NCBI GenBank assembly: GCA_029817715.1
Contig: JARUPY010000371.1
Location: 62,001 to 126,000, forward strand
DNA length: 64,000 nucleotides
Reading direction: 5' to 3'
Source of the DNA: Melastoma dodecandrum
Taxonomy: Eukaryota > Streptophyta > Magnoliopsida > Myrtales > Melastomataceae
Shown: one piece after another, positions 1 through 64,000 of the stretch
Position numbering within the stretch: position 1 is the stretch's first letter
How the letters are laid out: every line of letters starts with the position of its first letter
The notes under the pieces: model-generated
Told to the model about the DNA's origin: nothing
What the model saw: the letters and a program-made list of their open reading frames with translations, nothing else
Database searches by the model: none
Position numbers and translations under genes: made by a program

Positions 1-167
1 TGGACAAGCCTTACCTGCGGAAGATCGAAGTCGAGCAGGAACGCGAGCGCATTCGGCGGCGCATTCAAAGCCTGCGGAGCAAGCAGCAATGGGTTGGCCC
101 GTTCCGCAGCGCAGGGATTCAGCGAAGCATCGACCGTTTTCGCGCTGAGTTTAAGAGACTGGCGTAA
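1..167 (+). CDS. 3' end of an unidentified protein
   Basis: The frame beginning at base 3 is open for 54 codons to a TAA at 165-167. The residues are rich in Arg, Lys, Glu and Gln (for example QERERIRRRIQ), which suggests a basic helical C-terminus. The start lies outside the window, so no function can be assigned. An intrinsic terminator follows ten bases later, which supports this as a true gene end. Confidence 0.6.
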   Translation, partial: DKPYLRKIEVEQERERIRRRIQSLRSKQQWVGPFRSAGIQRSIDRFRAEFKRLA

Positions 168-176
168 AGCCCCGAA

Positions 177-209
177 AAGAAAGACCCCGTGCACCGCGCG
201 GGGTCTTTT
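177..209. terminator. Bidirectional intrinsic terminator
   Basis: A perfect 8-bp stem pairs 181-188 with 200-207 and is followed by TTTT. The A-rich 5' flank gives a T-run on the other strand. It sits between the convergent genes ending at 167 (+) and 215 (-), so it can serve both. Confidence 0.8.
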
Positions 210-214
210 CGCAT

Positions 215-574
215 CTACCGGACAGGCTTCTCCAGGAGGAAGTAGCGGCGGTTACCATCGACTATGAAAGCGATCGACGTGAAGCCCGAGGGGTCGCTAT
301 CGAAGCGATCTTTCAGGTCGGGATCGAGGGCGAGAAGGTCCTTCAGACAGGCGTAGTTGCCGATGTTGAGCCACCCGCTGCTCATCAGGGCGCTGATCCG
401 GCACTGAACGAGCGAGAACTGCTGCTGAGCGAGGTAGTTGTCGGTCAGCCCGAGATACCAAGCTACGACCTCTGGGTCGTTCGAACGGCTGGCTGATGAT
501 CGCTTGCTGATGAAGGCGACGGTCTCAAGCTGATCCGTCTCGAAGGTGGGAATTGGAGGAGGAACGAACGTCAC
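215..574 (-). CDS. Hypothetical protein
   Basis: About 119 residues with no recognised family. The frame stays open up to 637, but I chose the GTG at 574. It has GGAG about 7 nt upstream, and a TAAATA late-type promoter box (606-611) lies upstream of it but inside the longer frame. The N-terminus is proline-rich and the rest looks like a compact globular domain. Confidence 0.6.
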   Translation of the reverse strand: MTFVPPPIPTFETDQLETVAFISKRSSASRSNDPEVVAWYLGLTDNYLAQQQFSLVQCRISALMSSGWLNIGNYACLKDLLALDPDLKDRFDSDPSGFTSIAFIVDGNRRYFLLEKPVR

Positions 575-605
575 CGGAAGGCTCCAAAAAAGACTGGCTT
601 GAAAA

Positions 606-611
606 TATTTA
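606..611 (-). promoter_or_regulatory. Late-type TAAATA promoter box
   Basis: TCTAAATA on the minus strand, about 30 nt upstream of the GTG at 574, leaving room for a leader with a GGAG ribosome site. It matches the T4 late consensus TATAAATA in its last six bases. Confidence 0.5.
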
Positions 612-664
612 GACAACCAATGGCGGCGGCGTAGCACGGGGTTCCGTGGCCGTCCAGCACTTTT

Positions 665-934
665 CTACCATTGCTGGGCACGCATCATCTTGTTGTGCAT
701 GACGACGAGCTTCTGGCCCTCCTCGTCGGCCGCATCGAGGCTCTCGAAGCATCCCGCTGACGCGGCGCCGACCATGCCCTTGGCGGCATCGGAGAAGAGA
801 TCGTAGCCGGGCTTGCCGTGAACGGCTGGCCCTTCGATCGAGAAGATCGGCTTGCCGTCCTTGAACCGCTGCCAGTGGCCGTCGCTGAGGCGTACAAGGC
901 GATCAGCGACGGGGATGTGCTCGACTGTGCTCAC
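665..934 (-). CDS. Hypothetical protein
   Basis: 89 residues, acidic and Gly/Ala-rich. It begins MSTVEHIPVADRL and follows the gene starting at 2273 with a 7-nt gap, so the two are probably co-transcribed. I recognise no domain. The start is an internal ATG with no competing in-frame ATG nearby. Confidence 0.6.
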   Translation of the reverse strand: MSTVEHIPVADRLVRLSDGHWQRFKDGKPIFSIEGPAVHGKPGYDLFSDAAKGMVGAASAGCFESLDAADEEGQKLVVMHNKMMRAQQW

Positions 935-941
935 GCGCTCA

Positions 942-2273
942 TCAGCCTTGCGCTGCGTACATCAGGACGACGTCGAAGGCGGCTGGCATAGCTTCCAGCA
1001 TGTCCCGATCGTCGGCGATTTCGCAGTGCATGTTGAGGGCGTCCTTGAAGAAGGCCTTGGTCTCGTCCGCGTTGTCCACGTCGTCGAACGCACCTTCTTT
1101 GCTCAGCACCGTCTTCGCGTACATCATGCACACCGCGAGCATGTATCGATTGACGTCGTACGGGACAGCCCCGATGTTCGACGGGAAATCGAAATGCTGC
1201 GGGAAGATGACGGTGATGTCGTCCGAAGGCAAGAGCGGAATTGTCTCGACGAACGAAACCTCGTCGTACGACTCTGGTCTTACCTTACGGAAGGGCGGAT
1301 CGCTACGGCGGGTCTGACTACTGAGGTTCCCTTTCACCCAATGCAATCCGTTTCCGCTGACGGTGAGATCGTTGTTGAGCTTGGCGCCAAAGGTCCGGTC
1401 CAGTTCGTTGCGGCTCGTGATGTAAGTCTCGAAGGCTTCGAGCGGCGAGAGGCCATTGCGACCGGCAAACGGTGTGACCTCGTCGAGCTTGTGGAAGTTT
1501 GAAAAGACGACCTCATCGTCGTAGCGATTGGCGAAATTGTCCGTGAACTCGTAGGTGCCCGGTTCGACATTGACGATGAAAAAGCCAAAGTCGTTTGGGT
1601 CGCGATCTTCTTCGACGCATCTCTGCTGGAAGAGATCGTAGTCCATGGCGGAGTACCACCATAGGTCCGTGCAGATGCTCCCGAACTTCTGCTTGGGGAT
1701 GATGGTCGGCTCGAAGTCGTCGTCGTACTCGCAGAGACTGGCAACGACGTAGGTGCCGTCGTCGAGCTTGTAGACGCCAGGACAGGTATTGCCGACGATG
1801 ATGTGCACCATGCCATCGGCTGCGTAAGCCTCGGTGACAAGCTTGCAGCCGAGCTTTGCATTGACCGAAGGATGATCCGGCTCGCGGGTCACGCAAAGGC
1901 TGCGGAAGTCGTTGGCGAAGACGATCTTGCCGGACGGCACATCGAGCTTCACGGAGTAGGGCTTTACGCCGCCAGGATGAGCGCAGGCGCTGTCGACGAC
2001 TACTCGCTTGGTGCTGTCGCCATCGAACGACAAATGGAGGTATTCGCCGCACTGGCTGCATGAGATGGTGGTTCGCCACAACGATCGCATCTTGGGATCG
2101 TCGAGATGCCCCAGCAGTTCATAGAACGTCACATCGCGGACGATGCTATGCTTGTAGTAGCTATCCAAGCTTGACACCGCGACGGCGTCGCCCGGCTGGA
2201 GCCCGAGATGGCCTCGGAAATCGACGGTCATCCCGGCAATGATCTCTTCGTCGTCGTCGTAGGTATCGGTCAT
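942..2273 (-). CDS. Large hypothetical phage protein
   Basis: 443 residues and acidic. A CSQCGEY segment about 100 residues in could be half of a zinc site, but I see no second CxxC, so metal binding is doubtful. There is no signal peptide or membrane segment, and the frame is intact unlike the next genes. The ATG at 2273 has only a weak ribosome site. Downstream it is nearly contiguous with the small gene at 665-934. Function unknown. Confidence 0.65.
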   Translation of the reverse strand: MTDTYDDDEEIIAGMTVDFRGHLGLQPGDAVAVSSLDSYYKHSIVRDVTFYELLGHLDDPKMRSLWRTTISCSQCGEYLHLSFDGDSTKRVVVDSACAHPGGVKPYSVKLDVPSGKIVFANDFRSLCVTREPDHPSVNAKLGCKLVTEAYAADGMVHIIVGNTCPGVYKLDDGTYVVASLCEYDDDFEPTIIPKQKFGSICTDLWWYSAMDYDLFQQRCVEEDRDPNDFGFFIVNVEPGTYEFTDNFANRYDDEVVFSNFHKLDEVTPFAGRNGLSPLEAFETYITSRNELDRTFGAKLNNDLTVSGNGLHWVKGNLSSQTRRSDPPFRKVRPESYDEVSFVETIPLLPSDDITVIFPQHFDFPSNIGAVPYDVNRYMLAVCMMYAKTVLSKEGAFDDVDNADETKAFFKDALNMHCEIADDRDMLEAMPAAFDVVLMYAAQG

Positions 2274-2407
2274 AGAGAAAATAGTCTCGTTCGAAATATC
2301 GTAGAAGCTAGACTGTCGCCGAAGAGTCCGTCAATATCGTTCCCGTCTCCTTGCAATAGGGGCCGTCGCGATCTACCATGTGATGGGCTCAATGACTGGA
2401 GATACGA

Positions 2408-3409
2408 GTGCTCGCGGATCAATTCGAGGGGATGTTGGGCAAGCCAGTCATCGGCGAGCCCTACATGGCAGAAGCGGTCGCTGTTTACGGCCGGTTCGTA
2501 AAGGGCGTTCCTCGCTTCAGCCTCGATCGCGCAGCGACGATGATGACGCAGAACGTGTCTGCTGGCTCGTTCTCGAACTTCTCCAAGACCTTGCCGATAT
2601 GTCGCTTGCCATACGAGCACATGTGGATCGAGTGCGCGTTCCGCGATCGGCAGGATTGGATCGCCGAAGCCGTCAAGCACGGGCATCCTGTGGTCGACGA
2701 GCCCGCATCGTCTCCGCCTGGGCGCCTCGGATTCCTCATGTCAGACATGGAGACCAACGGGCGGCGCTTTCTGCTCGTGCACCCGTCCTGGTCACACCCG
2801 GACAATTTCGACTCCGTCGCAATCGCGCGTAAGGCGTTCGGCATCGACATGGGCGCCGAGCCGCTCGCCAAGTATCAGGACGCCTACCGCGAGCATTACG
2901 TGTCGGGTGGCTTCGGGAAGCCCGAGGGACCGGAATACGAAGCCTTCGTCGACATTTCGCGACGAATTCGGCACTACGAGCCGCCTATGCTCAATGACTA
3001 TTGGGCAGAGGTCCGGCGCGCGGGAATCGAGAAAGCGCATCGACGAAATGGCCGAGTACGATCTTCTCGGCGAGTGGCGCTTCATCCTCGCGCTCCTGAT
3101 GCTCATCAACAGCCGCAACCTCATGAAGATGGGCGAGGCCGAGAGCTACGAGAAGCTCAACAAGGCTCGCACGAGGAGGCGGCAAGCCACCGCTGCTCTC
3201 TCATCGCCCGATCACACTGTCGCCTCTCGAAGGTGCAGAAGCAGCGTATCGCCATGGGATACGCCGGGCCCGGCGCTCGATCGGCGCCGAACGAGCCGCA
3301 TTGGGTGTACGGCCACTTCAAGATTCGCAAGAGCGGCATCTTCTGGTGGAGCTTCCACGAGCGCGGCGGCGAGGGTGCCAAGTTCCGCGATCACATGGTG
3401 ACCGCGTAA
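2408..3409 (+). CDS. Conserved phage hypothetical protein, frame-disrupted
   Basis: The GTG at 2408 has GGAG about 8 nt upstream. The frame is formally open for 333 codons, but the stretch from about 3030 to 3220 is low-quality protein in this frame. Sensible protein continues there in the +1 frame (a segment with DEMAEYDLLGEWRF) and then the third frame (GGGKPPLLSHRP), before returning to the first frame (KIRKSGIFWWSFHERG). The GKPPLL and HFKIRKSGIFWW blocks resemble a family of phage and plasmid hypothetical proteins, by memory only. At least three one-base indels or sequence errors are therefore likely. Confidence 0.6.
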   Translation: MLADQFEGMLGKPVIGEPYMAEAVAVYGRFVKGVPRFSLDRAATMMTQNVSAGSFSNFSKTLPICRLPYEHMWIECAFRDRQDWIAEAVKHGHPVVDEPASSPPGRLGFLMSDMETNGRRFLLVHPSWSHPDNFDSVAIARKAFGIDMGAEPLAKYQDAYREHYVSGGFGKPEGPEYEAFVDISRRIRHYEPPMLNDYWAEVRRAGIEKAHRRNGRVRSSRRVALHPRAPDAHQQPQPHEDGRGRELREAQQGSHEEAASHRCSLIARSHCRLSKVQKQRIAMGYAGPGARSAPNEPHWVYGHFKIRKSGIFWWSFHERGGEGAKFRDHMVTA

Positions 3410-3437
3410 ACAAATATACTAGCTCGATGACGAAGTC

Positions 3438-3464
3438 TATAATCTGGCAATAACCTATTGCCAG
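3438..3464 (+). promoter_or_regulatory. TATAAT box followed by a perfect inverted repeat
   Basis: TATAAT at 3438-3443 is followed directly by a perfect 9-bp inverted repeat with a 3-nt spacer (3444-3452 and 3456-3464). This is where a repressor would overlap the transcription start, or where a 5' hairpin would form. It lies just upstream of the ATG at 3474. Confidence 0.5.
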
Positions 3465-3473
3465 AAAGACTAT

Positions 3474-3911
3474 ATGAACATTACGCACTCCTCCGATGTA
3501 AGACAGCAGATTCATGCAAATAACTACTACTGCACTATCAAAGATAAAAACGACGAGACCCTATTTGGTGATATGGTCACCAAGCTGGTTCCCTCTATCG
3601 CGTTCAATTCAGATTTCTCTGACTTCGGCATTTGGGAGCATACGCGGGGTGGTAGTCTAGCACTTGCTATTCGCGAAGACGAAAAAGGCTCTACCTCCGA
3701 TACTATCGCGCAACTCTACAATCAGGTCACTTCCATCGCAAGTATCGTCGTCACGGTCGTGGATACGAACGGAAAAAACTGCTTTGATCTGATCTACACC
3801 TGCTATGACAATCACGGCATGTCACATGCCGTCGAGTTCGATTTCAATGGCGGAATCTTAGAGCATCATCTCTCGCTGTCTATTTCTGAATTCTCATTCG
3901 CAAGACATTGA
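3474..3911 (+). CDS. Hypothetical protein, AT-richer than neighbours
   Basis: 145 residues, beginning MNITHSSDVRQQIHANNYYC. Codon use is noticeably less GC-biased than in surrounding genes, which may mean more recent acquisition. There are no membrane segments, and the alternating polar and hydrophobic residues suggest a beta-rich fold. The ATG was chosen because the TATAAT and inverted repeat end just before it. I cannot assign a function. Confidence 0.65.
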   Translation: MNITHSSDVRQQIHANNYYCTIKDKNDETLFGDMVTKLVPSIAFNSDFSDFGIWEHTRGGSLALAIREDEKGSTSDTIAQLYNQVTSIASIVVTVVDTNGKNCFDLIYTCYDNHGMSHAVEFDFNGGILEHHLSLSISEFSFARH

Positions 3912-3950
3912 TGACGATGTCCACCACCATTTCGACGCCTCGGCATAGCC

Positions 3951-4435
3951 GTGACGCTCGGGTTCCTCATCATTGCCGTATGGCTCGTGTGTGCCCACAA
4001 ACGCCCCACAGACGGCTATGAGCGTACCGCCGCTGTGAGCTACCTCCCAAACCCTTCTTTGACGCCTGGAGTGGCCGCCAAGGACGGCCTGGACGTGATC
4101 TGCCATCGCACGACCAAGTCGGTCCGCGACGTCAGGTCTAGCGAGAAGAAGGGAGGTGTTCCGCCTCTAACGGTCTCAAAGATCGTCACGACGGATGGTG
4201 CGGGGAGGACGGCTGCGAGGTCGACCATCTCATCCCGCTGGAGCTGGATGGAGCCAACGACGTCGCGAACCTATGGCCTCAGGCCTATCAGGGCACCTGG
4301 AACGCCCGTCAGAAGGATCACCTGGAGAACAGGCTTCACCAGATGGTCTGCGAAGAGGGCTTCGACTTGGCACAGGCGCAGCACGAGATCGCGACCGACT
4401 GGATCGCGGCGTACAAGAAGTACGTCAAACCCTGA
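3951..4435 (+). CDS. HNH-type nuclease-like secreted protein, frame-disrupted
   Basis: The N-terminal part (GTG at 3951) holds a hydrophobic export segment (FLIIAVWLV) and then LPNPSLTPG. After about 4155 coding moves to another frame, and after about 4175 to the third, giving CGEDGCEVDHLIPLELDG, NLWPQAYQGTWNARQKDHLE and a C-terminal IATDWIAAYKKYV. The VDHLIPLELDG-NLWPQ pattern is typical of a small HNH-like family found after signal peptides. Two one-base insertions explain all the shifts. It ends convergently against the gene at 4436. Confidence 0.6.
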
Positions 4436-4977
4436 TCAAGGGTTGGCCAGCGCCTTCTTCAGAAAGGCGACGATCGGCGACGGCTTCGGCTCCAAGGTCG
4501 CAGCGAGGTCGTTGCCGGACGCGGTCGTTACGTCGACCGAGATTTCTCCCTCGTGCTTCAGAGCGGCGACAGCAAACCGCGAGCTGGCGCGGCGTCGGCA
4601 TCACGCAGACGCCGAATCCGATGTTCTTCTGGAAGCGCAATCGCGCCTGTCCGGCGCATGAATTCCAGCATGCCGTCTGTGCCACCAATATCGGTGAGAT
4701 CGTCGTCATCTCCAGCCAGCTCGCGATGGTCGACGTTTCGCTCACCGGCCAGCCAGTCGCGGTCGCCTCTCTTCAAAGCCCAGGCATCACCATTGCGGAC
4801 GTAATCGCCGCTGTAGTGGCGCCCGGAGAAGTCGAGCATCGATCCGTCCGGCAGGATGTAGCCGCACTCGTCGGGATTGCGTGTGAGGCCGAAGAGCGCC
4901 TTGGCTCGCGCGATCAGGTCCTGATCGAAATTTTCCATCAATAGGCCGAGCCCGACGATAGTCATCCATTCTCTCAT
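4436..4977 (-). CDS. Conserved hypothetical protein, frame-disrupted
   Basis: It begins at the ATG at 4977, five bases after a TAAATA box. The first about 110 codons contain the strongly patterned LTRNPDECGYILPDGSMLDFSG and EFMRRTGAI. Coding then passes to a second frame (MPTPRQLAVCCRR) and a third (EGEISVDVTTASGNDLAA), and ends FLKKALANP with a stop at 4436-4438. The order of blocks matches a plasmid and phage hypothetical family I have seen, of unknown function. Two frame breaks are present. Confidence 0.6.
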
Positions 4978-4982
4978 GAGAC

Positions 4983-4988
4983 TATTTA
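4983..4988 (-). promoter_or_regulatory. TAAATA late-type box, ATG after 5 nt
   Basis: CCTAAATA-GTCTC-ATG on the minus strand. With T4-like geometry the first transcribed base would be the A of the ATG at 4977. Confidence 0.5.
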
Positions 4989-4998
4989 GGGCGCGATC

Positions 4999-5311
4999 TT
5001 ACGCGTAGGCGCGCTCCCGCCGATCGTCGTAATCGGGCTCGTCGCCCCAACGATCCGGGTTCTCCAGGAGCCAGGACGCGCAGTCCTTCTTCTCGGCCGC
5101 CGTCATGTCGATGGCCTCGCCGCGCTCGTTCACGGCGCCGATGATCTCGATCTCGCACTCATCGCCGGGATGCGGCGCCGGGCCGTAGAGGCGAGGCGGC
5201 TGGCCCGGCCAGCAGGTGAACGGACACCTGGACGTCGGCGTAGAAGTACTCCTCGCCTTCTCCGGTGCCGCGTTCGACGAACCAATCGTGCAGGTAGGGC
5301 TTCTTGCTCAT
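4999..5311 (-). CDS. Hypothetical protein (paralogue of 5819-6154), frame-disrupted
   Basis: It begins MSKKPYLHDWFVERGTGEGE at the ATG at 5311 with a strong GGGAGGGGAG site. After about 5220 the frame changes and continues CWPGQPPRLYGPAP to ERAYA and a TAA at 4999. Its length of 313 bases is one over a multiple of three, which fits a single indel. The N-terminus matches the product at 5819-6154 (DWYVERG; the VYTD versus FYAD block), so the two are paralogues. Function unknown. Confidence 0.6.
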
Positions 5312-5332
5312 GATGTTCTCCCCTCCCGGAGG

Positions 5333-5785
5333 CTACTCCTGGCCGTGCACCACCGGGACGTTGGGCGCCACCGACGTCACGCCCAGGCTCTGGAGTAGAC
5401 TGACCGCCTGCTTGATCTCCAAGGTCTTCGCAAGCTTGCCTTGGTTGATGCCGTCCTGGACTCCCGCAGCGTGACCCTGGAGGAAGACTTGGGAGAAAAG
5501 GAACACCAACGTCGCTTCTTCGCTCTTCAAGAGAGGCGACTGCACGAAGTCGACGCCCAACGCTGTTGCGAAGAACCTGACAATCCGGTCGCGACAGTCA
5601 TCTGGGAAGTAGGCACGCTCGATGTAGTCGTCGTCGCCGATCTGGACGAGGACCCAGCCGGTGTCCTTCTTCACCAGCCTGACGCCGCCGACTTCGTTGT
5701 CGGCTCCAGTAAACTCGACAGAACCATCGCCTCCTACAACGTCGCGCAGATACTTGCGGGCCAGCGTGACCGTGGGTGTTTGCAT
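5333..5785 (-). CDS. Hypothetical protein
   Basis: 150 residues in an intact frame, beginning MQTPTVTLARKYLRDVVG. The N-terminal half is beta-rich with a GWVLVQIGDDDYIERAYFP block. The C-terminal half contains helices (KLAKTLEIKQAVSLLQSLG). It lies between the two paralogues at 4999 and 5819 in the same direction with short gaps, so the three probably form one transcript. No family recognised. Confidence 0.65.
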   Translation of the reverse strand: MQTPTVTLARKYLRDVVGGDGSVEFTGADNEVGGVRLVKKDTGWVLVQIGDDDYIERAYFPDDCRDRIVRFFATALGVDFVQSPLLKSEEATLVFLFSQVFLQGHAAGVQDGINQGKLAKTLEIKQAVSLLQSLGVTSVAPNVPVVHGQE

Positions 5786-5818
5786 CTGATCTTCCTTCGT
5801 TCAAGCTTGTTGGGGCGC

Positions 5819-6154
5819 TCAGAAGCGGAGCGAATCCTCGATCGCCATGTCGCGGGCAGCGTCCGGATCGGGGCCGGTGTCGAACTTGTGCGTGTTCATC
5901 TCGGCATACACCATGAAGGCGAGCTGCTCGTCGCAGGTCAGCTCGAATGGCTTACCGTCCTTGTCGACGACGTTGTCGATCTCCACCTCAGGTCCCGACC
6001 CTGGGTCCCAACCGTCAGGTGGCCCGCTCGTGATAGCGGGACAGCCGGGCGAGTAGGTGAACGAGATAACGAGGTCGGTGTAGACGTAGTCCTCGTTCTG
6101 GTCGCTCCCGCGCTCGACGTACCAGTCCAGGGTGTGCTTCGAATGGAACGACAC
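5819..6154 (-). CDS. Hypothetical protein (paralogue of 4999-5311)
   Basis: 111 residues starting at GTG 6154, with GAGG about 6 nt upstream. It contains LDWYVERGSDQNEDYVYTD and an acidic C-terminus. An alternative frame opens at an ATG at 6281, 7 nt after a possible -10, and runs through the start of this gene out of frame. It could be a small upstream gene or an N-terminal extension lost to a frame break. Confidence 0.6.
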   Translation of the reverse strand: MSFHSKHTLDWYVERGSDQNEDYVYTDLVISFTYSPGCPAITSGPPDGWDPGSGPEVEIDNVVDKDGKPFELTCDEQLAFMVYAEMNTHKFDTGPDPDAARDMAIEDSLRF

Positions 6155-6288
6155 CAGTATCCTCGCTTATTGTTTGTTCGTATGGAGAAATTTCCATACG
6201 GGCGCTTCCGTCGTCAAACCTCTGGAAAACAGTCGTCGCTGTTATCTCTTCGGCGACGACTGTGCGGGGACTTGTGGCCATTCTGCTA

Positions 6289-6316
6289 GCGATAGACGAG
6301 TCCGCGTTTATGTCAA
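6289..6316 (-). promoter_or_regulatory. TTGACA-N16-TATCGC promoter
   Basis: On the minus strand TTGACA (6311-6316) and TATCGC (6289-6294) are separated by exactly 16 bases, the spacing of several other minus-strand promoters in this window. It would drive the 6154-4999 genes. Confidence 0.45.
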
Positions 6317-6350
6317 TCCCATGTAAGATTTCTGACGAACTTTCGTCCGT

Positions 6351-7176
6351 TTAGGCGGCGAGCTTCGGCCGCGCCAGGATTGTCTGGCGCTCCCCCTTGT
6401 AGTGGTTGTGATCCTTGACCGTGGCGATGAGGACGATCTCCGCGCCCTTCTCGCCGCGAAAGCTCGGCGACTTTACCACGAGGCAATTGCCCTCGGGCGA
6501 GCGGAAGCGTGGTGATGAAGACCGTCTCGGCGATCCAGGGCGCGTTGAACTTGCCACGGGTGAAGTCGGTGACAAACTCCACGGTCGCCTTGCACTCGAT
6601 GCGCTCGCCGATCTTGCCGACATGCTGCGATGGCGGCCTTTTTGGCGTTCGTCTCGTCGATCCGATCGAGTGCGGTTTACGACGGCGGCGAGCTGCTTCT
6701 CGGTGATCGCGCAGGTGCGGATTCGCGCGCTCGTAGATGTCGGTGATGAAGTCCTTGCCGACCGTGCCCGCCTCGAAGGCCTCGCGGCGATTGTCGACGT
6801 GCGCCTTCATGCGGGCGAGGACGGACTTGTGCTCAGCGTGGAAACGCGTCCTCGCGCGCCTTGGCTTCCGCAGCCGCGTTCGCGACCTTGTCCGCGATCT
6901 TGGCGGCACGCTTCGCGTCGGCCTTCGCCTTGGTGGCGTTGAGCTTGGCGAGCTGCTCGACGGTGTAGAGCTTGTAGTCGATGGTGCCGACGAAGCAGTC
7001 GCCGCCGCACTGGAAGCAGGTGTAGCCGGTGCGCGCCCACTGCTCGGACCGGCCGAGGCCGCCCGCAACGGCCGCACTTCTTCCGCTCGGTCGTGAAGGG
7101 CTTTGCCTTTGCTATCGATACGCGCCTTACCCGTGAAAACCTCACCGTTACGATAGAAAAGGCTGCCGTTGCACAT
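6351..7176 (-). CDS. Zinc-ribbon protein with helical linker, heavily frame-disrupted
   Basis: The ATG at 7176 (MCNGSLFYRNGEVFTGKARI) has GGGAG 9 nt upstream. Coherent protein then moves between frames about six times. Recoverable blocks are KKCGRCG, YTCFQCGGDCFVGTIDYKLY, an Ala/Lys helix (KAKADAKRAAKIADKVANAA), KSVLARMKAHVDNRREAFEA, TEKQLAAVV, GKIGERIECKATVEFVTDF and a C-terminal LIATVKDHNHYKGERQTI. The CxxC pairs suggest one zinc ribbon followed by a long helix. Ordinary sequence remains between breaks, so sequencing error or very recent decay is likelier than old decay. Confidence 0.55.
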
Positions 7177-7202
7177 GCAATCAATCTCCCGCAATGACAG
7201 CT

Positions 7203-7230
7203 ACCATACAGCAAAACGGCGAACGGTCAA
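7203..7230 (-). promoter_or_regulatory. TTGACC-N16-TATGGT promoter
   Basis: -35 at 7225-7230 and -10 at 7203-7208 on the minus strand, 27 nt upstream of the ATG at 7176. Confidence 0.6.
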
Positions 7231-7271
7231 GTAGGAATGATAACAAAAGGGCGGCAAGTTGCCGCCTCGAT

Positions 7272-7605
7272 TTACTTTTTCTGTCTCGTGAATGTGAAAT
7301 AAGCGCTGTAGGTCTCGGCATAGCCGGGCTTGTCGTACGCGACATCCCAGCCGTACTGTCGATAAACATCTTCGATGTCGAGCCAATTCTCCTCGAATAC
7401 ACGATTACGGGAACAATGCATGGCGGCTTCAAGGGCGTGAATGGCATCGTTCTGGTCGATCGTCGCAGCGCCGTTCACCATCTTCGTAGAGATCAGCCTG
7501 TTCCAGGTCTCGATGACCTTGTCCGGCATAAGCTCTCGCCGAGCCGCGGACGGCTTCGTCCGGGGTGATCGGCTTCACCGGTTCGGTGGGCACACGAAAG
7601 GGCAT
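7272..7605 (-). CDS. Conserved phage hypothetical protein, one frame break
   Basis: The ATG at 7605 overlaps the upstream stop (TGATG). It reads MPFRVPTEPVKPITPDEAVR, and after about 7550 coding continues in another frame as RRELMPDKVIETWNRLIS to GWDVAYDKPGYAETYSAYFTF. The length of 334 bases is one over a multiple of three, consistent with one indel. ITPDE, PDKVIE-N and DKPGY blocks in this order are familiar from alphaproteobacterial phage proteins of unknown role. Confidence 0.6.
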
Positions 7606-7857
7606 CAGCTCACCGCCTTCGCCGCGAATCGGATCGAACACGTCGTTCCCGATCGCGTCATCGGCCTCGACCCAAACCCTTGCTCCGCATGAGAGCGGCT
7701 TGTCCGGAGAGTAGACGATTTTTGCTGCCCCGACGATCTCGACTTCGGTGTGGCGCGTCTTCTTGCGCCCACGGATGATCGTCAGCGGTGGGTTTGCTTC
7801 GTTGTTCTTCCTGTTTGCACGAATAACGTGCTGGTTTACATGAATCTTTACGGGCAT
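7605..7857 (-). CDS. Small conserved hypothetical protein, one frame break
   Basis: It begins MPVKIHVNQHVIRANRKNN at the ATG at 7857 and contains KPLSCGARVWVEA. The frame runs on into the next gene, but a single shift near its end gives a TGA at 7605-7607 that overlaps the next ATG, the tight coupling expected of neighbours. I recognise it as a short phage or plasmid hypothetical of about 70-80 residues. Confidence 0.55.
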
Positions 7858-7910
7858 CTCAAATCCTTGATGCCGAACACTAGCTTAAACACCGTCGTCG
7901 CTGCGATATT

Positions 7911-7916
7911 TAAATA
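7911..7916 (+). promoter_or_regulatory. TAAATA late-type box, ATG after 4 nt
   Basis: TTTAAATA-GAGG-ATG, so the ATG at 7921 would lie at the transcript's 5' end. Confidence 0.5.
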
Positions 7917-7920
7917 GAGG

Positions 7921-8638
7921 ATGCGCTATCACGAAATCATCAATGAGAAGAACGGCGGGGGTCCCGCTCGCCAGTTCGTCGACATCGACAAGGACGTTGT
8001 CGTCTACCATGCGACGCACGCTGGCGCCGCCCTTGTTCTCTCCAATCGCGACGTGAAGACCTACAACAGCATGGGGACGTGGCTCACATCGAGCCGTGAG
8101 ATGGCTCAGGAGACCTACGGACCGAACGTGAGGGCCTATCACCTACCGAAGGGTCGCTACCTAGCCGTGGCGCAGAACCTGGACTACAGGGCCGTCCTGG
8201 CGAGCTGTTTGCCGCTCATTCGGCAGCACGTCGGCGCAAAACAGGCTGAGCTGATCGGCGCCAATCCGAGCAACGCCGTGAATCTTCGTTTCGTGGCGCG
8301 ATGCAACAAGCGCGCTCGGAAAATGTACCCTGAACTAAACACCCGAGATGCCGTCATCACCATGTTCAACGATGAGGGCGCAATGAATCCGAAGAGCAGC
8401 GCGGCGGAACAGAAAGGTCGGTACCTCGACATCACTGGCAAGACAGCCAATGCGTTCCGCGACGTCCTACTGTCACCGGCCTACATGAAAGCGTGGCGCG
8501 AGAACGCTTGAGAGCGCAGGCTACACCGGTATCGTCTGGGGAGGGCGCACATGGGACGGTAGCGCGCAGAAGTCGAACATCTATCTGGCCTTCCACGCCG
8601 AGGACCTCCATCCGATCGCGGAAGCACCAAAGAGCTGA
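7921..8638 (+). CDS. ADP-ribosyltransferase-fold-like protein, one frame break
   Basis: It begins MRYHEIINEKN. VVYHATHAGAALVL then resembles the first motif of ADP-ribosyltransferases, followed by GTWLTSSREMAQ (a Ser-Thr-Ser-like region). The first frame stops at 8511, but sensible protein resumes one frame over as GYTGIVWGGRTWDGSAQKSN to LHPIAEAPKS, with a TGA at 8636-8638. T4 packages the ADP-ribosyltransferase Alt in its head, which makes the late-type promoter suggestive. The catalytic Glu is not certain, and the fold assignment is an inference. Confidence 0.55.
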
Positions 8639-8644
8639 TTCAGC

Positions 8645-9010
8645 CTAGACGCGCTTCATTTGACGCACAAAGTCAACGAAGTCGATTTGCATGTCCCATA
8701 GCTGTAGTAGAATCTGCTGATTGACTTCGATGAACTGGAAGACTTTCTTCAAGTCCTTGTTAGAGCATGATTGTGTACCGACGATCGATAGGTCTGGTAC
8801 TGTCACGCAAAATTCAGCGTCAGTAGTCGACCCAACCTTGATACGGCAACCGTGTCGAGCACCTCCGCGCGTCGACACCCAAATGACCATAGGCAAGCCA
8901 CTGTTTTTTGGGAAAATGTTCGACATCTCCCAGAGGATGCCAGACGCATCGATCGCGTCCTCGGAGAGGTCATCGGGTAGAGGCTCAGATGCAATCTCGT
9001 TGATGCGCAT
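8645..9010 (-). CDS. Hypothetical late protein with MRxxEI N-terminus
   Basis: 121 residues in an intact frame, beginning MRINEIASEPLPDDLSEDA. It contains GLPMVIWVSTRGGARHGCRI, a block I associate with small phage proteins of unknown function. The start lies 6 nt after TAAATA. The first six residues resemble those of the products at 7921 and 10946. Confidence 0.65.
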   Translation of the reverse strand: MRINEIASEPLPDDLSEDAIDASGILWEMSNIFPKNSGLPMVIWVSTRGGARHGCRIKVGSTTDAEFCVTVPDLSIVGTQSCSNKDLKKVFQFIEVNQQILLQLWDMQIDFVDFVRQMKRV

Positions 9011-9016
9011 TATCTC

Positions 9017-9022
9017 TATTTA
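9017..9022 (-). promoter_or_regulatory. TAAATA late-type box, ATG after 6 nt
   Basis: GATAAATA-GAGATA-ATG on the minus strand upstream of the gene starting at 9010. Confidence 0.5.
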
Positions 9023-9054
9023 TCGCATATGTGGCCCGATTACAACTGAGACAC

Positions 9055-9483
9055 TCACTCGGCGGGCGGCAGCAGCTTCGCGTTGTTGTAGTCCACGACG
9101 TTGTCGGGCCCAGGAAGGTAGGCGCCGATTCTTACACCGACGTAGAGGACAAGGCGTATGAAGCCGTTGGTTCCGCAGACGCCCATGGCCTCCCAGAAGA
9201 TGCCATCGGCATCCTTGCGCGTCGGAGCCTGTGGATGCGGCGTTCCTTCGTGGAGGAGGTAGCACAGGTAGTCATGGACGACGGCCGCGCGGGAGTAGGT
9301 TCCCCAGGCCGGTAGGAAGGTCCAGAGGAAGCTGGGGACGGATGCACCATCCGTCTCGAAATTTGCGGGAACGATGATCTGCTTGCCGCAAGCACGGTCG
9401 TAGACGAACTCGTGCTCCAGGCGCCACATCTTCCAGTTCAAGCCCATCTCTGTGAGCGTAAGTTCGTCTTCAAAACCGTGCAT
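9055..9483 (-). CDS. DUF1353 family protein
   Basis: 142 residues. NFETDGASVPSFLWTFLP, WGTYSRAAVVHDYLCYLL and RKDADGIFWEAM give the TDGAS, HDYL and DxxF pattern of DUF1353, found in many phages. Biochemical role unknown. It begins at the ATG at 9483, five bases after TAAATA with no Shine-Dalgarno sequence. Confidence 0.85.
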   Translation of the reverse strand: MHGFEDELTLTEMGLNWKMWRLEHEFVYDRACGKQIIVPANFETDGASVPSFLWTFLPAWGTYSRAAVVHDYLCYLLHEGTPHPQAPTRKDADGIFWEAMGVCGTNGFIRLVLYVGVRIGAYLPGPDNVVDYNNAKLLPPAE

Positions 9484-9488
9484 GAAAC

Positions 9489-9494
9489 TATTTA
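9489..9494 (-). promoter_or_regulatory. TAAATA late-type box, ATG after 5 nt
   Basis: TTTAAATA-GTTTC-ATG on the minus strand for the DUF1353 gene. Confidence 0.5.
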
Positions 9495-9598
9495 AAGCTG
9501 GAGACGCGCGTCATTTCGGCGGGCTTTATTCATATCTACGCGACTTTTTATCTTCGTAATTTTGGACTAATGACAACTACTGGCTCACAATATGCTTC

Positions 9599-9604
9599 TA
9601 AATA
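9599..9604 (+). promoter_or_regulatory. TAAATA late-type box with ordinary leader
   Basis: TCTAAATA lies about 36 nt upstream of the phoH GTG. The leader carries an AGGGAG ribosome site, so this is a contrast case to the leaderless arrangement. Confidence 0.5.
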
Positions 9605-9640
9605 CTGCTGCGGACTTTACCCGCATTCAGAGGGAGCCAA

Positions 9641-10429
9641 GTGGCCAGAAATATTCAGAAGAACGCAAAGCGCGCAAATCGTGCAAATCCTCGCGTAGAC
9701 CGTAATATTCCCGTCGACCCCCGTTTTTTCAATGCAGACCATCAGTCGAATGTGACTGAGCTTCACCCCGTTCGTAGGACGAAGAAGAAGCTTGTGCTCA
9801 CGCCGCGCAATATTGCGCAGGAAGACTATGTGGAGATGCTTGAGGACGAGTCCAAGCGCGTGATCTTTGCGGTTGGATCAGCCGGTACCGGTAAGTCCAT
9901 GCTGGCCACTGTGGCTGGCCTGATCGGTATCGCTGACGGCACGTTCGACAAGCTGATGATCTGCCGCCCGAACGTCGGCCTTGACGGTCACGACCTCGGC
10001 TTCTTGCCGGGCACGCTGGCCCAGAAGCTCGAAGTCTGGAACCTCCCGATCCTCGACACCATCAAGGAGTACTACACTCCCCAGGCCGTGGAGAAGATGC
10101 TCCTCGACGAGACCATTGAGATGCTCTCCATGAGCCATCTTCGTGGTCGTAACCTCAAGAATTCCTTCGTCATCATCGACGAGGCGCAGAACATCACCAA
10201 GGACGCAATGAAGACGATCCTGACGCGTATCGCCGAAGGCTCGCGTGTCGTGGTGACCGGCGATCTCAAGCAGGTCGATCGCAAGTTCGCCGACAACGGC
10301 CTCCTCGACATTATTAAGCGTCTTGAGCGCCATGACAGCAACTCCATCGCGGTGTGCCGCTTCGGTGCCGAGCACGTCGAGCGCGATCCGATTGTCGCAG
10401 AAATCCTCTCGATCTACGGCGAGGACTGA
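9641..10429 (+). CDS. phoH: PhoH-like P-loop ATPase
   Basis: 262 residues. Walker A GSAGTGKS is at about 79-86 and Walker B VIIDEAQN at about 177-184, with RGRNLKNSFVIIDEAQN and VVVTGDLKQVDR between and after as in PhoH proteins. PhoH-like ATPases are common in phages; an RNA-related role is proposed but unproven. The GTG start at 9641 follows AGGGAG with good spacing. The N-terminal 50 residues are basic and probably flexible. A 13-bp terminator follows the stop. Confidence 0.95.
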   Translation: MARNIQKNAKRANRANPRVDRNIPVDPRFFNADHQSNVTELHPVRRTKKKLVLTPRNIAQEDYVEMLEDESKRVIFAVGSAGTGKSMLATVAGLIGIADGTFDKLMICRPNVGLDGHDLGFLPGTLAQKLEVWNLPILDTIKEYYTPQAVEKMLLDETIEMLSMSHLRGRNLKNSFVIIDEAQNITKDAMKTILTRIAEGSRVVVTGDLKQVDRKFADNGLLDIIKRLERHDSNSIAVCRFGAEHVERDPIVAEILSIYGED

Positions 10430-10431
10430 TA

Positions 10432-10464
10432 CGAAAGGGCGCGGTCTTGAGCCGCGCCCTTTCG
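10432..10464. terminator. Intrinsic terminator-like hairpin
   Basis: A perfect 13-bp stem pairs 10432-10444 with 10452-10464 around a 7-nt loop, between the convergent genes phoH (+) and 10499 (-). No clear T-run follows. Confidence 0.7.
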
Positions 10465-10498
10465 AGCCGAGATGTCTTTCGACGACGCTCGGAACGGA

Positions 10499-10946
10499 CT
10501 AGATATCGTTGAAGGGGCTGAACCGAAGCTCGATGCCCTTATGGTCAGCCTTCTCGATTACCCTCTTCAGGTAGCTCAGCCCTTCTTCGGTGAAACCCGA
10601 CAGGCATAGGACGCTTCTACCCAGGCTTTTGCAGTAGTCGAAGACATGAGGAATGAGCTGGGTGGCCGCGCCCATATTCTTGTAGGAAGGTCTGACTGAC
10701 AGATGCTGAAATAAGACGTCTGTGTCGTTGCTGTTAGATAGCTGTAGGGCCGCATCGGCGACAAGCTGCTTACCATTCCAAAGGGTCAGATGATGCTGGC
10801 TGTCGTCGCTCAGACCGACCCTGAGGAATCTTATCTCGTCACGCGCTTTCGGATCGTCGTCGAGACGCTGAATAAGCTGCTGCTTCGTCAGGCTTGCGAA
10901 GCGCAGGATCGGCATCTCGGGAGCTTTCAATTTCGAATATCCGCAT
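10499..10946 (-). CDS. GNAT-like acetyltransferase, one early frame break
   Basis: The start is placed at the ATG at 10946, five bases after TAAATA, giving MRIFEIE. Within a few codons the frame changes to KAPEMPILRFASLTKQQL, which stays open to 10499. The core (LFQHLSVRPSYKNMGAATQLI, then GRSVLCLSG) matches the GNAT acetyl-CoA loop and following strand. The length of 448 bases is one over a multiple of three. Substrate unknown. Confidence 0.6.
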
Positions 10947-10951
10947 CGACA

Positions 10952-10957
10952 TATTTA
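10952..10957 (-). promoter_or_regulatory. TAAATA late-type box, ATG after 5 nt
   Basis: TCTAAATA-TGTCG-ATG on the minus strand for the GNAT-like gene. It overlaps the end of the preceding gene. Confidence 0.5.
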
Positions 10958-11500
10958 GACGCAGCCTTCGCTTTGCTCTCGATGCTGTCGGAGTAGTTTC
11001 AGCTTCCATTTGTCTAGCTTTTTTGTCGTATAGGCGACGATGTCGTCTCCCGTCATGTCGCTTGCCATGCCGACGAGATAGAGTGAAGCTGCCGTCACGG
11101 CGCACGCCGCCTTGACGATGTCGGTATTGCTCTCCCAACATTCCTCAAGCTTCATCAGCTCGTCCTGGAGACGGCGATATGCGACTTCGGTTGTCGTATG
11201 ATCATTTTCTGGATCGCCGATGTGCTCGACATACCACTGCGCCATCATCAACGCGATTTCGGTGTCGGTCGTGCTCGGATCATAGATGAAGACAAGGTCC
11301 AGGCCGCAAGTGATGAGGTCGATGCCCTCACCGGCAATGCCGTCTTCGCCGGTCTCGTCCTTGATCTCGGCATCCAGCTCTTCCGCTTCCGAGCACAGGT
11401 GACGGTAGACATCGGAGGCTTCGCGTCCGTTCTGAATCGCGTCGGCGTAGCTGCGTGTCAGCTTCGTCAACCTGTCGATAAGAACTTCGGCCAAAGTCAC
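10955..11500 (-). CDS. MazG-like pyrophosphohydrolase-type protein
   Basis: About 180 residues, helical. CSEAEELDAEIKDETGEDGI followed by AGEGIDLITCGLDL fits the EExxE...ExxD helix pair of MazG-type NTP pyrophosphatases, which lower abnormal NTP or alarmone pools. The GTG at 11500 overlaps the tdk stop. A TTG at 11494 has better spacing from AAGGGAG and may be the true start. It is the last gene of the 13309-10955 operon. Confidence 0.6.
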   Translation of the reverse strand: MTLAEVLIDRLTKLTRSYADAIQNGREASDVYRHLCSEAEELDAEIKDETGEDGIAGEGIDLITCGLDLVFIYDPSTTDTEIALMMAQWYVEHIGDPENDHTTTEVAYRRLQDELMKLEECWESNTDIVKAACAVTAASLYLVGMASDMTGDDIVAYTTKKLDKWKLKLLRQHREQSEGCV

Positions 11501-12075
11501 TCTCCCTTGTTGAAGATCAGGTCTTCGGACACGGGAGTTGCTGCACGTTGCCAGTGGTCGTTGCAACGAGGCTCGTATTTGTCAGACGAGCCAAGCTCGA
11601 AAGACGTGTCCATGTCGACCTTTTTCATAGTCTTGCTGGCCTCATAACCGCATTCGGTGCATCTGGCCACCAATTTCTCGACGGAGTCTGCCATTGCGGC
11701 GAGCGACGCGGATACAACAAATGGATCGCCCTTCCAGTCCAAATCGAGGCCACATGCCTTGACATATTTGCCACGCGACAACAGGTCGGCCACCCAGGAG
11801 ACGAGACCGATGCCGAAAAACTGAATCTCGTCGACCAGAACGACTTCGATGTCGTCGCCGATCTCGGGGAGGGTCGTGGTCGCAAGGCACGGCAGCTTCA
11901 CGCCATCGTGTGTCACTACCTCGTCCTTCGAATAGCGATCGTCGTGGCTCGGCTTGATCACGACGTAGGAGCTGTCGATGAAGCTCAGCTCATCAGCCCA
12001 TGACACAAGCCACGTCGACTTGCCCGAGAACATCGGCCCGATGGCGACGGAGAGATGCCCGTAGGGCTTCTCCAT
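11497..12075 (-). CDS. tdk: Thymidine kinase
   Basis: 192 residues. P-loop GPMFSGKST is at about 13-21 and VDEIQFF at about 81-87. A CTECGYEASKTMK segment and a later Cys-His supply zinc ligands of type II thymidine kinases, which phosphorylate thymidine with ATP to dTMP. The ATG overlaps the stop of the HAD gene (TGATG), so the two are translationally coupled. With ThyX at 44.6 kb the phage has both salvage and de novo dTMP routes. Confidence 0.95.
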   Translation of the reverse strand: MEKPYGHLSVAIGPMFSGKSTWLVSWADELSFIDSSYVVIKPSHDDRYSKDEVVTHDGVKLPCLATTTLPEIGDDIEVVLVDEIQFFGIGLVSWVADLLSRGKYVKACGLDLDWKGDPFVVSASLAAMADSVEKLVARCTECGYEASKTMKKVDMDTSFELGSSDKYEPRCNDHWQRAATPVSEDLIFNKGE

Positions 12076-12776
12076 CAGAGCAGAGCCTCCGTGATGTCGC
12101 TCCAGCTCGCAACGCGCGTCGCGAGCCCACAGTCGCCCTGATTGTAGGGCATGTCGAGGAGGAATGTGCGGTGACCGACCTCGGCGCCATCGATCGCGTT
12201 CCGGAGATTGTCCTCGACCCAGATTGCAGGCCGGAAGCTCGCCAGGATGTCGCGCTTCGAGGTGCGGTGCTCGACGTAGTGGATGCCCTCGAAGATTTCA
12301 CCGAACACATCGGCAACAATCGACGTTCGACGAGACGCGTAGTCCTGGTCCAAACCACACGCCGTAACGGCGACGAAGCGATAGCCGCAGTCCTTCAGGA
12401 CATCGACGGCTTCAACCGCGCCCGCGACCGGCCGACTCAGGAATGACGCATCCGCCTTACCGAATGCTCGCATCAGGTCGACCGCGAATTCACGATCGCA
12501 TCCAAGCCATTCTTCGAGCTTATAGCCGCCCTCGATAAGGCTCGGCGTTCTCTCGACACCGACCGTAACCCGCAGCCAGTCCTCGAAAGGCTCCGAAAAC
12601 TGAAGCATCGTCTCGTCCAGGTCGACGAGGATCAGCTTGTTGTCGACTGACCTCGGGTCGTTATCAAAGGACGAGACCACGAACGGAGAGCCTACCGGAA
12701 CCGAGAACGGATCGTGGCTGTGGGGGTTCGGATAACCGAATCCGGGATAGCCGAAGTAGGGCGGGTTGATCGACAT
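12075..12776 (-). CDS. HAD-superfamily phosphatase (5'-nucleotidase-like)
   Basis: 233 residues. A 45-residue Pro/Tyr-rich N-terminal tail precedes LILVDLDETMLQF (motif I, at about 48-60). FVAVTACG is motif II, and AIWVEDNLRNAIDG is motif III/IV. Its position just before tdk suggests nucleotide metabolism, possibly a deoxyribonucleotidase. This is inferred from context. Confidence 0.8.
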   Translation of the reverse strand: MSINPPYFGYPGFGYPNPHSHDPFSVPVGSPFVVSSFDNDPRSVDNKLILVDLDETMLQFSEPFEDWLRVTVGVERTPSLIEGGYKLEEWLGCDREFAVDLMRAFGKADASFLSRPVAGAVEAVDVLKDCGYRFVAVTACGLDQDYASRRTSIVADVFGEIFEGIHYVEHRTSKRDILASFRPAIWVEDNLRNAIDGAEVGHRTFLLDMPYNQGDCGLATRVASWSDITEALL

Positions 12777-13309
12777 TACGCAGCCTTCTTCGCTGCGCGC
12801 TTCTCCATCTGGCGGAGTCGACGAGCCTGTTCACGGCTAAGCGGCCTTGCTGCTGCCTCGGCGGCCTCTGCCACGATCTCGGCGGCCACGGCGGCTGCCT
12901 CGGCGGTCTCCGGCTCGATGCCGAGGTCGGCCTGCTCGACGATCGTGCGGCGGGCCAGCGGCTCGGACATGTGGCGCTGGGCCATCTTCGAGAGATACCG
13001 ATCGATGCCGCTTTTGCACTCCTGCATGTACTTCTGGAGATAGGCCTCGACGACGGCATCGTCCGGATAGCTGATCTCGCGGTCGGCTTCCGACTTCTTC
13101 AGCAGCTCGCCGCGAAGAATGTCGATGATGACGGTCGCGTCGGTCAGGTGGCGATCGCGGATGCGGTCAACGATCTCGATCTGCTCGAAGGCTTCGACGG
13201 CGCCGTGCCTGTTGCGCCAGCCCTTCATTTCGGTCTTCGAAGTCTCGGCCGGGCGCTTGATGGTGTAGACGATGAGGAACGGGCGCCCCGACGACTTGAT
13301 ATTAGACAT
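12776..13309 (-). CDS. Hypothetical protein, first gene of the tdk operon
   Basis: 177 residues. The N-terminal half is mixed (RPFLIVYTIKRPAETSK). The C-terminal third is an Ala/Glu-rich helix ending in a basic stretch (RRLRQMEKRAAKKAA). Its stop overlaps the HAD start (TAATG). No family recognised. Confidence 0.65.
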   Translation of the reverse strand: MSNIKSSGRPFLIVYTIKRPAETSKTEMKGWRNRHGAVEAFEQIEIVDRIRDRHLTDATVIIDILRGELLKKSEADREISYPDDAVVEAYLQKYMQECKSGIDRYLSKMAQRHMSEPLARRTIVEQADLGIEPETAEAAAVAAEIVAEAAEAAARPLSREQARRLRQMEKRAAKKAA

Positions 13310-13442
13310 TGTTCTCCAAAATGGCTTTGAATATAGGTAGACCTTAGCTGTCGAAGCAGTTTTCGGTCAATAAACTTAGAGCATCTTGACAGGGGGCGAG
13401 TTCGGGAGGAAACGGGTCACCCGATCTACGGAGACTCGTCGC

Positions 13443-13799
13443 GTGACCGATTTTCAGCTTAGCAGACTACTCGAAGAAATCGATACTCTGCGGGCGCAGA
13501 ATCGGGCCCTGGAGGCCGAAATCGCGATCCTGCGGCCTCAGGTCAAGGCGAAGACGGTTTGGGCCTGGAAGCCCGTCTCCGAGGCGCCGAGGGACGGCAC
13601 GAAAATCCACCTCCATGACGGGTCTACCCGCACGCCGTCTCCCGTCCTTTGGGAATGGGATGATCAGCGCAAAGCGTGGAAGCGCGTCGGGGTTCTCCAG
13701 TGGTGGACCATGGGTGATGCTCTATCACCGACGCACTTCACCTTGCCTCAGCTCGATGACGCCGGGAAGCGCCTGATCCCGCGCAAGGAGGCTGCATGA
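13443..13799 (+). CDS. Coiled-coil plus DUF551-like domain protein
   Basis: It starts at GTG 13443 with GGAG upstream. The first about 35 residues form a short leucine-rich coiled coil (LLEEIDTLRAQNRALEAEIA). They are followed by WAWKPVSEAPRDGTKIHLHD and a Trp-rich end ending SPTHFTLP. The APxDGT pattern recurs at 13989 and loosely at 33877, so this is a small family in the phage. Its last bases overlap the next ATG (ATGA). Confidence 0.6.
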   Translation: MTDFQLSRLLEEIDTLRAQNRALEAEIAILRPQVKAKTVWAWKPVSEAPRDGTKIHLHDGSTRTPSPVLWEWDDQRKAWKRVGVLQWWTMGDALSPTHFTLPQLDDAGKRLIPRKEAA

Positions 13800-13978
13800 C
13801 CTTCATCAGCCAGTTTGTCACGTCCCTGTCGGCGATCTCCTTCTGCATCTTCTTGCTGTGCTTGGTATGTGGTGCCGGTGAGCATGAGATCGCCGCCAAG
13901 GTGAAGTCGATGATCTACTCCGGCGCGGTGTTCGCCGTGGTCACCTGTGTCGCGGTCATGCTGAGCATGCACCGATGA
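13796..13978 (+). CDS. Small two-helix membrane protein
   Basis: 60 residues with two hydrophobic helices (SLSAISFCIFLLCLVCGAG and SGAVFAVVTCVAVMLSM). The start overlaps the previous stop. It could be a small inner-membrane protein or holin-like, but there is no lysis gene nearby to support that. Confidence 0.65.
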   Translation: MTFISQFVTSLSAISFCIFLLCLVCGAGEHEIAAKVKSMIYSGAVFAVVTCVAVMLSMHR

Positions 13979-13988
13979 CGGTCTTCTC

Positions 13989-14381
13989 ATGAAGCGCTAC
14001 CCGAGCATGATCACGCTCAGCCAGCACTGGCTGCGCACGCTGAACGACAACCAAGTGCATCTCGACGATGGGTCCTACGCTCCGGCGAGGCCGATTGGTT
14101 TCGCGTCCCTCAGGAATAGGTTTCGGTGCGCATGGGCTGTCTTCACCGGCCGTGCAGACGCTCTGATCTGGCCTGAGACTTTTCGGTGGGAATCGATCGG
14201 CAAGGCGCCGAAGGACGGCACCTCGATCTACCTCAAGCGTGATCGCGCCGAGGCGTACTTCGAGCCTCACACAACCTACTGCTGGGACGATGAATTCGAG
14301 ATGTGGAAGAACGAGGAGACCCACTTACTGTGGACCAACGAGGCGCCGGGCGGCCCAACCCATTTTCGAAGGAAGAGATGA
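13989..14381 (+). CDS. DUF551-like hypothetical protein
   Basis: 130 residues. The C-terminal half reads WESIGKAPKDGTSIYLKRDR and ends GGPTHFRRKR, matching the layout of the protein at 13443. The N-terminal half is unrelated. Its stop overlaps the next start (ATGA). Confidence 0.65.
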   Translation: MKRYPSMITLSQHWLRTLNDNQVHLDDGSYAPARPIGFASLRNRFRCAWAVFTGRADALIWPETFRWESIGKAPKDGTSIYLKRDRAEAYFEPHTTYCWDDEFEMWKNEETHLLWTNEAPGGPTHFRRKR

Positions 14382-14572
14382 CCGATCCCCTGGCGGCCTT
14401 CCTGGTGCGTCGGCAGGAGGCGCGGGCGCGCAAGGCGAAGATGCTCGCCGTCGTCAATGATCTGAGCCGCGATCCTGACGAGCGCCACGCCTGTCACATG
14501 CTGGCGTATGCCATAGGCGTCAGCCTTGAGGAGCAGCCGATCCGAAGCCGCAAATCACGGGACAAAAATTGA
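14378..14572 (+). CDS. Small basic hypothetical protein
   Basis: 64 residues from the ATG at 14378, with AAGGAAGAG directly upstream. Helical and charged (LVRRQEARARKAKMLAVVND). It is the last gene before the serine-tRNA locus, and its stop is 15 nt upstream of the -35 of that promoter. Confidence 0.65.
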   Translation: MTDPLAAFLVRRQEARARKAKMLAVVNDLSRDPDERHACHMLAYAIGVSLEEQPIRSRKSRDKN

Positions 14573-14586
14573 CGGGCGTTTTCTTC

Positions 14587-14618
14587 TTGACGCCCGAAAC
14601 GACGACCCGTTATAAATA
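14587..14618 (+). promoter_or_regulatory. Promoter of the serine-tRNA leader
   Basis: TTGACG (14587-14592), 18-nt spacer, TATAAA (14611-14616). The octamer TATAAATA (14611-14618) is also an exact T4 late consensus, so both host sigma-70 and phage late polymerase could read it. The start would be at or next to the leader ATG (14624). A small GC hairpin (about 14574-14597) overlaps the -35. Confidence 0.7.
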
Positions 14619-14623
14619 GCCTC

Positions 14624-14695
14624 ATGAACATGATCTCCTCATCGTCCAGTTCGTCGAGCACTGCGGGGTTCCGGCTGGTGGGTCTGCGCGCGTGA
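14624..14695 (+). CDS. Poly-serine leader peptide of the tRNA-Ser locus
   Basis: A 23-codon ORF beginning MNMISSSSSSSS. The eight serines are encoded TCC TCA TCG TCC AGT TCG TCG AGC. Five of the six serine codons are used, so this is selection for serine rather than a nucleotide repeat. The ATG lies five bases after TATAAATA. An intrinsic terminator follows the stop by 28 bases, and then four serine-tRNA genes. This is the layout of an attenuation leader peptide. The 11 residues after the serines are unremarkable. Confidence 0.65.
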   Translation: MNMISSSSSSSSTAGFRLVGLRA

Positions 14696-14723
14696 CGTGA
14701 GCTGATCATAACCGGTGATGGAG

Positions 14724-14753
14724 CCCTGGCCGAGAAATCGTCCAGGGTTTTTT
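14724..14753 (+). terminator. Intrinsic terminator (candidate attenuator) before the tRNA-Ser genes
   Basis: Stem 14724-14729 with 14742-14747, plus two inner pairs, followed by TTTTTT (14748-14753). The 3' arm contains TCGTCCAG (14739-14746), which also occurs inside the serine-codon run (14642-14649). The codon run can therefore pair with the terminator 5' arm in place of the normal 3' arm, a possible anti-terminator. Confidence 0.75.
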
Positions 14754-14808
14754 ATTGCCTGCGTTTTGGGAGGGAGGGTAGAAAAGCGAAGTAGTTTCAG
14801 TGTTTTGC

Positions 14809-14896
14809 GGAGCTGTGTGTGAGCTGGTTTAAACAATCGGTCTTGAAAACCGACGTATCCGCGAGGGTACCATCCGTTCGAATCGGATCGGCTCCG
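14809..14896 (+). tRNA. tRNA-Ser (anticodon UGA)
   Basis: Acceptor GGAGCTG pairs with CGGCTCC, with discriminator G73. The anticodon loop CTTGAAA (anticodon 14844-14846) is closed by a 5-bp stem. It has a long variable arm typical of class II tRNAs and a TTCGAAT T-loop with 5-bp stem. CCA is not encoded (CAA follows G73). It reads UCA and, by wobble, other UCN codons. Confidence 0.93.
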
Positions 14897-14920
14897 CAAA
14901 GCACTGAAGCTTGAGAATAC

Positions 14921-15014
14921 AGTGAGTTGGCCGAGCCCGGCTTATGGCGCTGCCCTGGAAAGGCAGTAGGGGGCGCAAGCTCCCTCAAGGGTTCGAATCC
15001 CTTACTCACTGCCA
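14921..15014 (+). tRNA. tRNA-Ser (anticodon GGA), CCA encoded
   Basis: Acceptor AGTGAGT pairs with ACTCACT, with G73, then CCA at 15012-15014. Anticodon loop CTGGAAA (anticodon 14957-14959), long variable arm with GCAA loop, T-loop TTCGAAT. It reads UCC and UCU. Confidence 0.95.
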
Positions 15015-15025
15015 TCAATACTACC

Positions 15026-15118
15026 GGTCGGGTGGCTGAGCAGGTTTAAGGCACCCGTTTGCTAAATGGGCGAGGGGCGAAAGCTCCTCCGTGGGTTCAA
15101 ATCCCACTCCGACCGCCA
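15026..15118 (+). tRNA. tRNA-Ser (anticodon GCU), CCA encoded
   Basis: Acceptor GGTCGGG pairs with TCCGACC (one G-U pair), with G73, then CCA at 15116-15118. Anticodon loop TTGCTAA (anticodon 15061-15063), long variable arm with GAAA loop, T-loop TTCAAAT. It reads AGC and AGU. Confidence 0.95.
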
Positions 15119-15130
15119 TTATACTTACCT

Positions 15131-15222
15131 GGATGGTTGACAGAGAGGCTTATTGTGACGTGTTCGAAGCACGTTGGACCTCGAAAGGGGTTCCGTGGGT
15201 TCAAATCCCACACCATCCTCCA
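15131..15222 (+). tRNA. tRNA-Ser (anticodon CGA), CCA encoded, U73
   Basis: Acceptor GGATGGT pairs perfectly with ACCATCC, and CCA is at 15220-15222. Anticodon loop TTCGAAG (anticodon 15165-15167), long but imperfect variable arm, T-loop TTCAAAT. The discriminator is U (15219) instead of the G73 of the other three and of typical bacterial serine tRNAs. It reads UCG. Confidence 0.9.
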
Positions 15223-15268
15223 CAATACAATATCGCCCATTTACAGTCGCTCGTGGGATAATACTTCC

Positions 15269-15619
15269 ATGATCCTCACCAATCAAACCGTCCTGCGCTT
15301 CGACAAGCGCAACTTCAACAAGCGCATCTACTCGGCCGACTCCACCACATTCGCCACCGAAGGCCGCGTGTTCGCGGACGTCACGATGGACCTCCAGGGT
15401 ACGATCGGCAGCTACAGCAACATGCATGTCGATGGCGATCGCCTCGTTTGCGATATCTCGATCATCGACGATCGCTTGTCGACGATCACAGAATCGCTGG
15501 GTCAGAGCATCACCTACGTCACCAGCGGCCATGGCGAGGTCGACGAGGATGGGGTCGTCACCGACTTCAGTCTCGCGTGCCTCTTCCCCACCAATGAGCC
15601 CGCCTTCGATCCCTCGTAA
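15269..15619 (+). CDS. Hypothetical protein
   Basis: 116 residues from the ATG at 15269, beginning MILTNQTVLRFDKRNFNKRI. The frame is formally open from 15059 through the tRNA genes, but that part is not coding. GATAAT lies six bases before the ATG, so the transcript may be leaderless. The beta-rich sequence (EGRVFADVTMDLQGTIGSYS) recalls short phage proteins that precede structural genes, without a firm match. Confidence 0.65.
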   Translation: MILTNQTVLRFDKRNFNKRIYSADSTTFATEGRVFADVTMDLQGTIGSYSNMHVDGDRLVCDISIIDDRLSTITESLGQSITYVTSGHGEVDEDGVVTDFSLACLFPTNEPAFDPS

Positions 15620-15660
15620 TAATATCGACGCCCGCAGACTGCCCGGCGCATAATGCAGGC

Positions 15661-15873
15661 ATGAAAACCATTCTCATCTATCTCGTTGTCGCGGTTATTG
15701 AGGCCGCTCTCTATACGCTCATGGGGACGCTGGCGTGTGTCGGGGCGTCTCTTCTATTCGGAACGGCGGCTGTGAATTTCCACGCCGTCTTTGGCGCGTT
15801 CATCCTCATCGTTGCCATCCTGTGGACGATCCAGCTCATTCGTCTCGCGATGCGAGCCAATCAGCTCTCGTGA
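15661..15873 (+). CDS. Small membrane protein (two helices)
   Basis: 70 residues with two long hydrophobic helices (ILIYLVVAVIEAALYTLMG and AVFGAFILIVAILWTIQLI). CATAAT lies six bases before the ATG. It is followed two bases later by a second small membrane protein. Function unknown. Confidence 0.65.
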   Translation: MKTILIYLVVAVIEAALYTLMGTLACVGASLLFGTAAVNFHAVFGAFILIVAILWTIQLIRLAMRANQLS

Positions 15874-15875
15874 TC

Positions 15876-16094
15876 ATGAATAAAATCATAGACGACCTCA
15901 TTATCGGGACGATAATTGCATTTGTTGTCGCCATCGCTCTAACCATTCTAGGCATTGTTGCCTATATAGGCTTGGCTCTACTGTCACTTGCAAGCTTGTC
16001 GGTGTCGCCAGCGCCGTTCTTTGGTGTTGGCTTGCTGATATTCGTTGTCTTGACAGTATTCAATGTGGCGCGCGTCATCTGGACAATGTTCTAG
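15876..16094 (+). CDS. Small membrane protein (two helices)
   Basis: 72 residues from the ATG at 15876, with hydrophobic segments around IIGTIIAFVVAIALTILGIV and GVGLLIFVVLTVFNVARVI. It has the same topology as its upstream neighbour, so the pair may work together at the membrane. No family recognised. Confidence 0.65.
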   Translation: MNKIIDDLIIGTIIAFVVAIALTILGIVAYIGLALLSLASLSVSPAPFFGVGLLIFVVLTVFNVARVIWTMF

Positions 16095-16111
16095 GTAGTT
16101 AAGGTAAGGCT

Positions 16112-16333
16112 TTAAGGAAAACCATACAGTTCCTCGCAGTAATCCTGTATGAGCTTCTCATTATAGAGTTTCTCATGTATGGAAAGGACGACAGGTTCTC
16201 CCGTCACCAGCGCCGTCTTGAATCGAGCGAGGACCTCGCTCTTGCGAGCAATGATCGCGGCTTCCAGTATATTCAGGCGCTCGTCGCGTTCGGCTCGAAG
16301 GCGAGCGTCTCGGCCGGGGAAGACGTAGCTCAT
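16112..16333 (-). CDS. Hypothetical protein
   Basis: 73 residues from the ATG at 16333, beginning MSYVFPGRDARLRAERDERL, mostly helical. The start overlaps the stop of the gene at 16333-16653 (TGATG), showing coupling. The longer open frame upstream of this ATG is a shadow of that gene. Confidence 0.6.
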   Translation of the reverse strand: MSYVFPGRDARLRAERDERLNILEAAIIARKSEVLARFKTALVTGEPVVLSIHEKLYNEKLIQDYCEELYGFP

Positions 16334-16653
16334 CACGTTCCTTTTACGCCCGTGACAAAAGCAAAGGTCGCGTCTTCCATGACGAACCGATGTTCGCCGC
16401 TTTGGATGACCCACATGCGATCTGCCACCTGGAAGTCGTCGTAGCCAAGACTGATGTAGGCGTGCTGCCGCGACCATGACCAGTCTGATATGAAGTCTTC
16501 ATATTCCAGGTAGTCGTGGTCGGGCGCCAGCGACAACCGTTCGTCTGTCGAGAGCAGGGCGATGTCGCGTTTGGCGAGATACTGTGTCGCCTCGAACGTC
16601 TTGCCGTTGATGACGATGGTCGTCGTTTCTGGCCTGCCGCCTATGGCTTCCAT
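16333..16653 (-). CDS. Hypothetical protein
   Basis: 106 residues from the ATG at 16653 (MEAIGGRPETTTIVINGKTF), with GGAG about 9 nt upstream inside the preceding gene. Mixed alpha and beta content, with Trp/Tyr-rich segments (YEDFISDWSWSRQHAYISLG). Function unknown. Confidence 0.6.
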   Translation of the reverse strand: MEAIGGRPETTTIVINGKTFEATQYLAKRDIALLSTDERLSLAPDHDYLEYEDFISDWSWSRQHAYISLGYDDFQVADRMWVIQSGEHRFVMEDATFAFVTGVKGT

Positions 16654-17012
16654 TCGCGACTTTCTCCGTTGGGATGGATGATCTCGAACATCGCCTTGCC
16701 CTGCTGCGATCGGCAGTAAGCTTCGGCCGCTTCGGCGGACGGGCATATCTCGACATGGAAGAATAGCTCACCGCCCATCGCGATCACCACGTAGTTGCGG
16801 GCCTTGTCGAGGGAAGCGTCGAACTCCTTAAAGCCTCGGTTTGTGATGACGCCTTTTGCGCCCAGAGCGTCGACATGCGCTGAGGCTTTCTCCCACAAGT
16901 CCATGTGGTCATGCCACCATGCGGCTTTGTCGTGAACGGTATCCATGTTCCCGACCATGGAGACGGCATACGCCAGTTGGTCGAGGAACGTCTGCTCTTT
17001 GCTCGTCAGCAT
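16641..17012 (-). CDS. Hypothetical protein
   Basis: 123 residues from the ATG at 17012 (MLTSKEQTFLDQLAYAVSM). The C-terminal half (ARNYVVIAMGGELFFHVEIC followed by SAEAAEAYC) looks like a small alpha/beta domain. Its end overlaps the next start by 13 bases, so 17012-16112 is one operon. Confidence 0.6.
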   Translation of the reverse strand: MLTSKEQTFLDQLAYAVSMVGNMDTVHDKAAWWHDHMDLWEKASAHVDALGAKGVITNRGFKEFDASLDKARNYVVIAMGGELFFHVEICPSAEAAEAYCRSQQGKAMFEIIHPNGESREWKP

Positions 17013-17100
17013 GATTGTTCTCGTTTGCCAAAATCCATCTAGCACAGCTCGTCGAGGTATCGTATAGCGGGAAACGAATTCTCGTTGCCGGGAGCCCATT

Positions 17101-17529
17101 TTGTCTTCACTCGCCGATCGAAGCAACTCACAAGCCGACAACTCGCGATCGCTGACGATCCTCAATCGAGCCTGTGGCGATGTCACCGTCATGTGGACGC
17201 CGGATCAGGACGAAAGCATGGAGGCGCTCATCCAGGCGCAGATGGACAAGGGCATGACGTTCATGATCCTGGAGCCGCAGATGGGCGGCATCATCGCGCC
17301 AGCGAAGCGGCCTCTCAACAAAGTCAGCGAGGCGCGTCTCCATCGTGCACTCTCGATGAGCAACGAGACCTGGGACGCCATGCTCAAGAGCGGAGCGAGC
17401 GTCGTCTCTACGCCTGTCGAGGTGACCAACGCCACTACCAATGAGAAGAAGCCTCTACGCCGCGCCAAGACCGCGCGCGAAGCCGCAGAGAGCCGTAGCG
17501 TCGCCCTTCCGAGGGCGAACGGAGGTTAG
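17101..17529 (+). CDS. Hypothetical protein
   Basis: 142 residues from the TTG at 17101, with CGGGAG about 9 nt upstream. It contains WTPDQDESMEALIQAQMDKG and a MGGIIAPAKRPL segment. The C-terminal 40 residues are basic and low-complexity. Followed after 7 bases by the large gene at 17537. Confidence 0.6.
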   Translation: MSSLADRSNSQADNSRSLTILNRACGDVTVMWTPDQDESMEALIQAQMDKGMTFMILEPQMGGIIAPAKRPLNKVSEARLHRALSMSNETWDAMLKSGASVVSTPVEVTNATTNEKKPLRRAKTAREAAESRSVALPRANGG

Positions 17530-17536
17530 TCGCCGC

Positions 17537-18850
17537 GTGTGGCAGAGCGAGCCCCTATCCGATTCTCTCCAGTACACGCTCGACTGCGCGATGGGCGACA
17601 AGCACATCTCCGGCGCATGCCATGCGGCCTGCATTCTGCTCGCAGATCGCGACATGCTGTCCAGCATCCTCGACGAGGAGGATACCGACGCGCCAGACCA
17701 CATGTTCGGTCTGAGCTACCCGCAATCGTGGTTCCACAACACAGGAGAGAAGTGCCGCGAGGCAGAGAGATACGCGAGCTATCTCATCGGTCAACAGACG
17801 GCAGAGGTGCAGCGATCATTTGCGGCGGTTGGCCTCATCAGCCTGCACTCTGCCGCCCTGAGCATGAGCACTTATCTATGCGAATCGCACTTCACGGACG
17901 CGACGACCGGTGGCGTCAACATACGCTTCCGGCGTGAGCCGAACCGTTGCGATAGGCATCTATGGCCGCACAAGCGCCACCTCGCTCAGCTCACGAGTAA
18001 GCAATCGGTGCGCAAAGCCATTCGGCGGAACGACTGTCAGTCGTTGGAACACCTACGACGCATCTGCGAGATCGTGAAAGGCCTCGCTTGGCCAGACACT
18101 CTGTCGGAGTCGGTTCTTGTTATTGGTGCTCTGCGCGAGCGCATCGGTAAGATCACGGAACAGGTCAACAGGGAGCGCGAGCGCCGAACGCAAGCGTTCT
18201 TCGACGAAGGACCGGAAGCGCGCGCCGAGCCCAAGGTCCTCAAGCCGCTGTTCGACAGCAATGTCGTTCCGGCAATCCGGTCGGCCGTCCTCGCGACAAG
18301 ACTGATCGGCGCACCTGCCGTGAACGACTTCTTGAACGGCAAGCCGGTCAAGCTGCTCGGCGAGAATGTCGACCTTCACGTACATCTCGACGGCGTCATT
18401 ACCGACATCGGGCACGGAGCCATGCGCGTGATCGTGCACGCGCTAGACGGAGCTGCGCTCGGCGGCCTGTGCATCTACTTCGAAGACACGCCGGTCCTCG
18501 ACCAGCTCGTAGCGCTCGCTATGCATATGAGGGCAAACGAGGAGGCCGAACTTTTGACGATCGGCAACACCTACGCGGTGACCGAGGCGGGCAGCGCTCA
18601 TCCCTCCATGAATTTGCGCAAAGTCGAGCCGCGTCGTCCCGATCCCGTAGTCAGAGCCACCGATTATCAGCCCGTGCCGCTCATGAGGCGGTACGATCTC
18701 CAGCTAGAAGCGCAGCAACGATACTCGGCAGCCTTCGGGCATCTCTACCTGGAAGTGGTCGAGGACCACATGTTCTATCGGCAGACCCGGCGCTATCGCG
18801 ATCTCATTGCGGGTTCGTCAATGGCGAGCTTCCGTGAGGCGGCGGAGTAG
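17537..18850 (+). CDS. Large hypothetical protein
   Basis: About 437 residues from the GTG at 17537, which follows GGAGG; the open frame upstream of it overlaps the previous gene. Helix-rich middle (LRERIGKITEQVNRERERR), then ENVDLHVHLDGVITDIGHGA. The 3' end overlaps the convergent gene at 18818 by 33 bases. No recognised domain. Confidence 0.6.
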   Translation: MWQSEPLSDSLQYTLDCAMGDKHISGACHAACILLADRDMLSSILDEEDTDAPDHMFGLSYPQSWFHNTGEKCREAERYASYLIGQQTAEVQRSFAAVGLISLHSAALSMSTYLCESHFTDATTGGVNIRFRREPNRCDRHLWPHKRHLAQLTSKQSVRKAIRRNDCQSLEHLRRICEIVKGLAWPDTLSESVLVIGALRERIGKITEQVNRERERRTQAFFDEGPEARAEPKVLKPLFDSNVVPAIRSAVLATRLIGAPAVNDFLNGKPVKLLGENVDLHVHLDGVITDIGHGAMRVIVHALDGAALGGLCIYFEDTPVLDQLVALAMHMRANEEAELLTIGNTYAVTEAGSAHPSMNLRKVEPRRPDPVVRATDYQPVPLMRRYDLQLEAQQRYSAAFGHLYLEVVEDHMFYRQTRRYRDLIAGSSMASFREAAE

Positions 18851-19315
18851 CCAGTGCTTTGATGGGTCGATCGTGGGGTCCATCGTCCCAAGCACTTCCA
18901 GAAGAGCGGGGACGCTTTCGCGAGGCGGGTCCCAGCATCCATCCATGCGCATCTGGAGATGCCTGCGTCTCTCGACGACAGCGGGCGTCTCCTCCTTGGC
19001 AACTTGGAGTCTGTCATACTCCTTTGCCTCTTCGCGCGTCAGATCGGTGAAATCCTTAAACCCGAGCATGCCGTCATCGTTGACGAGGTATTTGTGCGGG
19101 ATGACGTTGGCAACACGACCATCATCGTGATGAACGACTGCTACGAAGCACCAAACGCCAGCAGGCACGCCGATTAGAGGCACATTGGGGAGAAACGCAC
19201 CGCTTGCATCCACAGCGTAGCCACGGAATACGAGCACATCATTGAAGGCCAACACGACCCACTTCTTGTCGTCCGGCGCCCAGCGCAGGAACACGGTATC
19301 ATCATATTCGCCCAT
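18818..19315 (-). CDS. Hypothetical protein
   Basis: 165 residues from the ATG at 19315 (MGEYDDTVFLRWAPDDKKWV), with GGGTGAAG upstream. A beta-rich N-terminal half is followed by a charged helix (TREEAKEYDRLQVAKEETPA). It directly follows the gene ending at 19318. Function unknown. Confidence 0.6.
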   Translation of the reverse strand: MGEYDDTVFLRWAPDDKKWVVLAFNDVLVFRGYAVDASGAFLPNVPLIGVPAGVWCFVAVVHHDDGRVANVIPHKYLVNDDGMLGFKDFTDLTREEAKEYDRLQVAKEETPAVVERRRHLQMRMDGCWDPPRESVPALLEVLGTMDPTIDPSKHWLLRRLTEARH

Positions 19316-19317
19316 CT

Positions 19318-19836
19318 TCACCCCTCGGCGATCCCGCGCAGGAATTTGGCAGCCTCGCGCATCGCGGTGGCTGCTTTGTCGCTGAGATCGTGCTCAACGA
19401 ACAGAGAGCACTGCTCCAGGGCCACGGCATGGTCGCGGGCCTCCGATGCACCTCGATCTCGACGATAGCCCTGCATGCCGCCCTCAGGCGTGTCCAGCTT
19501 GACGTGAGCGGGGAGAGCTTCGAGGTCCGAGACGTCCTGCTTATAGAGCCAATCCAGGAACGGTTCGAAGAGGGGGCAGACCCAAATCTTGTGCTTGCCA
19601 TTGAGATCGGCCGACGCGAGGCCGCCGTGGCGGAAGATGGCGCCTTCGCCCGTCTGGATGTCGGTGACCATGAGGTGATCGTCGGTCCAACCGCGCCCGG
19701 CGAGGAGCGACGTCTTACGTGTGTCGACCGCCGAGGCATAATTCCAATCCGCTGAATCGAATTTCTGGATCAGGAACTTGCCGTAGTTGATCCCACCGGC
19801 CTCGACGTTCGTCGCCTCAACAAATTTCGATATCAT
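19318..19836 (-). CDS. Hypothetical protein
   Basis: 172 residues beginning MISKFVEATNVEAGGINYGK, with AAGGTG upstream. It contains RGWTDDHLMVTDIQTGEGAI and a helical C-terminus ending KFLRGIAEG. It forms a two-gene unit with 18818-19315. Confidence 0.6.
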   Translation of the reverse strand: MISKFVEATNVEAGGINYGKFLIQKFDSADWNYASAVDTRKTSLLAGRGWTDDHLMVTDIQTGEGAIFRHGGLASADLNGKHKIWVCPLFEPFLDWLYKQDVSDLEALPAHVKLDTPEGGMQGYRRDRGASEARDHAVALEQCSLFVEHDLSDKAATAMREAAKFLRGIAEG

Positions 19837-19966
19837 TTCGCACCTTCCTACTCCATTTGGAGGTGTCGCATGCGGTGCGTTTTATCGCAAGAGGCACGGT
19901 TCGCGGTTTTGCGAAATGCTACTTTGGTAGACTTTGGCTGCGCCGGACTGATCGCGATGACGTCTG

Positions 19967-20020
19967 ATGTTCATCCCATGAACATTAGCCTTCCAACCCG
20001 TTGTTTCCGCTTTACAACGG
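19967..20020. promoter_or_regulatory. Two adjacent inverted repeats in a 229-bp gap
   Basis: A perfect 8-bp inverted repeat with a 3-nt spacer (19967-19974 and 19978-19985) is followed by a 7-bp hairpin (19998-20004 and 20014-20020). They lie between the divergent genes at 19836 (-) and 20066 (+), the natural place for an operator pair. I see no other gene in 19837-20065. Confidence 0.4.
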
Positions 20021-20065
20021 AAGGTCGCTCTTGGTAGTGCCCCTGTTCGCGCACGGAAATCACCT

Positions 20066-20479
20066 ATGGCTATCAGGCGGAGCATTCTCGATCATGCCGG
20101 ACCATTCGAAGTCGTGATAAAGCGCAATCCAATCTGGGCAGACTACTTCCATGGTCCATATCTTGGACGGCATCTCCATGTCTGCACGACCGGCGTCTCC
20201 CAAGACGAATCGCTTATCGAATTCATCGACAAGACTGTCGTCCCCGCGATCGAGGGCGAGCATCTGGAAGTCAGTCAGTGTCTCGTTGGTGTAGGCATGA
20301 CCAAGATGCCGGGCAGCGAAGGCATACAGATGCTCAAGAGCGAAATCTCAGACATCACCGACGCAACATTTCAGATGCATTGCGATGCGATGTTGCGCCG
20401 CGACAATGTCTGGATGGTCTTCATGCTGGCGCCGTTCCACCCGCCGACAAATTCGATCTCGTCCGGCTCGAAGAGCTGA
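20066..20479 (+). CDS. Hypothetical protein
   Basis: 137 residues in an intact frame, beginning MAIRRSILDHAGPFEVVIKR. The alternating pattern (LIEFIDKTVVPAIEGEHLEV) suggests an alpha/beta fold. It ends two bases before the convergent clamp-loader gene. No family recognised. Confidence 0.6.
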   Translation: MAIRRSILDHAGPFEVVIKRNPIWADYFHGPYLGRHLHVCTTGVSQDESLIEFIDKTVVPAIEGEHLEVSQCLVGVGMTKMPGSEGIQMLKSEISDITDATFQMHCDAMLRRDNVWMVFMLAPFHPPTNSISSGSKS

Positions 20480-20481
20480 GA

Positions 20482-21441
20482 CTACGATCTCAGGAGGATC
20501 GCGATCTCAACGAGCGTCGCCGACAGGTTGATCTCCGGGTCGGCGACGGCCGCGTGATGCACGAGGCCCTTGCGGATCGCTATGAGAATCTGGTCGCGGC
20601 TGTCTTCGACTTCCGTCCAGTTCTCGTAGCTGCGATAGAGCCAGCGATAGACGTCGATGTAGCCGTCCGCGCTTGTGTTCTTCACGATGAGAGTGCGAGC
20701 GTCCTTGAGACGGCCGTCCTTGATGAGAACGAACGCCTTGTCTAGGTACGGCGCGGTGCCGACGTCCGCCACATCGGCCTTGCGCAGGAACTTGGTTCCG
20801 CTGTCGTCGACATACACGGCCTGCTGCAAGACGCCGATCGCTTTGCGAAGATCGGGGAAGGTCGCTTCGGCGACGCCCTGGGCGAACTGAACGTTCTCCA
20901 CGGTGCTCGGCACGCCTTCGCTGAAGGCGATGCCGACGAGGCGCATCATGAACTCTTCGAAGTCGAGCGACTTGAAGTGGTAGGTCTGAACGCGACTGTG
21001 CATCTCGGGGAGAATCGCCTGCGGATAGTTGCAGGTGAGGATGAAGCGGCAGTCCTTCCCGTAGATTTCCATGTCGGCACGGAGCGCCCTCTGCACATGC
21101 TGTGAGAGGCTGTCAGCTTCGTCGAGGATCACGTACTTGATGCCGGTGTCGTTGAAGCTCCAGACGTTTGTGAAGTTCTGGATGCGCTCCATGACGTCGT
21201 CGATCTTCCGATCGCGAGAGCATGGGATGTAGAGGATGTCGGTCTCGGGGATGCCGATTTCGTTGAGGAGAAGATAGGCGAGGCTTGTTTTGCCGATGCC
21301 AGGAGCGCCAGCGAACATGACGTGCGGAATCGATCTCTCGTTGATCCACTCCTGCGCCTTCTGTTTCAGCGCCTCGTCGCGCCATACGTATTCGTCGAGT
21401 ACTCGCGGGCGATGCTTCTCGGCCCAGATGTCGATGGTCAT
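20482..21441 (-). CDS. 44: Sliding-clamp loader large subunit (T4 gp44-like AAA+)
   Basis: 319 residues, the gp44 size. N-terminal WAEKHRPRVLDEYVW is typical of RFC-family loaders. Walker A GAPGIGKT is at about 45-52, ILDEADSL at about 105-112 (DEAD box), and sensor 1 LTCNYP at about 135-140. The C-terminal collar domain is present. It opens the gp45-like clamp (47.5 kb) onto primer-template using ATP. The gp62-like small subunit is not next to it. A TTGCTA-N16-TCTAAC sequence upstream could be its promoter. Confidence 0.93.
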   Translation of the reverse strand: MTIDIWAEKHRPRVLDEYVWRDEALKQKAQEWINERSIPHVMFAGAPGIGKTSLAYLLLNEIGIPETDILYIPCSRDRKIDDVMERIQNFTNVWSFNDTGIKYVILDEADSLSQHVQRALRADMEIYGKDCRFILTCNYPQAILPEMHSRVQTYHFKSLDFEEFMMRLVGIAFSEGVPSTVENVQFAQGVAEATFPDLRKAIGVLQQAVYVDDSGTKFLRKADVADVGTAPYLDKAFVLIKDGRLKDARTLIVKNTSADGYIDVYRWLYRSYENWTEVEDSRDQILIAIRKGLVHHAAVADPEINLSATLVEIAILLRS

Positions 21442-21553
21442 GAAAATCCTTAGGTATTCACCTAAGTTAGACCACGCTACTACTGTCTAGCAATAAAAGC
21501 TTCTACGCTGATCTGCCTTTCTGGCAACGCAGCCACGCGGCTTGACAAGCCCC

Positions 21554-21603
21554 TGCGATAATGCACCTATGGATGCGTTATCGCACTTTAATGCGATATC
21601 GCA
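21554..21603. promoter_or_regulatory. Three helically phased operator-like boxes
   Basis: Near-palindromic 12-mers occur at 21554-21565 (TGCGATAATGCA), 21574-21585 (TGCGTTATCGCA) and 21592-21603 (TGCGATATCGCA, a perfect palindrome). Spacings are 20 and 18 bases. They sit just upstream of the gene starting at 21621 and overlap a TTGACA sequence (21542-21547) and a GATAAT box, as repressor sites would. Confidence 0.5.
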
Positions 21604-21620
21604 TCATAAGGAAGCTGCTC

Positions 21621-22106
21621 ATGAAAAAGCGACGGACCATCAGCAGAAACATGACGCAAGAGGCGGGCGGAGACTATGTCCGACGAGTGCCGGAATCGAT
21701 GCCTACAGCGAGGATGTACGCCTACGGCGATCCCATCCACACGTCGACCCAGCAGATTTGGTTGATCCTGACGGCGTTCGTCTACCACGCGCATCGTCAG
21801 GGGCGTAGCGAACTCCCTCGTCTGATCACCTATGGCGAAGTGGTCGACGCCATGGGGCTCTCTCCTCAGGCGGGCCGCACCATCTCGCGGCAGTTGGGGA
21901 TCATCGCCAACTTCTGTAAGGCGAACGGCTTGCCGCTTCTCAACACGATTGTGGTGCGCAAGAACGACGGCCAACCGGGAGCTGGTGTCATCAAGTCTCG
22001 CGACCTGAAGAAGGATCAGAAGGAGGTGCTCGCCTACACTTGGTGGCACATTCGTGTGCCCACGACCGGCGAGTTCCGTCGCGCGCGCGAGGCAGGAGAA
22101 GCCTGA
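21621..22106 (+). CDS. Conserved hypothetical protein with possible winged-helix fold
   Basis: 161 residues from the ATG at 21621, with AAGGA 8 nt upstream. The core ITYGEVVDAMGLSPQAGRTI ... LGIIANFC ... GLPLLNTIVVRK ... GQPGAGV matches a bacterial hypothetical family I recall by the YGE-GLP-LVV-GxPGxG pattern. The N-terminal part of that pattern resembles a winged helix. The operator-like boxes upstream make self-regulation possible. Confidence 0.6.
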   Translation: MKKRRTISRNMTQEAGGDYVRRVPESMPTARMYAYGDPIHTSTQQIWLILTAFVYHAHRQGRSELPRLITYGEVVDAMGLSPQAGRTISRQLGIIANFCKANGLPLLNTIVVRKNDGQPGAGVIKSRDLKKDQKEVLAYTWWHIRVPTTGEFRRAREAGEA

Positions 22107-22123
22107 TATCAGACTGCTAGCAT

Positions 22124-22154
22124 ACGGTGCCCGAGGGATGATGTTCCTCGGGCA
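22124..22154 (+). terminator. Terminator-like hairpin
   Basis: A perfect 11-bp stem (22124-22134 with 22144-22154) around a 9-nt loop, between the convergent genes ending at 22106 and 22165. Only an A-rich stretch follows. Confidence 0.65.
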
Positions 22155-22164
22155 CCAAACAAGA

Positions 22165-22644
22165 TTACGGAAGAGGCGTCTCGTTCTTTACCCAACCAGT
22201 CTGTGCCGCTTGAGCGTTGACGAAGATGAGATCGTAATCGCCATCGCAGTCGAAGATGCGGATGTAGAGATCAGCGTACATCGACGATCTGTCCATCGTC
22301 AGTCTTATTTTAACTGTGCTCGAATCTAACACAACCCAGTCGAGCTTTATATAGTGCAATGCATGACAATCGTGGCGAACCCTGTCGAGGAAGGCGCCGA
22401 CGTGTCTTGTTATATCGTCGGCGTTGACGAAGCGCTTGCTGTGCCCTTCTCGGTCTAAAAAGTGACGAACTATCAAACTTGTTCGATAAGAGAAGTATTC
22501 GCCCAGAGTTTGCGTGACACGATCGCGTACCTCCTTGTTGACACACAGGCGGTACGCGCCGTTCATGTCACAAACAGCTTCTACGAAGGCGCGTTGCGCC
22601 GCCGCACGCCAGGGTTCCGGTTCGATCACGACGCAGTGGACCAT
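22165..22644 (-). CDS. Hypothetical protein
   Basis: 159 residues from the ATG at 22644, which overlaps the stop of the GroES-like gene (TGATG). MVHCVVIEPEPW at the start, then a helical region (HSKRFVNADDITRHVGAFLD) and a beta-rich end. Translational coupling to the co-chaperonin is clear; function is not. Confidence 0.6.
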   Translation of the reverse strand: MVHCVVIEPEPWRAAAQRAFVEAVCDMNGAYRLCVNKEVRDRVTQTLGEYFSYRTSLIVRHFLDREGHSKRFVNADDITRHVGAFLDRVRHDCHALHYIKLDWVVLDSSTVKIRLTMDRSSMYADLYIRIFDCDGDYDLIFVNAQAAQTGWVKNETPLP

Positions 22645-23018
22645 CAGCCGATGCGCAGGCGCTTGCCGTGGTCGTGGGTCTTGTGGAGCGTGATGTGCTC
22701 GCGCGGATCGTGCGGCGCGGCCAACAGGCAGCCCTGCGGGTACTCGACCATCCAAATACGCGTGACGGTGCCGTCCTCGTTGGTGACGTCCATGCCGTTG
22801 GTCCAACGGCTGTGCTGAATCAGCAGCCACTCACCGACCTTGAGATCGGTGACGTCCGGACCGACTGCGTAGACCTGGGCCCAACGCGGCCGGATGCCGG
22901 ACTCTTTCATGTTGTCGTCGGGAATGATGATCCCGGCCTTCGATACTCGCGCGTCCGTCGAAAGACCTTCTACGAAAACCTTGTCACGAAGCGGCTTGAA
23001 TTTGGAAATGTTGGTCAT
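22644..23018 (-). CDS. GroES-like co-chaperonin (gp31-type)
   Basis: 124 residues from the ATG at 23018. It begins MTNISKFKPLRDKVFVEGLS, followed by AGIIIPDDN and a beta-barrel pattern (QVYAVGPDVTDLKVGEWLLI), as in GroES. It is longer than host GroES (about 97 residues), like T4 gp31, which replaces GroES with host GroEL for folding the phage capsid protein. The promoter TTGACG-N18-TACACT places the ATG six bases after the -10. Confidence 0.85.
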   Translation of the reverse strand: MTNISKFKPLRDKVFVEGLSTDARVSKAGIIIPDDNMKESGIRPRWAQVYAVGPDVTDLKVGEWLLIQHSRWTNGMDVTNEDGTVTRIWMVEYPQGCLLAAPHDPREHITLHKTHDHGKRLRIG

Positions 23019-23024
23019 TCCCAA

Positions 23025-23054
23025 AGTGTAAGTGGGCGCCGCTTCGCGCGTCAA
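23025..23054 (-). promoter_or_regulatory. Promoter of the GroES-like gene
   Basis: TTGACG (23049-23054), 18-bp spacer, TACACT (23025-23030) on the minus strand. The ATG at 23018 is six bases downstream, so the mRNA may have no leader. Confidence 0.5.
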
Positions 23055-23060
23055 AATTTA

Positions 23061-23426
23061 TCAGTCGTCGGAAAGAACCTTCTTCGACTTGGGCTGCGGC
23101 GTCGCCTCGGTGGGAATCGCCTTGCTCGTGTCGACGGCGGCCTGCGCCGCCTTCGCCTGAACCTTCGCGCCAGCGAGCGCGGCAGCCGGGGACAGCACCT
23201 CGGCTTCGAGAGCCGACATCGAGGCGGTGCGCACGGCGTTCGGGTTCTCGCGGTTGTAGGCTTCGTAGGTGGCGTCGATCGCCTCACGCGTCATGATGAC
23301 GTTGCCCTTGAGATCGATGCGGTCGCCGCGCGCGTTCATCATAGCATTGCCAACCGCACGCACGTGAGCATTGGCGCTCGCCAGCATGCTCATGTCGATC
23401 TGTCGTCCTCTCATTGTCTTGGCCAA
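23061..23426 (-). CDS. Hypothetical protein, Ala-rich
   Basis: 121 residues from the TTG at 23426, with AAGGAG about 8 nt upstream; no ATG fits better. It contains AKTMRGRQIDMSMLASANAH, and its C-terminal third is Ala/Pro/Lys-rich, ending SKKVLSDD. A TAAATA box lies at 23456-23461, about 35 nt upstream. It may be a late, DNA- or head-associated protein (guess from composition). Confidence 0.6.
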   Translation of the reverse strand: MAKTMRGRQIDMSMLASANAHVRAVGNAMMNARGDRIDLKGNVIMTREAIDATYEAYNRENPNAVRTASMSALEAEVLSPAAALAGAKVQAKAAQAAVDTSKAIPTEATPQPKSKKVLSDD

Positions 23427-23455
23427 AGTAATTCTCCTTGAATATGGCGGTACAT

Positions 23456-23461
23456 TATTTA
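23456..23461 (-). promoter_or_regulatory. TAAATA late-type box with ordinary leader
   Basis: GAATAAATA on the minus strand, about 30 nt upstream of the TTG at 23426. The leader includes AAGGAG. Confidence 0.45.
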
Positions 23462-23482
23462 TTCAGGAGATAAGTGCGGCCT

Positions 23483-23920
23483 TTACTGAGCGACAGATTC
23501 TGGATGGAGGATCATTACCTCACGCTCACCGAGCCATCCGGAATGGCTGGTCGTCGAGAGGACGAGAGCCGCCACGTAGGATGTCGCCTCGCAGTCGAGC
23601 GCACGGCACATCGCTTCCCAATCTTCTCGCTTGCGCGTGTCGACCAAAACGATGTCGGTCGCCGTGGTGATGGTGATCACGCGCGGCGTGCCGCCCTCCT
23701 GACCGGCCCAGCCGATCCAGTTTCGGGCGATGTCTTCGTCCAAGGAGAACCACGCCGGGCCTCGTGGGATCGCGAAGTCGGCCTTGGCCTCGGTGCCGTG
23801 GAAGAGCTTGCTCCCGGCCGGGAGCGTGAACATCGCCGGGAAGCGGCCCAGAACGCTGTGTAGGCTCGCTGGCTTGGTGGCCGGGTCCTCCCGGCCACCA
23901 TTGGTCATGATCGCCGTCAC
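23483..23920 (-). CDS. ADP-ribosyltransferase-fold-like protein
   Basis: 145 residues (GTG at 23920, or the ATG four codons later). SKLFHGTEAKADFAIPRGPA gives an HGT motif. WFSLDEDIARNWIGWAGQ resembles the second region, and LGEREVMILHPE could carry the catalytic Glu. This H-(W)FS-E order fits a minimal ADP-ribosyltransferase fold. Target unknown. The start overlaps the end of the AAA+ gene, implying coupling. Confidence 0.5.
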   Translation of the reverse strand: MTAIMTNGGREDPATKPASLHSVLGRFPAMFTLPAGSKLFHGTEAKADFAIPRGPAWFSLDEDIARNWIGWAGQEGGTPRVITITTATDIVLVDTRKREDWEAMCRALDCEATSYVAALVLSTTSHSGWLGEREVMILHPESVAQ

Positions 23921-25587
23921 TGGGCAGCCTTGGCGGCCTCAGCGGCCTCGACGCCCCGGAACATCGCGGTTTTCCGGAACAGCTCGAAGTCGAGCGGCAC
24001 GCCACGGGTCTTGCGGATGCGGAAGACGAGGCGGACGAGCATCTTGATGTCGCGCGGCGCCATCTTCGGGAACGTCTTCACGAGGCTCTTGATGAGCGTC
24101 ATGTCCGGCTTCTTCTCGCCGAACTGCTCGAACATCACGTGCCACACCTTGATCGCATCGGCATAACCCGGCAGCTTGTAGTCGATGATGGCGGCGCACC
24201 GCGCGAGGATCGCTTCGTCGATGTCGTCGGGGCGGTTCGTCGACATGAAGCACAGCTCTTCGATGTACTCCAGGACGCGCAGGAACTCGGCGACGATCGC
24301 GTTGCGGGTGATGTCCATCCCACGCGCGGCGACATAGACGTCTACTTCCTCCATCGAGATGATCGCGTTCCAGCGACGCGCCAGCGCGATGATCTTCTTC
24401 AGACCCTGCTCGACGCTGCCGGGATTGGTGCCCAGCATGCTCGTGATGACGACAAGGAGCGGTCGCTCGGTCAGCTCGGCGTAGACCTCGCCCGTCAGCG
24501 TCTTGCCGACGCCGGGGACGCCCTTCGTCAGGACGATGTTGCCCGCCTTCTTGCCCTCGATGAAGTCGTCGATAAAGGCCGAGAGATCGGTCGTCAGGAT
24601 GTCGAGCAGATCGCGGTGCGACTCGGGCAGGATCAGCTTGTCGCGCAGCGACTTGTCGAACACGTGCGGCGTCAGATAGTCGACGTGCACCCAGTAGGCT
24701 TCGTGGCCCCGCAGATCGTAGACGCGGATCAGCGGCATCTGGGGAACGATCCCGACGCCCGAGTGCTGGAGCTTGTCGAGGAAGGGCGAGTCGGTCGAAT
24801 CCGCCGTCAGTCCCATGTGCTCGTCCTCGCGGACGTCATGCACCACGCGCAGATTTTCGAGCGTCTCGCTCCTGTAGTTGCTGTCGGTGCTGCCGATCGC
24901 CGGTCCGTTCACCCGGTATTGCTTGGCGAACTGCGGAAGGACTTCCTGGTAGCGCTTGACCGCTTCGACGTACTCGGCGAACAGCTCTGGCGTCTCGCGC
25001 AGGAAGCCATCTTCCGCCAGGAGCTGGTCGACGGTCTTGCGCACGACGTGCTGCGGCTCGAACCTGATGTCCATGCTGAACGTCGAGAACTTCGTGTCCT
25101 CGTCGATGTTGTACCAGCGACGGTGAGTGAGGCCGTACGCTTGCAGCTTGATCGTGATCGACGGCGTGACGTCCTTGCTGCGCGAGCCATAGCGAACGCC
25201 GTCCTCGTTCACGACGGAGAGGATCAGGTAGGCGTAGAGCTTGCCGTCGCGATCGCGCTTGTAGAGCCACCCGTTGATGGTATCCTTCTTCAGATAGGCG
25301 TCCACGATGTAGTAGGCGCCCGTGAAGCTCGGGATCGACTTCGAGAAGTCGCCGTCGAGGGCGCGCAGGATCGCCTCGGCGGACCGGCCGTACTTCTTCA
25401 GCCCCGTCTTCTCGGCGGCGATCGCAATGTCCTTCAGCAGCGGGACCGCCCAATCCTTCGTCGGATCGAAGTGGATGGACTGGAGGTGGTCTGGGTCGAA
25501 GGGCTTCTTCTTGATATCTTCGCGATCGCGGTCCAACACCGGATGCTTGGTCGCGGCAATGAGTTCAAGCGGCAAAATGATACCCAC
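23917..25587 (-). CDS. Large AAA+ ATPase
   Basis: 556 residues. An about 340-residue N-terminal region without recognised motifs precedes an AAA+ module. Walker A GVPGVGKT is at about 356-363, Walker B-like AIISMEEVDVYVAARG follows, FMSTNRPDDIDEAILAR holds sensor 1 and an arginine finger, and sensor 2 lies near APRDIKMLVRL. The Walker B Asp is replaced by Met-Glu-Glu. The family resembles FtsH/Cdc48-like AAA ATPases without a protease domain. Its phage role is unknown, perhaps remodelling of host or virion complexes. Ribosome site AAGGGAG. Confidence 0.8.
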   Translation of the reverse strand: MGIILPLELIAATKHPVLDRDREDIKKKPFDPDHLQSIHFDPTKDWAVPLLKDIAIAAEKTGLKKYGRSAEAILRALDGDFSKSIPSFTGAYYIVDAYLKKDTINGWLYKRDRDGKLYAYLILSVVNEDGVRYGSRSKDVTPSITIKLQAYGLTHRRWYNIDEDTKFSTFSMDIRFEPQHVVRKTVDQLLAEDGFLRETPELFAEYVEAVKRYQEVLPQFAKQYRVNGPAIGSTDSNYRSETLENLRVVHDVREDEHMGLTADSTDSPFLDKLQHSGVGIVPQMPLIRVYDLRGHEAYWVHVDYLTPHVFDKSLRDKLILPESHRDLLDILTTDLSAFIDDFIEGKKAGNIVLTKGVPGVGKTLTGEVYAELTERPLLVVITSMLGTNPGSVEQGLKKIIALARRWNAIISMEEVDVYVAARGMDITRNAIVAEFLRVLEYIEELCFMSTNRPDDIDEAILARCAAIIDYKLPGYADAIKVWHVMFEQFGEKKPDMTLIKSLVKTFPKMAPRDIKMLVRLVFRIRKTRGVPLDFELFRKTAMFRGVEAAEAAKAAQ

Positions 25588-25622
25588 CGAATGTCTCCCT
25601 TAAATGGTTGGTGGCGGCGTCG

Positions 25623-25919
25623 TTAGTGGCAATGGTCCGATTGGATCAGCTCGTTGTCGGCGTAGAGATCGACGTGCTTGTCGCCGGTCAGGAAGGCCTT
25701 GAACGTCGGGCCGCCGTTGACTGTGAGGCCGGTGACGGTGTGGCCCTCGACGCTCAGCACCTTGTAGGTCGTGTCGTTCTCCTTGAAGGTCCGCGTGCGG
25801 TCGTCGAAGGTGGCCACGTAGGGTCGACGAGGGTTCTCGCACCTCAACGTCCAGGTCTTGGCGTCAGCGACGCCCGCGATGACGACAAGCGCCAGGGTCA
25901 GCAGTAGGGTGCGGATCAA
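25623..25919 (-). CDS. Secreted hypothetical protein
   Basis: 98 residues from the TTG at 25919 (SD AGGAG). The signal peptide LIRTLLLTLALVVIAGVADA ends in ADA. The mature beta-rich domain has two Cys (RCEN and DHCH) that could form a disulphide, so a periplasmic location is likely. Function unknown. Confidence 0.65.
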   Translation of the reverse strand: MIRTLLLTLALVVIAGVADAKTWTLRCENPRRPYVATFDDRTRTFKENDTTYKVLSVEGHTVTGLTVNGGPTFKAFLTGDKHVDLYADNELIQSDHCH

Positions 25920-25956
25920 ACCATATCTCCTGTGTCGTCGGTGGCGGCTCTGCGCT

Positions 25957-26280
25957 CTACGCCTGATGAACGCCGAACCTGATCTCGATCGAGCTGCTTC
26001 TCGACGTTGTGTCGATCTCGACTTCGCCGAGATTGACAAGCCTGTTCTTCAGCAGCTCGCCAAAGTAGGCCATCAGCGTCTGATCGTAGGAAGGTGAGAT
26101 CACCAGGACGCTCAGAGAGCCCTGCTCGATGGCGTCGATCAGCGTCTCGAAGATGTAGGGCCATGCTTTCTCGAAGGCCGCCTCGACCGTCTTGCGTGCC
26201 TTCGCTCGCGTCTTGATCAGGGCGGCCACCAGCTCCGGGCTGTCGCACGCCCTTGCTTTTACAGCTACCTTCTTCGTCAT
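25957..26280 (-). CDS. Hypothetical protein
   Basis: 107 residues. A basic N-terminus (KKVAVKARACDSPELVAALI), a central helix (FEKAWPYIFETLIDAIEQG), then alternating beta segments. It lies between the secreted protein and the 374-residue gene, in the same direction. Confidence 0.6.
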   Translation of the reverse strand: MTKKVAVKARACDSPELVAALIKTRAKARKTVEAAFEKAWPYIFETLIDAIEQGSLSVLVISPSYDQTLMAYFGELLKNRLVNLGEVEIDTTSRSSSIEIRFGVHQA

Positions 26281-26312
26281 CTCGTCTCGACCCTTCCAGG
26301 AGGTAGCTCGCC

Positions 26313-27434
26313 CTAGCGGGCGAACACCTCGTTCATCTGCTTCTCCGAGAACGCCTTCGGCGTCGAGCCCTTGATCGACACCGCGTGGAACGTCAACGGG
26401 TAGCGCCGAAAGGGGGTGCCGAGGTGCGACTGCGAGTGGACAATCTGCGTCTTCGCGGTGAAGCGCGACTTGTCCTCGAAGTTGACGATCAGCGAGCCCT
26501 CCAGCAGACGGAACGACTGCGCAACCACCTCGGCGGACGAGAAGCCCGGCTTCTTGTCGACGATCGGGGCGATCTTCGACATGTTCTTGAAGATGAACTC
26601 CTGCCGGGTGTAGTTCGCCTCGATCTCGGCCTCCTCGCGGACCTTCTCGTTCATGTCAGCCTTCTCGGTGAACGAGTAGGTCGTGCCGTCGATGTGCCAC
26701 TTGTTCTGCTCATCATAGGCAAGACGGATGATCTTCAGGGCGTAGCCATCGACCTTCTCGACGTTGCGGTTGTAGATATCCCTCGCCCAGTAGGTGCAGT
26801 ACTTGCGGGAGTTGAAGGTGTGATCCCCGGCCGCGTGCGCCGTGTCCATGGCGGCCTTGAACTTGGCGATCGTGGCCTTGTGGTTCAGCTCGATCCACTC
26901 GACCAGCTTCTGGAAGTTGGCCTCGACGATCTGGATGAGCAGGTCGTAGACGGCGCGCTGCGCCGTGTCCGACGCCGGGGGCGGCCGGTAGGCGAGGACC
27001 GGGTCGACCTTCTTCTCCTTGACGATGAACTTGTCCTTGAAGGGGTTCACGATGGCGGCGATCTCCGCCATCTCGGCCAGGAGCTTGCGCCCCTCGGTGA
27101 CGAACGGCGTGTCGAGCGTCGTCTTGGCGAACTTCTTCTGCCAGCCGCCGATCGTGTGCAGCTCCGGGTTCAGGCCGAGCGAATAGTAGAACTCCTTCTC
27201 TTCCTTGGAGCAGGCGTGGAAGTCGAAGGTATCGTCCTTCATCGCGTCGTAGGCCGCGTCGAAAGCGCGATTGAAATACTCCTTCAGGTCCTTGAAGCGA
27301 GACTTGATCACGCCGTCGTTGGCGATGGCCTCGTTGAGCGCGTCGGCGCCACGAGCGAGGTGGCTGTAGCGGGCCTGATCCGTGTTGGAATAGTACGAGA
27401 CGAGGACCGGGTAATCCGCAACCTGGAAGGGCAT
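26313..27434 (-). CDS. Large hypothetical protein
   Basis: 373 residues from the ATG at 27434. Predominantly helical, with many Lys/Glu pairs (FKDLKEYFNRAFDAAYDAMK). The C-terminal part contains ANYTRQEFIFKNMSKIAPIV and ends in a beta-rich segment. It has a strong early-type promoter. A soluble early or middle protein is likely; no family recognised. Confidence 0.65.
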   Translation of the reverse strand: MPFQVADYPVLVSYYSNTDQARYSHLARGADALNEAIANDGVIKSRFKDLKEYFNRAFDAAYDAMKDDTFDFHACSKEEKEFYYSLGLNPELHTIGGWQKKFAKTTLDTPFVTEGRKLLAEMAEIAAIVNPFKDKFIVKEKKVDPVLAYRPPPASDTAQRAVYDLLIQIVEANFQKLVEWIELNHKATIAKFKAAMDTAHAAGDHTFNSRKYCTYWARDIYNRNVEKVDGYALKIIRLAYDEQNKWHIDGTTYSFTEKADMNEKVREEAEIEANYTRQEFIFKNMSKIAPIVDKKPGFSSAEVVAQSFRLLEGSLIVNFEDKSRFTAKTQIVHSQSHLGTPFRRYPLTFHAVSIKGSTPKAFSEKQMNEVFAR

Positions 27435-27464
27435 CAAGCAATCTCCGATCTCTTCAATACATGT

Positions 27465-27492
27465 AATCTACCATAGAAATGGCATAAGTCAA
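27465..27492 (-). promoter_or_regulatory. TTGACT-N16-TAGATT promoter
   Basis: -35 at 27487-27492, -10 at 27465-27470 on the minus strand, upstream of the ATG at 27434. The same hexamers and spacing recur at 51126-51153. Confidence 0.6.
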
Positions 27493-27515
27493 CCGGCCGC
27501 GAGTACATTCTGTGG

Positions 27516-28025
27516 ATGAAACTCACATCCATATTGGCTGCTCTCGGTCTGCTATTTCCCACACCAGCATTTGCACCTGACGCCCAGACCGTCCTCATCA
27601 CGGATAACTACGGCGGCGTCGTCACCGATTTTGAGAGAAGCTTCTTCAGCTTCTACAAGAAGAAGACGAAAGTCATTCTCGACGGCTTCTGCATGAGCGC
27701 CTGCGTGGTGTACATGGAGTTGCCTGAAGTGTGCGCGAAGCCGAACACCTTCTTCGCCTTCCACGCCATTCACGACGAGGACTTCATCTATCCCGTCACG
27801 ACGAGAAAGTGGGCTCACGACACACATCTGCCCGCCGCCGTGGCGCTCGAAGAGAAGTACGACGTCTACCAGTATGGCTGGGTCAATGCTCCCGCCCCTG
27901 ACAGATGGGTGCTGCGCGAAGACGGCGTCTGGGACGCTTACTGGAAGACGAGGTCGGGATCGATCCAGAAGTTATTGATGGTTAGAGCCGACAAGCTCGT
28001 GCCTACTTGTCATCTAAAGTCATGA
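27516..28025 (+). CDS. Secreted ClpP-fold-like protein
   Basis: 169 residues. Signal peptide MKLTSILAALGLLFPTPAFA, then TVLITDNYGGVVTDFERSFF and VILDGFCMSACVVYMELP. The GxCxSAC turn after a beta strand and the later CAKPNTFFAFHAIHDE match ClpP/crotonase-fold proteins that carry a Ser in G-x-C-x-S-A-C and a downstream His. It would be exported to the periplasm. The neighbour at 28049 is a clear paralogue. Confidence 0.65.
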   Translation: MKLTSILAALGLLFPTPAFAPDAQTVLITDNYGGVVTDFERSFFSFYKKKTKVILDGFCMSACVVYMELPEVCAKPNTFFAFHAIHDEDFIYPVTTRKWAHDTHLPAAVALEEKYDVYQYGWVNAPAPDRWVLREDGVWDAYWKTRSGSIQKLLMVRADKLVPTCHLKS

Positions 28026-28038
28026 ATAAGCATTCACC

Positions 28039-28044
28039 TAAATA
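28039..28044 (+). promoter_or_regulatory. TAAATA late-type box, ATG after 4 nt
   Basis: CCTAAATA-CTGA-ATG, in front of the gene at 28049. Confidence 0.5.
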
Positions 28045-28048
28045 CTGA

Positions 28049-28657
28049 ATGCTTAAGACTCTATGTTATGCTGCAATATTTTATGCGTCTGCCCATATCG
28101 GGGCCGTTCAGACTGAAACGAAATACATCCCTGCGCAGATCGTGCATCAGGGGAAGGTGCTGAAGCTCGGCGGGACGATCGTCATCGCGAATGATAATGG
28201 GGGCAGCATCAAAGAATACAACAGGCGCTTCCAGGCTTACCGGGACAGCGACACGCACGTAAAGATCGGCGGCCGTTGCATCAGCGCGTGCGCTCGCTAC
28301 ATGCTGCTGCCGCATGTCTGCGCTCTACCCGGCGCTAAGTTCCAATTCCACGGCGTCTTTAACGAGAACACGCTCGAAGTCGACCCGGAGCTGAGCCGAG
28401 AGGACTCGGAAGAGACCGACACGCCGAAGGCCTTTGCCCTCGAAGAGAAGTACGACACCTTTCACATGGGCTTCTCGTCGACCCGCCCCTATGAGCGCCA
28501 GCAGATGGAGAAGGGCGTCGCTATCGTCTACGACGACGTCTATTTGCACGGAACGAGCGGCGCCACGGGCTTCCAGGAGTTCCTGGTCGTTGACGCCGCC
28601 CTTCTGATCCCGCGCTGCAAGTCAGGCGCGGCGCACCGTGTGACCCGCACTCACTGA
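28049..28657 (+). CDS. Secreted ClpP-fold-like protein
   Basis: 202 residues. N-terminal export signal (LCYAAIFYASAHIGAVQ), then GGTIVIANDNGGSIKEYNRR and VKIGGRCISACARYMLLPHV, and CALPGAKFQFHGVFNE. It has the same GxCxSAC...H layout as 27516 with an extra 30 residues. Expressed from its own late-type promoter while its paralogue is not, so the two may act at different times. Confidence 0.65.
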   Translation: MLKTLCYAAIFYASAHIGAVQTETKYIPAQIVHQGKVLKLGGTIVIANDNGGSIKEYNRRFQAYRDSDTHVKIGGRCISACARYMLLPHVCALPGAKFQFHGVFNENTLEVDPELSREDSEETDTPKAFALEEKYDTFHMGFSSTRPYERQQMEKGVAIVYDDVYLHGTSGATGFQEFLVVDAALLIPRCKSGAAHRVTRTH

Positions 28658-28990
28658 GCCGCCGACGCGGCCACACGACACGTTGTGACCCGCGCTCACC
28701 GATCCGCCGATGCACTCGCAATTGACGTTGCCGCCAGCGGAGACGCTGCCCTTCACCGTGCCGCCCTTGACGTTGACGTCGCCGTCAGCGGTGATCGAGC
28801 CGATCGAGCCCTCACGGACGATGACGGTGATCTTCTCATCGACAATCTCGCCGACGTCGACCTTCTTGCCATCGACCGTGATGTTGCGGCCTTCGACTGT
28901 GATGTTGGAGCCCTGAATCTCAACGCCGTTGATGAGGAGCTTGTTCGGCGAGCCGCTGATGCTGACGTCGCCAGAGCCAAAGATGTTCAT
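28622..28990 (-). CDS. Repeat protein with polymer-forming beta-helix character
   Basis: 122 residues. The N-terminal half has short strands (KLLINGVEIQGSNITVEGRN). The C-terminal half has repeats GGSVSAGHNVSCG of about 9-13 residues, as in bactofilin-like or right-handed beta-helix proteins. The last 36 bases overlap the end of the plus-strand gene at 28657. Possibly a virion or surface structural protein. Confidence 0.6.
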   Translation of the reverse strand: MNIFGSGDVSISGSPNKLLINGVEIQGSNITVEGRNITVDGKKVDVGEIVDEKITVIVREGSIGSITADGDVNVKGGTVKGSVSAGGNVNCECIGGSVSAGHNVSCGRVGGSVSAGHTVRRA

Positions 28991-28994
28991 GAGA

Positions 28995-29522
28995 TCAAAC
29001 TGCTTTCTTGAAAAGAATGACTTGTCGGGGATGGACGACCATTCCCTCTTCGTACAACCCGTCGTTTCGAGCGATGGTCAGTGTCTTGAGCATACAGCTC
29101 CGGTAGTTGGTCGAATCCTTGAAGACGATGGACTTCTCGGTGACGTTCTTGGCGACCGTCCAATGATTCCAGGGATGAGCGAAGCCGACCAGGGCGCAGC
29201 TCTCTCCCTCGGTGACGACGGCGCGTAGTGCGCTGCCGAACTCGGCTGTCGTCTCGAACTTCTTGCTGGTAAACGGGAACGAAATATCGACCCGCTCGTG
29301 TTCGTCGAGAATGTCGTTGACCAGATGGACGATCTGCTTGAGCTGACAGAAATGTAGACCGTCGACAAAGCGGCTCTTCCATTCCTGATGTTGCGCAAAG
29401 AACTTCTTGTATACCTCCTGGCCGCGCTTGAGCGACATTCCATTGATTTCAATAATTGCGTTTATGGTCGCGTAGAAGCCGCACGCGCCATCAAGGTGGC
29501 CTTGCTGTAGGGTGACTGTCAT
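28995..29522 (-). CDS. Cysteine-protease-like protein (C39/papain-type motifs)
   Basis: 175 residues from the ATG at 29522. QQGHLDGACGFYATINAIIE has the Gln...Cys arrangement of papain-like and C39 peptidases, and HPWNHWTVAKNV supplies the His. An Asn/Asp would follow in VFKDSTNY. No export signal. The substrate could be a phage or host polypeptide. The overall similarity is motif-level only. Confidence 0.55.
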   Translation of the reverse strand: MTVTLQQGHLDGACGFYATINAIIEINGMSLKRGQEVYKKFFAQHQEWKSRFVDGLHFCQLKQIVHLVNDILDEHERVDISFPFTSKKFETTAEFGSALRAVVTEGESCALVGFAHPWNHWTVAKNVTEKSIVFKDSTNYRSCMLKTLTIARNDGLYEEGMVVHPRQVILFKKAV

Positions 29523-29616
29523 TATCTTTTTGAAAACGAACCAAAAATTGATGGCTAACCCTACCGGAAGCGGTTGCCCTGGTGCAATTTTAATCGGGGA
29601 GTGGTACGAAGCGGGC

Positions 29617-29880
29617 ATGGACCAGAGCTGGGTAAAGAAGCTTCTCGATGAAATGCCTCCCGACGACCCGCACGACGCGGCGGCCAAGAAGCTGCTGGAG
29701 GGTCTCCCGAAGCATGCGGTCGACGTTCGCCGGATGTCGAACCTGGAGCTGATGGACACCTACGACAAGCATATCCTCGCGGCCAAGAGCTACGTCTTCG
29801 TCGTGTCCGAAGTATGGTTCCGGTACGCGGAACTAGACCGCGTCGAGATTCTTCGCCGCATGGACGAGCATACGAAGTAA
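29617..29880 (+). CDS. Small hypothetical protein
   Basis: 87 residues from the ATG at 29617 (MDQSWVKKLLDEMPPDDPHD), with GGGGAG upstream. Acidic and helical. The longer frame upstream overlaps the divergent protease-like gene and is unlikely. It is the last gene before the 749-base gene-free stretch. Confidence 0.6.
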   Translation: MDQSWVKKLLDEMPPDDPHDAAAKKLLEGLPKHAVDVRRMSNLELMDTYDKHILAAKSYVFVVSEVWFRYAELDRVEILRRMDEHTK

Positions 29881-30125
29881 TTATCGCGCCCGTGCCCGAA
29901 TTACTTTATAAGAGACTCACGTACATCTTCGCTCAGGAGTATTCAGGGGTGCTCCGCCCCAAACCATACGCCGGGACACGAGGTCGACGAGGCCGCCGAC
30001 CGGTACGTGAGGAGAGCGACCGACCGAGCCGATTTTGCGGCGTTTGGACTAGCCCGCCCAGACGATAAGCTCACGCCGCATTTGACACCGCTCGACGAGG
30101 ATGTGCCTCGTGAAAAGGTGACTTG
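29881..30125 (+). other. Open, coding-like stretch without a clear start
   Basis: After the TAA at 29878 the same frame stays open to a TGA at 30123-30125 and reads convincing protein (GHEVDEAADRYVRRATDRAD, then RPDDKLTPHLTPLDEDV). There is no ATG; AGGAG at 29935-29939 precedes only ATT. It could be a small gene with an unusual start, a 3' remnant, or a gene broken by an indel. Confidence 0.3.
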
Positions 30126-30629
30126 AATGAGGACAGGTGCGTCTTGACGATTTGATGCCCTGTCCGCGTGATCGCGGTCTCCATCTAGCTACGATCACGA
30201 GCACGGGGACAACGAGCCCCGGAACCGTTGGGTCTTACGATCACCCGAGGGGCAAGAGCGAACCAGTGCAAAAGCGTCGTAGACGACACCGGCTCAAGCC
30301 TTCCAAACCCTCACAATCAGGTGGATTTGACCAGGAAGGGCAACGACGACAGGTACCGGGCAACCGCCTGTCGCTGGTTAGAGAATCAGCTACTTGCTTA
30401 GAGGGATGCACAAACTCAGGGAACAGCATCATCTTCCCCCTCAGTCTGGTGCGCTTACGATCATGCGCGCCCGGCTGAGGGGGAAATAAAGCGATGTGAA
30501 ATCTAGGGAACAACGAGTGAAAACGAATGATTGATCAAGAAGGTTGCCATGAAGAAGACGAGCGATCGCAGATCGAGAAGTCTTCGATTGGCAACTGGTG
30601 ATCGTGCACGCCAGTGCATGAGCGCCCAC
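30126..30629 (+). ncRNA. Candidate large structured non-coding RNA
   Basis: About 500 bases with no convincing gene but a dense series of perfect hairpins: 30131-37/30159-65, 30067-74 displaced by 100, that is 30167-74/30192-99, 30204-08/30217-21, 30347-53/30367-73 closed by CGG-GCAA-CCG (a GNRA tetraloop), 30436-44/30475-83 (9 bp), 30543-49/30589-95 enclosing 30554-59/30580-85, and 30594-98/30611-15. The GCAA loop favours the plus strand. TACGATCA occurs three times (30190, 30236, 30456), twice in hairpin loops. Nothing interrupted flanks it, so it is not an intron. Large ornate phage RNAs such as GOLLD and ROOL are precedents; no homology is claimed. Confidence 0.5.
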
Positions 30630-31064
30630 TCAAGCTGCCTTCTTACAGATATTCTTGAATAGCTCGATGGCATCGAACAGCTCGATGATCTCCATCCCGT
30701 AGTCGGTGACAGAGATATGCTTCAGAATGGCGTTGTCCTCGTAGCTCATCAACACGATCGCCATGATGAACTGGAACTCGTTGTCGAAGTCCTTGGCGCC
30801 GACCATCGGATCGTGATGAATCATCGTCCGCGTGTTGGCGCATTCCTCGATCTGGCAGAACGAGTAGTCGCCTTTCGACGGGTCGCCATAGATGTAGACC
30901 TCATGGTGAACCTTCATAGGTTCATGCTCGCCGTTCCATCCCTTGCTGTAGTCCGTATAGGAGAACAACAGGCGATAGACTGACGACTCGGCTGACTGCC
31001 GCTGCGGGAACTGCAATATCTGTGCGGACATGTGTGGCCCGTGAACGAGAACTCGTTCGGACAT
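30630..31064 (-). CDS. Hypothetical protein
   Basis: About 144 residues. The start is uncertain: ATG 31064 (MSERVLVHGP) or ATG 31031 (MSAQILQFPQ), neither with a strong ribosome site. Conserved-looking EPMKVHHEVYIYGDPSKGDY and an acidic helical C-terminus ending FKNICKKAA. Function unknown. Confidence 0.6.
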   Translation of the reverse strand: MSERVLVHGPHMSAQILQFPQRQSAESSVYRLLFSYTDYSKGWNGEHEPMKVHHEVYIYGDPSKGDYSFCQIEECANTRTMIHHDPMVGAKDFDNEFQFIMAIVLMSYEDNAILKHISVTDYGMEIIELFDAIELFKNICKKAA

Positions 31065-31121
31065 AGGCTTTACGACGAAAGGGCTCAAGGGTTTGTCCCC
31101 GTTGTCCCCACTGTTCACGCC

Positions 31122-31127
31122 TAAATA
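31122..31127 (+). promoter_or_regulatory. TAAATA late-type box, ATG after 4 nt
   Basis: CCTAAATA-TGTG-ATG upstream of the gene at 31132. Confidence 0.5.
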
Positions 31128-31131
31128 TGTG

Positions 31132-31842
31132 ATGCGTGACCTTTTGAACATCATCCTTGAGGACCAGGGCGGCAACGTACAGCCCAACGAGAATGGTTCG
31201 AACACCAACGTGATTTCGGGAGCCATCGACGCCACGGGCATGGCGAGACTTCTGCCGAAGGTGACCGATCAGGCTGCTTTTGCTTCCGCCATCGCCAACC
31301 TGAAGACGGGTATGCCGTTGACGCAGGCGATGCGAGCCCAACTCTCGCTAGCCTTCATCAGCATGCTCGGCACGGACAAGAATACACGGGAAGAGGTCGT
31401 CAACAAGATGCTCAACGCTGCCTTCGTGCAGCCTCCAGGAGCCTCGCAGACGGCCGCTGGCGGTGGTACACCGGCCCCTGTGACAGAAAGCGTCAACGAC
31501 TTCGTCTACAAGTTCTGGATCGGCAAGACGGGCATCTTGGAGATGCTGCCGGAAGACGGCGAGCACGAGATCGATCTTCCAGGTGATGGCGACCTGTCGT
31601 TCACCGAGGCGCTTGCAGCAGGATGGACCCGTGGCGGCCTCAAGGGCGACGGCGTCATGTACCTCATGTCGTCGACAAAGGCGGTGGCACGACGCGCTCT
31701 GAAGCGCGCTCTGACTTCGTTTGGCGCCTCGGCATGGACCGTGAATCTGGAGTGGAGCGAGCCAAGCAGTGCCTTCGTGTCGCTCGACGGCCTCGACGAG
31801 ATCGAGGAGTTCGTCAAGTCGGGCCGCAGCCCTTCGGTCTGA
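31132..31842 (+). CDS. Late hypothetical protein with MRDLLNIILE N-terminus
   Basis: 236 residues. The first ten residues form an amphipathic stretch resembling those of other leaderless late genes. A Gly/Asn-rich segment and a helical domain follow, and then DFVYKFWIGKTGILEMLPED and a C-terminal alpha/beta part (ALTSFGASAWTVNLEWSEPS). It may be a virion component, inferred from promoter type and N-terminus. Confidence 0.6.
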   Translation: MRDLLNIILEDQGGNVQPNENGSNTNVISGAIDATGMARLLPKVTDQAAFASAIANLKTGMPLTQAMRAQLSLAFISMLGTDKNTREEVVNKMLNAAFVQPPGASQTAAGGGTPAPVTESVNDFVYKFWIGKTGILEMLPEDGEHEIDLPGDGDLSFTEALAAGWTRGGLKGDGVMYLMSSTKAVARRALKRALTSFGASAWTVNLEWSEPSSAFVSLDGLDEIEEFVKSGRSPSV

Positions 31843-33792
31843 TCAGGCCGAGGGGAATGGCACCCCGTAGTAGCCCTCGTAGGCCTTCTTGTAGGACTGA
31901 TAGAGGTAGGCCCGGTCGTCCTGTGGGCCGATGCGCCAACGGCCGATCCCTGCGAAGCGTCCGCCGACCTTGATCAACTCCTCGATCGCGTGGGTGATCT
32001 CCTCGTTCGTCTTCAGTGGCGGCAGGTGCGCAGGTGGCTTCTCGATGTAGTTTGAGAAGTCGCTCATGAAAGTCTCGATGGCAGCCGTTCTGTCGAACTC
32101 GCTGTAGTCGTTGTCGAAATCAAAGTCGACGCCGTCTCCGCGTCCGCGATATGAGTGACGCTCCAAGTCCATGAAGTCGCGTGCGTCGTTATGCCAGTCA
32201 AGTGAGGAATCATCGGTGGCATCTAGCGCATCGAGCACGCTGTCGATCGGCATTTCAATGTAGATGGGCTCGTGGAAGTTTGTAACGATCATCTTGTTGC
32301 GACGGTCGTTCAATTCCGTAGTGTCAATCGCAGATCGAACTTCCTTGGCGAAAGCCTTCTCCGCTCCAAACTGGTTGCCCGTGTCGACGGCCTGCGAGAG
32401 CGAGTTGTACAGATCAGGGTCGTACTCATCGGCGATGCGAAGGATGCTACGGCTGCTATAGTCGTCGAAGTCATGGGCTTCGTCGTCCCAGCCATCGTAC
32501 TCTTCTTCATCATCCGATTCAGTCTCTGCGGGACGATGCTGCTGGATCGCGGTCCAGGCGGCCTTCTTTGCCGCTCCAGGAAGCTTGTCGAAGAAGCTCT
32601 CGATCTCTTCGAAGTCCGCCGAGCTGCCATAGTCGAACTCGTTATCGCTGAGCATCTTGACCGCGCGCTGCAATCGGTCAGTGCCGTATGAGTCGGCGAA
32701 GCTCTCGAAGTTATCCGCGATCTCGTAGCGTAGCTTGCCATCCACGATGGTAGCCGTGTCCTTGCCATAGTTGGCGGTCCATCGGCCGATCAGCTCGTTC
32801 CGCACCTCTTCAGTGAGGCCGTACTTCTTGAACATGTAACGAATGCCACCGAGGCCCGGCTTGAGCCTCAGCAGCATCCCCTGGTCGGCCTCTGGTAGAT
32901 CGTCTAGATCGAAGTTGTTCTGCGGCATCCAGCCACCGCCCCGTAGGCCTTTGACGAAGGGCTGTTTGAGCAGCTCGATGATCTCGGGATGATAGCGGGC
33001 GACAGGCTTCGCGTTGTTCTTGCCCTTCATCTCGCCGAGCCAGCCGTCACGCTCCAGGATGAAGGTAAGGAAGGGCTCGTAGTACTTCGTGCCCTTGTAC
33101 TCCTTGACGAGCTTGCGCAGTGAGAGGATGCTCTGGCCCGGCTCGCCGGAGCCGTTGCCGCAATGTCCCATCGCGGCGGCTTCCTCTTCACAGCCACCAC
33201 GCGACAGGTGCATCCACATCAGGCCATTGGGGAAGGTCAGGATGATCTTGTCGCCCGGCTGCTGCGTGACATAGCCAGCGGCACTTTGCTTGAAGTCGGC
33301 TTCAAGCACCTTGAGATCATCCTTGATCTGCTTCGGCGAGGCATTCTCGTTGAAACGGTAGTTCTGGATCGGCGTGAAAGGGATTGCCAAGAAGTGGTGT
33401 AGAATGGCGTCCATATCGCGGTTGAGCACTAGATGAACGTACTCTGGTACCGGATACTTATTGAGAACCTTCATGATCTGCGGGCTGACTTGCTCATCAT
33501 CGCTAAGCCTTGCCTTAAATTCCGAAATTATATCATAGCGGTATTGTTTAAGCGCCCAGACGATGCGATCGAAGCGCTTGAAAAGCATCGCCTTGTTCAT
33601 GTATTGCGAGAGCCTAATCTTCAGATTTGGGTAGGCTTCTACAAGCGGCTGGAGGACGGCGAACATCTGCTTGTACTGATCCTCCCGGCCACCCTCGTTG
33701 AGGAGGCTGGTGATGAAGGCGTAGCTGCCCGGAGCCGCCTTTTCACTTGGCTCGGTTGCAACGATGTTCATGAAATGGCGCAGATCACTCAT
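31843..33792 (-). CDS. Large late protein with PcfJ-like MGHCGN motif
   Basis: 649 residues from the ATG at 33792, five bases after TAAATA (MSDLRHFMNIVATEPSEKAA). The centre has FPNGLMWMHLSRGGCEEEAA and MGHCGNGSGEPGQSILSLR, a motif of PcfJ-like and large-phage proteins of unknown activity. An acidic low-complexity stretch (ESDDEEEYDGWDDEAHDFDD) follows. Its size is close to T4 Alt, but no transferase motif is visible. Possible packaged head protein. Confidence 0.6.
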   Translation of the reverse strand: MSDLRHFMNIVATEPSEKAAPGSYAFITSLLNEGGREDQYKQMFAVLQPLVEAYPNLKIRLSQYMNKAMLFKRFDRIVWALKQYRYDIISEFKARLSDDEQVSPQIMKVLNKYPVPEYVHLVLNRDMDAILHHFLAIPFTPIQNYRFNENASPKQIKDDLKVLEADFKQSAAGYVTQQPGDKIILTFPNGLMWMHLSRGGCEEEAAAMGHCGNGSGEPGQSILSLRKLVKEYKGTKYYEPFLTFILERDGWLGEMKGKNNAKPVARYHPEIIELLKQPFVKGLRGGGWMPQNNFDLDDLPEADQGMLLRLKPGLGGIRYMFKKYGLTEEVRNELIGRWTANYGKDTATIVDGKLRYEIADNFESFADSYGTDRLQRAVKMLSDNEFDYGSSADFEEIESFFDKLPGAAKKAAWTAIQQHRPAETESDDEEEYDGWDDEAHDFDDYSSRSILRIADEYDPDLYNSLSQAVDTGNQFGAEKAFAKEVRSAIDTTELNDRRNKMIVTNFHEPIYIEMPIDSVLDALDATDDSSLDWHNDARDFMDLERHSYRGRGDGVDFDFDNDYSEFDRTAAIETFMSDFSNYIEKPPAHLPPLKTNEEITHAIEELIKVGGRFAGIGRWRIGPQDDRAYLYQSYKKAYEGYYGVPFPSA

Positions 33793-33797
33793 GTACA

Positions 33798-33803
33798 TAT
33801 TTA
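33798..33803 (-). promoter_or_regulatory. TAAATA late-type box, ATG after 5 nt
   Basis: GTTAAATA-TGTAC-ATG on the minus strand. Confidence 0.5.
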
Positions 33804-33876
33804 ACATACGTCTGCCTTGACGAGCGCCCGTTTTCAGCCGACGCTTTCCCACTCACATTCGTTCGGAAGGACTGTC

Positions 33877-34269
33877 ATGCAATCCCTGGGCAGCGGTAAC
33901 ACCTCGTCGTTGACCTTCGCGAGCGCGCTTCGAGCCAACGAAGAAGGCCGCGCTCTCGCAAAGCCGTCTAGCGGCGACGATGTCGACGCCAATGGATGGA
34001 ATCACGATCTCTCCAAGGCGCCGCGCACGGGATGCGATGTGATAGCCTTTGTCGCGTACGCTGGATTCGGAGGTCAGCTCGTCGTCGTCACCTATGTCGA
34101 CGCTTTCGCGGCAGCCGGATTTATGAGCTTTTTCAAGATCGAACTGATCAAGCCCGGCTGGTACGCCCGTCAATCTCCGCAGGTCAGATTGAAGTCGATC
34201 CTGTCACAGCCGCCATTGGACGACTTGATCAAATGCTGGCGCGAGCAAGGACCGCACCCGGTCCTTTAG
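33877..34269 (+). CDS. Hypothetical protein with APRxG motif
   Basis: 130 residues from the ATG at 33877, with GGAAGGA at good spacing. The C-terminal domain (WNHDLSKAPRTGCDVIAFVA) loosely matches the DUF551-like proteins at 13443 and 13989. The first 45 residues are probably flexible. Confidence 0.6.
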   Translation: MQSLGSGNTSSLTFASALRANEEGRALAKPSSGDDVDANGWNHDLSKAPRTGCDVIAFVAYAGFGGQLVVVTYVDAFAAAGFMSFFKIELIKPGWYARQSPQVRLKSILSQPPLDDLIKCWREQGPHPVL

Positions 34270-34271
34270 CG

Positions 34272-34304
34272 AAAAGGCCCCGAAGGATCGTTCCCTCGGG
34301 GCCT
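34272..34304 (-). terminator. Intrinsic terminator
   Basis: A 9-bp stem (34275-34283 with 34296-34304). On the minus strand a TTTT run follows, so it mainly ends the gene at 34331, and it also separates the convergent gene ending at 34269. Confidence 0.7.
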
Positions 34305-34330
34305 CGCCTTCCAAGCGCGTAGTGAGTCTA

Positions 34331-35244
34331 TTAGGCGGCCGGTGCGCCAGGGATCAAGGCCGCGTACTTGTCGACGACAGCCTGCATCTCACGAATAAGG
34401 GCTTCGACGTTCACGTCGCGCACGATCGCGTTGTCGAGCGAGCCGTAGTGATGCTCAAGGCAATCGAGGAGGAGCTGCTTGATCGCAGGCTCGTCGGGCG
34501 AATGACGCAGCGTGCTCTTCGTGTAGACCTCTTCGAGAGCCTTCTCCTTACCCGCGAAATGCTCCTCGATCTGTTGGAGCGTCCATTCGCCGCGCCGGAT
34601 CGACTTGAGCTGCTCGCGGTTCCGCTGAAGATCGAGATCGTGCTCGATCATAATCTGCTCGGAGTATTCGAGCAGACGGACGACGTGGTACGCGAACTTG
34701 AGGTCGTAGCCGAACTTGTCGATGTCCGCCTGCCTCTTTGGATTGGTCGCGTTGGCCTTGCCTCTCATCTTATGCATCTGGCTATAGGCGTATCCCCGAT
34801 ACTTATGCCAGCTTCCCTTGTGGAGGAAAAATCTGCCGCTTCTCGCGGATCATCTCGTAGATGGCCGTCGAATGAAGCACGCAGCGGCGCGGCACAAATA
34901 GACTGTCGACGCAGTTGGGATTGTTGTCCATGCAGAGGTTAAAATACTTCACGATGTTGAAGACCGAGAAGTCGTATTCCTGACCCCATTTCCGGCACCT
35001 TGATATGGTGCTCCTGCCACTGCTCGAAGCGCTGGATTTGACGGCCGAAGCCGGGTATCTCGCCACGTAGAGCCGGGAAGATTTCTTCCTTCGGCGGGAT
35101 CACGATGCCGTAGACGTCAATGTCGCTATTATCGGACGAGACGCCGTAGCTTACGCTGCCCATCTGAAACAAGCCGATTGTGTTGTCGGCGAGGAATCTA
35201 GGAGGATGAATGAGTTGCTTCTTCTGAAGCTCTGAAATGAGCAT
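34331..35244 (-). CDS. Nucleotidyltransferase, frame-disrupted
   Basis: Block 1 (ATG 35244) has GLFQMGSVSYGVSSDNSDIDVY, the GS...SDxD signature of minimal nucleotidyltransferases, then GFGRQIQRFEQWQEHHIKV. After a shift near 34985 (next to a GGGG run) block 2 reads EYDFSVFNIVKYFNLCMDNN ... SLFVPRRCVLHS. After another shift near 34815 block 3 reads SWHKYRGYAYSQMHKM and a helical C-terminus. The length modulo 3 and block order fit one gene with two indels. Phage relatives are suspected RNA-repair or tRNA-modifying enzymes. Confidence 0.65.
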
Positions 35245-35283
35245 TTATGCAGTCCATAAAGTATGGACGCAGTATGAAACGAG

Positions 35284-35778
35284 ATGCCGTCGAAAATCAA
35301 ATTGAAGCGACGAACGCCGGTTGACGCCTCCTGGCGAATGTGGTCAGTGGCTCGCTTCTCGGCGGAGGCGGCGGTGGAAATTCTGTCTGGTGAGGCGATC
35401 CAAGCGAAGCTCGATAGCGTGACCCCTATCCTGGATTTCAATGGGAGGGCCCTAAAACCAGGGTGCAACGTCCGCGTCTTCAACAATGCGTACTATTCGC
35501 CGCGCGGCGGCCTCACAGGCATCAGCATTCGGGGGCCTAAGGCCTTCTTCTGCGATGGGATTCTGGAGGCCATTGGCACCATCATCGAAGGGACGCCGCG
35601 TTACCGCGTTCGAGCCGTCCGCATCGTAGTCGGCGGCGTTCAGATTCCCATTTCGAGGGAGCTTCAGCAGGTCTATCCTGAACTGAATGGTTTGCAGCAA
35701 GACGGTAAGGTCAGCTTCGGTGTCTTCAAGCTCGGCGCTATCTCTGCCGAGAACCCGGAGGAACAAGTCGCTGCATAG
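35284..35778 (+). CDS. Hypothetical protein
   Basis: 164 residues, intact. A basic N-terminus (PSKIKLKRRTPVDASWRMWS), then a beta-rich core (FNGRALKPGCNVRVFNNAYY). A terminator follows 68 bases later. It is divergent from the nucleotidyltransferase with a 39-bp gap that must hold both promoters. No family recognised. Confidence 0.6.
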   Translation: MPSKIKLKRRTPVDASWRMWSVARFSAEAAVEILSGEAIQAKLDSVTPILDFNGRALKPGCNVRVFNNAYYSPRGGLTGISIRGPKAFFCDGILEAIGTIIEGTPRYRVRAVRIVVGGVQIPISRELQQVYPELNGLQQDGKVSFGVFKLGAISAENPEEQVAA

Positions 35779-35845
35779 GAATTCTGCGTCATGGGCGTCG
35801 GTCAGCTCGCACCTATCCGAATCCATTTTGACGCAGAGTAGGGTG

Positions 35846-35892
35846 GGTGGTGGCCATTTAACCGGACGTTGTGGCCACCACCTTCACTTTTC
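35846..35892 (+). terminator. Intrinsic terminator
   Basis: A 10-bp stem (35846-35855 with 35873-35882) and a T-rich tail, downstream of the gene ending at 35778. Confidence 0.65.
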
Positions 35893-36090
35893 TTAGCCCG
35901 CGAGGACCTTGGTCACGAGACGGGTCGACTCGGAGTAGAAGACACGCATGCGGTTCGGCTTGAGGCCGGGAGCCGGGTTCGTGCCGTCCTTGATCAGCTC
36001 GACGGTCGCGTGGGGGAAGATCGCCGCCATGGCCTTCTTCACAGTGTCAACAGAATGGCCAACATAGCCAGCAAAGGGATCAGCGCTCAT
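35893..36090 (-). CDS. Peptidase inhibitor I78-like small protein
   Basis: 65 residues from the ATG at 36090 (AAGGA upstream). FAGYVGHSVDTVKKAMAAIF ... LKPNRMRVFYSESTRLVTKV ... G matches the layout of I78 / potato-inhibitor-like proteins: GxxxxxV, then NRxRVxxD/E, then a final Gly. If right, it would inhibit a serine protease. The match is short, so confidence is moderate. An upstream TATAAATA gives an ordinary leader. Confidence 0.6.
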   Translation of the reverse strand: MSADPFAGYVGHSVDTVKKAMAAIFPHATVELIKDGTNPAPGLKPNRMRVFYSESTRLVTKVLAG

Positions 36091-36118
36091 AGAGTCCTTA
36101 AAATAAAGATGTGTTCTT

Positions 36119-36352
36119 TTATTTATACACTTGCAATAGTGCTCGATATTCAGCAACGATGTGCGGCAACAGGCTGGCGTCGTCGTAGGAGCAGAAAGCC
36201 TTCAGCGCCGTTCGCGCTTCGTCGACCAGGACCCGCGCCGCCACCTCGTCGACCTTCACCTCGGGATGCGCGATGGCGAAGTCGAGCGTCTCGATGATCG
36301 CGACGAGGAGCCGCTCGACCATCTCCGAATAGTTGTCTGCGGTGATCTTCAA
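36119..36352 (-). CDS. Small helical hypothetical protein
   Basis: 77 residues from a TTG at 36352 that overlaps the previous stop (TTGA). LKITADNYSEMVERLLVAII, then a Val/Asp-rich helix and ALLQVYK. Longer frames upstream are shadows of the gene at 36349-36642. Confidence 0.55.
   Translation of the reverse strand: MKITADNYSEMVERLLVAIIETLDFAIAHPEVKVDEVAARVLVDEARTALKAFCSYDDASLLPHIVAEYRALLQVYK
36120..36127 (-). promoter_or_regulatory. Full TATAAATA late promoter with ordinary leader
   Basis: An exact T4 late octamer on the minus strand, about 30 nt upstream of the ATG at 36090. Confidence 0.6.
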
Positions 36353-36642
36353 GCTTCGTGCTCGGGCAGCTTGCCCGACAGGAATTCTTCCAGTGAAGCC
36401 AGGAAGGCTATATCGTTGGCGTCCCACTCCTCGGTGGGTTCAGGCGTCCTTTGCAGGAACGACCTGACATCGGTCAGGCAGAGTCGGGCAAGATCATCCG
36501 GTATCGAAGGACAGTTCGCTGCGATGGCTGGATGCTCATTCTCATATTGCCGCAGCTCGTCGACACGATCGCTCGGGGTACTATGCTGCGTCTCTGCGAC
36601 AAGACGAGCGAACCTGAGAGCCTTAGGCGACAACTGGATCAT
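36349..36642 (-). CDS. Hypothetical protein
   Basis: 97 residues beginning MIQLSPKALRFARLVAETQH, with GGGAGG upstream. It ends LASLEEFLSGKLPEHEA and is coupled to the next small gene. No recognised domain. Confidence 0.6.
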   Translation of the reverse strand: MIQLSPKALRFARLVAETQHSTPSDRVDELRQYENEHPAIAANCPSIPDDLARLCLTDVRSFLQRTPEPTEEWDANDIAFLASLEEFLSGKLPEHEA

Positions 36643-36672
36643 GACTTCTTGTAGCCTCCCGTCTCGGGAGTA

Positions 36673-37154
36673 TCAACTCTCGACCGCGAGCTTATACGTG
36701 CAGTCGCTGGCCTGATTATCGACCCTCGCGCGGATCGTGAAGACGTAGTTGCCCGCGACGTGCAGCGTTCCGAGCAGGACGCCGCTGGTGCTGTTCAGCG
36801 CGAGGTCCGGAGGAAGCTGTCCGGCCGAGACGGAGTAGTTGCTGATCTTGTTGCCCTGGTAGGTGGCCGACAGGGTCGTCGCGACCTTGTCGCCGAGCTT
36901 GTGCGTACCGAGATCGCCGCCAGGAACCGCCCAAGTGAAGAGAGACCCCGTAGAGGCGGTCGGTGCCGCCACAGGGTGTACCTTGGCTGCGGATCGGTTG
37001 ATGGGGCTGGATCGGCCTCGACGGGCTCCGGAGGCGTCTCAGAAGCCATTTGCGTGGCTTCTGCCGGGGCAGGGGGCTCAGCGATCGGTGCAGGTGCTAG
37101 GGCAGCAAGGAAGGAGAGCTTGACGCCCTGGAGACGAACTGAGCCGGAGATCAT
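36673..37154 (-). CDS. Ig-like (He_PIG) domain protein, one frame break
   Basis: Starts at ATG 37154, four bases after TAAATA. The N-terminal about 50 residues are Ala/Pro-rich. After about 36975 the frame changes and gives GDKVATTLSATYQGNKISNY, QLPPDLALNSTSGVLLGTLH and VAGNYVFTIRAR, the LPxxLxLNxxTGxLxGTxxxxG signature of He_PIG Ig folds. Likely a surface or tail decoration that binds carbohydrate or cells (family inference). Confidence 0.65.
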
Positions 37155-37158
37155 GGCC

Positions 37159-37164
37159 TATTTA
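37159..37164 (-). promoter_or_regulatory. TAAATA late-type box, ATG after 4 nt
   Basis: GCTAAATA-GGCC-ATG on the minus strand. Confidence 0.5.
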
Positions 37165-37416
37165 GCGATCGGAATCGCCCCGTTCCCGGTCATCGAGCGA
37201 CCAGAACGCTAGCCGTGGGCTATCCTCATCGAACGAGCCCTCGCACTCGACCGCGCGGCGCGCGTGGAACTCGCCCCTTTGGTCGATCATGGTCAGGATC
37301 GTCTCGTCATTCAGGGTGAAGCCGTTGATGGCCATCGCCCGAACTGGTGCTCCTGTCATGTCGAAGAAGTAGCACCAGTCGCCGACGTTCGGATGACTAC
37401 TAGATGGCTCTGGCAA
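37162..37416 (-). CDS. Small hypothetical protein
   Basis: 84 residues (TTG start at 37416) overlapping the end of the 37400-38401 gene. It has a compact beta pattern: VGDWCYFFDMTGAPVRAMAI, then NDETILTMIDQRGEFHARRA. No clear family. Confidence 0.5.
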   Translation of the reverse strand: MPEPSSSHPNVGDWCYFFDMTGAPVRAMAINGFTLNDETILTMIDQRGEFHARRAVECEGSFDEDSPRLAFWSLDDRERGDSDR

Positions 37417-38401
37417 ACGAAGAGAATCCCAAGTCGCTGCGGAAGCCTCTGTTGTGCATCATCTGATATTCGAGCGTGGGCCAATCGGCATTGCGCGTCG
37501 AATAGATGCCGGGCGAGACTTCCTTGATGTAGGAAGGCAGAAGATCGCCGATGTCGAGAGGCTCAGGATAGAGCGCCTGCTCACGCACGTAGTAGGTGAC
37601 AGGCGCGACCGCGATGACGCACTCGCCGTTGGCGGCCGACACGAGCCCGAACACGAACTCGCTGCCGTCGAGGTCGATGCGATCGCCGCCGCCGACGTCC
37701 CACGGCCGAGCGCGAGCCTCCGACTCGTGCTGAGGCACGCCGTTGCCGTCGATAAAGACGACCTCGCTCACCTCGTAGCCCTTGCGGAACAATGTTCGCC
37801 GCCATCGCTCGGCCAGCTCCGGCTTGTTGAACGCGTACCAGACATTCAAGGCCAGCTCGCCGTAGCCGTTTGCTGCCTCGGCGATCATCCACTCGGCATC
37901 GTCGAACGTCGCTTCCAGCTCTGCGAGCGTCGTTCGCGGCACCATGACCTTGTAATAGCGTGCCGCAGCTCCGCCGACGAGATCGCGTGTCGGCTGCTGA
38001 TCCTCGCTGAAGACCAGCAGGCTCTCGTCGCGCACGCATCCGGCCTCAGCCAGGGCGAGGACGATGTCCTCCGTGCTCATGTTGGCGACTTCGTAATGGT
38101 CTTCCATGCGGGCGAGCGGCACGGGCAGGGCGTCGATCCGATCATCGGGGCACGCATAGGCGCGCTTGTCCGTGATGCGGCGACGCAGGCCGAAGCGAAG
38201 GTGATGCACCGAGCCAAAATGCTCGATCGAGAACGCGACGATGTTCTCCCTGAAGAAGGAGCCGGACCTCTTGACCTCGTCCTCGGCGCGGAGGACGTCG
38301 TTGGCCGCGAGCGTCTTCAGCCGCGCGTTGAGATCGTTGGCCTCACTCTGCGGCTTGACGATGCGAGACGAGGCGTGCCCGAGGGCATCACGCAATGGCA
38401 A
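37400..38401 (-). CDS. Large hypothetical protein
   Basis: 333 residues from the TTG at 38401, with GGGAGG exactly 7 nt upstream. It contains EDHYEVANMSTEDIVLALAE and, near the C-terminus, ALYPEPLDIGDLLPSYIKEV. Mixed alpha/beta, no export signal. Followed by small genes in the same direction. Function unknown. Confidence 0.6.
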   Translation of the reverse strand: MPLRDALGHASSRIVKPQSEANDLNARLKTLAANDVLRAEDEVKRSGSFFRENIVAFSIEHFGSVHHLRFGLRRRITDKRAYACPDDRIDALPVPLARMEDHYEVANMSTEDIVLALAEAGCVRDESLLVFSEDQQPTRDLVGGAAARYYKVMVPRTTLAELEATFDDAEWMIAEAANGYGELALNVWYAFNKPELAERWRRTLFRKGYEVSEVVFIDGNGVPQHESEARARPWDVGGGDRIDLDGSEFVFGLVSAANGECVIAVAPVTYYVREQALYPEPLDIGDLLPSYIKEVSPGIYSTRNADWPTLEYQMMHNRGFRSDLGFSSFARAI

Positions 38402-38441
38402 ACAGATTCCTCCCGATCATGAAAATGCTCTACCAGAACAA

Positions 38442-38852
38442 TCAGCTTTCGCTAGCAGCCTCGCTTTGGACCGTCAACGAAAACTCGTTCATCTGATTGC
38501 AGAGGTTCAGCACGTTCATATAGTACGCGCCCGGTGTGACAGGGATGTCAAAGAGTCGGTCGTTCGGCACACTCACGTCATGCACACGAACGACTTGCAA
38601 TCCCGAGCCTTTTGGTGGTTGCCACGTGCGCAGGAACTCCGGCAGCCCCAGATCGGGGGCACCGAGCGGCGACGTGCTGATCCAGCCTCGGATGGTGTAA
38701 TCCTGGACGCGCTCGCCTGACGATTGGAAGAGGTCGATGAGAAGGCTTTCGCCTTGACCAATGTTGATCGGGAAGACGACTGCGCATCCCGGCGCAATTG
38801 CCTGCGATCCAATGGGTAGATCGGTCGCTACTATGTAGGGATAAAGAGCCAC
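38442..38852 (-). CDS. Probable virion-associated beta-rich protein
   Basis: 136 residues (GTG at 38852). Sequence such as GCAVVFPINIGQGESLLIDL and AYYMNVLNLCNQMNEFSLTV suggests a jelly-roll-like beta sandwich. It ends two bases from the polynucleotide kinase gene in the opposite reading order (the kinase is upstream). The structural role is a guess. Confidence 0.55.
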   Translation of the reverse strand: MALYPYIVATDLPIGSQAIAPGCAVVFPINIGQGESLLIDLFQSSGERVQDYTIRGWISTSPLGAPDLGLPEFLRTWQPPKGSGLQVVRVHDVSVPNDRLFDIPVTPGAYYMNVLNLCNQMNEFSLTVQSEAASES

Positions 38853-38854
38853 GC

Positions 38855-39325
38855 TCAGAACTCCAAGATGAGATCAAACTCTTCGGGCACGGGAGCCTGA
38901 TAAGAGGCGCGCATCGTGGCGATCACGTGAGCCGGAATGAACTTCCCAGTAGTCTCGGCGCGGACACGCAAGCGCTCGGCCAGTACATCCTCCGGCACCT
39001 GGAAGATGCCAGCGACCTTGTAGTAGTCGGCCGGGATGTGGCTCAAGAAGCGGCGGCGCGCCTTCGCGCTCATGTTGGTTCGATCGACAACGATGTTCTT
39101 GCCATCCGTGATTGCGGTTCGAAACTCGCGCATGCAGAAGGTGTCTGCCTCGCCTACGTTCGCCTCAAAGGCCTCGCTATAGGTCTGGCCAAGCGATCGA
39201 GCGACGGCGTCGATATAGTCGTCGCTAGAAATTTGGACGAAACCGGGGTTGTTGACGACGAACTTAGAGCGAAACGTGCTCTTCCCGCTGGCGGGCAATC
39301 CGCACAGCATCATTATAGTCTTCAT
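38855..39325 (-). CDS. Polynucleotide kinase-like P-loop enzyme
   Basis: 156 residues from the ATG at 39325. MLCGLPASGKST is the P-loop (about 6-17). QISSDDYIDAVA matches the kinase Asp region of T4 PseT, and IVVDRTNMSAKARRRFL is the R-x-N motif that contacts the phosphate. The C-terminal 3'-phosphatase domain of T4 Pnk is absent, so it is kinase only. It would phosphorylate 5'-OH ends in nucleic acid repair. Its first 62 bases overlap the phosphoesterase gene. Confidence 0.85.
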   Translation of the reverse strand: MKTIMMLCGLPASGKSTFRSKFVVNNPGFVQISSDDYIDAVARSLGQTYSEAFEANVGEADTFCMREFRTAITDGKNIVVDRTNMSAKARRRFLSHIPADYYKVAGIFQVPEDVLAERLRVRAETTGKFIPAHVIATMRASYQAPVPEEFDLILEF

Positions 39326-39839
39326 AATATTTTTTAGCCTCAATAATCTTCTTTATAAAATCCATATTGAGCGGAGTATAATTTGTCCGCTCTACGCAAA
39401 TATTGAAATGGTCTACGTCAAAAGCGTCGCGTTTGTGAATATGCCCGTGGACATTGAGCGGGAGGTCGTGGAAGCTTCCCCTGTGCATGGGGATGTGCGA
39501 GCACACGAAGCCTTCAGTCTTAAAGACACGGTGGATCATGATCTTTTCGAAACAGTCCATGAGGTTCTGTTCGAAAAGATCGTCGTGATTGCCGAGCACT
39601 AGCCGCTTCCGACCATTGAGGCGTCTCGTGTAGATCGATACGTCCTTCGGCTTGGCAAAGTCACCAAGGTGGTAGACCTTGTCGCCCGGTCGCACGACGG
39701 CGTTCCAGCGCTCGATCATGACCTCGTCCATCTCCTCAACGGAGTTGAACGGCCTGATCTTCTTGCCCTTCTCATCGACGTAGGTGCACCAGCCCGGCGT
39801 CCCGAAGTGATGGTCGCTCGTGAACCAGATGTCTCCCAT
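39264..39839 (-). CDS. Calcineurin-like metallophosphoesterase
   Basis: 191 residues. Metal-binding motifs run in order: SDHHFG, GDFAKPKD, GNHDD, SHIPMH, HGHIHKRD. This is the full D-x-H, GD, GNHD, H, GHxH set. The size and simple fold match phage phosphoesterases next to repair genes, whose likely substrates are nucleic acid ends or small phosphodiesters. The last about 20 residues are encoded in the overlap with the kinase gene. Confidence 0.9.
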   Translation of the reverse strand: MGDIWFTSDHHFGTPGWCTYVDEKGKKIRPFNSVEEMDEVMIERWNAVVRPGDKVYHLGDFAKPKDVSIYTRRLNGRKRLVLGNHDDLFEQNLMDCFEKIMIHRVFKTEGFVCSHIPMHRGSFHDLPLNVHGHIHKRDAFDVDHFNICVERTNYTPLNMDFIKKIIEAKKYYEDYNDAVRIARQREEHVSL

Positions 39840-39841
39840 TC

Positions 39842-40984
39842 TCAGGCCTTCGCGTACGGCTTGGAGAGGTACTCCGCATGGCCCTGCGCCTCGCTGGCGA
39901 GCCGGGGCAGGTCCTGCTTCGAGCAGAAGCGCATGAAGTTCACACCGACCATCTTCGCGACCGGCTTCTGCACGGCCTGGATGATGACGATGTCCATCAG
40001 GTCCTTGATCTCGTCGGGCTGCTGCGTGAGATCGATCAGCGTCTCGTTGAACTTGAAGGCATCGCGAACGACGACCGTCTCCGTGAGCATGTTGCCGTCA
40101 TCATCGCCGCCGACGCCGCGCTCCCATGTCTGGAGCATGAAGTTGGTCCAGGCGTAGCCCTGCTCGTTGCGATCTTCCCAGGCTTCGCTGATGCCGATCT
40201 TCTTCTTGGTTCCAAGGAAGCGGACGCCCGGATAGGCCGAGAACACACCATCGGAGATGTCGCCGCGAATGAGCTTCACGAAGAGCGCCTTGCGCCACCA
40301 CTCGGGCTCGGGCTCGAAAGAGAACTCGACCGGCACGAACTCTTCGCCCGCCTCCTTGGCCGCCTTCTTGCGCTCCTTCTCAGCCTTGACGTGCTTGCTG
40401 CGCTCCTCGGCGATCGTCTTACCGACCTTCAGGCGACCCTTCGACGGATCGACGCTGAACACGAAGGGCTCGTTGTCGTAGTTGACGACGCTGTTGCAGG
40501 TGACGACGCGCTCGTTGACGCCATCGACGATCGTGACGTTCGGCGCCAGGAGCTGGATGAAATCCGAGTCGCCCGACAAGATGACGTGCTGATCGTGAGG
40601 ATGGAGCTGGACCCAGCGCGCGACGAAATCGTCGCCCTCGACGCCCTCGCTCTGGAGGACAGTGCAGTTGGTCTGCATGGAGATGTAATCGACGAGGTCG
40701 TTCATCACCGAGAAGAAGACCTCATCGTCTTCCTTCTCGCGCTCGGTCTTCTGCATCCGCTCAAGCTTGCGCTTGCGCTTGTAGGCTGGGAAGACGTCGT
40801 TGCGCCAGGAACGGCCTTCGACGCAGAACACCATGTGCTCGACGCCCATGTCGCGATAGAGCTTGCGCAGCGAGCGGAAGACGATGTGCAGCGCCATGCC
40901 CGCCTTGGTAAAGGCATCGGCCTGGGAGGCGAACATGCACCTATAGAAGAGATTAGACGTGTCTATGATTGCGTATTTGGTCAA
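39842..40984 (-). CDS. rnh: FEN-family ribonuclease H (T4 Rnh-like)
   Basis: 380 residues from a TTG at 40984. YAIIDTSNLFYRCMFAS holds the first metal Asp. FCVEGRSWRNDVFPAYKRKR is the helical-arch entry, GVEGDDFVARW and LSGDSDFIQLL carry the clustered acidic residues, and a C-terminal helix-hairpin-helix region follows. It removes RNA primers 5'-3' during lagging-strand synthesis. Slightly longer than T4 Rnh (305). It follows the terminator of the upstream lipoprotein gene directly. Confidence 0.88.
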   Translation of the reverse strand: MTKYAIIDTSNLFYRCMFASQADAFTKAGMALHIVFRSLRKLYRDMGVEHMVFCVEGRSWRNDVFPAYKRKRKLERMQKTEREKEDDEVFFSVMNDLVDYISMQTNCTVLQSEGVEGDDFVARWVQLHPHDQHVILSGDSDFIQLLAPNVTIVDGVNERVVTCNSVVNYDNEPFVFSVDPSKGRLKVGKTIAEERSKHVKAEKERKKAAKEAGEEFVPVEFSFEPEPEWWRKALFVKLIRGDISDGVFSAYPGVRFLGTKKKIGISEAWEDRNEQGYAWTNFMLQTWERGVGGDDDGNMLTETVVVRDAFKFNETLIDLTQQPDEIKDLMDIVIIQAVQKPVAKMVGVNFMRFCSKQDLPRLASEAQGHAEYLSKPYAKA

Positions 40985-41016
40985 CGAAAAAATGGGCCTT
41001 AAAAACTAAGGCCCAT
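40984..41016 (-). terminator. Intrinsic terminator
   Basis: A 10-bp stem (40992-41001 with 41007-41016), 5-nt loop and TTTTTT on the minus strand. It ends the 41353-41036 unit and abuts the rnh start codon. Confidence 0.8.
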
Positions 41017-41035
41017 CATCGTCCATCGGCGACCG

Positions 41036-41353
41036 TTATTTCAATATTATCTCGACCTGAACACGGCCGCAGTCGTCGTTCGGGCCGGTCTTCTCTCGCA
41101 CCGGGTTCATGATGTCGAAGCCGACGAAGTAGATCGGGATGATGACACTCTCGATGAAGATCGCCGTCCAGAAGATGTTGCCGATCGACGGCTCGTAGCA
41201 AACGTGGTCGCTACGCCGGTCCTGGTTCAGGAGGCCGTAGGTCGGATACGTCTTCTCGCCGTTGTTGTCGCGGACGGTCAGCGGCTTGCCGCAACCGGCA
41301 AGAAGAAGCGAGGCGCAGACAATAAGGGCGATGGGTGCAAAAAGTCTTTTCAT
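41036..41353 (-). CDS. Lipoprotein with a membrane segment
   Basis: 105 residues. Signal peptide and lipobox (FAPIALIVCASLLLAGC), with the lipidated Cys at about 21. A later hydrophobic segment (IFWTAIFIESVIIPIYFVGF) suggests anchoring or a loop at the inner membrane. Phage lipoproteins often mediate superinfection exclusion; here that is only a possibility. Confidence 0.7.
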   Translation of the reverse strand: MKRLFAPIALIVCASLLLAGCGKPLTVRDNNGEKTYPTYGLLNQDRRSDHVCYEPSIGNIFWTAIFIESVIIPIYFVGFDIMNPVREKTGPNDDCGRVQVEIILK

Positions 41354-41378
41354 ATCAAATCCTCAAAAATAAATTGAA

Positions 41379-41696
41379 TTAGCAGCACTTGATCTCGTTG
41401 CCGAGCGAGACATTCTCGTCGGGATTGTAGCCCTTCTCGTAGACCATCGCGTCGATGCCGCCGCGCGCCCAGTTGGCATCACGATCAGCAACATCGCCAA
41501 AGAACGTCTCGTCGAAGATCGCGATGGGTTCGAGATAGCCGCACTTCTTCATGAACTTCTCGATGGCGGACATCACGTTGACTTCCCAGTGGTCGTCGAG
41601 GAACTCCTCGATAGCCGACTCCTGGATCAAGAAATCGCAGATGTGGGCCTCGTCTTCGAACACGTTGAAGCGCTTGATCTGGGACAGGGAGGTCAT
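41379..41696 (-). CDS. Hypothetical protein
   Basis: 105 residues beginning MTSLSQIKRFNVFEDEAHIC, acidic, ending LGNEIKCC. It precedes the lipoprotein by 25 bases in the same direction. No family recognised. Confidence 0.6.
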   Translation of the reverse strand: MTSLSQIKRFNVFEDEAHICDFLIQESAIEEFLDDHWEVNVMSAIEKFMKKCGYLEPIAIFDETFFGDVADRDANWARGGIDAMVYEKGYNPDENVSLGNEIKCC

Positions 41697-41795
41697 TGAA
41701 TCAGTCCTGAAAACACTTGGTTGAAAAGGGTCGTCGCGTGGCTAAGCCGCCACCCGGAAATCCCTAAACGAACTCTCGTCGTTAGGCAACATATA

Positions 41796-42506
41796 TCACT
41801 GGTAGTTGGCGGAGCCGTCGCCGAGATCGGTGCGTGTGGAGCGGCTGGCGTCTTCGATAAAAGCGTAGCCGTCATCCTCTTCGGGAATCGAGCGGTTGAG
41901 GTCCTGGAACCACATGTCGACGATCTCGTCTTCGGTCGCCGCGACATAGCCATGCATGCGCAGGTAGGTGATCCACTGATCGTTCCAGTCGAACTCGATG
42001 TACATGCCGCCCAGGCCATCCTCGGCATTGAAGCCGTGGTCGACGATCCCGATCCAAGGCTCCTTGTGGATGATCGCCCGCTGCTTCTCGTACTCGTTCG
42101 TGTCGATCTTCTCGTAGGCATAGTCGACGTCGAGCAGCGCGAGCGCGCGCTCATCGGTGCCTTCCGGGTGCTTGAAGCCCGCGATGTCCTGGTGGTGCCT
42201 GTAGGCATCTCCGATCTCGTGTTCGAGCATCAGCTCGCAGAGACGCTGGCTCGGCCGGTCCTTGTCGACGTTCTCGCGGCGGCACGCGCCTTCGAACGGG
42301 GAGATGCGGCCATGCTTTACGTCGATGTCGACGAGGGCGAGCCTTAGACCCTCCTCGTTATCTGCGTGGTCGATCTTTGCCATCTCGCGATCGAGGTCCT
42401 CGCCGTCGAAATAGTATTCGGCGTTAGCGCGATCGAACGTCTTGCCCTTAAGGCCCCAGCTACCCGGAAGCCATTTGAAAGGGATTGTTCTCTTAATCTT
42501 GCTCAT
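41796..42506 (-). CDS. Hypothetical acidic protein
   Basis: 236 residues, ribosome site CTGGAG. MSKIKRTIPFKWLPGSWGLK precedes an acidic, aromatic-rich body (YEKIDTNEYEKQRAIIHKEP, then GMYIEFDWNDQWITYLRMHG). A TATAAT box lies just upstream. It may be a DNA-mimic-like or regulatory protein from its charge, but no match is recognised. Confidence 0.6.
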   Translation of the reverse strand: MSKIKRTIPFKWLPGSWGLKGKTFDRANAEYYFDGEDLDREMAKIDHADNEEGLRLALVDIDVKHGRISPFEGACRRENVDKDRPSQRLCELMLEHEIGDAYRHHQDIAGFKHPEGTDERALALLDVDYAYEKIDTNEYEKQRAIIHKEPWIGIVDHGFNAEDGLGGMYIEFDWNDQWITYLRMHGYVAATEDEIVDMWFQDLNRSIPEEDDGYAFIEDASRSTRTDLGDGSANYQ

Positions 42507-42593
42507 CTACACTCCAGGTAGTCAATTATCTACGATTATATAGCGTAGTCCGGAGGATTGGCGACTAAAATGAAGCAATACATATCAATATCG

Positions 42594-42621
42594 ACGCATA
42601 TTACAACGCGTCGTATATACT
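42594..42621 (+). promoter_or_regulatory. TATACT box beside an inverted repeat
   Basis: CGACGC...GCGTCG (about 42594-42615) forms a 6-bp inverted repeat abutting TATACT (about 42616-42621), six bases before the ATG at 42628. Likely promoter plus operator of that gene. Confidence 0.4.
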
Positions 42622-42627
42622 AGCCTG

Positions 42628-43212
42628 ATGAAGCACATCACACACATGACACCTATTGTCGTCGGAGAGCAGAGCGTCATCGGCACCAGTAAGAACTTCC
42701 CGGTTGGATGGGGTAACTACTTCTCCCTCATCGTCGAAGGCAAGTCGGTCTCTGTCTGCAACATGTGGTTGGAGAACCTTGAGGCGGCCGATTGCCGTTT
42801 CGACCTTGGAGGCGAGGTCAAGATCAGGCGCTATGACAGCGACCACTGCCTCGTCATCGACGACCGGATTCCTCCGAGCTGGCGCTACGACAAGCTTTGC
42901 TTCCGTGGCGGATCGCCGATGACCATCGACGTCGCCGTCGACATGTATGGCTTCCTCGGCGACCCTGGCAACGAGATCGAGCAGTTCTTCAACCCGGAGA
43001 GCTACTGGGAGAAGCGCGGCAGCGCGTATCGTAACGGTATCATCGTCACTAAAGTGGAAGCGAAGTCGCGGGTGCTTAGGACCGAATGGAATTTTGAGGG
43101 AGTTGCCTCGTTGAAGCTGTTCGATCCAGGTGTTCGGCGTTTCGGCGTAGAAGCGGAAGAAGAGATCGCTCTTACACTCATGGACGAAGTACGGAAGACG
43201 GAAGGTCATTGA
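42628..43212 (+). CDS. Hypothetical protein
   Basis: 194 residues, beginning MKHITHMTPIVVGEQSVIGT. A beta-rich sequence such as GWGNYFSLIVEGKSVSVCNM and DVAVDMYGFLGDPGNEIEQF. The start codon would be at the 5' end of the transcript. No family recognised. Confidence 0.6.
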   Translation: MKHITHMTPIVVGEQSVIGTSKNFPVGWGNYFSLIVEGKSVSVCNMWLENLEAADCRFDLGGEVKIRRYDSDHCLVIDDRIPPSWRYDKLCFRGGSPMTIDVAVDMYGFLGDPGNEIEQFFNPESYWEKRGSAYRNGIIVTKVEAKSRVLRTEWNFEGVASLKLFDPGVRRFGVEAEEEIALTLMDEVRKTEGH

Positions 43213-43262
43213 CATTCTTCGGGCTTGTGGTACAAACAATGCATTCTTAAGGAGTGATTGCA

Positions 43263-43517
43263 TTGCCCAGTCGCCAGCTCGTTCTTGCCGCCAACCAAGC
43301 CGGTGGCGTCGTTCTGCCCGATAACAGGGACTGGACGAATAGGATCGAGATCAAGTCCTCGTCGAGCAGCAAGCTCTATATCGTTGCGCAGCACAAGACG
43401 AACAAGACATGGGGCTGCTCCTGCTTCGGCTGGAAGCGTCACCGGAACTGCAAGCACCTCAATTCGATGATGCCTTCTCTCCAGTTCATCGCGGCGCCCG
43501 TCCGAGGCGTTCGCTAA
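43263..43517 (+). CDS. SWIM-type zinc-finger small protein
   Basis: 84 residues from the TTG at 43263, with AAGGAG 8 nt upstream. WGCSCFGWKRHRNCKHL is the CxC...CxH SWIM zinc signature, found in MuDR-type and bacterial DNA or protein-binding proteins. The rest is short. Its stop overlaps the start of the DnaJ-like gene (TAATG). Confidence 0.7.
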   Translation: MPSRQLVLAANQAGGVVLPDNRDWTNRIEIKSSSSSKLYIVAQHKTNKTWGCSCFGWKRHRNCKHLNSMMPSLQFIAAPVRGVR

Positions 43518-43888
43518 TGGGTCGCCCGCGCCTCACCGACGAAGAGCGGCAGGCCCGCAAGAAGGCGCGGGCGGCGCATTCGTTCTCGGATGCTGCCTAC
43601 CGGCACTTCGACCCCAAGGTCTCGGGCTACGGCTCGGTCGACGAGTGGATCGCCGCCGCCGAGGCGCTGTCGGGGAATCGCGGCACGCTCAAGCGCGAGC
43701 ACAATCGCGACGCTCGCCACGCCGCCGATCTTGACGTCATGTGCCTCCTGACGCTCCCGTCCGACATTGCCGGGCTGAAGAAGGCCTATCGCAACGCGCT
43801 CTTCGTGGCGCACCCCGACTGTGGCGGCTCGACCGAGGCCGCGAAGGAGCTGATCGCCGCCTACGAGCGGCTGTCGAAGCTCTACTGA
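43517..43888 (+). CDS. Protein with C-terminal J-domain-like segment
   Basis: 123 residues. Basic N-terminus (GRPRLTDEERQARKKARAAH), and a C-terminal half LPSDIAGLKKAYRNALFVAH-PDCGG with the HPD tripeptide of J domains, then an AKELIAAYERLSKLY helix. It could recruit host DnaK. The J domain is truncated to helices II-III, so function is uncertain. Confidence 0.65.
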   Translation: MGRPRLTDEERQARKKARAAHSFSDAAYRHFDPKVSGYGSVDEWIAAAEALSGNRGTLKREHNRDARHAADLDVMCLLTLPSDIAGLKKAYRNALFVAHPDCGGSTEAAKELIAAYERLSKLY

Positions 43889-43901
43889 GGAGCCGCGCAC
43901 C

Positions 43902-44294
43902 ATGACATGGCGCCGATCGCCCGAACCCATAGACCTTCCGCCCGAAGCCGAAGCCGAGATCGAAGCGATGCGCGAAGCGTGGCTCGGGCTCAGCAACAGC
44001 GAGCGCCGTGATCTGCGCCGCGCCCAGGCGTTGATCGATCCTGTCAAGAAGCTGGTAGGCTTGGAGGAACATTACCGCCACATCCTCCGAGACTACACCA
44101 GGGTGATGGATAACCTCAGCCAGCTCAACCGCAATGGCTGGGTCCTGCATCATCCCGAGACGGGAGCGCAACTTCCTCTGTCGGATGTGAAGCTTGCGAT
44201 AAAGGAGCTTCAGAGTAAGGCGGAGGGAGCAACCGGCGCGTCCTTCCGCCTGGACTGGAAGGGCTTCCCACGGAGCAAGCGCGAGCGGTTGTAA
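43902..44294 (+). CDS. Helical hypothetical protein
   Basis: 130 residues, almost all helical (AEAEIEAMREAWLGLSNSER, then QLNRNGWVLHHPETG). Ends with a basic FPRSKRERL. It follows the J-domain-like gene by 13 bases, and the next gene by 17. Confidence 0.6.
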   Translation: MTWRRSPEPIDLPPEAEAEIEAMREAWLGLSNSERRDLRRAQALIDPVKKLVGLEEHYRHILRDYTRVMDNLSQLNRNGWVLHHPETGAQLPLSDVKLAIKELQSKAEGATGASFRLDWKGFPRSKRERL

Positions 44295-44311
44295 GGCAGT
44301 TCGAGGGATAG

Positions 44312-44542
44312 ATGGACGACGTCATCAAGAGGTATCTCGCGGCCTTCGAGGCTGCGCATGGCCCGGAGAAGGAGAAGCCGAAGGTCTCCTATTCGAAGGG
44401 ATGGTTCACCGTGGACAGCATCTACACCGGTAAGCATCGCCGGTCAGGGATCGAGGCTATGATCGTCCGCCTCTACGCCATGGCTGAAGGTAACGAGCGT
44501 AGACGGCGCGCCGTACAAACGTCAGACCTACCCGAACGTTGA
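44312..44542 (+). CDS. Small hypothetical protein
   Basis: 76 residues: MDDVIKRYLAAFEAAHGPEK and VSYSKGWFTVDSIYTGKHRR. The SKGWF-I-RRSG-IE-M layout looks like a compact DNA-binding fold but is not assignable. Last gene of the 43263-44542 operon. Confidence 0.6.
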   Translation: MDDVIKRYLAAFEAAHGPEKEKPKVSYSKGWFTVDSIYTGKHRRSGIEAMIVRLYAMAEGNERRRRAVQTSDLPER

Positions 44543-44587
44543 CTTCAAGCTTTAATATTGCCTAGTACTGCGGTCAGGAAATAAGCT

Positions 44588-44618
44588 TGCCATATACTTT
44601 ATGGCAGGCTTTCTTTTT
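44588..44618 (+). terminator. Terminator-like hairpin just upstream of thyX
   Basis: A perfect 7-bp stem (44588-44594 with 44600-44606) followed by GGCTTTCTTTTT, ending one or two bases before the ATG at 44620. It may end the upstream operon or act as an attenuator of thyX. Confidence 0.55.
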
Positions 44619-44619
44619 A

Positions 44620-45492
44620 ATGACCACTGTTTCAGATATTGAGAACGATCCGAATTTCATCAGGTGCCTCGACCACGGCTTCGTCGGCCTCGTCGACCAT
44701 ATGGGCTCTGATACGGACATTGCGCGCGCGGCGCGCGTCTCGTACGGCGCTGGCACCAAGACCGTTAACGAGGATCGCGGCCTCATCCGCTACCTGATCA
44801 AGCACAAGCACACCTCGCCGATCGAGATGGCCGAGGTGAAGCTGCACCTGAAGCTCCCGATCTTCGTCATGCGCCAGCTCGTGCGCCATCGCACGTCGAG
44901 CCTCAACGAGTACTCCGGGCGCTATTCGATCATGTCGAACGAGTTCTACGTGCCAGCGATGGACGCCCTCATGCCGCAGAGCAAGGATAACAAGCAGGGC
45001 CGGGCTGGCGAGCTATCAGACACCCAGAAGCTCGACATCAACTATCGCATGAACGATCACTTCGAGCGCTCCTATCAGCTCTATTCGACGCTTGTCGATG
45101 GCGAGGATGACGGGTTCGGACTCGCCCGCGAGCTGGCGCGCACGGTCCTGCCGGTCGCAGGCTACACCGAGCTTTACTGGAAGCAGGACCTGCACAACCT
45201 CCTGCACCTGATCAAGCTGCGCCGTGACGGACACGCCCAGTATGAGATAAGGGTCTTCGCTGAGGCGATCTTCCAGCTCATCCAGCCGTTGTTTCCGGCG
45301 ACGATCGAGGCCTGGGAAGACTACGTGTGGGGCTCGGTCACTCTGTCGAGGATGGAGGTTGACCTCTTCAACGAAATCCTGAAGGACTGGCGCGCAAACG
45401 AAAAGTCGTTGGAGATGGACGACACGACCGCCGACCGTTTCGGTATGGGCAAGCGCGAGTTCAAGGAATTCCGTTCCAGATGGGATATCTGA
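44620..45492 (+). CDS. thyX: Flavin-dependent thymidylate synthase ThyX
   Basis: 290 residues from the ATG at 44620. The ThyX signature RHRTSSLNEYSGRYS is at about 89-103. It makes dTMP from dUMP with FAD, NADPH and methylene-THF. AARVSYGAGTK and a final EFRSRWDI are also typical. Common in phages of hosts that use ThyX. Its end overlaps the small membrane gene at 45480. Confidence 0.95.
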   Translation: MTTVSDIENDPNFIRCLDHGFVGLVDHMGSDTDIARAARVSYGAGTKTVNEDRGLIRYLIKHKHTSPIEMAEVKLHLKLPIFVMRQLVRHRTSSLNEYSGRYSIMSNEFYVPAMDALMPQSKDNKQGRAGELSDTQKLDINYRMNDHFERSYQLYSTLVDGEDDGFGLARELARTVLPVAGYTELYWKQDLHNLLHLIKLRRDGHAQYEIRVFAEAIFQLIQPLFPATIEAWEDYVWGSVTLSRMEVDLFNEILKDWRANEKSLEMDDTTADRFGMGKREFKEFRSRWDI

Positions 45493-45686
45493 TCCTAGGC
45501 GCCATATTCTTCGCCCCGTTCGTCGCAGGTGCTGCCTGCGGCGAGTGGCGCACGTTCCTCCAGCTCCAGGCGCTGTCGTGCCTGATGCCGCCAGTGTGGT
45601 TCATCACGGCGGTCTGCGCGATCGGCGTCGTCATGGATCGTTTGGAGCGGTTGTCCTGGGTCGGATGGGAGCGATCCGAGGCCTAG
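45480..45686 (+). CDS. Small membrane protein
   Basis: 68 residues with hydrophobic segments (GYLILGAIFFAPFVAGAACG and LMPPVWFITAVCAIGVVMDR). The ATG lies inside the end of thyX, so it is probably translationally coupled. Function unknown. Confidence 0.6.
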   Translation: MGYLILGAIFFAPFVAGAACGEWRTFLQLQALSCLMPPVWFITAVCAIGVVMDRLERLSWVGWERSEA

Positions 45687-45717
45687 TCTACCAACAGAAA
45701 ACCTCGACGAGTCCTTG

Positions 45718-45723
45718 TAAATA
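45718..45723 (+). promoter_or_regulatory. TAAATA late-type box, ATG after 5 nt
   Basis: TGTAAATA-TTTGC-ATG, in front of the fibre-like gene at 45729. Confidence 0.5.
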
Positions 45724-45728
45724 TTTGC

Positions 45729-46256
45729 ATGGACTTCGTCTTATTTCCGTGCGCACCGAGCGCTTCTCCAGAGCTTACCGGGACCCCAACCGCGCCGACC
45801 GCAGTGGCGGGGACCAACACATCTCAGATTGCCACGACCGCCTTCGTCCAGCAGACGCTCGCTACAATGCTGGCTTTGAAGGCACCGCTAGCGTCACCGA
45901 CCCTCACGGGCACGATAACCGTCTCAGGAAGCCTTGTGATCGGCTCGACGGTCATTGAGCGGGCAAAGGCCATCGCCAAGCCGACAAACGGCTCCACGGT
46001 CACCGTAGCGTCTTCTACGCACCTTCAAATCATCATCGGGCCGATCGGCGTGCTGATGCCGACGATCACCCTGGCATTCCCGACATCTCCAGTCGACGGC
46101 CAGCGCTTCGAGGCGGCCTTCACCGGCAACATCTCGTCGCTCACGTGCTCCGCTCCCGGCGTCATGATCTTCAGCGCGCCGATGTCGATGTCGGCCGGAT
46201 CGAGCATCGAGTATGTCTATGACCAACCCTCGAATGCGTGGTATCGCATCCGCTGA
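45729..46256 (+). CDS. Tail-fibre-like protein
   Basis: 175 residues. GTPTAPTAVAGTNTSQIATTAF is the phage fibre motif that also appears at 62.9 kb. A low-complexity Thr/Val-rich shaft and a C-terminal beta domain (GQRFEAAFTGNISSLTCSAP ending NAWYRIR) follow. Likely a short receptor-binding or collar fibre, expressed late from a leaderless-type promoter. Confidence 0.7.
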   Translation: MDFVLFPCAPSASPELTGTPTAPTAVAGTNTSQIATTAFVQQTLATMLALKAPLASPTLTGTITVSGSLVIGSTVIERAKAIAKPTNGSTVTVASSTHLQIIIGPIGVLMPTITLAFPTSPVDGQRFEAAFTGNISSLTCSAPGVMIFSAPMSMSAGSSIEYVYDQPSNAWYRIR

Positions 46257-46274
46257 CCAATAGAGGACAGTTTG

Positions 46275-46535
46275 ATGGCCGACCCGTTCTCGTCGAAGAA
46301 CACGATCACGCGCATCGATAGTGTGTTGATGGCAATCAGCGTCGATCCCAAGGATCAGACGGAAGGCGCCTGCGCAGTCCATACGCCCATGGGCTGGATG
46401 CCGTTGATCGCGGCCGATCCGAAGCGAGAAGAGTTCGTGCGCGAGCAAGCCAAGATCGTCGCGAAGCAGACAGGCATGAAGATCAAGCTGATCCGGCTGA
46501 CGAACCGTGAAGAGGTGGAAGAGATCAGTCGATGA
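46275..46535 (+). CDS. Small hypothetical protein
   Basis: 86 residues from the ATG at 46275 (GAGGA upstream): MADPFSSKNTITRIDSVLMA, then a GACAVHTPMGWMPLIA segment and a C-terminal KLIRLTNREEVEEISR. It follows the fibre gene by 18 bases. Its last 11 bases overlap the convergent gene at 46525. Confidence 0.55.
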   Translation: MADPFSSKNTITRIDSVLMAISVDPKDQTEGACAVHTPMGWMPLIAADPKREEFVREQAKIVAKQTGMKIKLIRLTNREEVEEISR

Positions 46536-46920
46536 TCGACTTGAAGACGGTCGGATCGAGACCCCTGATCGCGCGTGCCAAGTTTGGCGAGGACTCCAGC
46601 TCATGCGGGTTCTTGAATATCCAGAGCACCACCCGCTCGCGCTCCTCGTTGTAGCGCTCCAGCATGAACTCGCCGCGCATCTTCTCCAGGCCTAGCCCGG
46701 CCGCGATCTGGAAGTGCACGGCCTCGTAGCCGTCCCACATCCAGATGTCGCCGCCCTGAGCAAGGCCGCGCACACGCTCGTGCTTCGTCAACAGGGCGTC
46801 GACCTGGGCGGGGTAGGGGTTCTCGAAAACCTGGACATCTTGACCGAGAACGTCGACCTGGAGGACGCCCTCCAGGATCATCGGAGGTACAACGTCGAGG
46901 AGGAGGCGCATGTCGGTCAT
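46525..46920 (-). CDS. Late hypothetical protein with MTDMRLLLDVV N-terminus
   Basis: 131 residues from the ATG at 46920, five bases after TAAATA. The N-terminus (MTDMRLLLDVVPP) resembles those of 31132 and 33792. The body is helical: GGDIWMWDGYEAVHFQIAAG and RGEFMLERYNEERERVVLWI. Function unknown; packaged or structural role possible. Confidence 0.6.
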   Translation of the reverse strand: MTDMRLLLDVVPPMILEGVLQVDVLGQDVQVFENPYPAQVDALLTKHERVRGLAQGGDIWMWDGYEAVHFQIAAGLGLEKMRGEFMLERYNEERERVVLWIFKNPHELESSPNLARAIRGLDPTVFKSIID

Positions 46921-46925
46921 GCTTG

Positions 46926-46931
46926 TATTTA
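46926..46931 (-). promoter_or_regulatory. TAAATA late-type box, ATG after 5 nt
   Basis: CTTAAATA-CAAGC-ATG on the minus strand. It overlaps the stop of the small membrane gene 46929-47090. Confidence 0.5.
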
Positions 46932-47090
46932 AGCTTTGACGGCCTTCTTCTTCGACGAGAAGATGTGGCCGATGAAGAGGCCTGCGAGCGCTATGGAGAA
47001 CGCGATCACCACAACCCCAAGCACCGCAAATACGAAGATCACCGACGCGATGGCGGTGATGGTCGTCAAGACAAACAGAATGCATTCCAT
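46929..47090 (-). CDS. Small membrane protein (53 aa)
   Basis: ATG at 47090, TAA at 46929-46931. MECILFVLTTITAIASVIFV, then a second hydrophobic run (GVVVIAFSIALAGLFIGHIF) and a basic tail SSKKKAVKA. AGGAG is about 12 nt upstream. A two-helix membrane protein, or holin-like by topology only. Confidence 0.55.
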   Translation of the reverse strand: MECILFVLTTITAIASVIFVFAVLGVVVIAFSIALAGLFIGHIFSSKKKAVKA

Positions 47091-47128
47091 TGAAATATAA
47101 GTCTCCTGAAAAGGTCTCGCAGTAAAGT

Positions 47129-47305
47129 TTAGAAATTACCCTGCGTCCGTCGTCGCCGTATTTCGACCGCGATCTCTTCCTTAAGCTTCGTCTTTATTGG
47201 GCGCTGATGAACACGTATCTGGTGATACTCGATTGCTGACCGCAGCAGTTCGAGTTCTTCGTTGTCAAACGCTTCGAAGCGCAGCTTCTCGTTAGGCGAT
47301 GCCAT
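47129..47305 (-). CDS. Small helical protein
   Basis: 58 residues from the ATG at 47305: MASPNEKLRFEAFDNEELEL, then a charged helix and a basic RRRRTQGNF end. A GTG three codons upstream is an alternative start. Unknown role. Confidence 0.5.
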   Translation of the reverse strand: MASPNEKLRFEAFDNEELELLRSAIEYHQIRVHQRPIKTKLKEEIAVEIRRRRTQGNF

Positions 47306-47379
47306 GAACGTCACTCACTGATCGGGGTGCCGGATATAGTGGCACATCTCTAGCCGGTCGAGGAGTCGAACTTCAATAT

Positions 47380-47408
47380 GAAAAGGGCGGAGACATTGTC
47401 TCCGCCCT
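47380..47408 (-). terminator. Intrinsic terminator
   Basis: A perfect 11-bp stem (47384-47394 with 47398-47408), 3-nt loop, and TTTT on the minus strand. It lies about 100 bases beyond the clamp gene's stop; I see no gene in 47409-47505. Confidence 0.8.
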
Positions 47409-47505
47409 CGGCCTGGGACATGGTGATCTTGCAGGCCTTCTGCGATCCACAATCAAGATTTGGCTCACCTCATTTCTTACTATCCGGTGGGCCGCAGCAT
47501 TTTTC

Positions 47506-48267
47506 TCAGCGCTGATGAGAGCGGAGAAAGTACCTGAATGTGCCGATCGGCGCTTTGATCTCGACGCCGAGCGTGCCAGCACTCTCAGAGTATCTTACAG
47601 CAGTCTCGTTCCCCGACGCCATTTTCAAAATGTCGAGGAAGTCCTTGTGGCTCCACAGCGGCTTCTTCTTTAGCGTGGCCGTGACGTTTTCTTCGAGGAC
47701 CATGGAGCCGCGATGCGTGGTGGCGTGGTCGTTGCCGAAGATCGCGATGAGCTTGTTGTCCTGGACCTTGATCCCGAACAGCTCCTCCTTCAGCTCCGGC
47801 GCCCCGAACACGTTTGCCATCGCGCGGAACTCGTCGAGCTTCTCCTTCGTCAACTGGATCGTCAGGTCGAAGGTGATGCTTTCGAGCAGCGTCAGGTCGT
47901 TGACCTTGGGAGCGCGCTCAGGCGGCATGACGCGGAAGTCGACGCCGATCTTGTTGGCGTCTCGGAACTCGATCGTCTCGACGGCCGTCGAGGTGTTCCA
48001 GGGCCGCCGCTTCACCGTCATGGTGGCCGCGTCCGTCTTGTACGACGGCAGGCTCAGCAGGCTCTTGAGGATGCTGACGTTGGCGATCCCGAACACGCCT
48101 TCGAACTCAGGCACGACCTTGTTGAGCTGCACGAGCAGATGGGTCTTGCCGTTCTTCGGATCGAGGGCCTGGACGACGGTCGAGGTCGACGTGCCGGTCA
48201 CCTTGACCTGCGTCATCACGGGCAGGGTGTACTTGATGATTTCCAGAAGTGTGTCGCGAAGTGTCAA
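47506..48267 (-). CDS. 45: Sliding clamp (T4 gp45-like)
   Basis: 253 residues from a TTG at 48267. Pattern NGKTHLLVQLNKVVPEFEGV, FGIANVSILKSLLSLPSYKT, ITFDLTIQLTKEKLDEFRAM and FGNDHATTHRG-S follows the three-domain gp45 clamp. It tethers the polymerase and, in T4, activates late promoters. Slightly longer than T4 gp45 (228). A 7-bp inverted repeat (48281-48301) lies 14 bases before the start. Confidence 0.85.
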   Translation of the reverse strand: MTLRDTLLEIIKYTLPVMTQVKVTGTSTSTVVQALDPKNGKTHLLVQLNKVVPEFEGVFGIANVSILKSLLSLPSYKTDAATMTVKRRPWNTSTAVETIEFRDANKIGVDFRVMPPERAPKVNDLTLLESITFDLTIQLTKEKLDEFRAMANVFGAPELKEELFGIKVQDNKLIAIFGNDHATTHRGSMVLEENVTATLKKKPLWSHKDFLDILKMASGNETAVRYSESAGTLGVEIKAPIGTFRYFLRSHQR

Positions 48268-48280
48268 AACGTGTCTCGAA

Positions 48281-48301
48281 TGCCAATACCGTAGATTGGC
48301 A
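48281..48301 (-). promoter_or_regulatory. Inverted repeat upstream of the clamp gene
   Basis: A perfect 7-bp repeat TGCCAAT/ATTGGCA with a 7-nt loop, next to the ribosome-binding region of the clamp gene. Possible translational operator or transcript-end hairpin. Confidence 0.35.
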
Positions 48302-48311
48302 TCCGAGAGGA

Positions 48312-48605
48312 CTAGCGTGCAATAATTTCGGTGAGATGCGGGGCATCATAACGCAACGAGTCGACGTCGTTGCCATCGTTGAGGTAGGCGCAGAGCCTAT
48401 TGGCGATCTCGACCATCACTGGGCCCAGCCCTGGCGCCAGCGGCCAGCTACATGGACCACCGTTGTGCGACACCAAGAGCTTGCGGTCGTCGAACCAGCC
48501 CCAGGATTCACGGCCATGCGTGTTGTCCTCACGGACAACGCTGATCTCCCAGCTCGTGCCGTTGACGTTGCCGTGGACCTGGACGAGCCACTTCTTCTCG
48601 GTCAT
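48312..48605 (-). CDS. Hypothetical protein
   Basis: 97 residues from the ATG at 48605, with AAGGAG 7-8 nt upstream: MTEKKWLVQVHGNVNGTSWE, then a WGWFDDRKLLVSHNGGPC block. Beta-rich N-terminus. Coupled to the next upstream gene. Confidence 0.6.
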   Translation of the reverse strand: MTEKKWLVQVHGNVNGTSWEISVVREDNTHGRESWGWFDDRKLLVSHNGGPCSWPLAPGLGPVMVEIANRLCAYLNDGNDVDSLRYDAPHLTEIIAR

Positions 48606-48778
48606 CGACGGCTCCTTGCAGAAGCGCCCAATAGCCAGGAGCGATTCTGCTTGATCCAGTCCCACGCTTCCACCTGCGTCTTGAAGCGCTCGTGCGTGGC
48701 GGGATAGACGCTGCCGCTCTCGCTCAAGCGCAGGACGCTCCACTCGTTCTCTTCGACGTCGTAGGCTACCCAGAACAT
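48602..48778 (-). CDS. Small hypothetical protein (58 aa)
   Basis: ATG at 48778: MFWVAYDVEENEWSVLRLSE, ending GASARSRR. The stop overlaps the next ATG (ATGA). The KTQVEAWDWIKQ helix and the beta N-terminus look like a small globular domain. No family recognised. Confidence 0.6.
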   Translation of the reverse strand: MFWVAYDVEENEWSVLRLSESGSVYPATHERFKTQVEAWDWIKQNRSWLLGASARSRR

Positions 48779-48780
48779 CC

Positions 48781-49179
48781 TCAGCTCCTGTTGCGCGCCT
48801 CTATGCTGGCCTGAGCGGCCCGCTGAGCGTGATGAGCAAGCCCGCCCGCCTCGATAGCACGGAGCAGCTCGGCGGCCTCCAGGCGCGGCTCTAGGCCATC
48901 CGGCGCGGCTCCGTCGACCAGGAGCTTCAGCGCACGGAAGAGATCGGGCGCAGCGGCCTCGATATGCCGGAGCGGCGCTCCGTAGGTCTGCACCTCCCAT
49001 TCGTCCTGAAGCTTCTTCATGGTCTTCTGGTGGATCGCGCGCTCGAAGCCGCGATGCCGAAGGTTGTCGCTGAGGCGCTGAGAGACGCACCAGTTGGATG
49101 TTCCCACGCGCTCCGACACGAACGTGGAGAAGCTGAGGAAGGGCTTGACCTTGTCGACGAGCCTCAGATGCGCAGCCAT
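48781..49179 (-). CDS. Helical hypothetical protein
   Basis: 132 residues from the ATG at 49179 (GGAAGTG upstream), overlapping the previous stop (TGATG). MAAHLRLVDKVKPFLSFSTF, then RHRGFERAIHQKTMKKLQDE and an Ala-rich helical end. Unknown role. Confidence 0.6.
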   Translation of the reverse strand: MAAHLRLVDKVKPFLSFSTFVSERVGTSNWCVSQRLSDNLRHRGFERAIHQKTMKKLQDEWEVQTYGAPLRHIEAAAPDLFRALKLLVDGAAPDGLEPRLEAAELLRAIEAGGLAHHAQRAAQASIEARNRS

Positions 49180-49337
49180 CACTTCCACCATCCTTCGCGC
49201 CACAGCTCGATGAACTCGTCGAGCGCTTCCTCGCGGGTCCACCCGTGCGTGATGGGCTCGCCGGGCTCCCAGCCGCGCGGATCGCGCGCGATGAAGCCAT
49301 AGCCGCACATCTCGTGCTCCACGGAGACGATCAGCAT
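49179..49337 (-). CDS. Small hypothetical protein (52 aa)
   Basis: ATG at 49337, TGA at 49179-49181: MLIVSVEHEMCGYGFIARDP, ITHGWTREEALDEFIELWRE, GWWK. It is coupled by TGATG to the next gene and overlaps the end of the previous one by 7 bases. The TREEAL-E pattern is usual for short RHH-less host-like proteins; function unknown. Confidence 0.55.
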   Translation of the reverse strand: MLIVSVEHEMCGYGFIARDPRGWEPGEPITHGWTREEALDEFIELWREGWWK

Positions 49338-49762
49338 CGCCACTCCTTCTGCGACTTCGATTGGACCAGTGTCTTGAGCTGACGCCCGGCGTTCGCTCGC
49401 CCCGTCACGAATTGATGCGCGGGCGAGTCCTTCTTGTAGTCTCCCTTTTTGGCCTCTTCGGCCTCGACGAAGTCGTCGATGACCTGGAGGTAGAAGGGAT
49501 AGCTGTTCGGATCGGGCGACGGCGGCAGCACGGGCGGCAGCGTGGGCGCCGCCATCCCCGTCGACATGACATCGGTCGCGAGGAAGTCCTGAAGCTCCCG
49601 CGTCTTCATCGCATTCACTTCCAGGAAGCGCGCCTCGACGTAGTCGGTCAGGCCGATCTCGCTGATGATCGCGCCGAGGATCGCCAGCTTGTTGCGATCG
49701 TCTCGCAGATCGCTTTTCAGCTTCGGGTTCGACCAGAGGCGAGCGTGAAGGCGTCGGTTCAT
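49331..49762 (-). CDS. Hypothetical protein
   Basis: 143 residues from the ATG at 49762 (GAGGA upstream): MNRRLHARLWSNPKLKSDLR, then a Pro-rich linker (TLPPVLPPSPDPNSYP) and a basic C-terminus. Possibly two domains joined by the linker. No family recognised. Confidence 0.6.
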   Translation of the reverse strand: MNRRLHARLWSNPKLKSDLRDDRNKLAILGAIISEIGLTDYVEARFLEVNAMKTRELQDFLATDVMSTGMAAPTLPPVLPPSPDPNSYPFYLQVIDDFVEAEEAKKGDYKKDSPAHQFVTGRANAGRQLKTLVQSKSQKEWRC

Positions 49763-49797
49763 GTGATCCTCGTCGCAGGTGTTGAGGCCGTCACCGC

Positions 49798-50439
49798 TCA
49801 AAGATGAGCGGTGAGGTTCCACCACTTGGCAGGCCGGTCGGCGTCAGCCGCGCGGAAGTTGGCGGTGGCGGCGTTGGCCGCCTCGATGTCGACGACGATG
49901 GTGCCGCAGTCCGACACGTAGCTGACGACCTCGGGGACGACGATCAGATCGGTGTTCACCACCTTGTTCGTCGCGTAGCAGGCCGGGCCGATCGGGCTGG
50001 TGTAGTAGCCGAGCACCTTCTTGTACTTGATGCTGCCGTCCTTGTTGAACTTGGTACGTCCCCTGGCGTCCGTGACGCGCTCCTTGTCGACGTAGTGTCC
50101 CTGGGCACCCGCATGCTCGATCGAGACCGTCGCGACGCGGTTGCGCTCGCGATACTTCTCGCAGGCGGCGCGCAGGCTCGACCCGAGGTACCATGCGCCG
50201 TTCGTCGGGCGGCAGACGTAGCTGCGGACCGTCGTGCCATCGGCGAACGTCCAGGTGCCGATGGAACGCTCCCACTTCTTGAAGGCCCCAAGGCGGTAGC
50301 GCGGCATGAGATCGTTGTTGAAGGACGACTTCTTCGCCCTCGCCTTCGTGACCGTGTAGCCCGCCGCGCGGACCACTGCGATGCACGCGTCGAGATCGAG
50401 CGTCTCGGCATTATGGGTGCTGAATTTCTGGGAAGTCAT
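49798..50439 (-). CDS. Hypothetical protein
   Basis: 213 residues: MTSQKFSTHNAETLDLDACI, then SIGTWTFADGTTVRSYVCRP and VLGYYTSPIGPACYATNK. A repeated Tyr/Thr beta pattern. The next gene upstream ends 9 bases away. Role unknown. Confidence 0.6.
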   Translation of the reverse strand: MTSQKFSTHNAETLDLDACIAVVRAAGYTVTKARAKKSSFNNDLMPRYRLGAFKKWERSIGTWTFADGTTVRSYVCRPTNGAWYLGSSLRAACEKYRERNRVATVSIEHAGAQGHYVDKERVTDARGRTKFNKDGSIKYKKVLGYYTSPIGPACYATNKVVNTDLIVVPEVVSYVSDCGTIVVDIEAANAATANFRAADADRPAKWWNLTAHL

Positions 50440-50448
50440 TTGTCGCTC

Positions 50449-51088
50449 CTAGTCTGCAATGAGATCGATGAAATACTCGGCCGTCAGTGGGTTCTCAGTA
50501 GCCCGTGGTGAAGTTGCGCGAGCCGAACACGCGGGCGCCATCCTGGTCGATGTGCGATTCGAGACGGTAGCCGCGACGGACGTCGTCGATCCGGATACCG
50601 TGCTCGCTGACGCGATGATTGGTGGCCGGTCCGACATACTTCCCGACGAGGGGCGAACACTGGCCACCGGTCGCATACTCGTCGAACACGCGACGGGCGA
50701 TCTCGCGAATGGTGACAGTCTTGCTCTTCGACTCGATCACTTCGAAGAAGTCGACGTTGGTCTGGTTGTAGCCCCAAGAGGCGTAGAATACGTCGCCGAC
50801 TTTGACGTCGTTGACGAAGGCCTTGCGCTCCGCCGCGATCTTCGCCTTGTGGGCGAGGGTCGACTGGCGGCCCTCGAAGGCCTGACGGATGCGCTCTTCG
50901 CGCGCCCTCTCATCGGCGTAGGGGTAGTCGAGGACGGGCTTGCTTTGCTTGCCGAAGAACACGACCGCATGCGGGCGATGCGTGCGAGGATTGGTGTAGA
51001 TGTAGGCGACCGCATCAGACTTCTTGTCGACGATCTTGGTCGCGCCAGCCGGGACGTAGAATTCGCGGGTATTGAAGAACTTCGTCAT
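50449..51088 (-). CDS. Hypothetical protein, one C-terminal frame break
   Basis: ATG at 51088 (GAGGA upstream). Intact to FGSRNFTTGY, where a TGA occurs. One frame over, the text continues ENPLTAEYFIDLIAD to a TAG at 50449-50451. Length is one over a multiple of three, so a one-base change near 50497 is likely. It contains REFYVPAGATKIVDKKSDAV and a DVFYASWGYNQTNVDFFEVI block seen in phage hypotheticals. Confidence 0.6.
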
Positions 51089-51125
51089 CAAATCCTCAAG
51101 CAATGCGGGCCGTCTCTATGCCTTC

Positions 51126-51153
51126 AATCTACACGAAAACTCGTCTAAGTCAA
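51126..51153 (-). promoter_or_regulatory. TTGACT-N16-TAGATT promoter
   Basis: -35 at 51148-51153 and -10 at 51126-51131 on the minus strand, upstream of the gene at 51088. Confidence 0.6.
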
Positions 51154-51158
51154 CAGAG

Positions 51159-51848
51159 TCACTCGTCCTTTCGATAAGGCTCTAGGTTCTTGTCGAAGAC
51201 GTCCTGTGGATGGACGGTGTAGAAGCTCGGTGTACGCGGGTTCGGATTGACGGGAATGCCGACTGCGTTGGGAAACACGTCCACATTGGCAGACTCGCCG
51301 ACGACTGGATCATGTATGCCACCGGGATGCTTGAAGCTCTCGAAGTCGAAGCGCTTGGGCATAATGAAGTCGATCTGCTCATCGGTAAGACCGATCCGGG
51401 CGTAGTAGGAGCCGAGCAAGGCCGTGCCCGCAGGAGAGGGATCGCGAAACACCTCGTCGTCCCCTCCCTTTTGAATAAGGTAGGAACCTCGGAACGTGAC
51501 CCGTGATGTATTTGGAGCCCAATGATGCTCTCCTGCAACCCAGATTGCCGCGCAAGCGCCGTTGCAGAAATTATTGGACCGCACCAGCGTCCAGTAATGG
51601 TGTTCGTGAATATATCGCCCGATGCGCGACATCTGAGGAACCTGACCGGAGGTGACGTTCAAGTCGATGATCGCGTGGTCACCGGCTACTCTGGCGAGCG
51701 CCTCGAACCGTCTTGCATCGCCGTTGCCGATCAAGCCGCTCATCTTGATGACGGGCCAGCCGTTAATCTGAGTGGTGTCGAAGTCGGCAGCGGAGGCGAC
51801 AGCTAGTCCGAAAGCAAAAGCAGCGAGGGCGAGCAGTATGCGAAACAA
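51159..51848 (-). CDS. Secreted ClpP-fold-like protein
   Basis: 229 residues. Signal peptide FRILLALAAFAFGLAVASAA. Then the ClpP/crotonase pattern: VIKMSGLIGNGDARRFEALA, AIIDLNVTSGQVPQMSRIGR and FCNGACAAIWVAGEHH, where a Ser is replaced by Gly-Ala-Cys, so catalysis is doubtful. It shares the layout of 27516 and 28049 but is more diverged. Exported. Confidence 0.6.
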   Translation of the reverse strand: MFRILLALAAFAFGLAVASAADFDTTQINGWPVIKMSGLIGNGDARRFEALARVAGDHAIIDLNVTSGQVPQMSRIGRYIHEHHYWTLVRSNNFCNGACAAIWVAGEHHWAPNTSRVTFRGSYLIQKGGDDEVFRDPSPAGTALLGSYYARIGLTDEQIDFIMPKRFDFESFKHPGGIHDPVVGESANVDVFPNAVGIPVNPNPRTPSFYTVHPQDVFDKNLEPYRKDE

Positions 51849-51891
51849 AAGACTTCTCCTGATTGGACGGCTTGAGGCTTGCGGTGGTGTC

Positions 51892-52149
51892 CTAGTCGAC
51901 CTGCGCCGCGCCGATGTCTCCGCGTGATTTCAAGGTGCGCCGAACTTCAGCCGCATCGCGCCCCGATTTCTTAGCGACAATGCGGACCAGCATATCGTCG
52001 CGGCTCTTCTTCTGGCGCTGTGCGATCTGCTTTTCCAGCCACGCGATCACGCGCTTGGCGGCCTTCAGGTTCTCGCCGTCATCGCCGTCGCCCTCGTAGT
52101 CGCCGAGCCACGCGATCGCGAAGGCGAGATCGTCATTGGTGACCTTCAT
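51892..52149 (-). CDS. Small hypothetical protein
   Basis: 85 residues: MKVTNDDLAFAIAWLGDYEG, then a helical, basic middle (KAAKRVIAWLEKQIAQRQKK) that could bind nucleic acid. The start overlaps the stop of the next upstream gene. Confidence 0.6.
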   Translation of the reverse strand: MKVTNDDLAFAIAWLGDYEGDGDDGENLKAAKRVIAWLEKQIAQRQKKSRDDMLVRIVAKKSGRDAAEVRRTLKSRGDIGAAQVD

Positions 52150-52319
52150 TTCTCACCCTTGCGTTTGCTCGCCTCGATCAGGCGCTTCATGTCGCCGAGC
52201 GCACGCACGAGCGCTTGCAGGTCGCGCTTGCTCATGCGCATGCCGTCTCGCAGCGACTCGCCATACTCGCCGATGATTTCGTTGACGTCGGTGAGCCAGT
52301 CGTCCTTCGACGGCTCCAT
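52146..52319 (-). CDS. Small hypothetical protein (57 aa)
   Basis: ATG at 52319: MEPSKDDWLTDVNEIIGEYG, ending RLIEASKRKGEK. Fully helical. Overlaps its downstream neighbour by 4 bases (ATGA). Confidence 0.55.
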   Translation of the reverse strand: MEPSKDDWLTDVNEIIGEYGESLRDGMRMSKRDLQALVRALGDMKRLIEASKRKGEK

Positions 52320-52326
52320 TCCGCTC

Positions 52327-52533
52327 TCAAGCACCCTTCACCTCCACGATCGTCTTGATAGTCGTAAAGTTCTCTTCGATGTTCGCGTTGTGATCGACCT
52401 CGAACTCGCCTGGGCCGTACTCGTTGATCCTCTCGCGCAAAGCCTTTGCAGAGACGTCGGTCACCAGCGCCTTGCTGATGACCACCTTGCGAAAGGTGAC
52501 CTCGAATGTTTTCTGCTCGGTTGTCTTGGGCAT
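52327..52533 (-). CDS. Small hypothetical protein (68 aa)
   Basis: MPKTTEQKTFEVTFRKVVIS, then KALRERINEYGPGEFEVDHN. A beta-alpha-beta pattern. The start overlaps the previous stop by one base. Confidence 0.6.
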   Translation of the reverse strand: MPKTTEQKTFEVTFRKVVISKALVTDVSAKALRERINEYGPGEFEVDHNANIEENFTTIKTIVEVKGA

Positions 52534-52748
52534 CAGGAAGCCTTTGCCTGCACGTGCTTGACGTAGACGATCCGGTATCGGGTGCCGCCGCGCGAGTCAC
52601 GGACCGTCGAGACGAACCCCGCGTCCTTCAGATCGATCGGCATGGCAACCGCGCCGAGGCGCTGGGCCTCGCGCTGGGTCATCGGCTTTTCGAGGATGCG
52701 GTTGGTCCACACGACAGGACGCTTCGGCTCGGATGCAACAACGGCCAT
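52533..52748 (-). CDS. Small hypothetical protein (71 aa)
   Basis: ATG at 52748 (AGGAAG upstream): MAVVASEPKRPVVWTNRILE, then DAGFVSTVRDSRGGTRYRIV. First gene of the 52748-51892 operon, directly behind a strong promoter. Unknown role. Confidence 0.6.
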   Translation of the reverse strand: MAVVASEPKRPVVWTNRILEKPMTQREAQRLGAVAMPIDLKDAGFVSTVRDSRGGTRYRIVYVKHVQAKAS

Positions 52749-52787
52749 GCAGTGACTTCCTGAAAAAGCGAGATAACCAATCCCTGT

Positions 52788-52815
52788 ACTGTACACTAAA
52801 CTAGTCGAATGTCAA
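52788..52815 (-). promoter_or_regulatory. TTGACA-N16-TACAGT promoter
   Basis: -35 at 52810-52815 and -10 at 52788-52793 on the minus strand. Confidence 0.6.
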
Positions 52816-52830
52816 CGCGCAGTCATGCGG

Positions 52831-52858
52831 AAATGAAAAGAGAGGCCGAAGCCTCTCT
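52831..52858 (-). terminator. Intrinsic terminator with UUCG tetraloop
   Basis: An 8-bp stem (52839-52846 with 52851-52858) closed by C(UUCG)G on the minus strand and followed by TTTT. It ends the DUF932 transcript. Confidence 0.85.
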
Positions 52859-52887
52859 TGTCGACGAGTGTTCTGTGCTGGGATCGA

Positions 52888-53886
52888 TCAGGCGTCTTGC
52901 AGCTCCAGGAGGTGGTTGAGCGCCTCCTTCTTCATCTGGAGCCCCGAGCCGAAGAACGCCGCGTTCATGCGGGCCGCGCCCTCGTCCTTGTCGCGGACGC
53001 TCTTCTGGTGGTCGACGAAGTCGGTGACCGCGTTGAACGTCGCCCAGGCGGTGTTCTTGTCGGCGCCGTCGCGGACGGTCTTGTCGAGCAGGTCGAAGAA
53101 GGACTGCATCGTGCGATCGTACTGCCAGCGGGAGCGGTCGGTGATCTTGCCGTCCGTGTCGCGCTTGGCGGGCGTCAGCTTGTCGAAGAGCTTGGCCGAC
53201 GCGTCGCGCGAGACCTTGATGCCGACGAGCGTCTCGGCGAGCTTCTTGTACTTCTCGAAGCCCAGCGCCACCTCGGCCAGCTTCTCGCTCGCCTCCTTGG
53301 CGACGTCGCCCCGGAAGGCCGTGTTGTGGCGGTACTTCATGCTGACGGCGTCGGGATCGAAGATCGAGGCGGTGAGCGTGTTGTTGCAGACCACGCGGAT
53401 CATGGTCGCCTGCGCGATGTTCGCCAGGGAGCCGTCGAAGCCGGTCGCGAGCATGACGTAGGGGGCATGGTCATCGCCGACGATGTCCATGTGCTCGTTG
53501 AACTTCGCGAGGGCCCAGATCACCCGGCCGCCGCGCAGCGCTCCAGCGGTCTCCAGCGAAAAGCGCTCGTCGACCGTGATGAACTGCTCGAAGAAGTCGA
53601 GAACGTCGGCGGGCTGCGTCGGGACCCAGCGGTCGGTGAAGTGGCCGAGCACGGCGTTGGTGTCGTTGCGGCTGACGACGATATGGCCCTCGACATCGGC
53701 ATAGGAGCCGTCCGGGAGCTTGCGTGCCATCGGTTCGACGACGGCCGTCCAGTCGAGCCCGGCTTCCTTCAGCCACTGCTCCTTCGTCGCGCCGGGTCGC
53801 ATCTGCTTCCCGAGCCCGTGCCACGGCGTCGCGCCCACATAGGCGATCGCCGCCTTGCCGGTGGACATATCGATCATTGCGCTCAT
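52888..53886 (-). CDS. DUF932 family protein
   Basis: 332 residues from the ATG at 53886 (AAGGAAAA upstream). IAYVGATPWHGLGKQMRPGA and RWVPTQPADVLDFFEQFI, then VCNNTLTASIF, are hallmark blocks of DUF932 (phage/plasmid-like protein), which occurs in many large phages and conjugative elements. Biochemical role unknown. Transcribed alone from a strong promoter to a UUCG terminator. Confidence 0.9.
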   Translation of the reverse strand: MSAMIDMSTGKAAIAYVGATPWHGLGKQMRPGATKEQWLKEAGLDWTAVVEPMARKLPDGSYADVEGHIVVSRNDTNAVLGHFTDRWVPTQPADVLDFFEQFITVDERFSLETAGALRGGRVIWALAKFNEHMDIVGDDHAPYVMLATGFDGSLANIAQATMIRVVCNNTLTASIFDPDAVSMKYRHNTAFRGDVAKEASEKLAEVALGFEKYKKLAETLVGIKVSRDASAKLFDKLTPAKRDTDGKITDRSRWQYDRTMQSFFDLLDKTVRDGADKNTAWATFNAVTDFVDHQKSVRDKDEGAARMNAAFFGSGLQMKKEALNHLLELQDA

Positions 53887-53942
53887 GCGTAAGTTTTCCT
53901 TGATGCAAATCTCACCGCTGGCCATCCAAACAGCGTTAAGCC

Positions 53943-53970
53943 GTTATAGACGGAAATGCAGGCAAGTCAA
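53943..53970 (-). promoter_or_regulatory. TTGACT-N16-TATAAC promoter
   Basis: -35 at 53965-53970 and -10 at 53943-53948 on the minus strand, for the DUF932 gene. Confidence 0.7.
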
Positions 53971-54364
53971 GCCATGCCTTTCAATGTCGCTAACATTTCC
54001 GCATGGGTCCTCGTCGGCGGCAAACATGCTTTGCATAAGCACCACGGATCAAACTATAAATGGCCATACTTGTCGCAAAAGTCGCCGTAAGTCTTAATTG
54101 ATTTATGAATATGCTGATATAGGCATCAATGTTTTCACCAAGGAATCGTAGTCATGGTCTGGCTTGATCGTTGTTTGCATTGTTCGTTATCTTTATCTCC
54201 CGCGTCGATGTCACGTCTGCGAGACGTCGCCTGCCATTCCTTTGATACTCGGCATGGAAGATCGCGCGCAAAAATCGCCACGGCAGGCTTGCGCTCCGCC
54301 GCGTCGAGGGAAACGTAGAGTCCTCAGTGCGTTATGCGTCTGTGGATGGGCTTTGGGGGTCCGG
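53971..54364. other. Gene-free stretch with hairpins
   Basis: No convincing gene. A perfect 6-bp hairpin (54213-54218 with 54222-54227) is followed by a longer-range 7-bp pairing (54229-54235 with 54282-54288). The region from 54000 to 54180 is AT-richer and may hold promoters for the plus-strand gene at 54365. A structured leader or small RNA is possible. Confidence 0.35.
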
Positions 54365-54604
54365 ATGTCTTGGATCGCGTATCGGTCAACGGGTGACACG
54401 ATCGGCCGCTTCAGTCGGGAGGCCGATCTCAAGCAGACGGCCGCCAAGACCTTGAAGGTCGGCACGATCTTCCGCGCATCGTCCTCGCAGGGCTCGCAGA
54501 GGACCTACAAGGTCACGGAGCGGGGCCTCAAGACCATCGACTCGTTCGTGAAGCCGTCGCGGCGCCGCAAGCACAAGAAGGCGGTCCGCGCCGCTCTGGC
54601 GTGA
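54365..54604 (+). CDS. Small basic hypothetical protein
   Basis: 79 residues from the ATG at 54365 (GGGGG upstream): MSWIAYRSTGDTIGRFSREA, ending KPSRRRKHKKAVRAALA, a strongly basic tail. Possibly nucleic-acid binding. Longer frames upstream are unsupported. It converges on the gene at 54605 with no gap. Confidence 0.55.
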   Translation: MSWIAYRSTGDTIGRFSREADLKQTAAKTLKVGTIFRASSSQGSQRTYKVTERGLKTIDSFVKPSRRRKHKKAVRAALA

Positions 54605-55174
54605 TCATTTGCTCTGGTAGGCTGCGCATACCTGGATGCGGCCGACAGGGCAGAATACCCGTCGATAGAAGCTCAGATTGCAGTCCAGTGGCCGGGCGTC
54701 GCCTTTTCGTGACGAGCGCTCCGACAGCTTGCAGGTCTGGCAGCATGGATCGGGTGCGACAGAGGTGATATCATCGCCGATGAACGTCATGCTGCGATGC
54801 CCGCTGATCATCAGGCCGCCCGTTATGCGCCGGACTGCCCAGGAGTGCGCCGCGAGATTGGCGGCCTCGCTCCGCAGGCGAGGGCTCAGCTCCAGCATCG
54901 CGGCATCCCATTCTGCCTGGGTGATCTCCGGCTCTCCTTCGATCGGAGGATGCAGGCGGTGCTCGGTACGCACCTCTTCGCGATAGACAAGGTTTCTGCC
55001 GAGCAACTGCGCCACCGCGATCAATGCGGCGTTCCGGTCGACACCGTCCGCTAGGAGAAACCGCCCGACAGCACTCGTCCCGCGAAGCTCCGCGAGACGC
55101 TCGCGAAGCTCCGTTCTGGTCTTCCCCTCAGCCGCGATGACGCCTTCCTCGGCGTCGTAGATGATCGCGATCAT
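54605..55174 (-). CDS. Hypothetical protein
   Basis: 189 residues from the ATG at 55174, overlapping the previous stop (TGATG): MIAIIYDAEEGVIAAEGKTR, then a helical middle and a Cys-rich end (DPCCQTCKLSERSSRKGDAR, CPVGRIQVC). The Cys cluster could bind zinc. Unknown role. Confidence 0.6.
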   Translation of the reverse strand: MIAIIYDAEEGVIAAEGKTRTELRERLAELRGTSAVGRFLLADGVDRNAALIAVAQLLGRNLVYREEVRTEHRLHPPIEGEPEITQAEWDAAMLELSPRLRSEAANLAAHSWAVRRITGGLMISGHRSMTFIGDDITSVAPDPCCQTCKLSERSSRKGDARPLDCNLSFYRRVFCPVGRIQVCAAYQSK

Positions 55175-55356
55175 CAAGCCCGCTCGGGAACGAGCTTCGC
55201 CAGCCGAGTGGCGCGGCGGTTCCACTCGCGCGACATCGCATAGCGGCCGTCGAGAAAGGCCAGCCGCGCCTGATAGCGCAGCGAACCCGCGTCATAGTAG
55301 CGGTAGTCGCGCTTGCTGTAGTTCGCGAGAATCTGGCTGTCGGTCGCGCGCTTCAT
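55174..55356 (-). CDS. Small basic hypothetical protein (60 aa)
   Basis: ATG at 55356 with GGAG 7 nt upstream: MKRATDSQILANYSKRDYRY, then RLAFLDGRYAMSREWNRRAT. The YYD-RY spacing looks like a small phage DNA-associated protein. Strong promoter about 70 bases upstream. Confidence 0.6.
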   Translation of the reverse strand: MKRATDSQILANYSKRDYRYYDAGSLRYQARLAFLDGRYAMSREWNRRATRLAKLVPERA

Positions 55357-55417
55357 GATCGTTCTCCAAATTCGATTGCGTTCGAAATACACAAGGGCGA
55401 AGCCCGAAGCAGATACG

Positions 55418-55445
55418 ACTATACAGCAAATATTCAGTAAGTCAA
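55418..55445 (-). promoter_or_regulatory. TTGACT-N16-TATAGT promoter
   Basis: -35 at 55440-55445 and -10 at 55418-55423 on the minus strand. Confidence 0.7.
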
Positions 55446-55456
55446 CACGCGGACAT

Positions 55457-56100
55457 GGGTTCGTCGCGGATGCCGTTTCAGGCAACCACGTTGAGGATAG
55501 CGTTTTAAGCTATCGGCACCCTCGGCCTTATGCTCCGATCAGCCGGGTCTCCCCAGCATTGAGCAAAGACAGAGGTAACCTTCTGTGATCCGATCTAAGG
55601 TTCTGGCCCAACCCAACGCGCTCTTCTCGAAGAGACACACTTTTCATTGCGGGCCCAGAAAGTCTTTATTGGCGCGGCTCACCCGCGCCCGGTCGCTTCT
55701 CGTTTCATTGAACCTCCGAGAGGCTTTGGGCCGCCAAACCCGATAAGGAGCACCGCATTTGGCGGCCCGCAGGAGATCACCAACGATTGCGTCGTCAGGT
55801 CCAGGTCATGGGACAAGCTCCCTCAGCTTGGGTTGCGGATCATTTCGCTCGATCGGGCGACCTGCACCGGTATACCGAGCGACGACGCTCGGTTCTCCAC
55901 GAAGGCCAATTGAAGCCGAAGCGCATGATTACGCTCCCTCTATTGGAGGAGGGCCGTCAATACTCCACCGCATCTCGCGCCAGCAAGGAACGGCGTCGCA
56001 TCAGCGACGTATCGAAGCTAGCCCTCCTGACTCCGATGTCAAGCGAGTTTCGGTCGGCGTCCCTGATTTTGAACGAAGGTTCGTTGCGTGCCCGAGCGCG
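55457..56100. ncRNA. Second gene-free, highly structured stretch
   Basis: About 640 bases with no coherent protein on either strand. Perfect hairpins: 55496-501/55509-514, 55671-77/55683-89, an 11-bp stem 55728-38/55758-68, 55875-81/55886-92, and 55994-99/56004-09. This density in one gap resembles the 30.1 kb region, but I find no shared long sequence and cannot tell the strand. A structured RNA is the simplest reading. Confidence 0.4.
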
Positions 56101-56355
56101 TCAGTCGATGTGCACGGAGCCCGGCCACATCCAGTAGGAGCACACGTAGCCGGTCACGTGCTGGCCGCGACCGTCCTTCGCGTTGAACTCCGTCACATAG
56201 GCGTTCTTTCCGCACCAGTTCCAGAAGCGATGGCCCGTAAAATGCACCTCGGTGAACCCGCGCTCGGCGAGCCTCATGGATGCATATTTCTCGTCGGTGC
56301 ATGCCCCGAGCATGAGGCAGCCGAGCACCAAGGCAATCGTCGATATCTTCTTCAT
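56101..56355 (-). CDS. Lipoprotein
   Basis: 84 residues: MKKISTIALVLGCLMLGACT carries a signal peptide and lipobox (LGAC), with Cys about 19 lipidated. A mature domain with paired Trp and Cys (FWNWCGKNAYVTEF) follows. Possible outer-membrane or inner-membrane anchored protein; a superinfection-exclusion role is possible. Confidence 0.7.
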   Translation of the reverse strand: MKKISTIALVLGCLMLGACTDEKYASMRLAERGFTEVHFTGHRFWNWCGKNAYVTEFNAKDGRGQHVTGYVCSYWMWPGSVHID

Positions 56356-56588
56356 TGCTCAAATGATCCGATGTGTGTCAGCAGTTGCTTCCGGTTGGCC
56401 AAGGCCACGTCGATCGCCACCTTGGCCTTGACGAGGCCGTCGATGTAGAACTGTTCGTCCCTGTTCTTGTAGTTGTTCAGCAACTCGTTCCACCTCACGG
56501 CAGCAGCGAGCGTCTTCTCGTACTCCAGGAAGAGGTCCGACGTATCTTTGTCGACACCATAGTTCTTCGGCTTGTCCCAATAAAACAT
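56352..56588 (-). CDS. Hypothetical protein
   Basis: 78 residues from the ATG at 56588 (MFYWDKPKNYGVDKDTSDLF), helical after about residue 20. The stop overlaps the lipoprotein start (ATGA). It lies directly behind the polymerase gene. Confidence 0.6.
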   Translation of the reverse strand: MFYWDKPKNYGVDKDTSDLFLEYEKTLAAAVRWNELLNNYKNRDEQFYIDGLVKAKVAIDVALANRKQLLTHIGSFEQ

Positions 56589-56596
56589 CTGCAATC

Positions 56597-59574
56597 TCAG
56601 ACCGAGAAAAATTCGTCGCCGTCAGCCTCTTTGGTGAGGTTGAGGTCCCAATCCAACACACCTACCAAATTCATCAACTTCTTGTCGATAATCACTTCCT
56701 CCATAAGCCCCTCGTTGAAGGGCATGCTCTTGAACCACTCCGGGAGGTGCGGCTCGTCGAAGGGATAGGCGATATCCTTCATGCCGAGGACGTTCGACGA
56801 GAGCTTGCACACGACGATCTTCGCACCATCGCCGATCCGCATCGAGTATTTGTCAGCGTTGGCGTCGCAAAGCAGGTTCCAGTTCAATGACGCCGTGACG
56901 TGCCACGGGACATTGACCTTGGCGTTCGCCTTCGACAGCCGCTCGGTGACAGGCGCATTCAACGCCTTTTCGGAGCGGTCTCGGTAGTCGCTGAGAGCGG
57001 ACACCTTCTTCGGCGTTCCCTTCTCCCAGGCAGGCCGCGCGACGAACTCGCGACGGAACATCTTGATGTCTTCGATGAGCGTCTCCTGGTCGACGCCGAC
57101 GAGAAGGTCGATGAGCATCTTCTCCAGGAATTTCTGCATGAACTTGGGCGTGTCGGCTCGCTTGAGGTCGAGGCCCATCGGCTTCAGCTTCCCCGGCTTG
57201 CCATCAACGTCGAAGCGGACGCCTTCGAGATCGTAGATGAGGATCGCGTACTTCTTCTTCTTGATGAAGAGGCCGCGCGATCCGACCAGCTCACGACCGG
57301 CCTTGATGATCGCGCCGCGAGCTTCGCTCGTGTTGAATGCCCGCATCATGAATGCTGGGAACGAGTCGTTGGCGACGTCGCCGATCTTGTCGTACAGCTC
57401 GATGATCTTCTCGCGAGACCAGTCCACACCGGCATACTCGGGCTTGTCGACGAGGTACTCGTAGGCGGAGAAGTAGGACGAGTCGGTGTCGGCATAGATG
57501 ATGCCTTCGCCCTTGTAGTCGTACTCGCCCGTGATGGCCTCGTTGATCGTCGCGTTCATGTGCTTTGCGATCGAACGACCGCTCAGCGTGGTCGACTGAC
57601 CAAGCCGCGCATCGTAGAATCTGAGCGCTTCATTCAAGAGGGCGCCGTACAGGGAGTTCAGCAGAATCTTCCTGGCCTGCTGACGCTGGTTCCAGAAGGT
57701 CTTCTTCTCCTCGACGGCCTTCTTCGTCTCCTCGTCCTTCGGAACGATCTTGTCGTCAACAAAGACGAGATCGTGCTGCTCCATGAACGACGCGACGGCC
57801 GCCGCATCCTTGTCCTTCAGGAACTTTGAGAGCAAACCGGGCTTGGCGACAGGCGAAGCGCTTTTGATCTCGGCGATGAGATCGGGGTCGACGGCGACGC
57901 CCTTGGCGATGGCGCGCCGAAGTCCTTCTCGGTCGCCTGCATGATCTTACGATCGGCGTACCACTCCGCCAGAAGCACCGGGATCAGGCCGTCCTTTTCA
58001 GTCGAGAAGACCGTGCCGTTGGCCGTGATGCAGAGCTTATTTTTCGGGTCGAATATGTAGCTGTACCAGTCGCGCGCGCTTCTGGTCTCAGAGCGGCCGT
58101 CATCCCAGTCGAAGGTCAGCGGAGCGCCGTCCTTCTCCATGATGTGCGTGTATTCGAGACAGGCGAAGAGGCCGGACCACGCTTCAGCGCGCTTGGCCTT
58201 ACCGAGGGATGCCGCACGCTCGGCGACATAGGCGACTGTCTCATCCTGGCGGAACTGGCCGACGATCGTCTCGGGAGACATGTTGAGGGCGCGGATGGCC
58301 GATGGATACAGCGAGTTGATGTCGCAGCAGCCAATGTGCTCGTGAATGCCCTTCTTCGGATCGGCGACGTAGGCGCCCGCAACAGGCTGCTTGCCGTCGT
58401 CCTCGCCGTCCTCGCTGTCGTCGTCCTCGCCGAACTCTTCCTCGAAGACATCTAGCCGCTCGACAAGCGTGCGCTTCCGGTCGGGGACGACGAAGCCCTT
58501 GGCGTGGAAGGCATTGATGATCGCCTGCTCGACGAGCACCACGGAGCCCATGGTCGTCTTGAGTAGGACGCAGTTCGCGTGTGCGATCTGATTGGCAAGC
58601 TCGATGAACTTCCGTTTGTCATCGATCTTGTTGAGGAGCGCGACGTCCTGGCGGGAGTAGGCGACGAACTTCTCGAAGTCGTGCTTCCAGAGGTGATCGA
58701 GCGTGCCCTCGTAGGGGACCTTATTCTCGCCGACCTCGATCTCACCGACGAAGTCGAGGCGATACGAGTGGAGCTGCTGGGTGTTGTGCTTCTGGTAGAG
58801 TTCGAGATAGTCGAGGTGGACGCGCCCGACCAGCTCGTACGAGAGATGCTCGCGCTTGAACTTCTCGATCATGCGCTCGCGCGGGTACTGGTCCCACAGG
58901 CAGAGCTTCGTCAGGTCTTCCTTCGACAGGACGCGCTGAATGCGCCCGACGATGTAGGGAATATCGTAGAGGGTGCTGTTCCAGCCGGAGATGACGTCGG
59001 CGTCTTCGATCACGGCCAAGAAGGCGAGGAGAAGATCGGCTTCCTCCTCAAAGACGAAGGTGTTCTCGAAATCCTTGCAGAAGTCGTTCGCCTGATCGAG
59101 ATCAAGCGTCGGCGGGCAAAGCGCAAACGTGATGAGCTTGTCGATCCATTTGCAGTGGATCGTGATGGCGGTGATCTTGTTGAACGGATCGGTGACCGGC
59201 GCGTAGCCCTTCTCGGGATCGAACGCCGTCTCGATATCGAAGAACGCGATGTTGAGCTTCGGGGTGTCGGCGCCCGTATAGTTGTCGGCGAGCGCGCGGA
59301 AGACCGGGTCGATGTCGCTCTCGAAGATTTCCTTCTTCTTCTTGGGGTCGATGAACCCCTTGGCGAGATCGATCTCCTTCTTGAAGCGGCGATGATCGGG
59401 CGTAGAAAACCTGCGGCAGAGATCACCGAAGATGGTCTGATACGTGCCGTTGATGTGCTTATAGTAGTAGACGTATTCCGGCTCTATGGTCCTATAGACA
59501 CGCTCGCCATTAATGCGCTCGGCTACTCTTACTTCGTTTCTTCTTTTATCCAAATAAGCGTCTACGTATGCCAT
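56597..59574 (-). CDS. 43: DNA polymerase, family B (T4 gp43-like), one frame break
   Basis: The upstream frame (ATG 59574, GGAG at good spacing) gives 585 codons with exonuclease motif FFDIETAF (about 111-118) and palm motif A CCDINSLYPSAI. It stops at about 57817. Coding moves one base back near 57925 and continues AIAKGVAVDPDLIAEIKS to motif B QQARKILLNSLYGALL, motif C YADTDSSYF, and the end at 56597. Together about 990 residues, a full gp43. No intron or spacer lies between the two parts; the frames overlap by about 120 bases. It could be an assembly error, a programmed -1 shift, or a split gene. Confidence 0.88.
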
Positions 59575-59582
59575 ACTGCTCC

Positions 59583-59900
59583 TTAGTTGTACAATAGTAT
59601 TATAGCAACGAGAGCGAGAAAAAGCCCTAATATATTCAAGGGACTAACGTGCTCGTGGAAAACGAAGATGCCCATCAGCACGGTGCCGACGACGGCGAGA
59701 AGGGACCAGATGGCGCCCGACGATGAGAGCTGACTCTCGGCCTTGAGAGCGAAGACCCAGAACATGACCGAGATCGCATAGCAGGCGATCAGCTCGATCA
59801 GGCTCTGGGTCGACGAAGATACTGAGTAGACTTTACTGAAATAGTCACCAGCCAAGTAGGCGAGCGTCGACAGCAGCAGGAATGCCCAGTAGACGATCAT
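59583..59900 (-). CDS. SMR/EamA-like small membrane transporter
   Basis: 105 residues with four hydrophobic helices, for example YWAFLLLSTLAYLAGDYFSK and AIWSLLAVVGTVLMGIFVFH. The size and topology match small multidrug-resistance or EamA half-transporters, and a conserved EH appears in the third-fourth helix link. It lies between the polymerase and small genes. Export of a cation or drug, or membrane modification, is possible. Unusual in a phage. Confidence 0.6.
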   Translation of the reverse strand: MIVYWAFLLLSTLAYLAGDYFSKVYSVSSSTQSLIELIACYAISVMFWVFALKAESQLSSSGAIWSLLAVVGTVLMGIFVFHEHVSPLNILGLFLALVAIILLYN

Positions 59901-59902
59901 TG

Positions 59903-60118
59903 TCAGGCCGCAACGTTAATCGCAGCGTAGGCTTCACCGATGAGATACATCTCTTCGTTGGAGACGTTGATGCTGGTGCTGCCGTCCGACTGGCGCGCGC
60001 GAGCGATCGCAATCAAACCTTTGAGCACCGCCACTTCACCGAGGTGCTTCAGGTGGTTGAGGGACATCAGGACCGTCTCACAGGCCTGGATCACCTTGCT
60101 GACGTGGAAGCTGTTCAT
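59903..60118 (-). CDS. Small hypothetical protein (71 aa)
   Basis: MNSFHVSKVIQACETVLMSL, then a helical LKHLGEVAVLKGLIAIAR. The start overlaps the stop of the DsbA-like gene by one base. Unknown role. Confidence 0.6.
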   Translation of the reverse strand: MNSFHVSKVIQACETVLMSLNHLKHLGEVAVLKGLIAIARARQSDGSTSINVSNEEMYLIGEAYAAINVAA

Positions 60119-60369
60119 CAGCGACCAGCGGCCTGAAGCAGCTCCTCGACCTCGGTGAGGCCGTCACGGACGTCGGCGAGGTTCGCCTTGAGGGCGATCT
60201 GGAGCATCTTGTTCAGCGAGGCGGGCTTGACCTCCAGCTCGGCGGCGAGCGCCTTGGTGGTATCGGCAAGGCCTTCCTTGAGGTCGGCGATCTGCTGGAG
60301 GATCGCGACACCCGAGTCGCAGTACTCAGTCAGCTTGGTCTTGGCGTTGCCATCGAGGGTTGAAGTCAT
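60118..60369 (-). CDS. DsbA-like late-transcription dsDNA-binding protein
   Basis: 83 residues from the ATG at 60369 (AAGGA upstream). LTEYCDSGVAILQQIADLKE, then a helix and KPASLNKMLQIALKANLADV, resemble T4-type DsbA, a small dsDNA-binding protein that stimulates late transcription. The match is short. The context (phage with TAAATA late boxes) supports it. Confidence 0.55.
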   Translation of the reverse strand: MTSTLDGNAKTKLTEYCDSGVAILQQIADLKEGLADTTKALAAELEVKPASLNKMLQIALKANLADVRDGLTEVEELLQAAGR

Positions 60370-60403
60370 GTTTAGAAAAGTCCTTGCTTTGAAATGATCC
60401 CCG

Positions 60404-60433
60404 ACCATAGCTTCGAGAAGAAGCAGCGGTCAA
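60404..60433 (-). promoter_or_regulatory. TTGACC-N18-TATGGT promoter
   Basis: -35 at 60428-60433 and -10 at 60404-60409 on the minus strand, for the DsbA-like gene. Confidence 0.5.
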
Positions 60434-60450
60434 TTTCATTTCTCCGGTCA

Positions 60451-60456
60451 TAAATA
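60451..60456 (+). promoter_or_regulatory. TAAATA late-type box
   Basis: TCATAAATA, about 32 nt upstream of the TTG start of the collagen-like fibre gene. Confidence 0.5.
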
Positions 60457-60487
60457 CGGGAACCTATACGCACCGGAACGCAGCTCT

Positions 60488-61135
60488 TTGACGACATACT
60501 CTTCAATTATCGACGCGAGAACTGTCAAAGTCGGTGGGACCGGACCAACCGGCCCAACTGGCGCGACAGGGCCCCAGGGCGCACGCGGTTCTTCAGGATT
60601 TACAGGTGGCACTGGCCCGACCGGCCCGACCGGCTTGCCCGGACCTACCGGCGCAACCGGCCCGACCGGCTTACAAGGCCTCGTAGGGCCCACAGGAGCC
60701 TCCGTGGTGGGCCCGACCGGTGCGACAGGTGCTATCGGCCCCACGGGCGCGAACGGCACTCCTGGAGCTACTGGAGCGGTCGGCGGCATCGGCCCCACCG
60801 GACCGACCGGCGCGCCGGGCCGCGACGGCGCTCCTGGCGCAGAAGGTCTTCAAGGCATTCCGGGAGTCATGGGCCCTACGGGACCGGCAGGTCCTCCTGG
60901 CGTCGGCGGCGGTGGCTCTGCCAGCATCGGCACGCCCCTCGACGAGAGCTTCGTCGCGCAGGTGAACGGCGCGCAGCGCTTCGACTTCAGCTACCAGATC
61001 GGCCAGCTCTATTGGTTCTTTGTCAACGGCCTCCACAATGACTCTGGGTACACCATCGACGGTGCCTCAATTTACGTGCAGGATTCTTTGCTACTGATGG
61101 CTGGCGATACCGTAACACTTAAATACTTCCATTAA
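60488..61135 (+). CDS. Collagen-like tail fibre protein
   Basis: 215 residues from a TTG at 60488 (GGAAC upstream). The centre is a collagen-like Gly-X-Y run ([20 protein letters not shown] and more) of about 130 residues. A C-terminal beta domain ([20 protein letters not shown]) would trimerise or bind a receptor. Collagen-like shafts are frequent in phage fibres. Confidence 0.8.
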
Positions 61136-61139
61136 AACA

Positions 61140-61145
61140 TAAATA
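61140..61145 (+). promoter_or_regulatory. TAAATA late-type box with ordinary leader
   Basis: CATAAATA, about 30 nt upstream of the ATG at 61176. A second TAAATA occurs 20 bases earlier (61120-61125), inside the end of the fibre gene. Confidence 0.45.
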
Positions 61146-61175
61146 TCTTCATAGGTTTATTCAGCCGGGAGTTCA

Positions 61176-62261
61176 ATGGCCCCTACTCAAATTAACGGCG
61201 GCACACAGATTCGTGCAGGCACAATTACGCTAGACCGCCTCGTTAGCGGCTATCAGGTTCCGACGTCCAACCTCGCCCAAGGTGCTCTGTTCCTTCAGAG
61301 CGGTGGCTCGGTTGCGATGACGGCTTCGCTCAACATGGGCGGCAATACGATCCTCAACGTCGGGACACCGGTCAACGCGACCGATGGCGCGAACAAGAGC
61401 TACGTCGATGCGCTGATCAACGGTTTCAAGATTCACGGCGCGCAGGTCGTCTCGGTCGCCAACATCTCGACGCTATCGGGTCTCCCGACGATCGACGGCG
61501 TGACGATGGTCGCAGGCGCGGTCGCACTTCTGATCGCACAGTCCACCGCCTCGCAGAACGGCCCGTGGGTCGTCAGCGCCAGCGCCTGGACGCGTCCTTC
61601 CTGGTGGGCCTCCAGCACGACGATCGCCGAAGGCAACTACTTCATGATCGACCCGGACGGGACGACCTACAAGAACACGAAGTGGTACATCACGACCATC
61701 GGCTCGATCACCGTCGACACCACCGCGATCGCTTTCACCCAGGACCTCTCGGGCATCATCTATCAGGCGGGCGCCGGTCTTGCGCTCACAGGCGCGACCT
61801 TCTCGGCGACGCCGGGCAACGGCATCACGATCACGTCGAACGCGATCACCGCCGTGGGCACCGGACTCATCCAGGTCACGGCCTCGGGTATCGGCATCAC
61901 TTCTGGCGCATCGGCTCAGCTCATTCTTGCGAATGGCTCCGGCGTTCCGACCTGGACGACGATCTCTGGCGACGTGACGGTCAACAGCACTGGCGTCATG
62001 ACAGTCTCGACGTCGACAAGCACCGGCTTCGTCAAGTACGCCAACGAAATCGCCAATGAGACTCCGTCAGGTGCGATCAATGGTTCGAACACGACGTTCA
62101 CTCTAGCCAACACGCCCGCCTCAGGAAGCGTCCAGCTCTACTATGAGGGCATGCTGATGCAGCCGGGTAGCGGTAACGACTATACGATTTCGGGCAACAC
62201 GATCACTACATTGTTCGTGCCGCAGTCCGGCGAAAAGCTTCTAGCAGCTTACAACAAGTAA
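61176..62261 (+). CDS. Tail fibre / baseplate-type protein
   Basis: 361 residues, GGGAG upstream. MAPTQINGGTQIRAGTITLD and GGSVAMTASLNMGGNTILNV followed by a DGANKSYVDALIN segment are typical of phage fibres and their Ala/Gly-rich shafts. The C-terminal part (GSGNDYTISGNTITTLFVPQ) is beta-rich. Ends at an intrinsic terminator. Confidence 0.8.
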   Translation: MAPTQINGGTQIRAGTITLDRLVSGYQVPTSNLAQGALFLQSGGSVAMTASLNMGGNTILNVGTPVNATDGANKSYVDALINGFKIHGAQVVSVANISTLSGLPTIDGVTMVAGAVALLIAQSTASQNGPWVVSASAWTRPSWWASSTTIAEGNYFMIDPDGTTYKNTKWYITTIGSITVDTTAIAFTQDLSGIIYQAGAGLALTGATFSATPGNGITITSNAITAVGTGLIQVTASGIGITSGASAQLILANGSGVPTWTTISGDVTVNSTGVMTVSTSTSTGFVKYANEIANETPSGAINGSNTTFTLANTPASGSVQLYYEGMLMQPGSGNDYTISGNTITTLFVPQSGEKLLAAYNK

Positions 62262-62264
62262 TTG

Positions 62265-62297
62265 CCAAAAAGCCTACCTCTACGGTAGGCTTTTTTG
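62265..62297 (+). terminator. Intrinsic terminator
   Basis: An 8-bp stem (62271-62278 with 62284-62291) and TTTTTT, downstream of the fibre gene. The next gene begins 2-3 bases after the T-run. Confidence 0.85.
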
Positions 62298-62298
62298 T

Positions 62299-62691
62299 AT
62301 GGCAAACATTGAAATGACTACAGAATTGTCGGACGCCTTGCGCGCCCGACTGACCCAGGAATATGGTGAGGTCTGCGCCACCAACTTCGCGCTCGACATC
62401 ATCATTGGCGCCCTCCAGGCCGAAGTCTTGAAGCTTCGCGAGCATGTCGAGGCGCTTCAGGCTCGATGCCAGAAGCAGGACGAGGTCATCCATCAGCAGC
62501 TCCTTGATCTGGGCAGCCGCGCCGCAGCGAAGAAGGAAGCTCTGAGAGCAGCCTCGACAGACAACGATCCTGTCGACGATGTTGATGACGGCGATCTGGA
62601 CGAAGACGTCTTGGTAGAAGAGCCGGTACAAGCGAGCCCTACGTTGACAGAAGCCTTCAAACGTTGGAGCAGCAACGTTTTCAGTAAGTGA
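62299..62691 (+). CDS. Helical hypothetical protein
   Basis: 130 residues: MANIEMTTELSDALRARLTQ, a coiled-coil region (AEVLKLREHVEALQARCQKQ), then an acidic linker and EAFKRWSSNVFSK. There is no ribosome site and almost no leader, because the ATG follows the terminator T-run directly. It could be read-through from the fibre transcript. Possible chaperone or structural protein near fibres. Confidence 0.6.
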   Translation: MANIEMTTELSDALRARLTQEYGEVCATNFALDIIIGALQAEVLKLREHVEALQARCQKQDEVIHQQLLDLGSRAAAKKEALRAASTDNDPVDDVDDGDLDEDVLVEEPVQASPTLTEAFKRWSSNVFSK

Positions 62692-62714
62692 GATAAAGCC
62701 GGTCTCCTTGCGCA

Positions 62715-62720
62715 TAAATA
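62715..62720 (+). promoter_or_regulatory. TAAATA late-type box
   Basis: CATAAATA upstream of the fibre gene at 62748. Confidence 0.45.
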
Positions 62721-62747
62721 AACGGATCGCGCATAATTGGACCGGCT

Positions 62748-64000
62748 TTGGGAAGAACACAACTCGACGGTAATGCGATCGCGCCCGGCGCGATCTCTAA
62801 GAGTCATCTTAATACGAGCGTCGCAGGCTTCGCGCTAACGACCAACATCGTCGCTGGCGCCAACATCGCCATCAATTCGACAGGCATCGACCTCGGAACG
62901 GGCGCCGTGACGATCGGCCTTGCCGCGTCTCCAGTCCTGTCCGGCACCCCGACTTCGCCGACACCTGTTGCGAGCGACAACTCGACAAAGATCGCTACGA
63001 CAGCGTTCGTCCAAACCGCCTTGTCGACCATCCCTGGCGGTGCCTCGGCGGCCCCATCGGTGTTGGTCGGCCTCACGGCCATCTCCGGTACCAGCACGAA
63101 GTTTATGACGGCCGACAGCGCCCCTGCGCTAGACGTCTCGATCTCGCCGACGTGGACCGGATCACACTCATTCACTGGGAGCGTCGCCACCAACGCACTC
63201 AGCGCCACGGGGCAAATCAAGGCTACGACAGTCGGCGCCACTGCCAGTTTCGCCGGTCTTTTGTCATCGTCACCGAACTATGCCGCAGTAGCCCTTCAAG
63301 TCACTGGCGCGCCCGCTGATACAGGCGTTTGGGACTACTACGCCGACGTCAACGGCAATCTCTATTATCGTGTCATGAACGATGCGAATACGGCTGGTAT
63401 TGCGTGGCTGACCGTAGGACCGCGTACCGCCGCCAGCTCTCCCGGCACGGCCACGTTCAGTCTTCCGGTTACCATCAACAATGCGCTGAATGTAACCGGA
63501 GGTGTGACCTACACAGCCGCCAATGCACAATTTGTTGCAAACAACACCAATTCCGGGAATTTCGCCGGATTGGTCATGCAGCTCAACGGTACAGCAGTAG
63601 CCGAGCTGTATGCTAATGCTAATGCGGCATACCTCGATTCGAGTACGCAGTTGATTCTGCGAAGCGTGACAAGCAGCTACGCCGCTCTTGCGAGCTTTGC
63701 CAACAGCGGAACTACCATCTATACGAACACAGGTATTAATGGCGGGCTTACTGTAACAGGCGCTACTGTCCTCAACGGCGGCTTCACTGTGCCAAATGCT
63801 ACCAACATCGCGATCGGCAATGCGGTTGCAGGCACGTTTGGAGTGGAGCTGGGTAGCCAGACAACTGCGGGCACCACATACCTCGACTTTCACTCGGCTG
63901 GCACCACCAATGACTTCGACGTACGCCTCAGTGTAAGCGGAGGCAGCACGACTGCGGGATACGTCGGCACGGGAGCTTTTACGGTCACGGCGACATCCAC
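62748..64000 (+). CDS. Tail fibre protein, 3' end outside the window
   Basis: Open frame to the right edge, about 417 codons seen. No ATG; the best start is TTG 62748 (GGA about 7 nt upstream). LDGNAIAPGAISKSHLNTSV, then GTPTSPTPVASDNSTKIATT matches the repeat in the 45729 fibre, and a long Thr/Ala/Asn-rich beta shaft follows. Long fibre or adhesin, incomplete here. Confidence 0.75.
   Translation, partial: MGRTQLDGNAIAPGAISKSHLNTSVAGFALTTNIVAGANIAINSTGIDLGTGAVTIGLAASPVLSGTPTSPTPVASDNSTKIATTAFVQTALSTIPGGASAAPSVLVGLTAISGTSTKFMTADSAPALDVSISPTWTGSHSFTGSVATNALSATGQIKATTVGATASFAGLLSSSPNYAAVALQVTGAPADTGVWDYYADVNGNLYYRVMNDANTAGIAWLTVGPRTAASSPGTATFSLPVTINNALNVTGGVTYTAANAQFVANNTNSGNFAGLVMQLNGTAVAELYANANAAYLDSSTQLILRSVTSSYAALASFANSGTTIYTNTGINGGLTVTGATVLNGGFTVPNATNIAIGNAVAGTFGVELGSQTTAGTTYLDFHSAGTTNDFDVRLSVSGGSTTAGYVGTGAFTVTATS

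Follow-up and report, generated by a model that had tools for sequence, protein, structure and literature searches.

T-box riboswitches sense the charging of tRNA and control transcription through a terminator; they bind the tRNA directly and involve no leader peptide. Transcription of phage tRNA genes is reportedly controlled as well: a 1980 paper by Goldfarb and Daniel deals, by its title, with the transcriptional control of the phage T4 tRNA operon, and in this respect the locus described here is likewise a candidate. Its closest likeness is to the trp, his, ilv and phe attenuators which, in the accessible text of PMC1183508, have a short leader ORF with regulatory codons, a leader hairpin, a competing antiterminator and a terminator ahead of the genes. 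There is also a likeness to the phage tRNAs that counter tRNA-cutting defences, where phage tRNA genes replace host tRNAs lost in infection (accessible parts of PMC11555353 and PMC10264068). Retron-Eco7, for example, degrades tRNA-Tyr, and T5-like phages reportedly withstand it by expressing their own tRNA-Tyr; a strong promoter is reported as well (PMC11555353, in part). Within the accessible parts of PMC11555353 and PMC10264068 we found no mention of a leader or of attenuation. Additionally, jumbo phages such as Atu_ph07 (PMC6102473) and AP-J-162 (PMC11242549) appear to be the same kind of phage and carry many tRNA genes; the words leader, attenuat- and promoter are absent from the accessible parts of both papers.

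The DNA investigated here, the window, is a 64,000-base stretch, from 62001 to 126000, of a phage contig that is 583,598 bases long and belongs to an assembly of 373 Mb, a size suggestive of a eukaryote. In the phage records searched, the nearest matches to the DNA polymerase of the contig are those of Sinorhizobium phage Phosso (50% identity) and of Agrobacterium phage Atu_ph07 (48%), and on this basis the contig is probably a giant phage similar in kind to Atu_ph07. Both of these genomes are shorter than the contig (469 kb and 490 kb, respectively). A near-identity search of phages with the window gave no match, and a distant one gave nothing but tRNA-gene matches among the matches listed (20 of 34 records). 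PhoH and the downstream ORF, used as baits against viral contigs, found no relative; the DNA polymerase as bait recovered relatives. In total, 264 kb of the contig was read (the window and L003-L022).

An initial annotation of the window, made from its letters, knew of no described tRNA locus like the one at 14587-15222. Our literature search, in which subscription journals were mostly outside coverage, agrees with this, having turned up, among the papers listed, no attenuator of tRNA operons and no leader peptide before phage tRNAs. To our knowledge there is no earlier leader-peptide attenuator of tRNA genes. We consider it very probable that this locus is a ribosome-mediated transcription attenuator of a phage tRNA-Ser operon, providing feedback on its own tRNAs. 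Here we describe the locus and the similar leaders found on the same contig and in other viruses.

The serine leader operon

The elements that the initial annotation had placed in this order, promoter, leader, terminator and four tRNA-Ser genes, are all found at 14587-15222 of the window:

14587..14618, + strand: promoter of the tRNA operon, TTGAC-N19-TATAAATA (TTGAC 14587-14591, TATAAATA 14611-14618)
14624..14695, + strand: leader ORF of 23 codons, MNMISSSSSSSSTAGFRLVGLRA (from the sequence)
14630..14709, + strand: predicted leader hairpin (1:2), in which the Ser run pairs with the end of the leader ORF and bases beyond (RNA fold)
14636..14659, + strand: eight consecutive Ser codons, the putative regulatory codons (from the sequence)
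14664..14690, + strand: antiterminator segment (region 2) predicted to pair with the 5' arm of the terminator (duplex prediction and eye)
14721..14753, + strand: intrinsic terminator, GAGCCCTGGCCGAGAAATCGTCCAGGG and a T run (stem -17.9 kcal/mol)
14809..14897, + strand: tRNA-Ser (UGA) (ARAGORN)
14921..15014, + strand: tRNA-Ser (GGA) (ARAGORN and Rfam tRNA model)
15026..15118, + strand: tRNA-Ser (GCU) (ARAGORN and Rfam tRNA model)
15131..15222, + strand: tRNA-Ser (CGA) (ARAGORN)

The run reads TCC TCA TCG TCC AGT TCG TCG AGC, eight codons of five of the six Ser types (TCT is absent), just as had been noted, and it holds all of the Ser among the 22 residues after Met (8/22). We take the anticodons UGA, GGA, GCU and CGA jointly to cover all six Ser codons by standard wobble rules. 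At its cut-off the Rfam tRNA model recognises two of the four genes (GGA and GCU), and no PHROG family was found for the leader ORF. The leader ATG is only six bases 3' of TATAAAT, so the transcript probably starts at or beside the ATG and the mRNA would be leaderless. A simple consensus scan for promoters and terminators missed both the promoter and the terminator of this locus, the former because its rule needs T at position 6 and the box here is TATAAA.

By itself the Ser run is unexceptional. A second run of eight Ser codons is present at one place elsewhere in the 264 kb (six frames), and 10 of 936 short ORFs equal the leader in Ser richness. It is the pairing of leader with tRNAs that exceeds chance, and this pairing recurs at five loci of the contig and at more elsewhere.

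Matching leaders on the contig and in other viruses

When the promoter pattern is relaxed to TTGAC, 18-19 bases and TATAAATA or CATAAATA, with an ATG within the next 9 bases, it is found at exactly five places in the 264 kb, and all five are leaders of tRNA operons. The leaders have 20-31 codons, are rich in codons of the downstream tRNAs and are followed by an intrinsic terminator. Besides the Ser leader they are:

Tyr leader MINARAITSYYTIGASATMY, before tRNA-Tyr
Ala-Asn-Phe leader MTKNATFAANAAANFNRPGSGPRAR, before Ala/Asn/Phe tRNAs
Pro leader MNNFAPMPMPPSPRVSHPGC, before tRNA-Pro, with a longer ORF between terminator and tRNAs
Arg-Val leader MNTVVNTSVRRNVVVVRRVVNLRVGVEEVIL, before Arg/Val tRNAs

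When the leaders are permuted over the five operons, the true assignment alone (1 of 120) reaches the observed match. ARAGORN identifies 16 tRNA genes, in seven groups, in the 264 kb. tRNA-Met has a TATAAATA box directly 5' and no leader; if a start codon would not be sensed, this is as expected. The single tRNA-Gly call (L022) has no such promoter within the 650 bases read and may be a false positive. Scanning the whole assembly with one fixed spacing gave 37 places, against 36 in a reversed control; five of the 37 are on this contig, namely four of the five known leaders and a new site at 311417.

Other features are located close to these operons. Downstream of the tRNA-Tyr operon is a class I aminoacyl-tRNA synthetase (L015:2910-4409, + strand, contig about 188,910 on; tRNA-synt_1, E 6e-66), presumably IleRS-like by motif, a relative of which (35% over 562 residues) is encoded at another leader locus, L190. 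The Tyr leader also has three Ile codons. Directly 3' of tRNA-Tyr (L015 about 2290-2375) a second tRNA-Tyr-like gene is seen by eye, with the loop CTGTAAA and the end CCTGCCCACCA; neither ARAGORN nor the Rfam model at cut-off calls it. Between tRNA-Arg and tRNA-Val (L005 about 4806-4880, - strand) is a tRNA-like element with acceptor and T arms, hardly any D arm and the anticodon loop CTTCGAA (Arg UCG by eye), for which there is no ARAGORN call.

In IMG/VR, promoter plus ATG was found at no fewer than 120 loci, and the pattern with ATGAAYA added at 43 loci, 9 of them shared with the first scan. Among the matches listed are 162 motif matches, including those of the contig, and 39 of these have an ORF of 10-50 codons: 19 non-duplicate ORFs with an array, 17 without an array and 3 duplicates (by the first 12 residues), which were dropped. 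Among these listed matches the 19 pairs (5 from the contig, 14 from IMG/VR) include nine leaders for which their own array is the best of 19, and their summed score is 38.1 against 6.6 (sd 3.0) when permuted, with none of 200,000 permutations as high. For the 14 pairs without the contig, again among the matches listed, none of 100,000 permutations reaches the observed match. Chance as the source of the match is ruled out by permutation. Many of these leaders match their arrays; examples are:

L118 leader ...NILLPLPLLYPLAG, before Pro, Tyr, Leu, Leu, Leu
L159 leader MNIRRHKFHNNRISIS, before Arg, Ile, Arg, His, one gene of unassigned type, Phe, Lys
L170 leader MNTTTSSTTISWSITFG, before Ile, one gene of unassigned type, Thr
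L147 and L154 leaders with Glu/Asp, before Glu and Asp tRNAs

Some of the 19 are mismatched, the own array ranking 11 for L118 at 5479, 9 for L146 and 19 (last) for L153. As a control, the ATGAAYA pattern in bacterial and archaeal genomes gave 50 matches and 29 short ORFs, none of which has a tRNA within 700 bases; in viruses 12 of 26 short ORFs do, near-duplicates counted. Later out-of-sample scans with a changed box or spacing added at least 185 loci, at least 53 short ORFs and at least 5 arrays, and here the leader/array match has p 0.025 on 5 arrays among the matches listed. The promoter pattern is absent from the whole 595 kb record LR756511; in the 40 kb of it that was read, a looser pattern matches once, at a 49-codon ORF rich in Lys and Arg that has a tRNA-Arg ~1 kb downstream, and this match was left out of the counts. 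Comparison among L158, L174, L176 and L187 is uninformative because they are identical over 22 codons.

The L118 viral contig (168 kb) carries three promoter-ORF-tRNA units. Near its tRNA genes, L118:1822-2187 and 8629-8905 match tmRNA (E 4e-51) and bacterial RNase P RNA (E 8e-59), the latter a tRNA-processing ribozyme. In two other viruses (L100 and L102) the same promoter leads into what is apparently, by eye, a tmRNA-containing transcript, with a tRNA-Arg downstream and no cognate leader.

Two relatives of the home phage carry Ser leaders of their own. The polymerase of L410, on a 54 kb contig, is 64% identical to that of the home phage, and that of G001 (578 kb, with 71 tRNA matches, of which the loci around 30 were examined) is 56% identical. 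Their leaders, with p-values for G001 that are the best of many ORFs and uncorrected because these leaders were located starting from the tRNAs, are:

L410 leader MIVLSSQQQSQQSSSSSRARGSVLGVEEIAL (opening MIVLSSQQQSQQSSSSS...), before Ser(UGA), Ser(GCU), Ser(CGA), Ser(GGA), Gln, Gln
G001 leader MTTIISSHSYCYSSSYHSG..., before Ser, Ser, Ser, Cys, Tyr, Tyr, His (p 2.5e-7)
G001 leader MTRRLATLRLKTLRLLKW..., before Arg, Leu, Lys, Trp (p 2.2e-5)
G001 leader MFAVATHIPANFVVGAFAVAMPAVVAPMNQIQPTVAAQF..., before Ile, Val, Gln, Met, Pro, Asn, Ala, Phe, Thr (p 1.4e-5)
G001 leader MNIRANNVLRRRR, before Arg, Arg (p 1.5e-3)
G001 Gly/Glu/Asp leader, weak (p 1.8e-3)

In L410 there are Gln tRNAs beside the Ser tRNAs and Gln codons in the leader, and ~630 bases separate the terminator from the first tRNA. 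In the alignment of L410 with the window, GCGGGGTTC just past the Ser run is kept, as is the position of the terminator. Three of the eight G001 arrays have no leader, and the strict promoter pattern has no match in G001. Three G001 leaders begin ~55-100 bases past the box, away from the transcript start, so a leaderless start is not essential. G001 also contains, at 110,002-110,155 (- strand; L199 about 1498-1655), two tandem tRNAs with the anticodon CUA (amber suppressor-like), a pair that the leader script left out.

Candidates are also found in phages in culture. In Erythrobacter phage XM05, TTGACA-N17-TATACT is followed, at a site with no annotated feature, by a leader:

XM05 leader MFTQTALHLLTQTPLYCQWQYSCSSL, before Ser, Leu, Leu, Leu, Thr, His, Gln, Gln, Ser, Cys, Trp

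Twenty of its 25 residues are within the set of the array (p 5e-7, for a single ORF chosen by eye and on the amino acid background of the home contig). There is a strong stem and no T run. In Atu_ph07 a 42-codon ORF, annotated as hypothetical protein AUZ95228.1, is ahead of the main array and has a terminator. The composition of this candidate is not convincing (p 0.035; p 0.093 over 42 residues), and the case for it would rest on its predicted antiterminator, for which none of 500 shuffles is as good. Used as a control around 30 of 59 tRNA matches in Phosso and 30 of 31 in Atu_ph07, the leader script gave best p-values of 0.0037 over 20 arrays and 0.018 over 11 arrays, respectively, a slight composition signal.

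The initial annotation had counted against its own reading any related phages that keep the tRNAs and not the leader. L410 and G001 have the leaders as well, and appear to keep the leader logic in diverged sequence: the L410 leader stands before four tRNA-Ser and two tRNA-Gln genes and the first G001 leader before Ser, Cys, Tyr and His tRNAs. Phosso and Atu_ph07 go part of the way towards the adverse case, as the one match to the home promoter in each record is directly before a tRNA.

Predicted antiterminator pairing and modelled ribosome position

At the Ser locus the RNA of 14611-14760 folds with z -2.44 against shuffles. The best competing segment is predicted by duplex calculation at 14671-14690 (14671-14693 in one calculation), directly 3' of the Ser run, with a second at 14664-14672 by eye. 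In one calculation 55 of 500 shuffles pair equally well and in another 37 of 500, and a third gives p 0.066, so that, for the locus alone, the predicted antiterminator signal is weak. In equilibrium folding with and without the part covered by the ribosome, as the initial annotation had suggested, termination is 0.99 at first, falls no lower than 0.66-0.82 while residues 5-10 are occupied, and is 0.99 again by residue 12. The annotation had seen TCGTCCAG in both the Ser run and the terminator 3' arm and had taken it for the competitor. The duplication is there, the second copy being at 14738-14745 and not at 14739-14746. Attenuation by the Ser leader is the best-supported reading; the role given to TCGTCCAG is probably wrong, with a better segment predicted downstream.

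In which direction would such control run? The initial annotation left this question unsettled, having seen that its proposed competitor would be hidden by a ribosome stalled in the run. In a footprint model, whichever of the eight Ser codons the ribosome occupies, the predicted competing segment downstream of the run is left uncovered, and because of this the direction on paper is that of his and ilv, in which shortage and stalling would lead to readthrough.

To examine the leaders as a group, 23 were chosen by hand: 5 from the contig, 13 from the first viral scans, 4 from G001, and XM05. This set omits L146 and L153 (spurious), the G001 Gly/Glu/Asp leader and L232. By the criterion used 13 of the 23 have an intrinsic terminator; as the other 10 have none, the mechanism cannot be identical everywhere. 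Taken together, the 13 leaders form a stronger best duplex with the 5' arm of the terminator than their shuffled versions do (Fisher p 8e-9), and this is also found in the 8 that are off the contig (Fisher p 9.5e-6).

Fifteen leaders with a terminator, these 13 together with L410 and Atu_ph07, make up the set for a ribosome model; for the G001 Ser leader the first of two tandem terminators was used. The number of shuffles out of 500 that pair as well is 0 for Pro and L183, as for Atu_ph07, 2 for L158, 3 for G001 Ile/Val, 5 for Tyr, 6 for L079 and 14 for L410. Two of the 15 are no better than shuffles (L154, 184/500; G001 Arg/Leu/Lys/Trp, 329/500). The duplex has 14 consecutive pairs in Pro and 12 in L183, and the competing segment is at the end of the regulatory codons or just past them. 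The model masks the RNA as far as 10 bases beyond the A-site codon. In 14 of the 15 leaders a ribosome on cognate codons then gives stronger blocking of the terminator 5' arm than a ribosome at the stop codon, an effect that is partly generic because less RNA is masked; the exception is L190, which runs the opposite way in the model. Compared with shuffled leaders, at two codons for each leader, the excess is significant over the 15 (Fisher p 6e-4) but not for Ser (p 0.18) or Tyr (p 0.58) individually. For Tyr the equilibrium model also fails on the Tyr codons themselves, where termination is 0.97, with a dip to 0.72 just one codon earlier. For Ala/Asn/Phe, equilibrium folding of the RNA free of ribosomes does not produce the terminator.

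Interpretation and known systems

We infer the following course of events at the Ser locus. RNA polymerase would start at or beside the leader ATG, and a ribosome would load the leader immediately. With ample charged tRNA-Ser the ribosome would pass the whole Ser run and reach the stop codon; the leader hairpin would form, followed by the terminator, and the four tRNA-Ser genes would be off. With tRNA-Ser scarce or uncharged, the ribosome would stall within the Ser run and leave about 14664-14690 free to pair with the terminator 5' arm, whereupon the terminator would fail and the tRNA genes would be read. This would be direct feedback, because the leader would read the charged level of the tRNAs made by the operon. 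The phage would bear several units of this kind, in each of which the leader is rich in the amino acids that its own tRNAs carry, and shortages could come from codon demand, from host tRNA decay or from tRNA-cutting defences. What the sequences show is the layout, its recurrence, the match of codons to tRNAs and, over the group, an antiterminator signal; translation of the leader, the transcript start, stalling, readthrough and a use against the loss of host tRNAs in infection are inferred from these.

Could the leaders be translated and sense their cognate tRNA, yet act in some other way? Exposure to Rho with polarity, RNA processing, or release of a hairpin that would block tRNA maturation might each serve, with the terminator of the Ser locus incidental or additional. 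The 10 of 23 leaders that lack an intrinsic terminator would fit such a mechanism, the more so as they include the excellent codon matches L118 at 2512, L159, L170 and XM05. However, 13 of the 23 do have a terminator, with pairing above shuffles as a group, and diverged leaders have a good segment as well (L183, 0/500; one G001 leader, 3/500; L410, 14/500), with the exception of another G001 leader (329/500). On balance we think such a mechanism unlikely. It is in our view quite improbable that control is of the opposite sense, in which a stalled ribosome would hide the competing segment and favour termination, and tRNAs would be made only if charged tRNA is abundant. Such control could use TCGTCCAG, which is a partial copy of the terminator 3' arm within the Ser run and could be covered by a stalled ribosome, but a better competing segment is predicted downstream of the run, and in 14 of 15 leaders the model gives stronger blocking of the 5' arm for a ribosome on cognate codons than for one at the stop codon, partly as a generic result of masking less RNA.

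It is scarcely credible to us that the leader is untranslated and that an ordinary promoter, a long hairpin and a terminator are all there is, with the Ser run a by-product of a TCG/AGC-rich hairpin. The other run of eight Ser codons on the contig and the folding of the region (z -2.44 against shuffles) are what such a by-product might leave, but the leaders of the other operons spell quite different amino acids, and these follow the array, with none of 200,000 permutations as good among the matches listed. The reading as attenuation is supported beyond the Ser locus and, from the sequences compared, appears to extend to a family of operons.

We are evenly divided over a wider proposal, that large phages run a distributed tRNA supply, in which the codon-sampling leader of each operon senses a shortage of its own tRNAs, from any cause, and opens the operon. 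If this is true, the leader of a mixed array would sample up to about nine amino acids, and loss of any one of them could open the whole array. Such operons would be an on-demand answer to tRNA-cutting host defences or host tRNA decay, and the leader peptides a readable record of the tRNA shortages that the phage expects. Leaders that spell their tRNAs would indicate, locus by locus, which shortages the phage senses, and they may be on offer as compact multi-codon sensors. A bench trial is possible because two cultured phages, Erythrobacter phage XM05 and Agrobacterium phage Atu_ph07, carry candidates.

If confirmed, the locus would have no predecessor known to us among leader-peptide attenuators of tRNA genes, and its product and signal would be in direct feedback. 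A T-box riboswitch was considered and rejected: an Rfam scan of the window and of the four sister loci L005, L015, L016 and L017 at the gathering threshold returns tRNA only, and no conserved stem I or T-box antiterminator. With the trp, his, ilv and phe attenuators, as they are set out in the accessible text of PMC1183508, the Ser locus would share the direction of control that is modelled here. It differs from them in that the regulated genes are tRNAs and not biosynthetic enzymes, and in that it is found in a phage. Likewise, by comparison with the amino acid attenuators in the same text, all five leaders on the home contig begin no more than 9 bases from the -10 box, one leader could sample many amino acids to match a mixed array, and the product would act directly on the signal that the leader reads.
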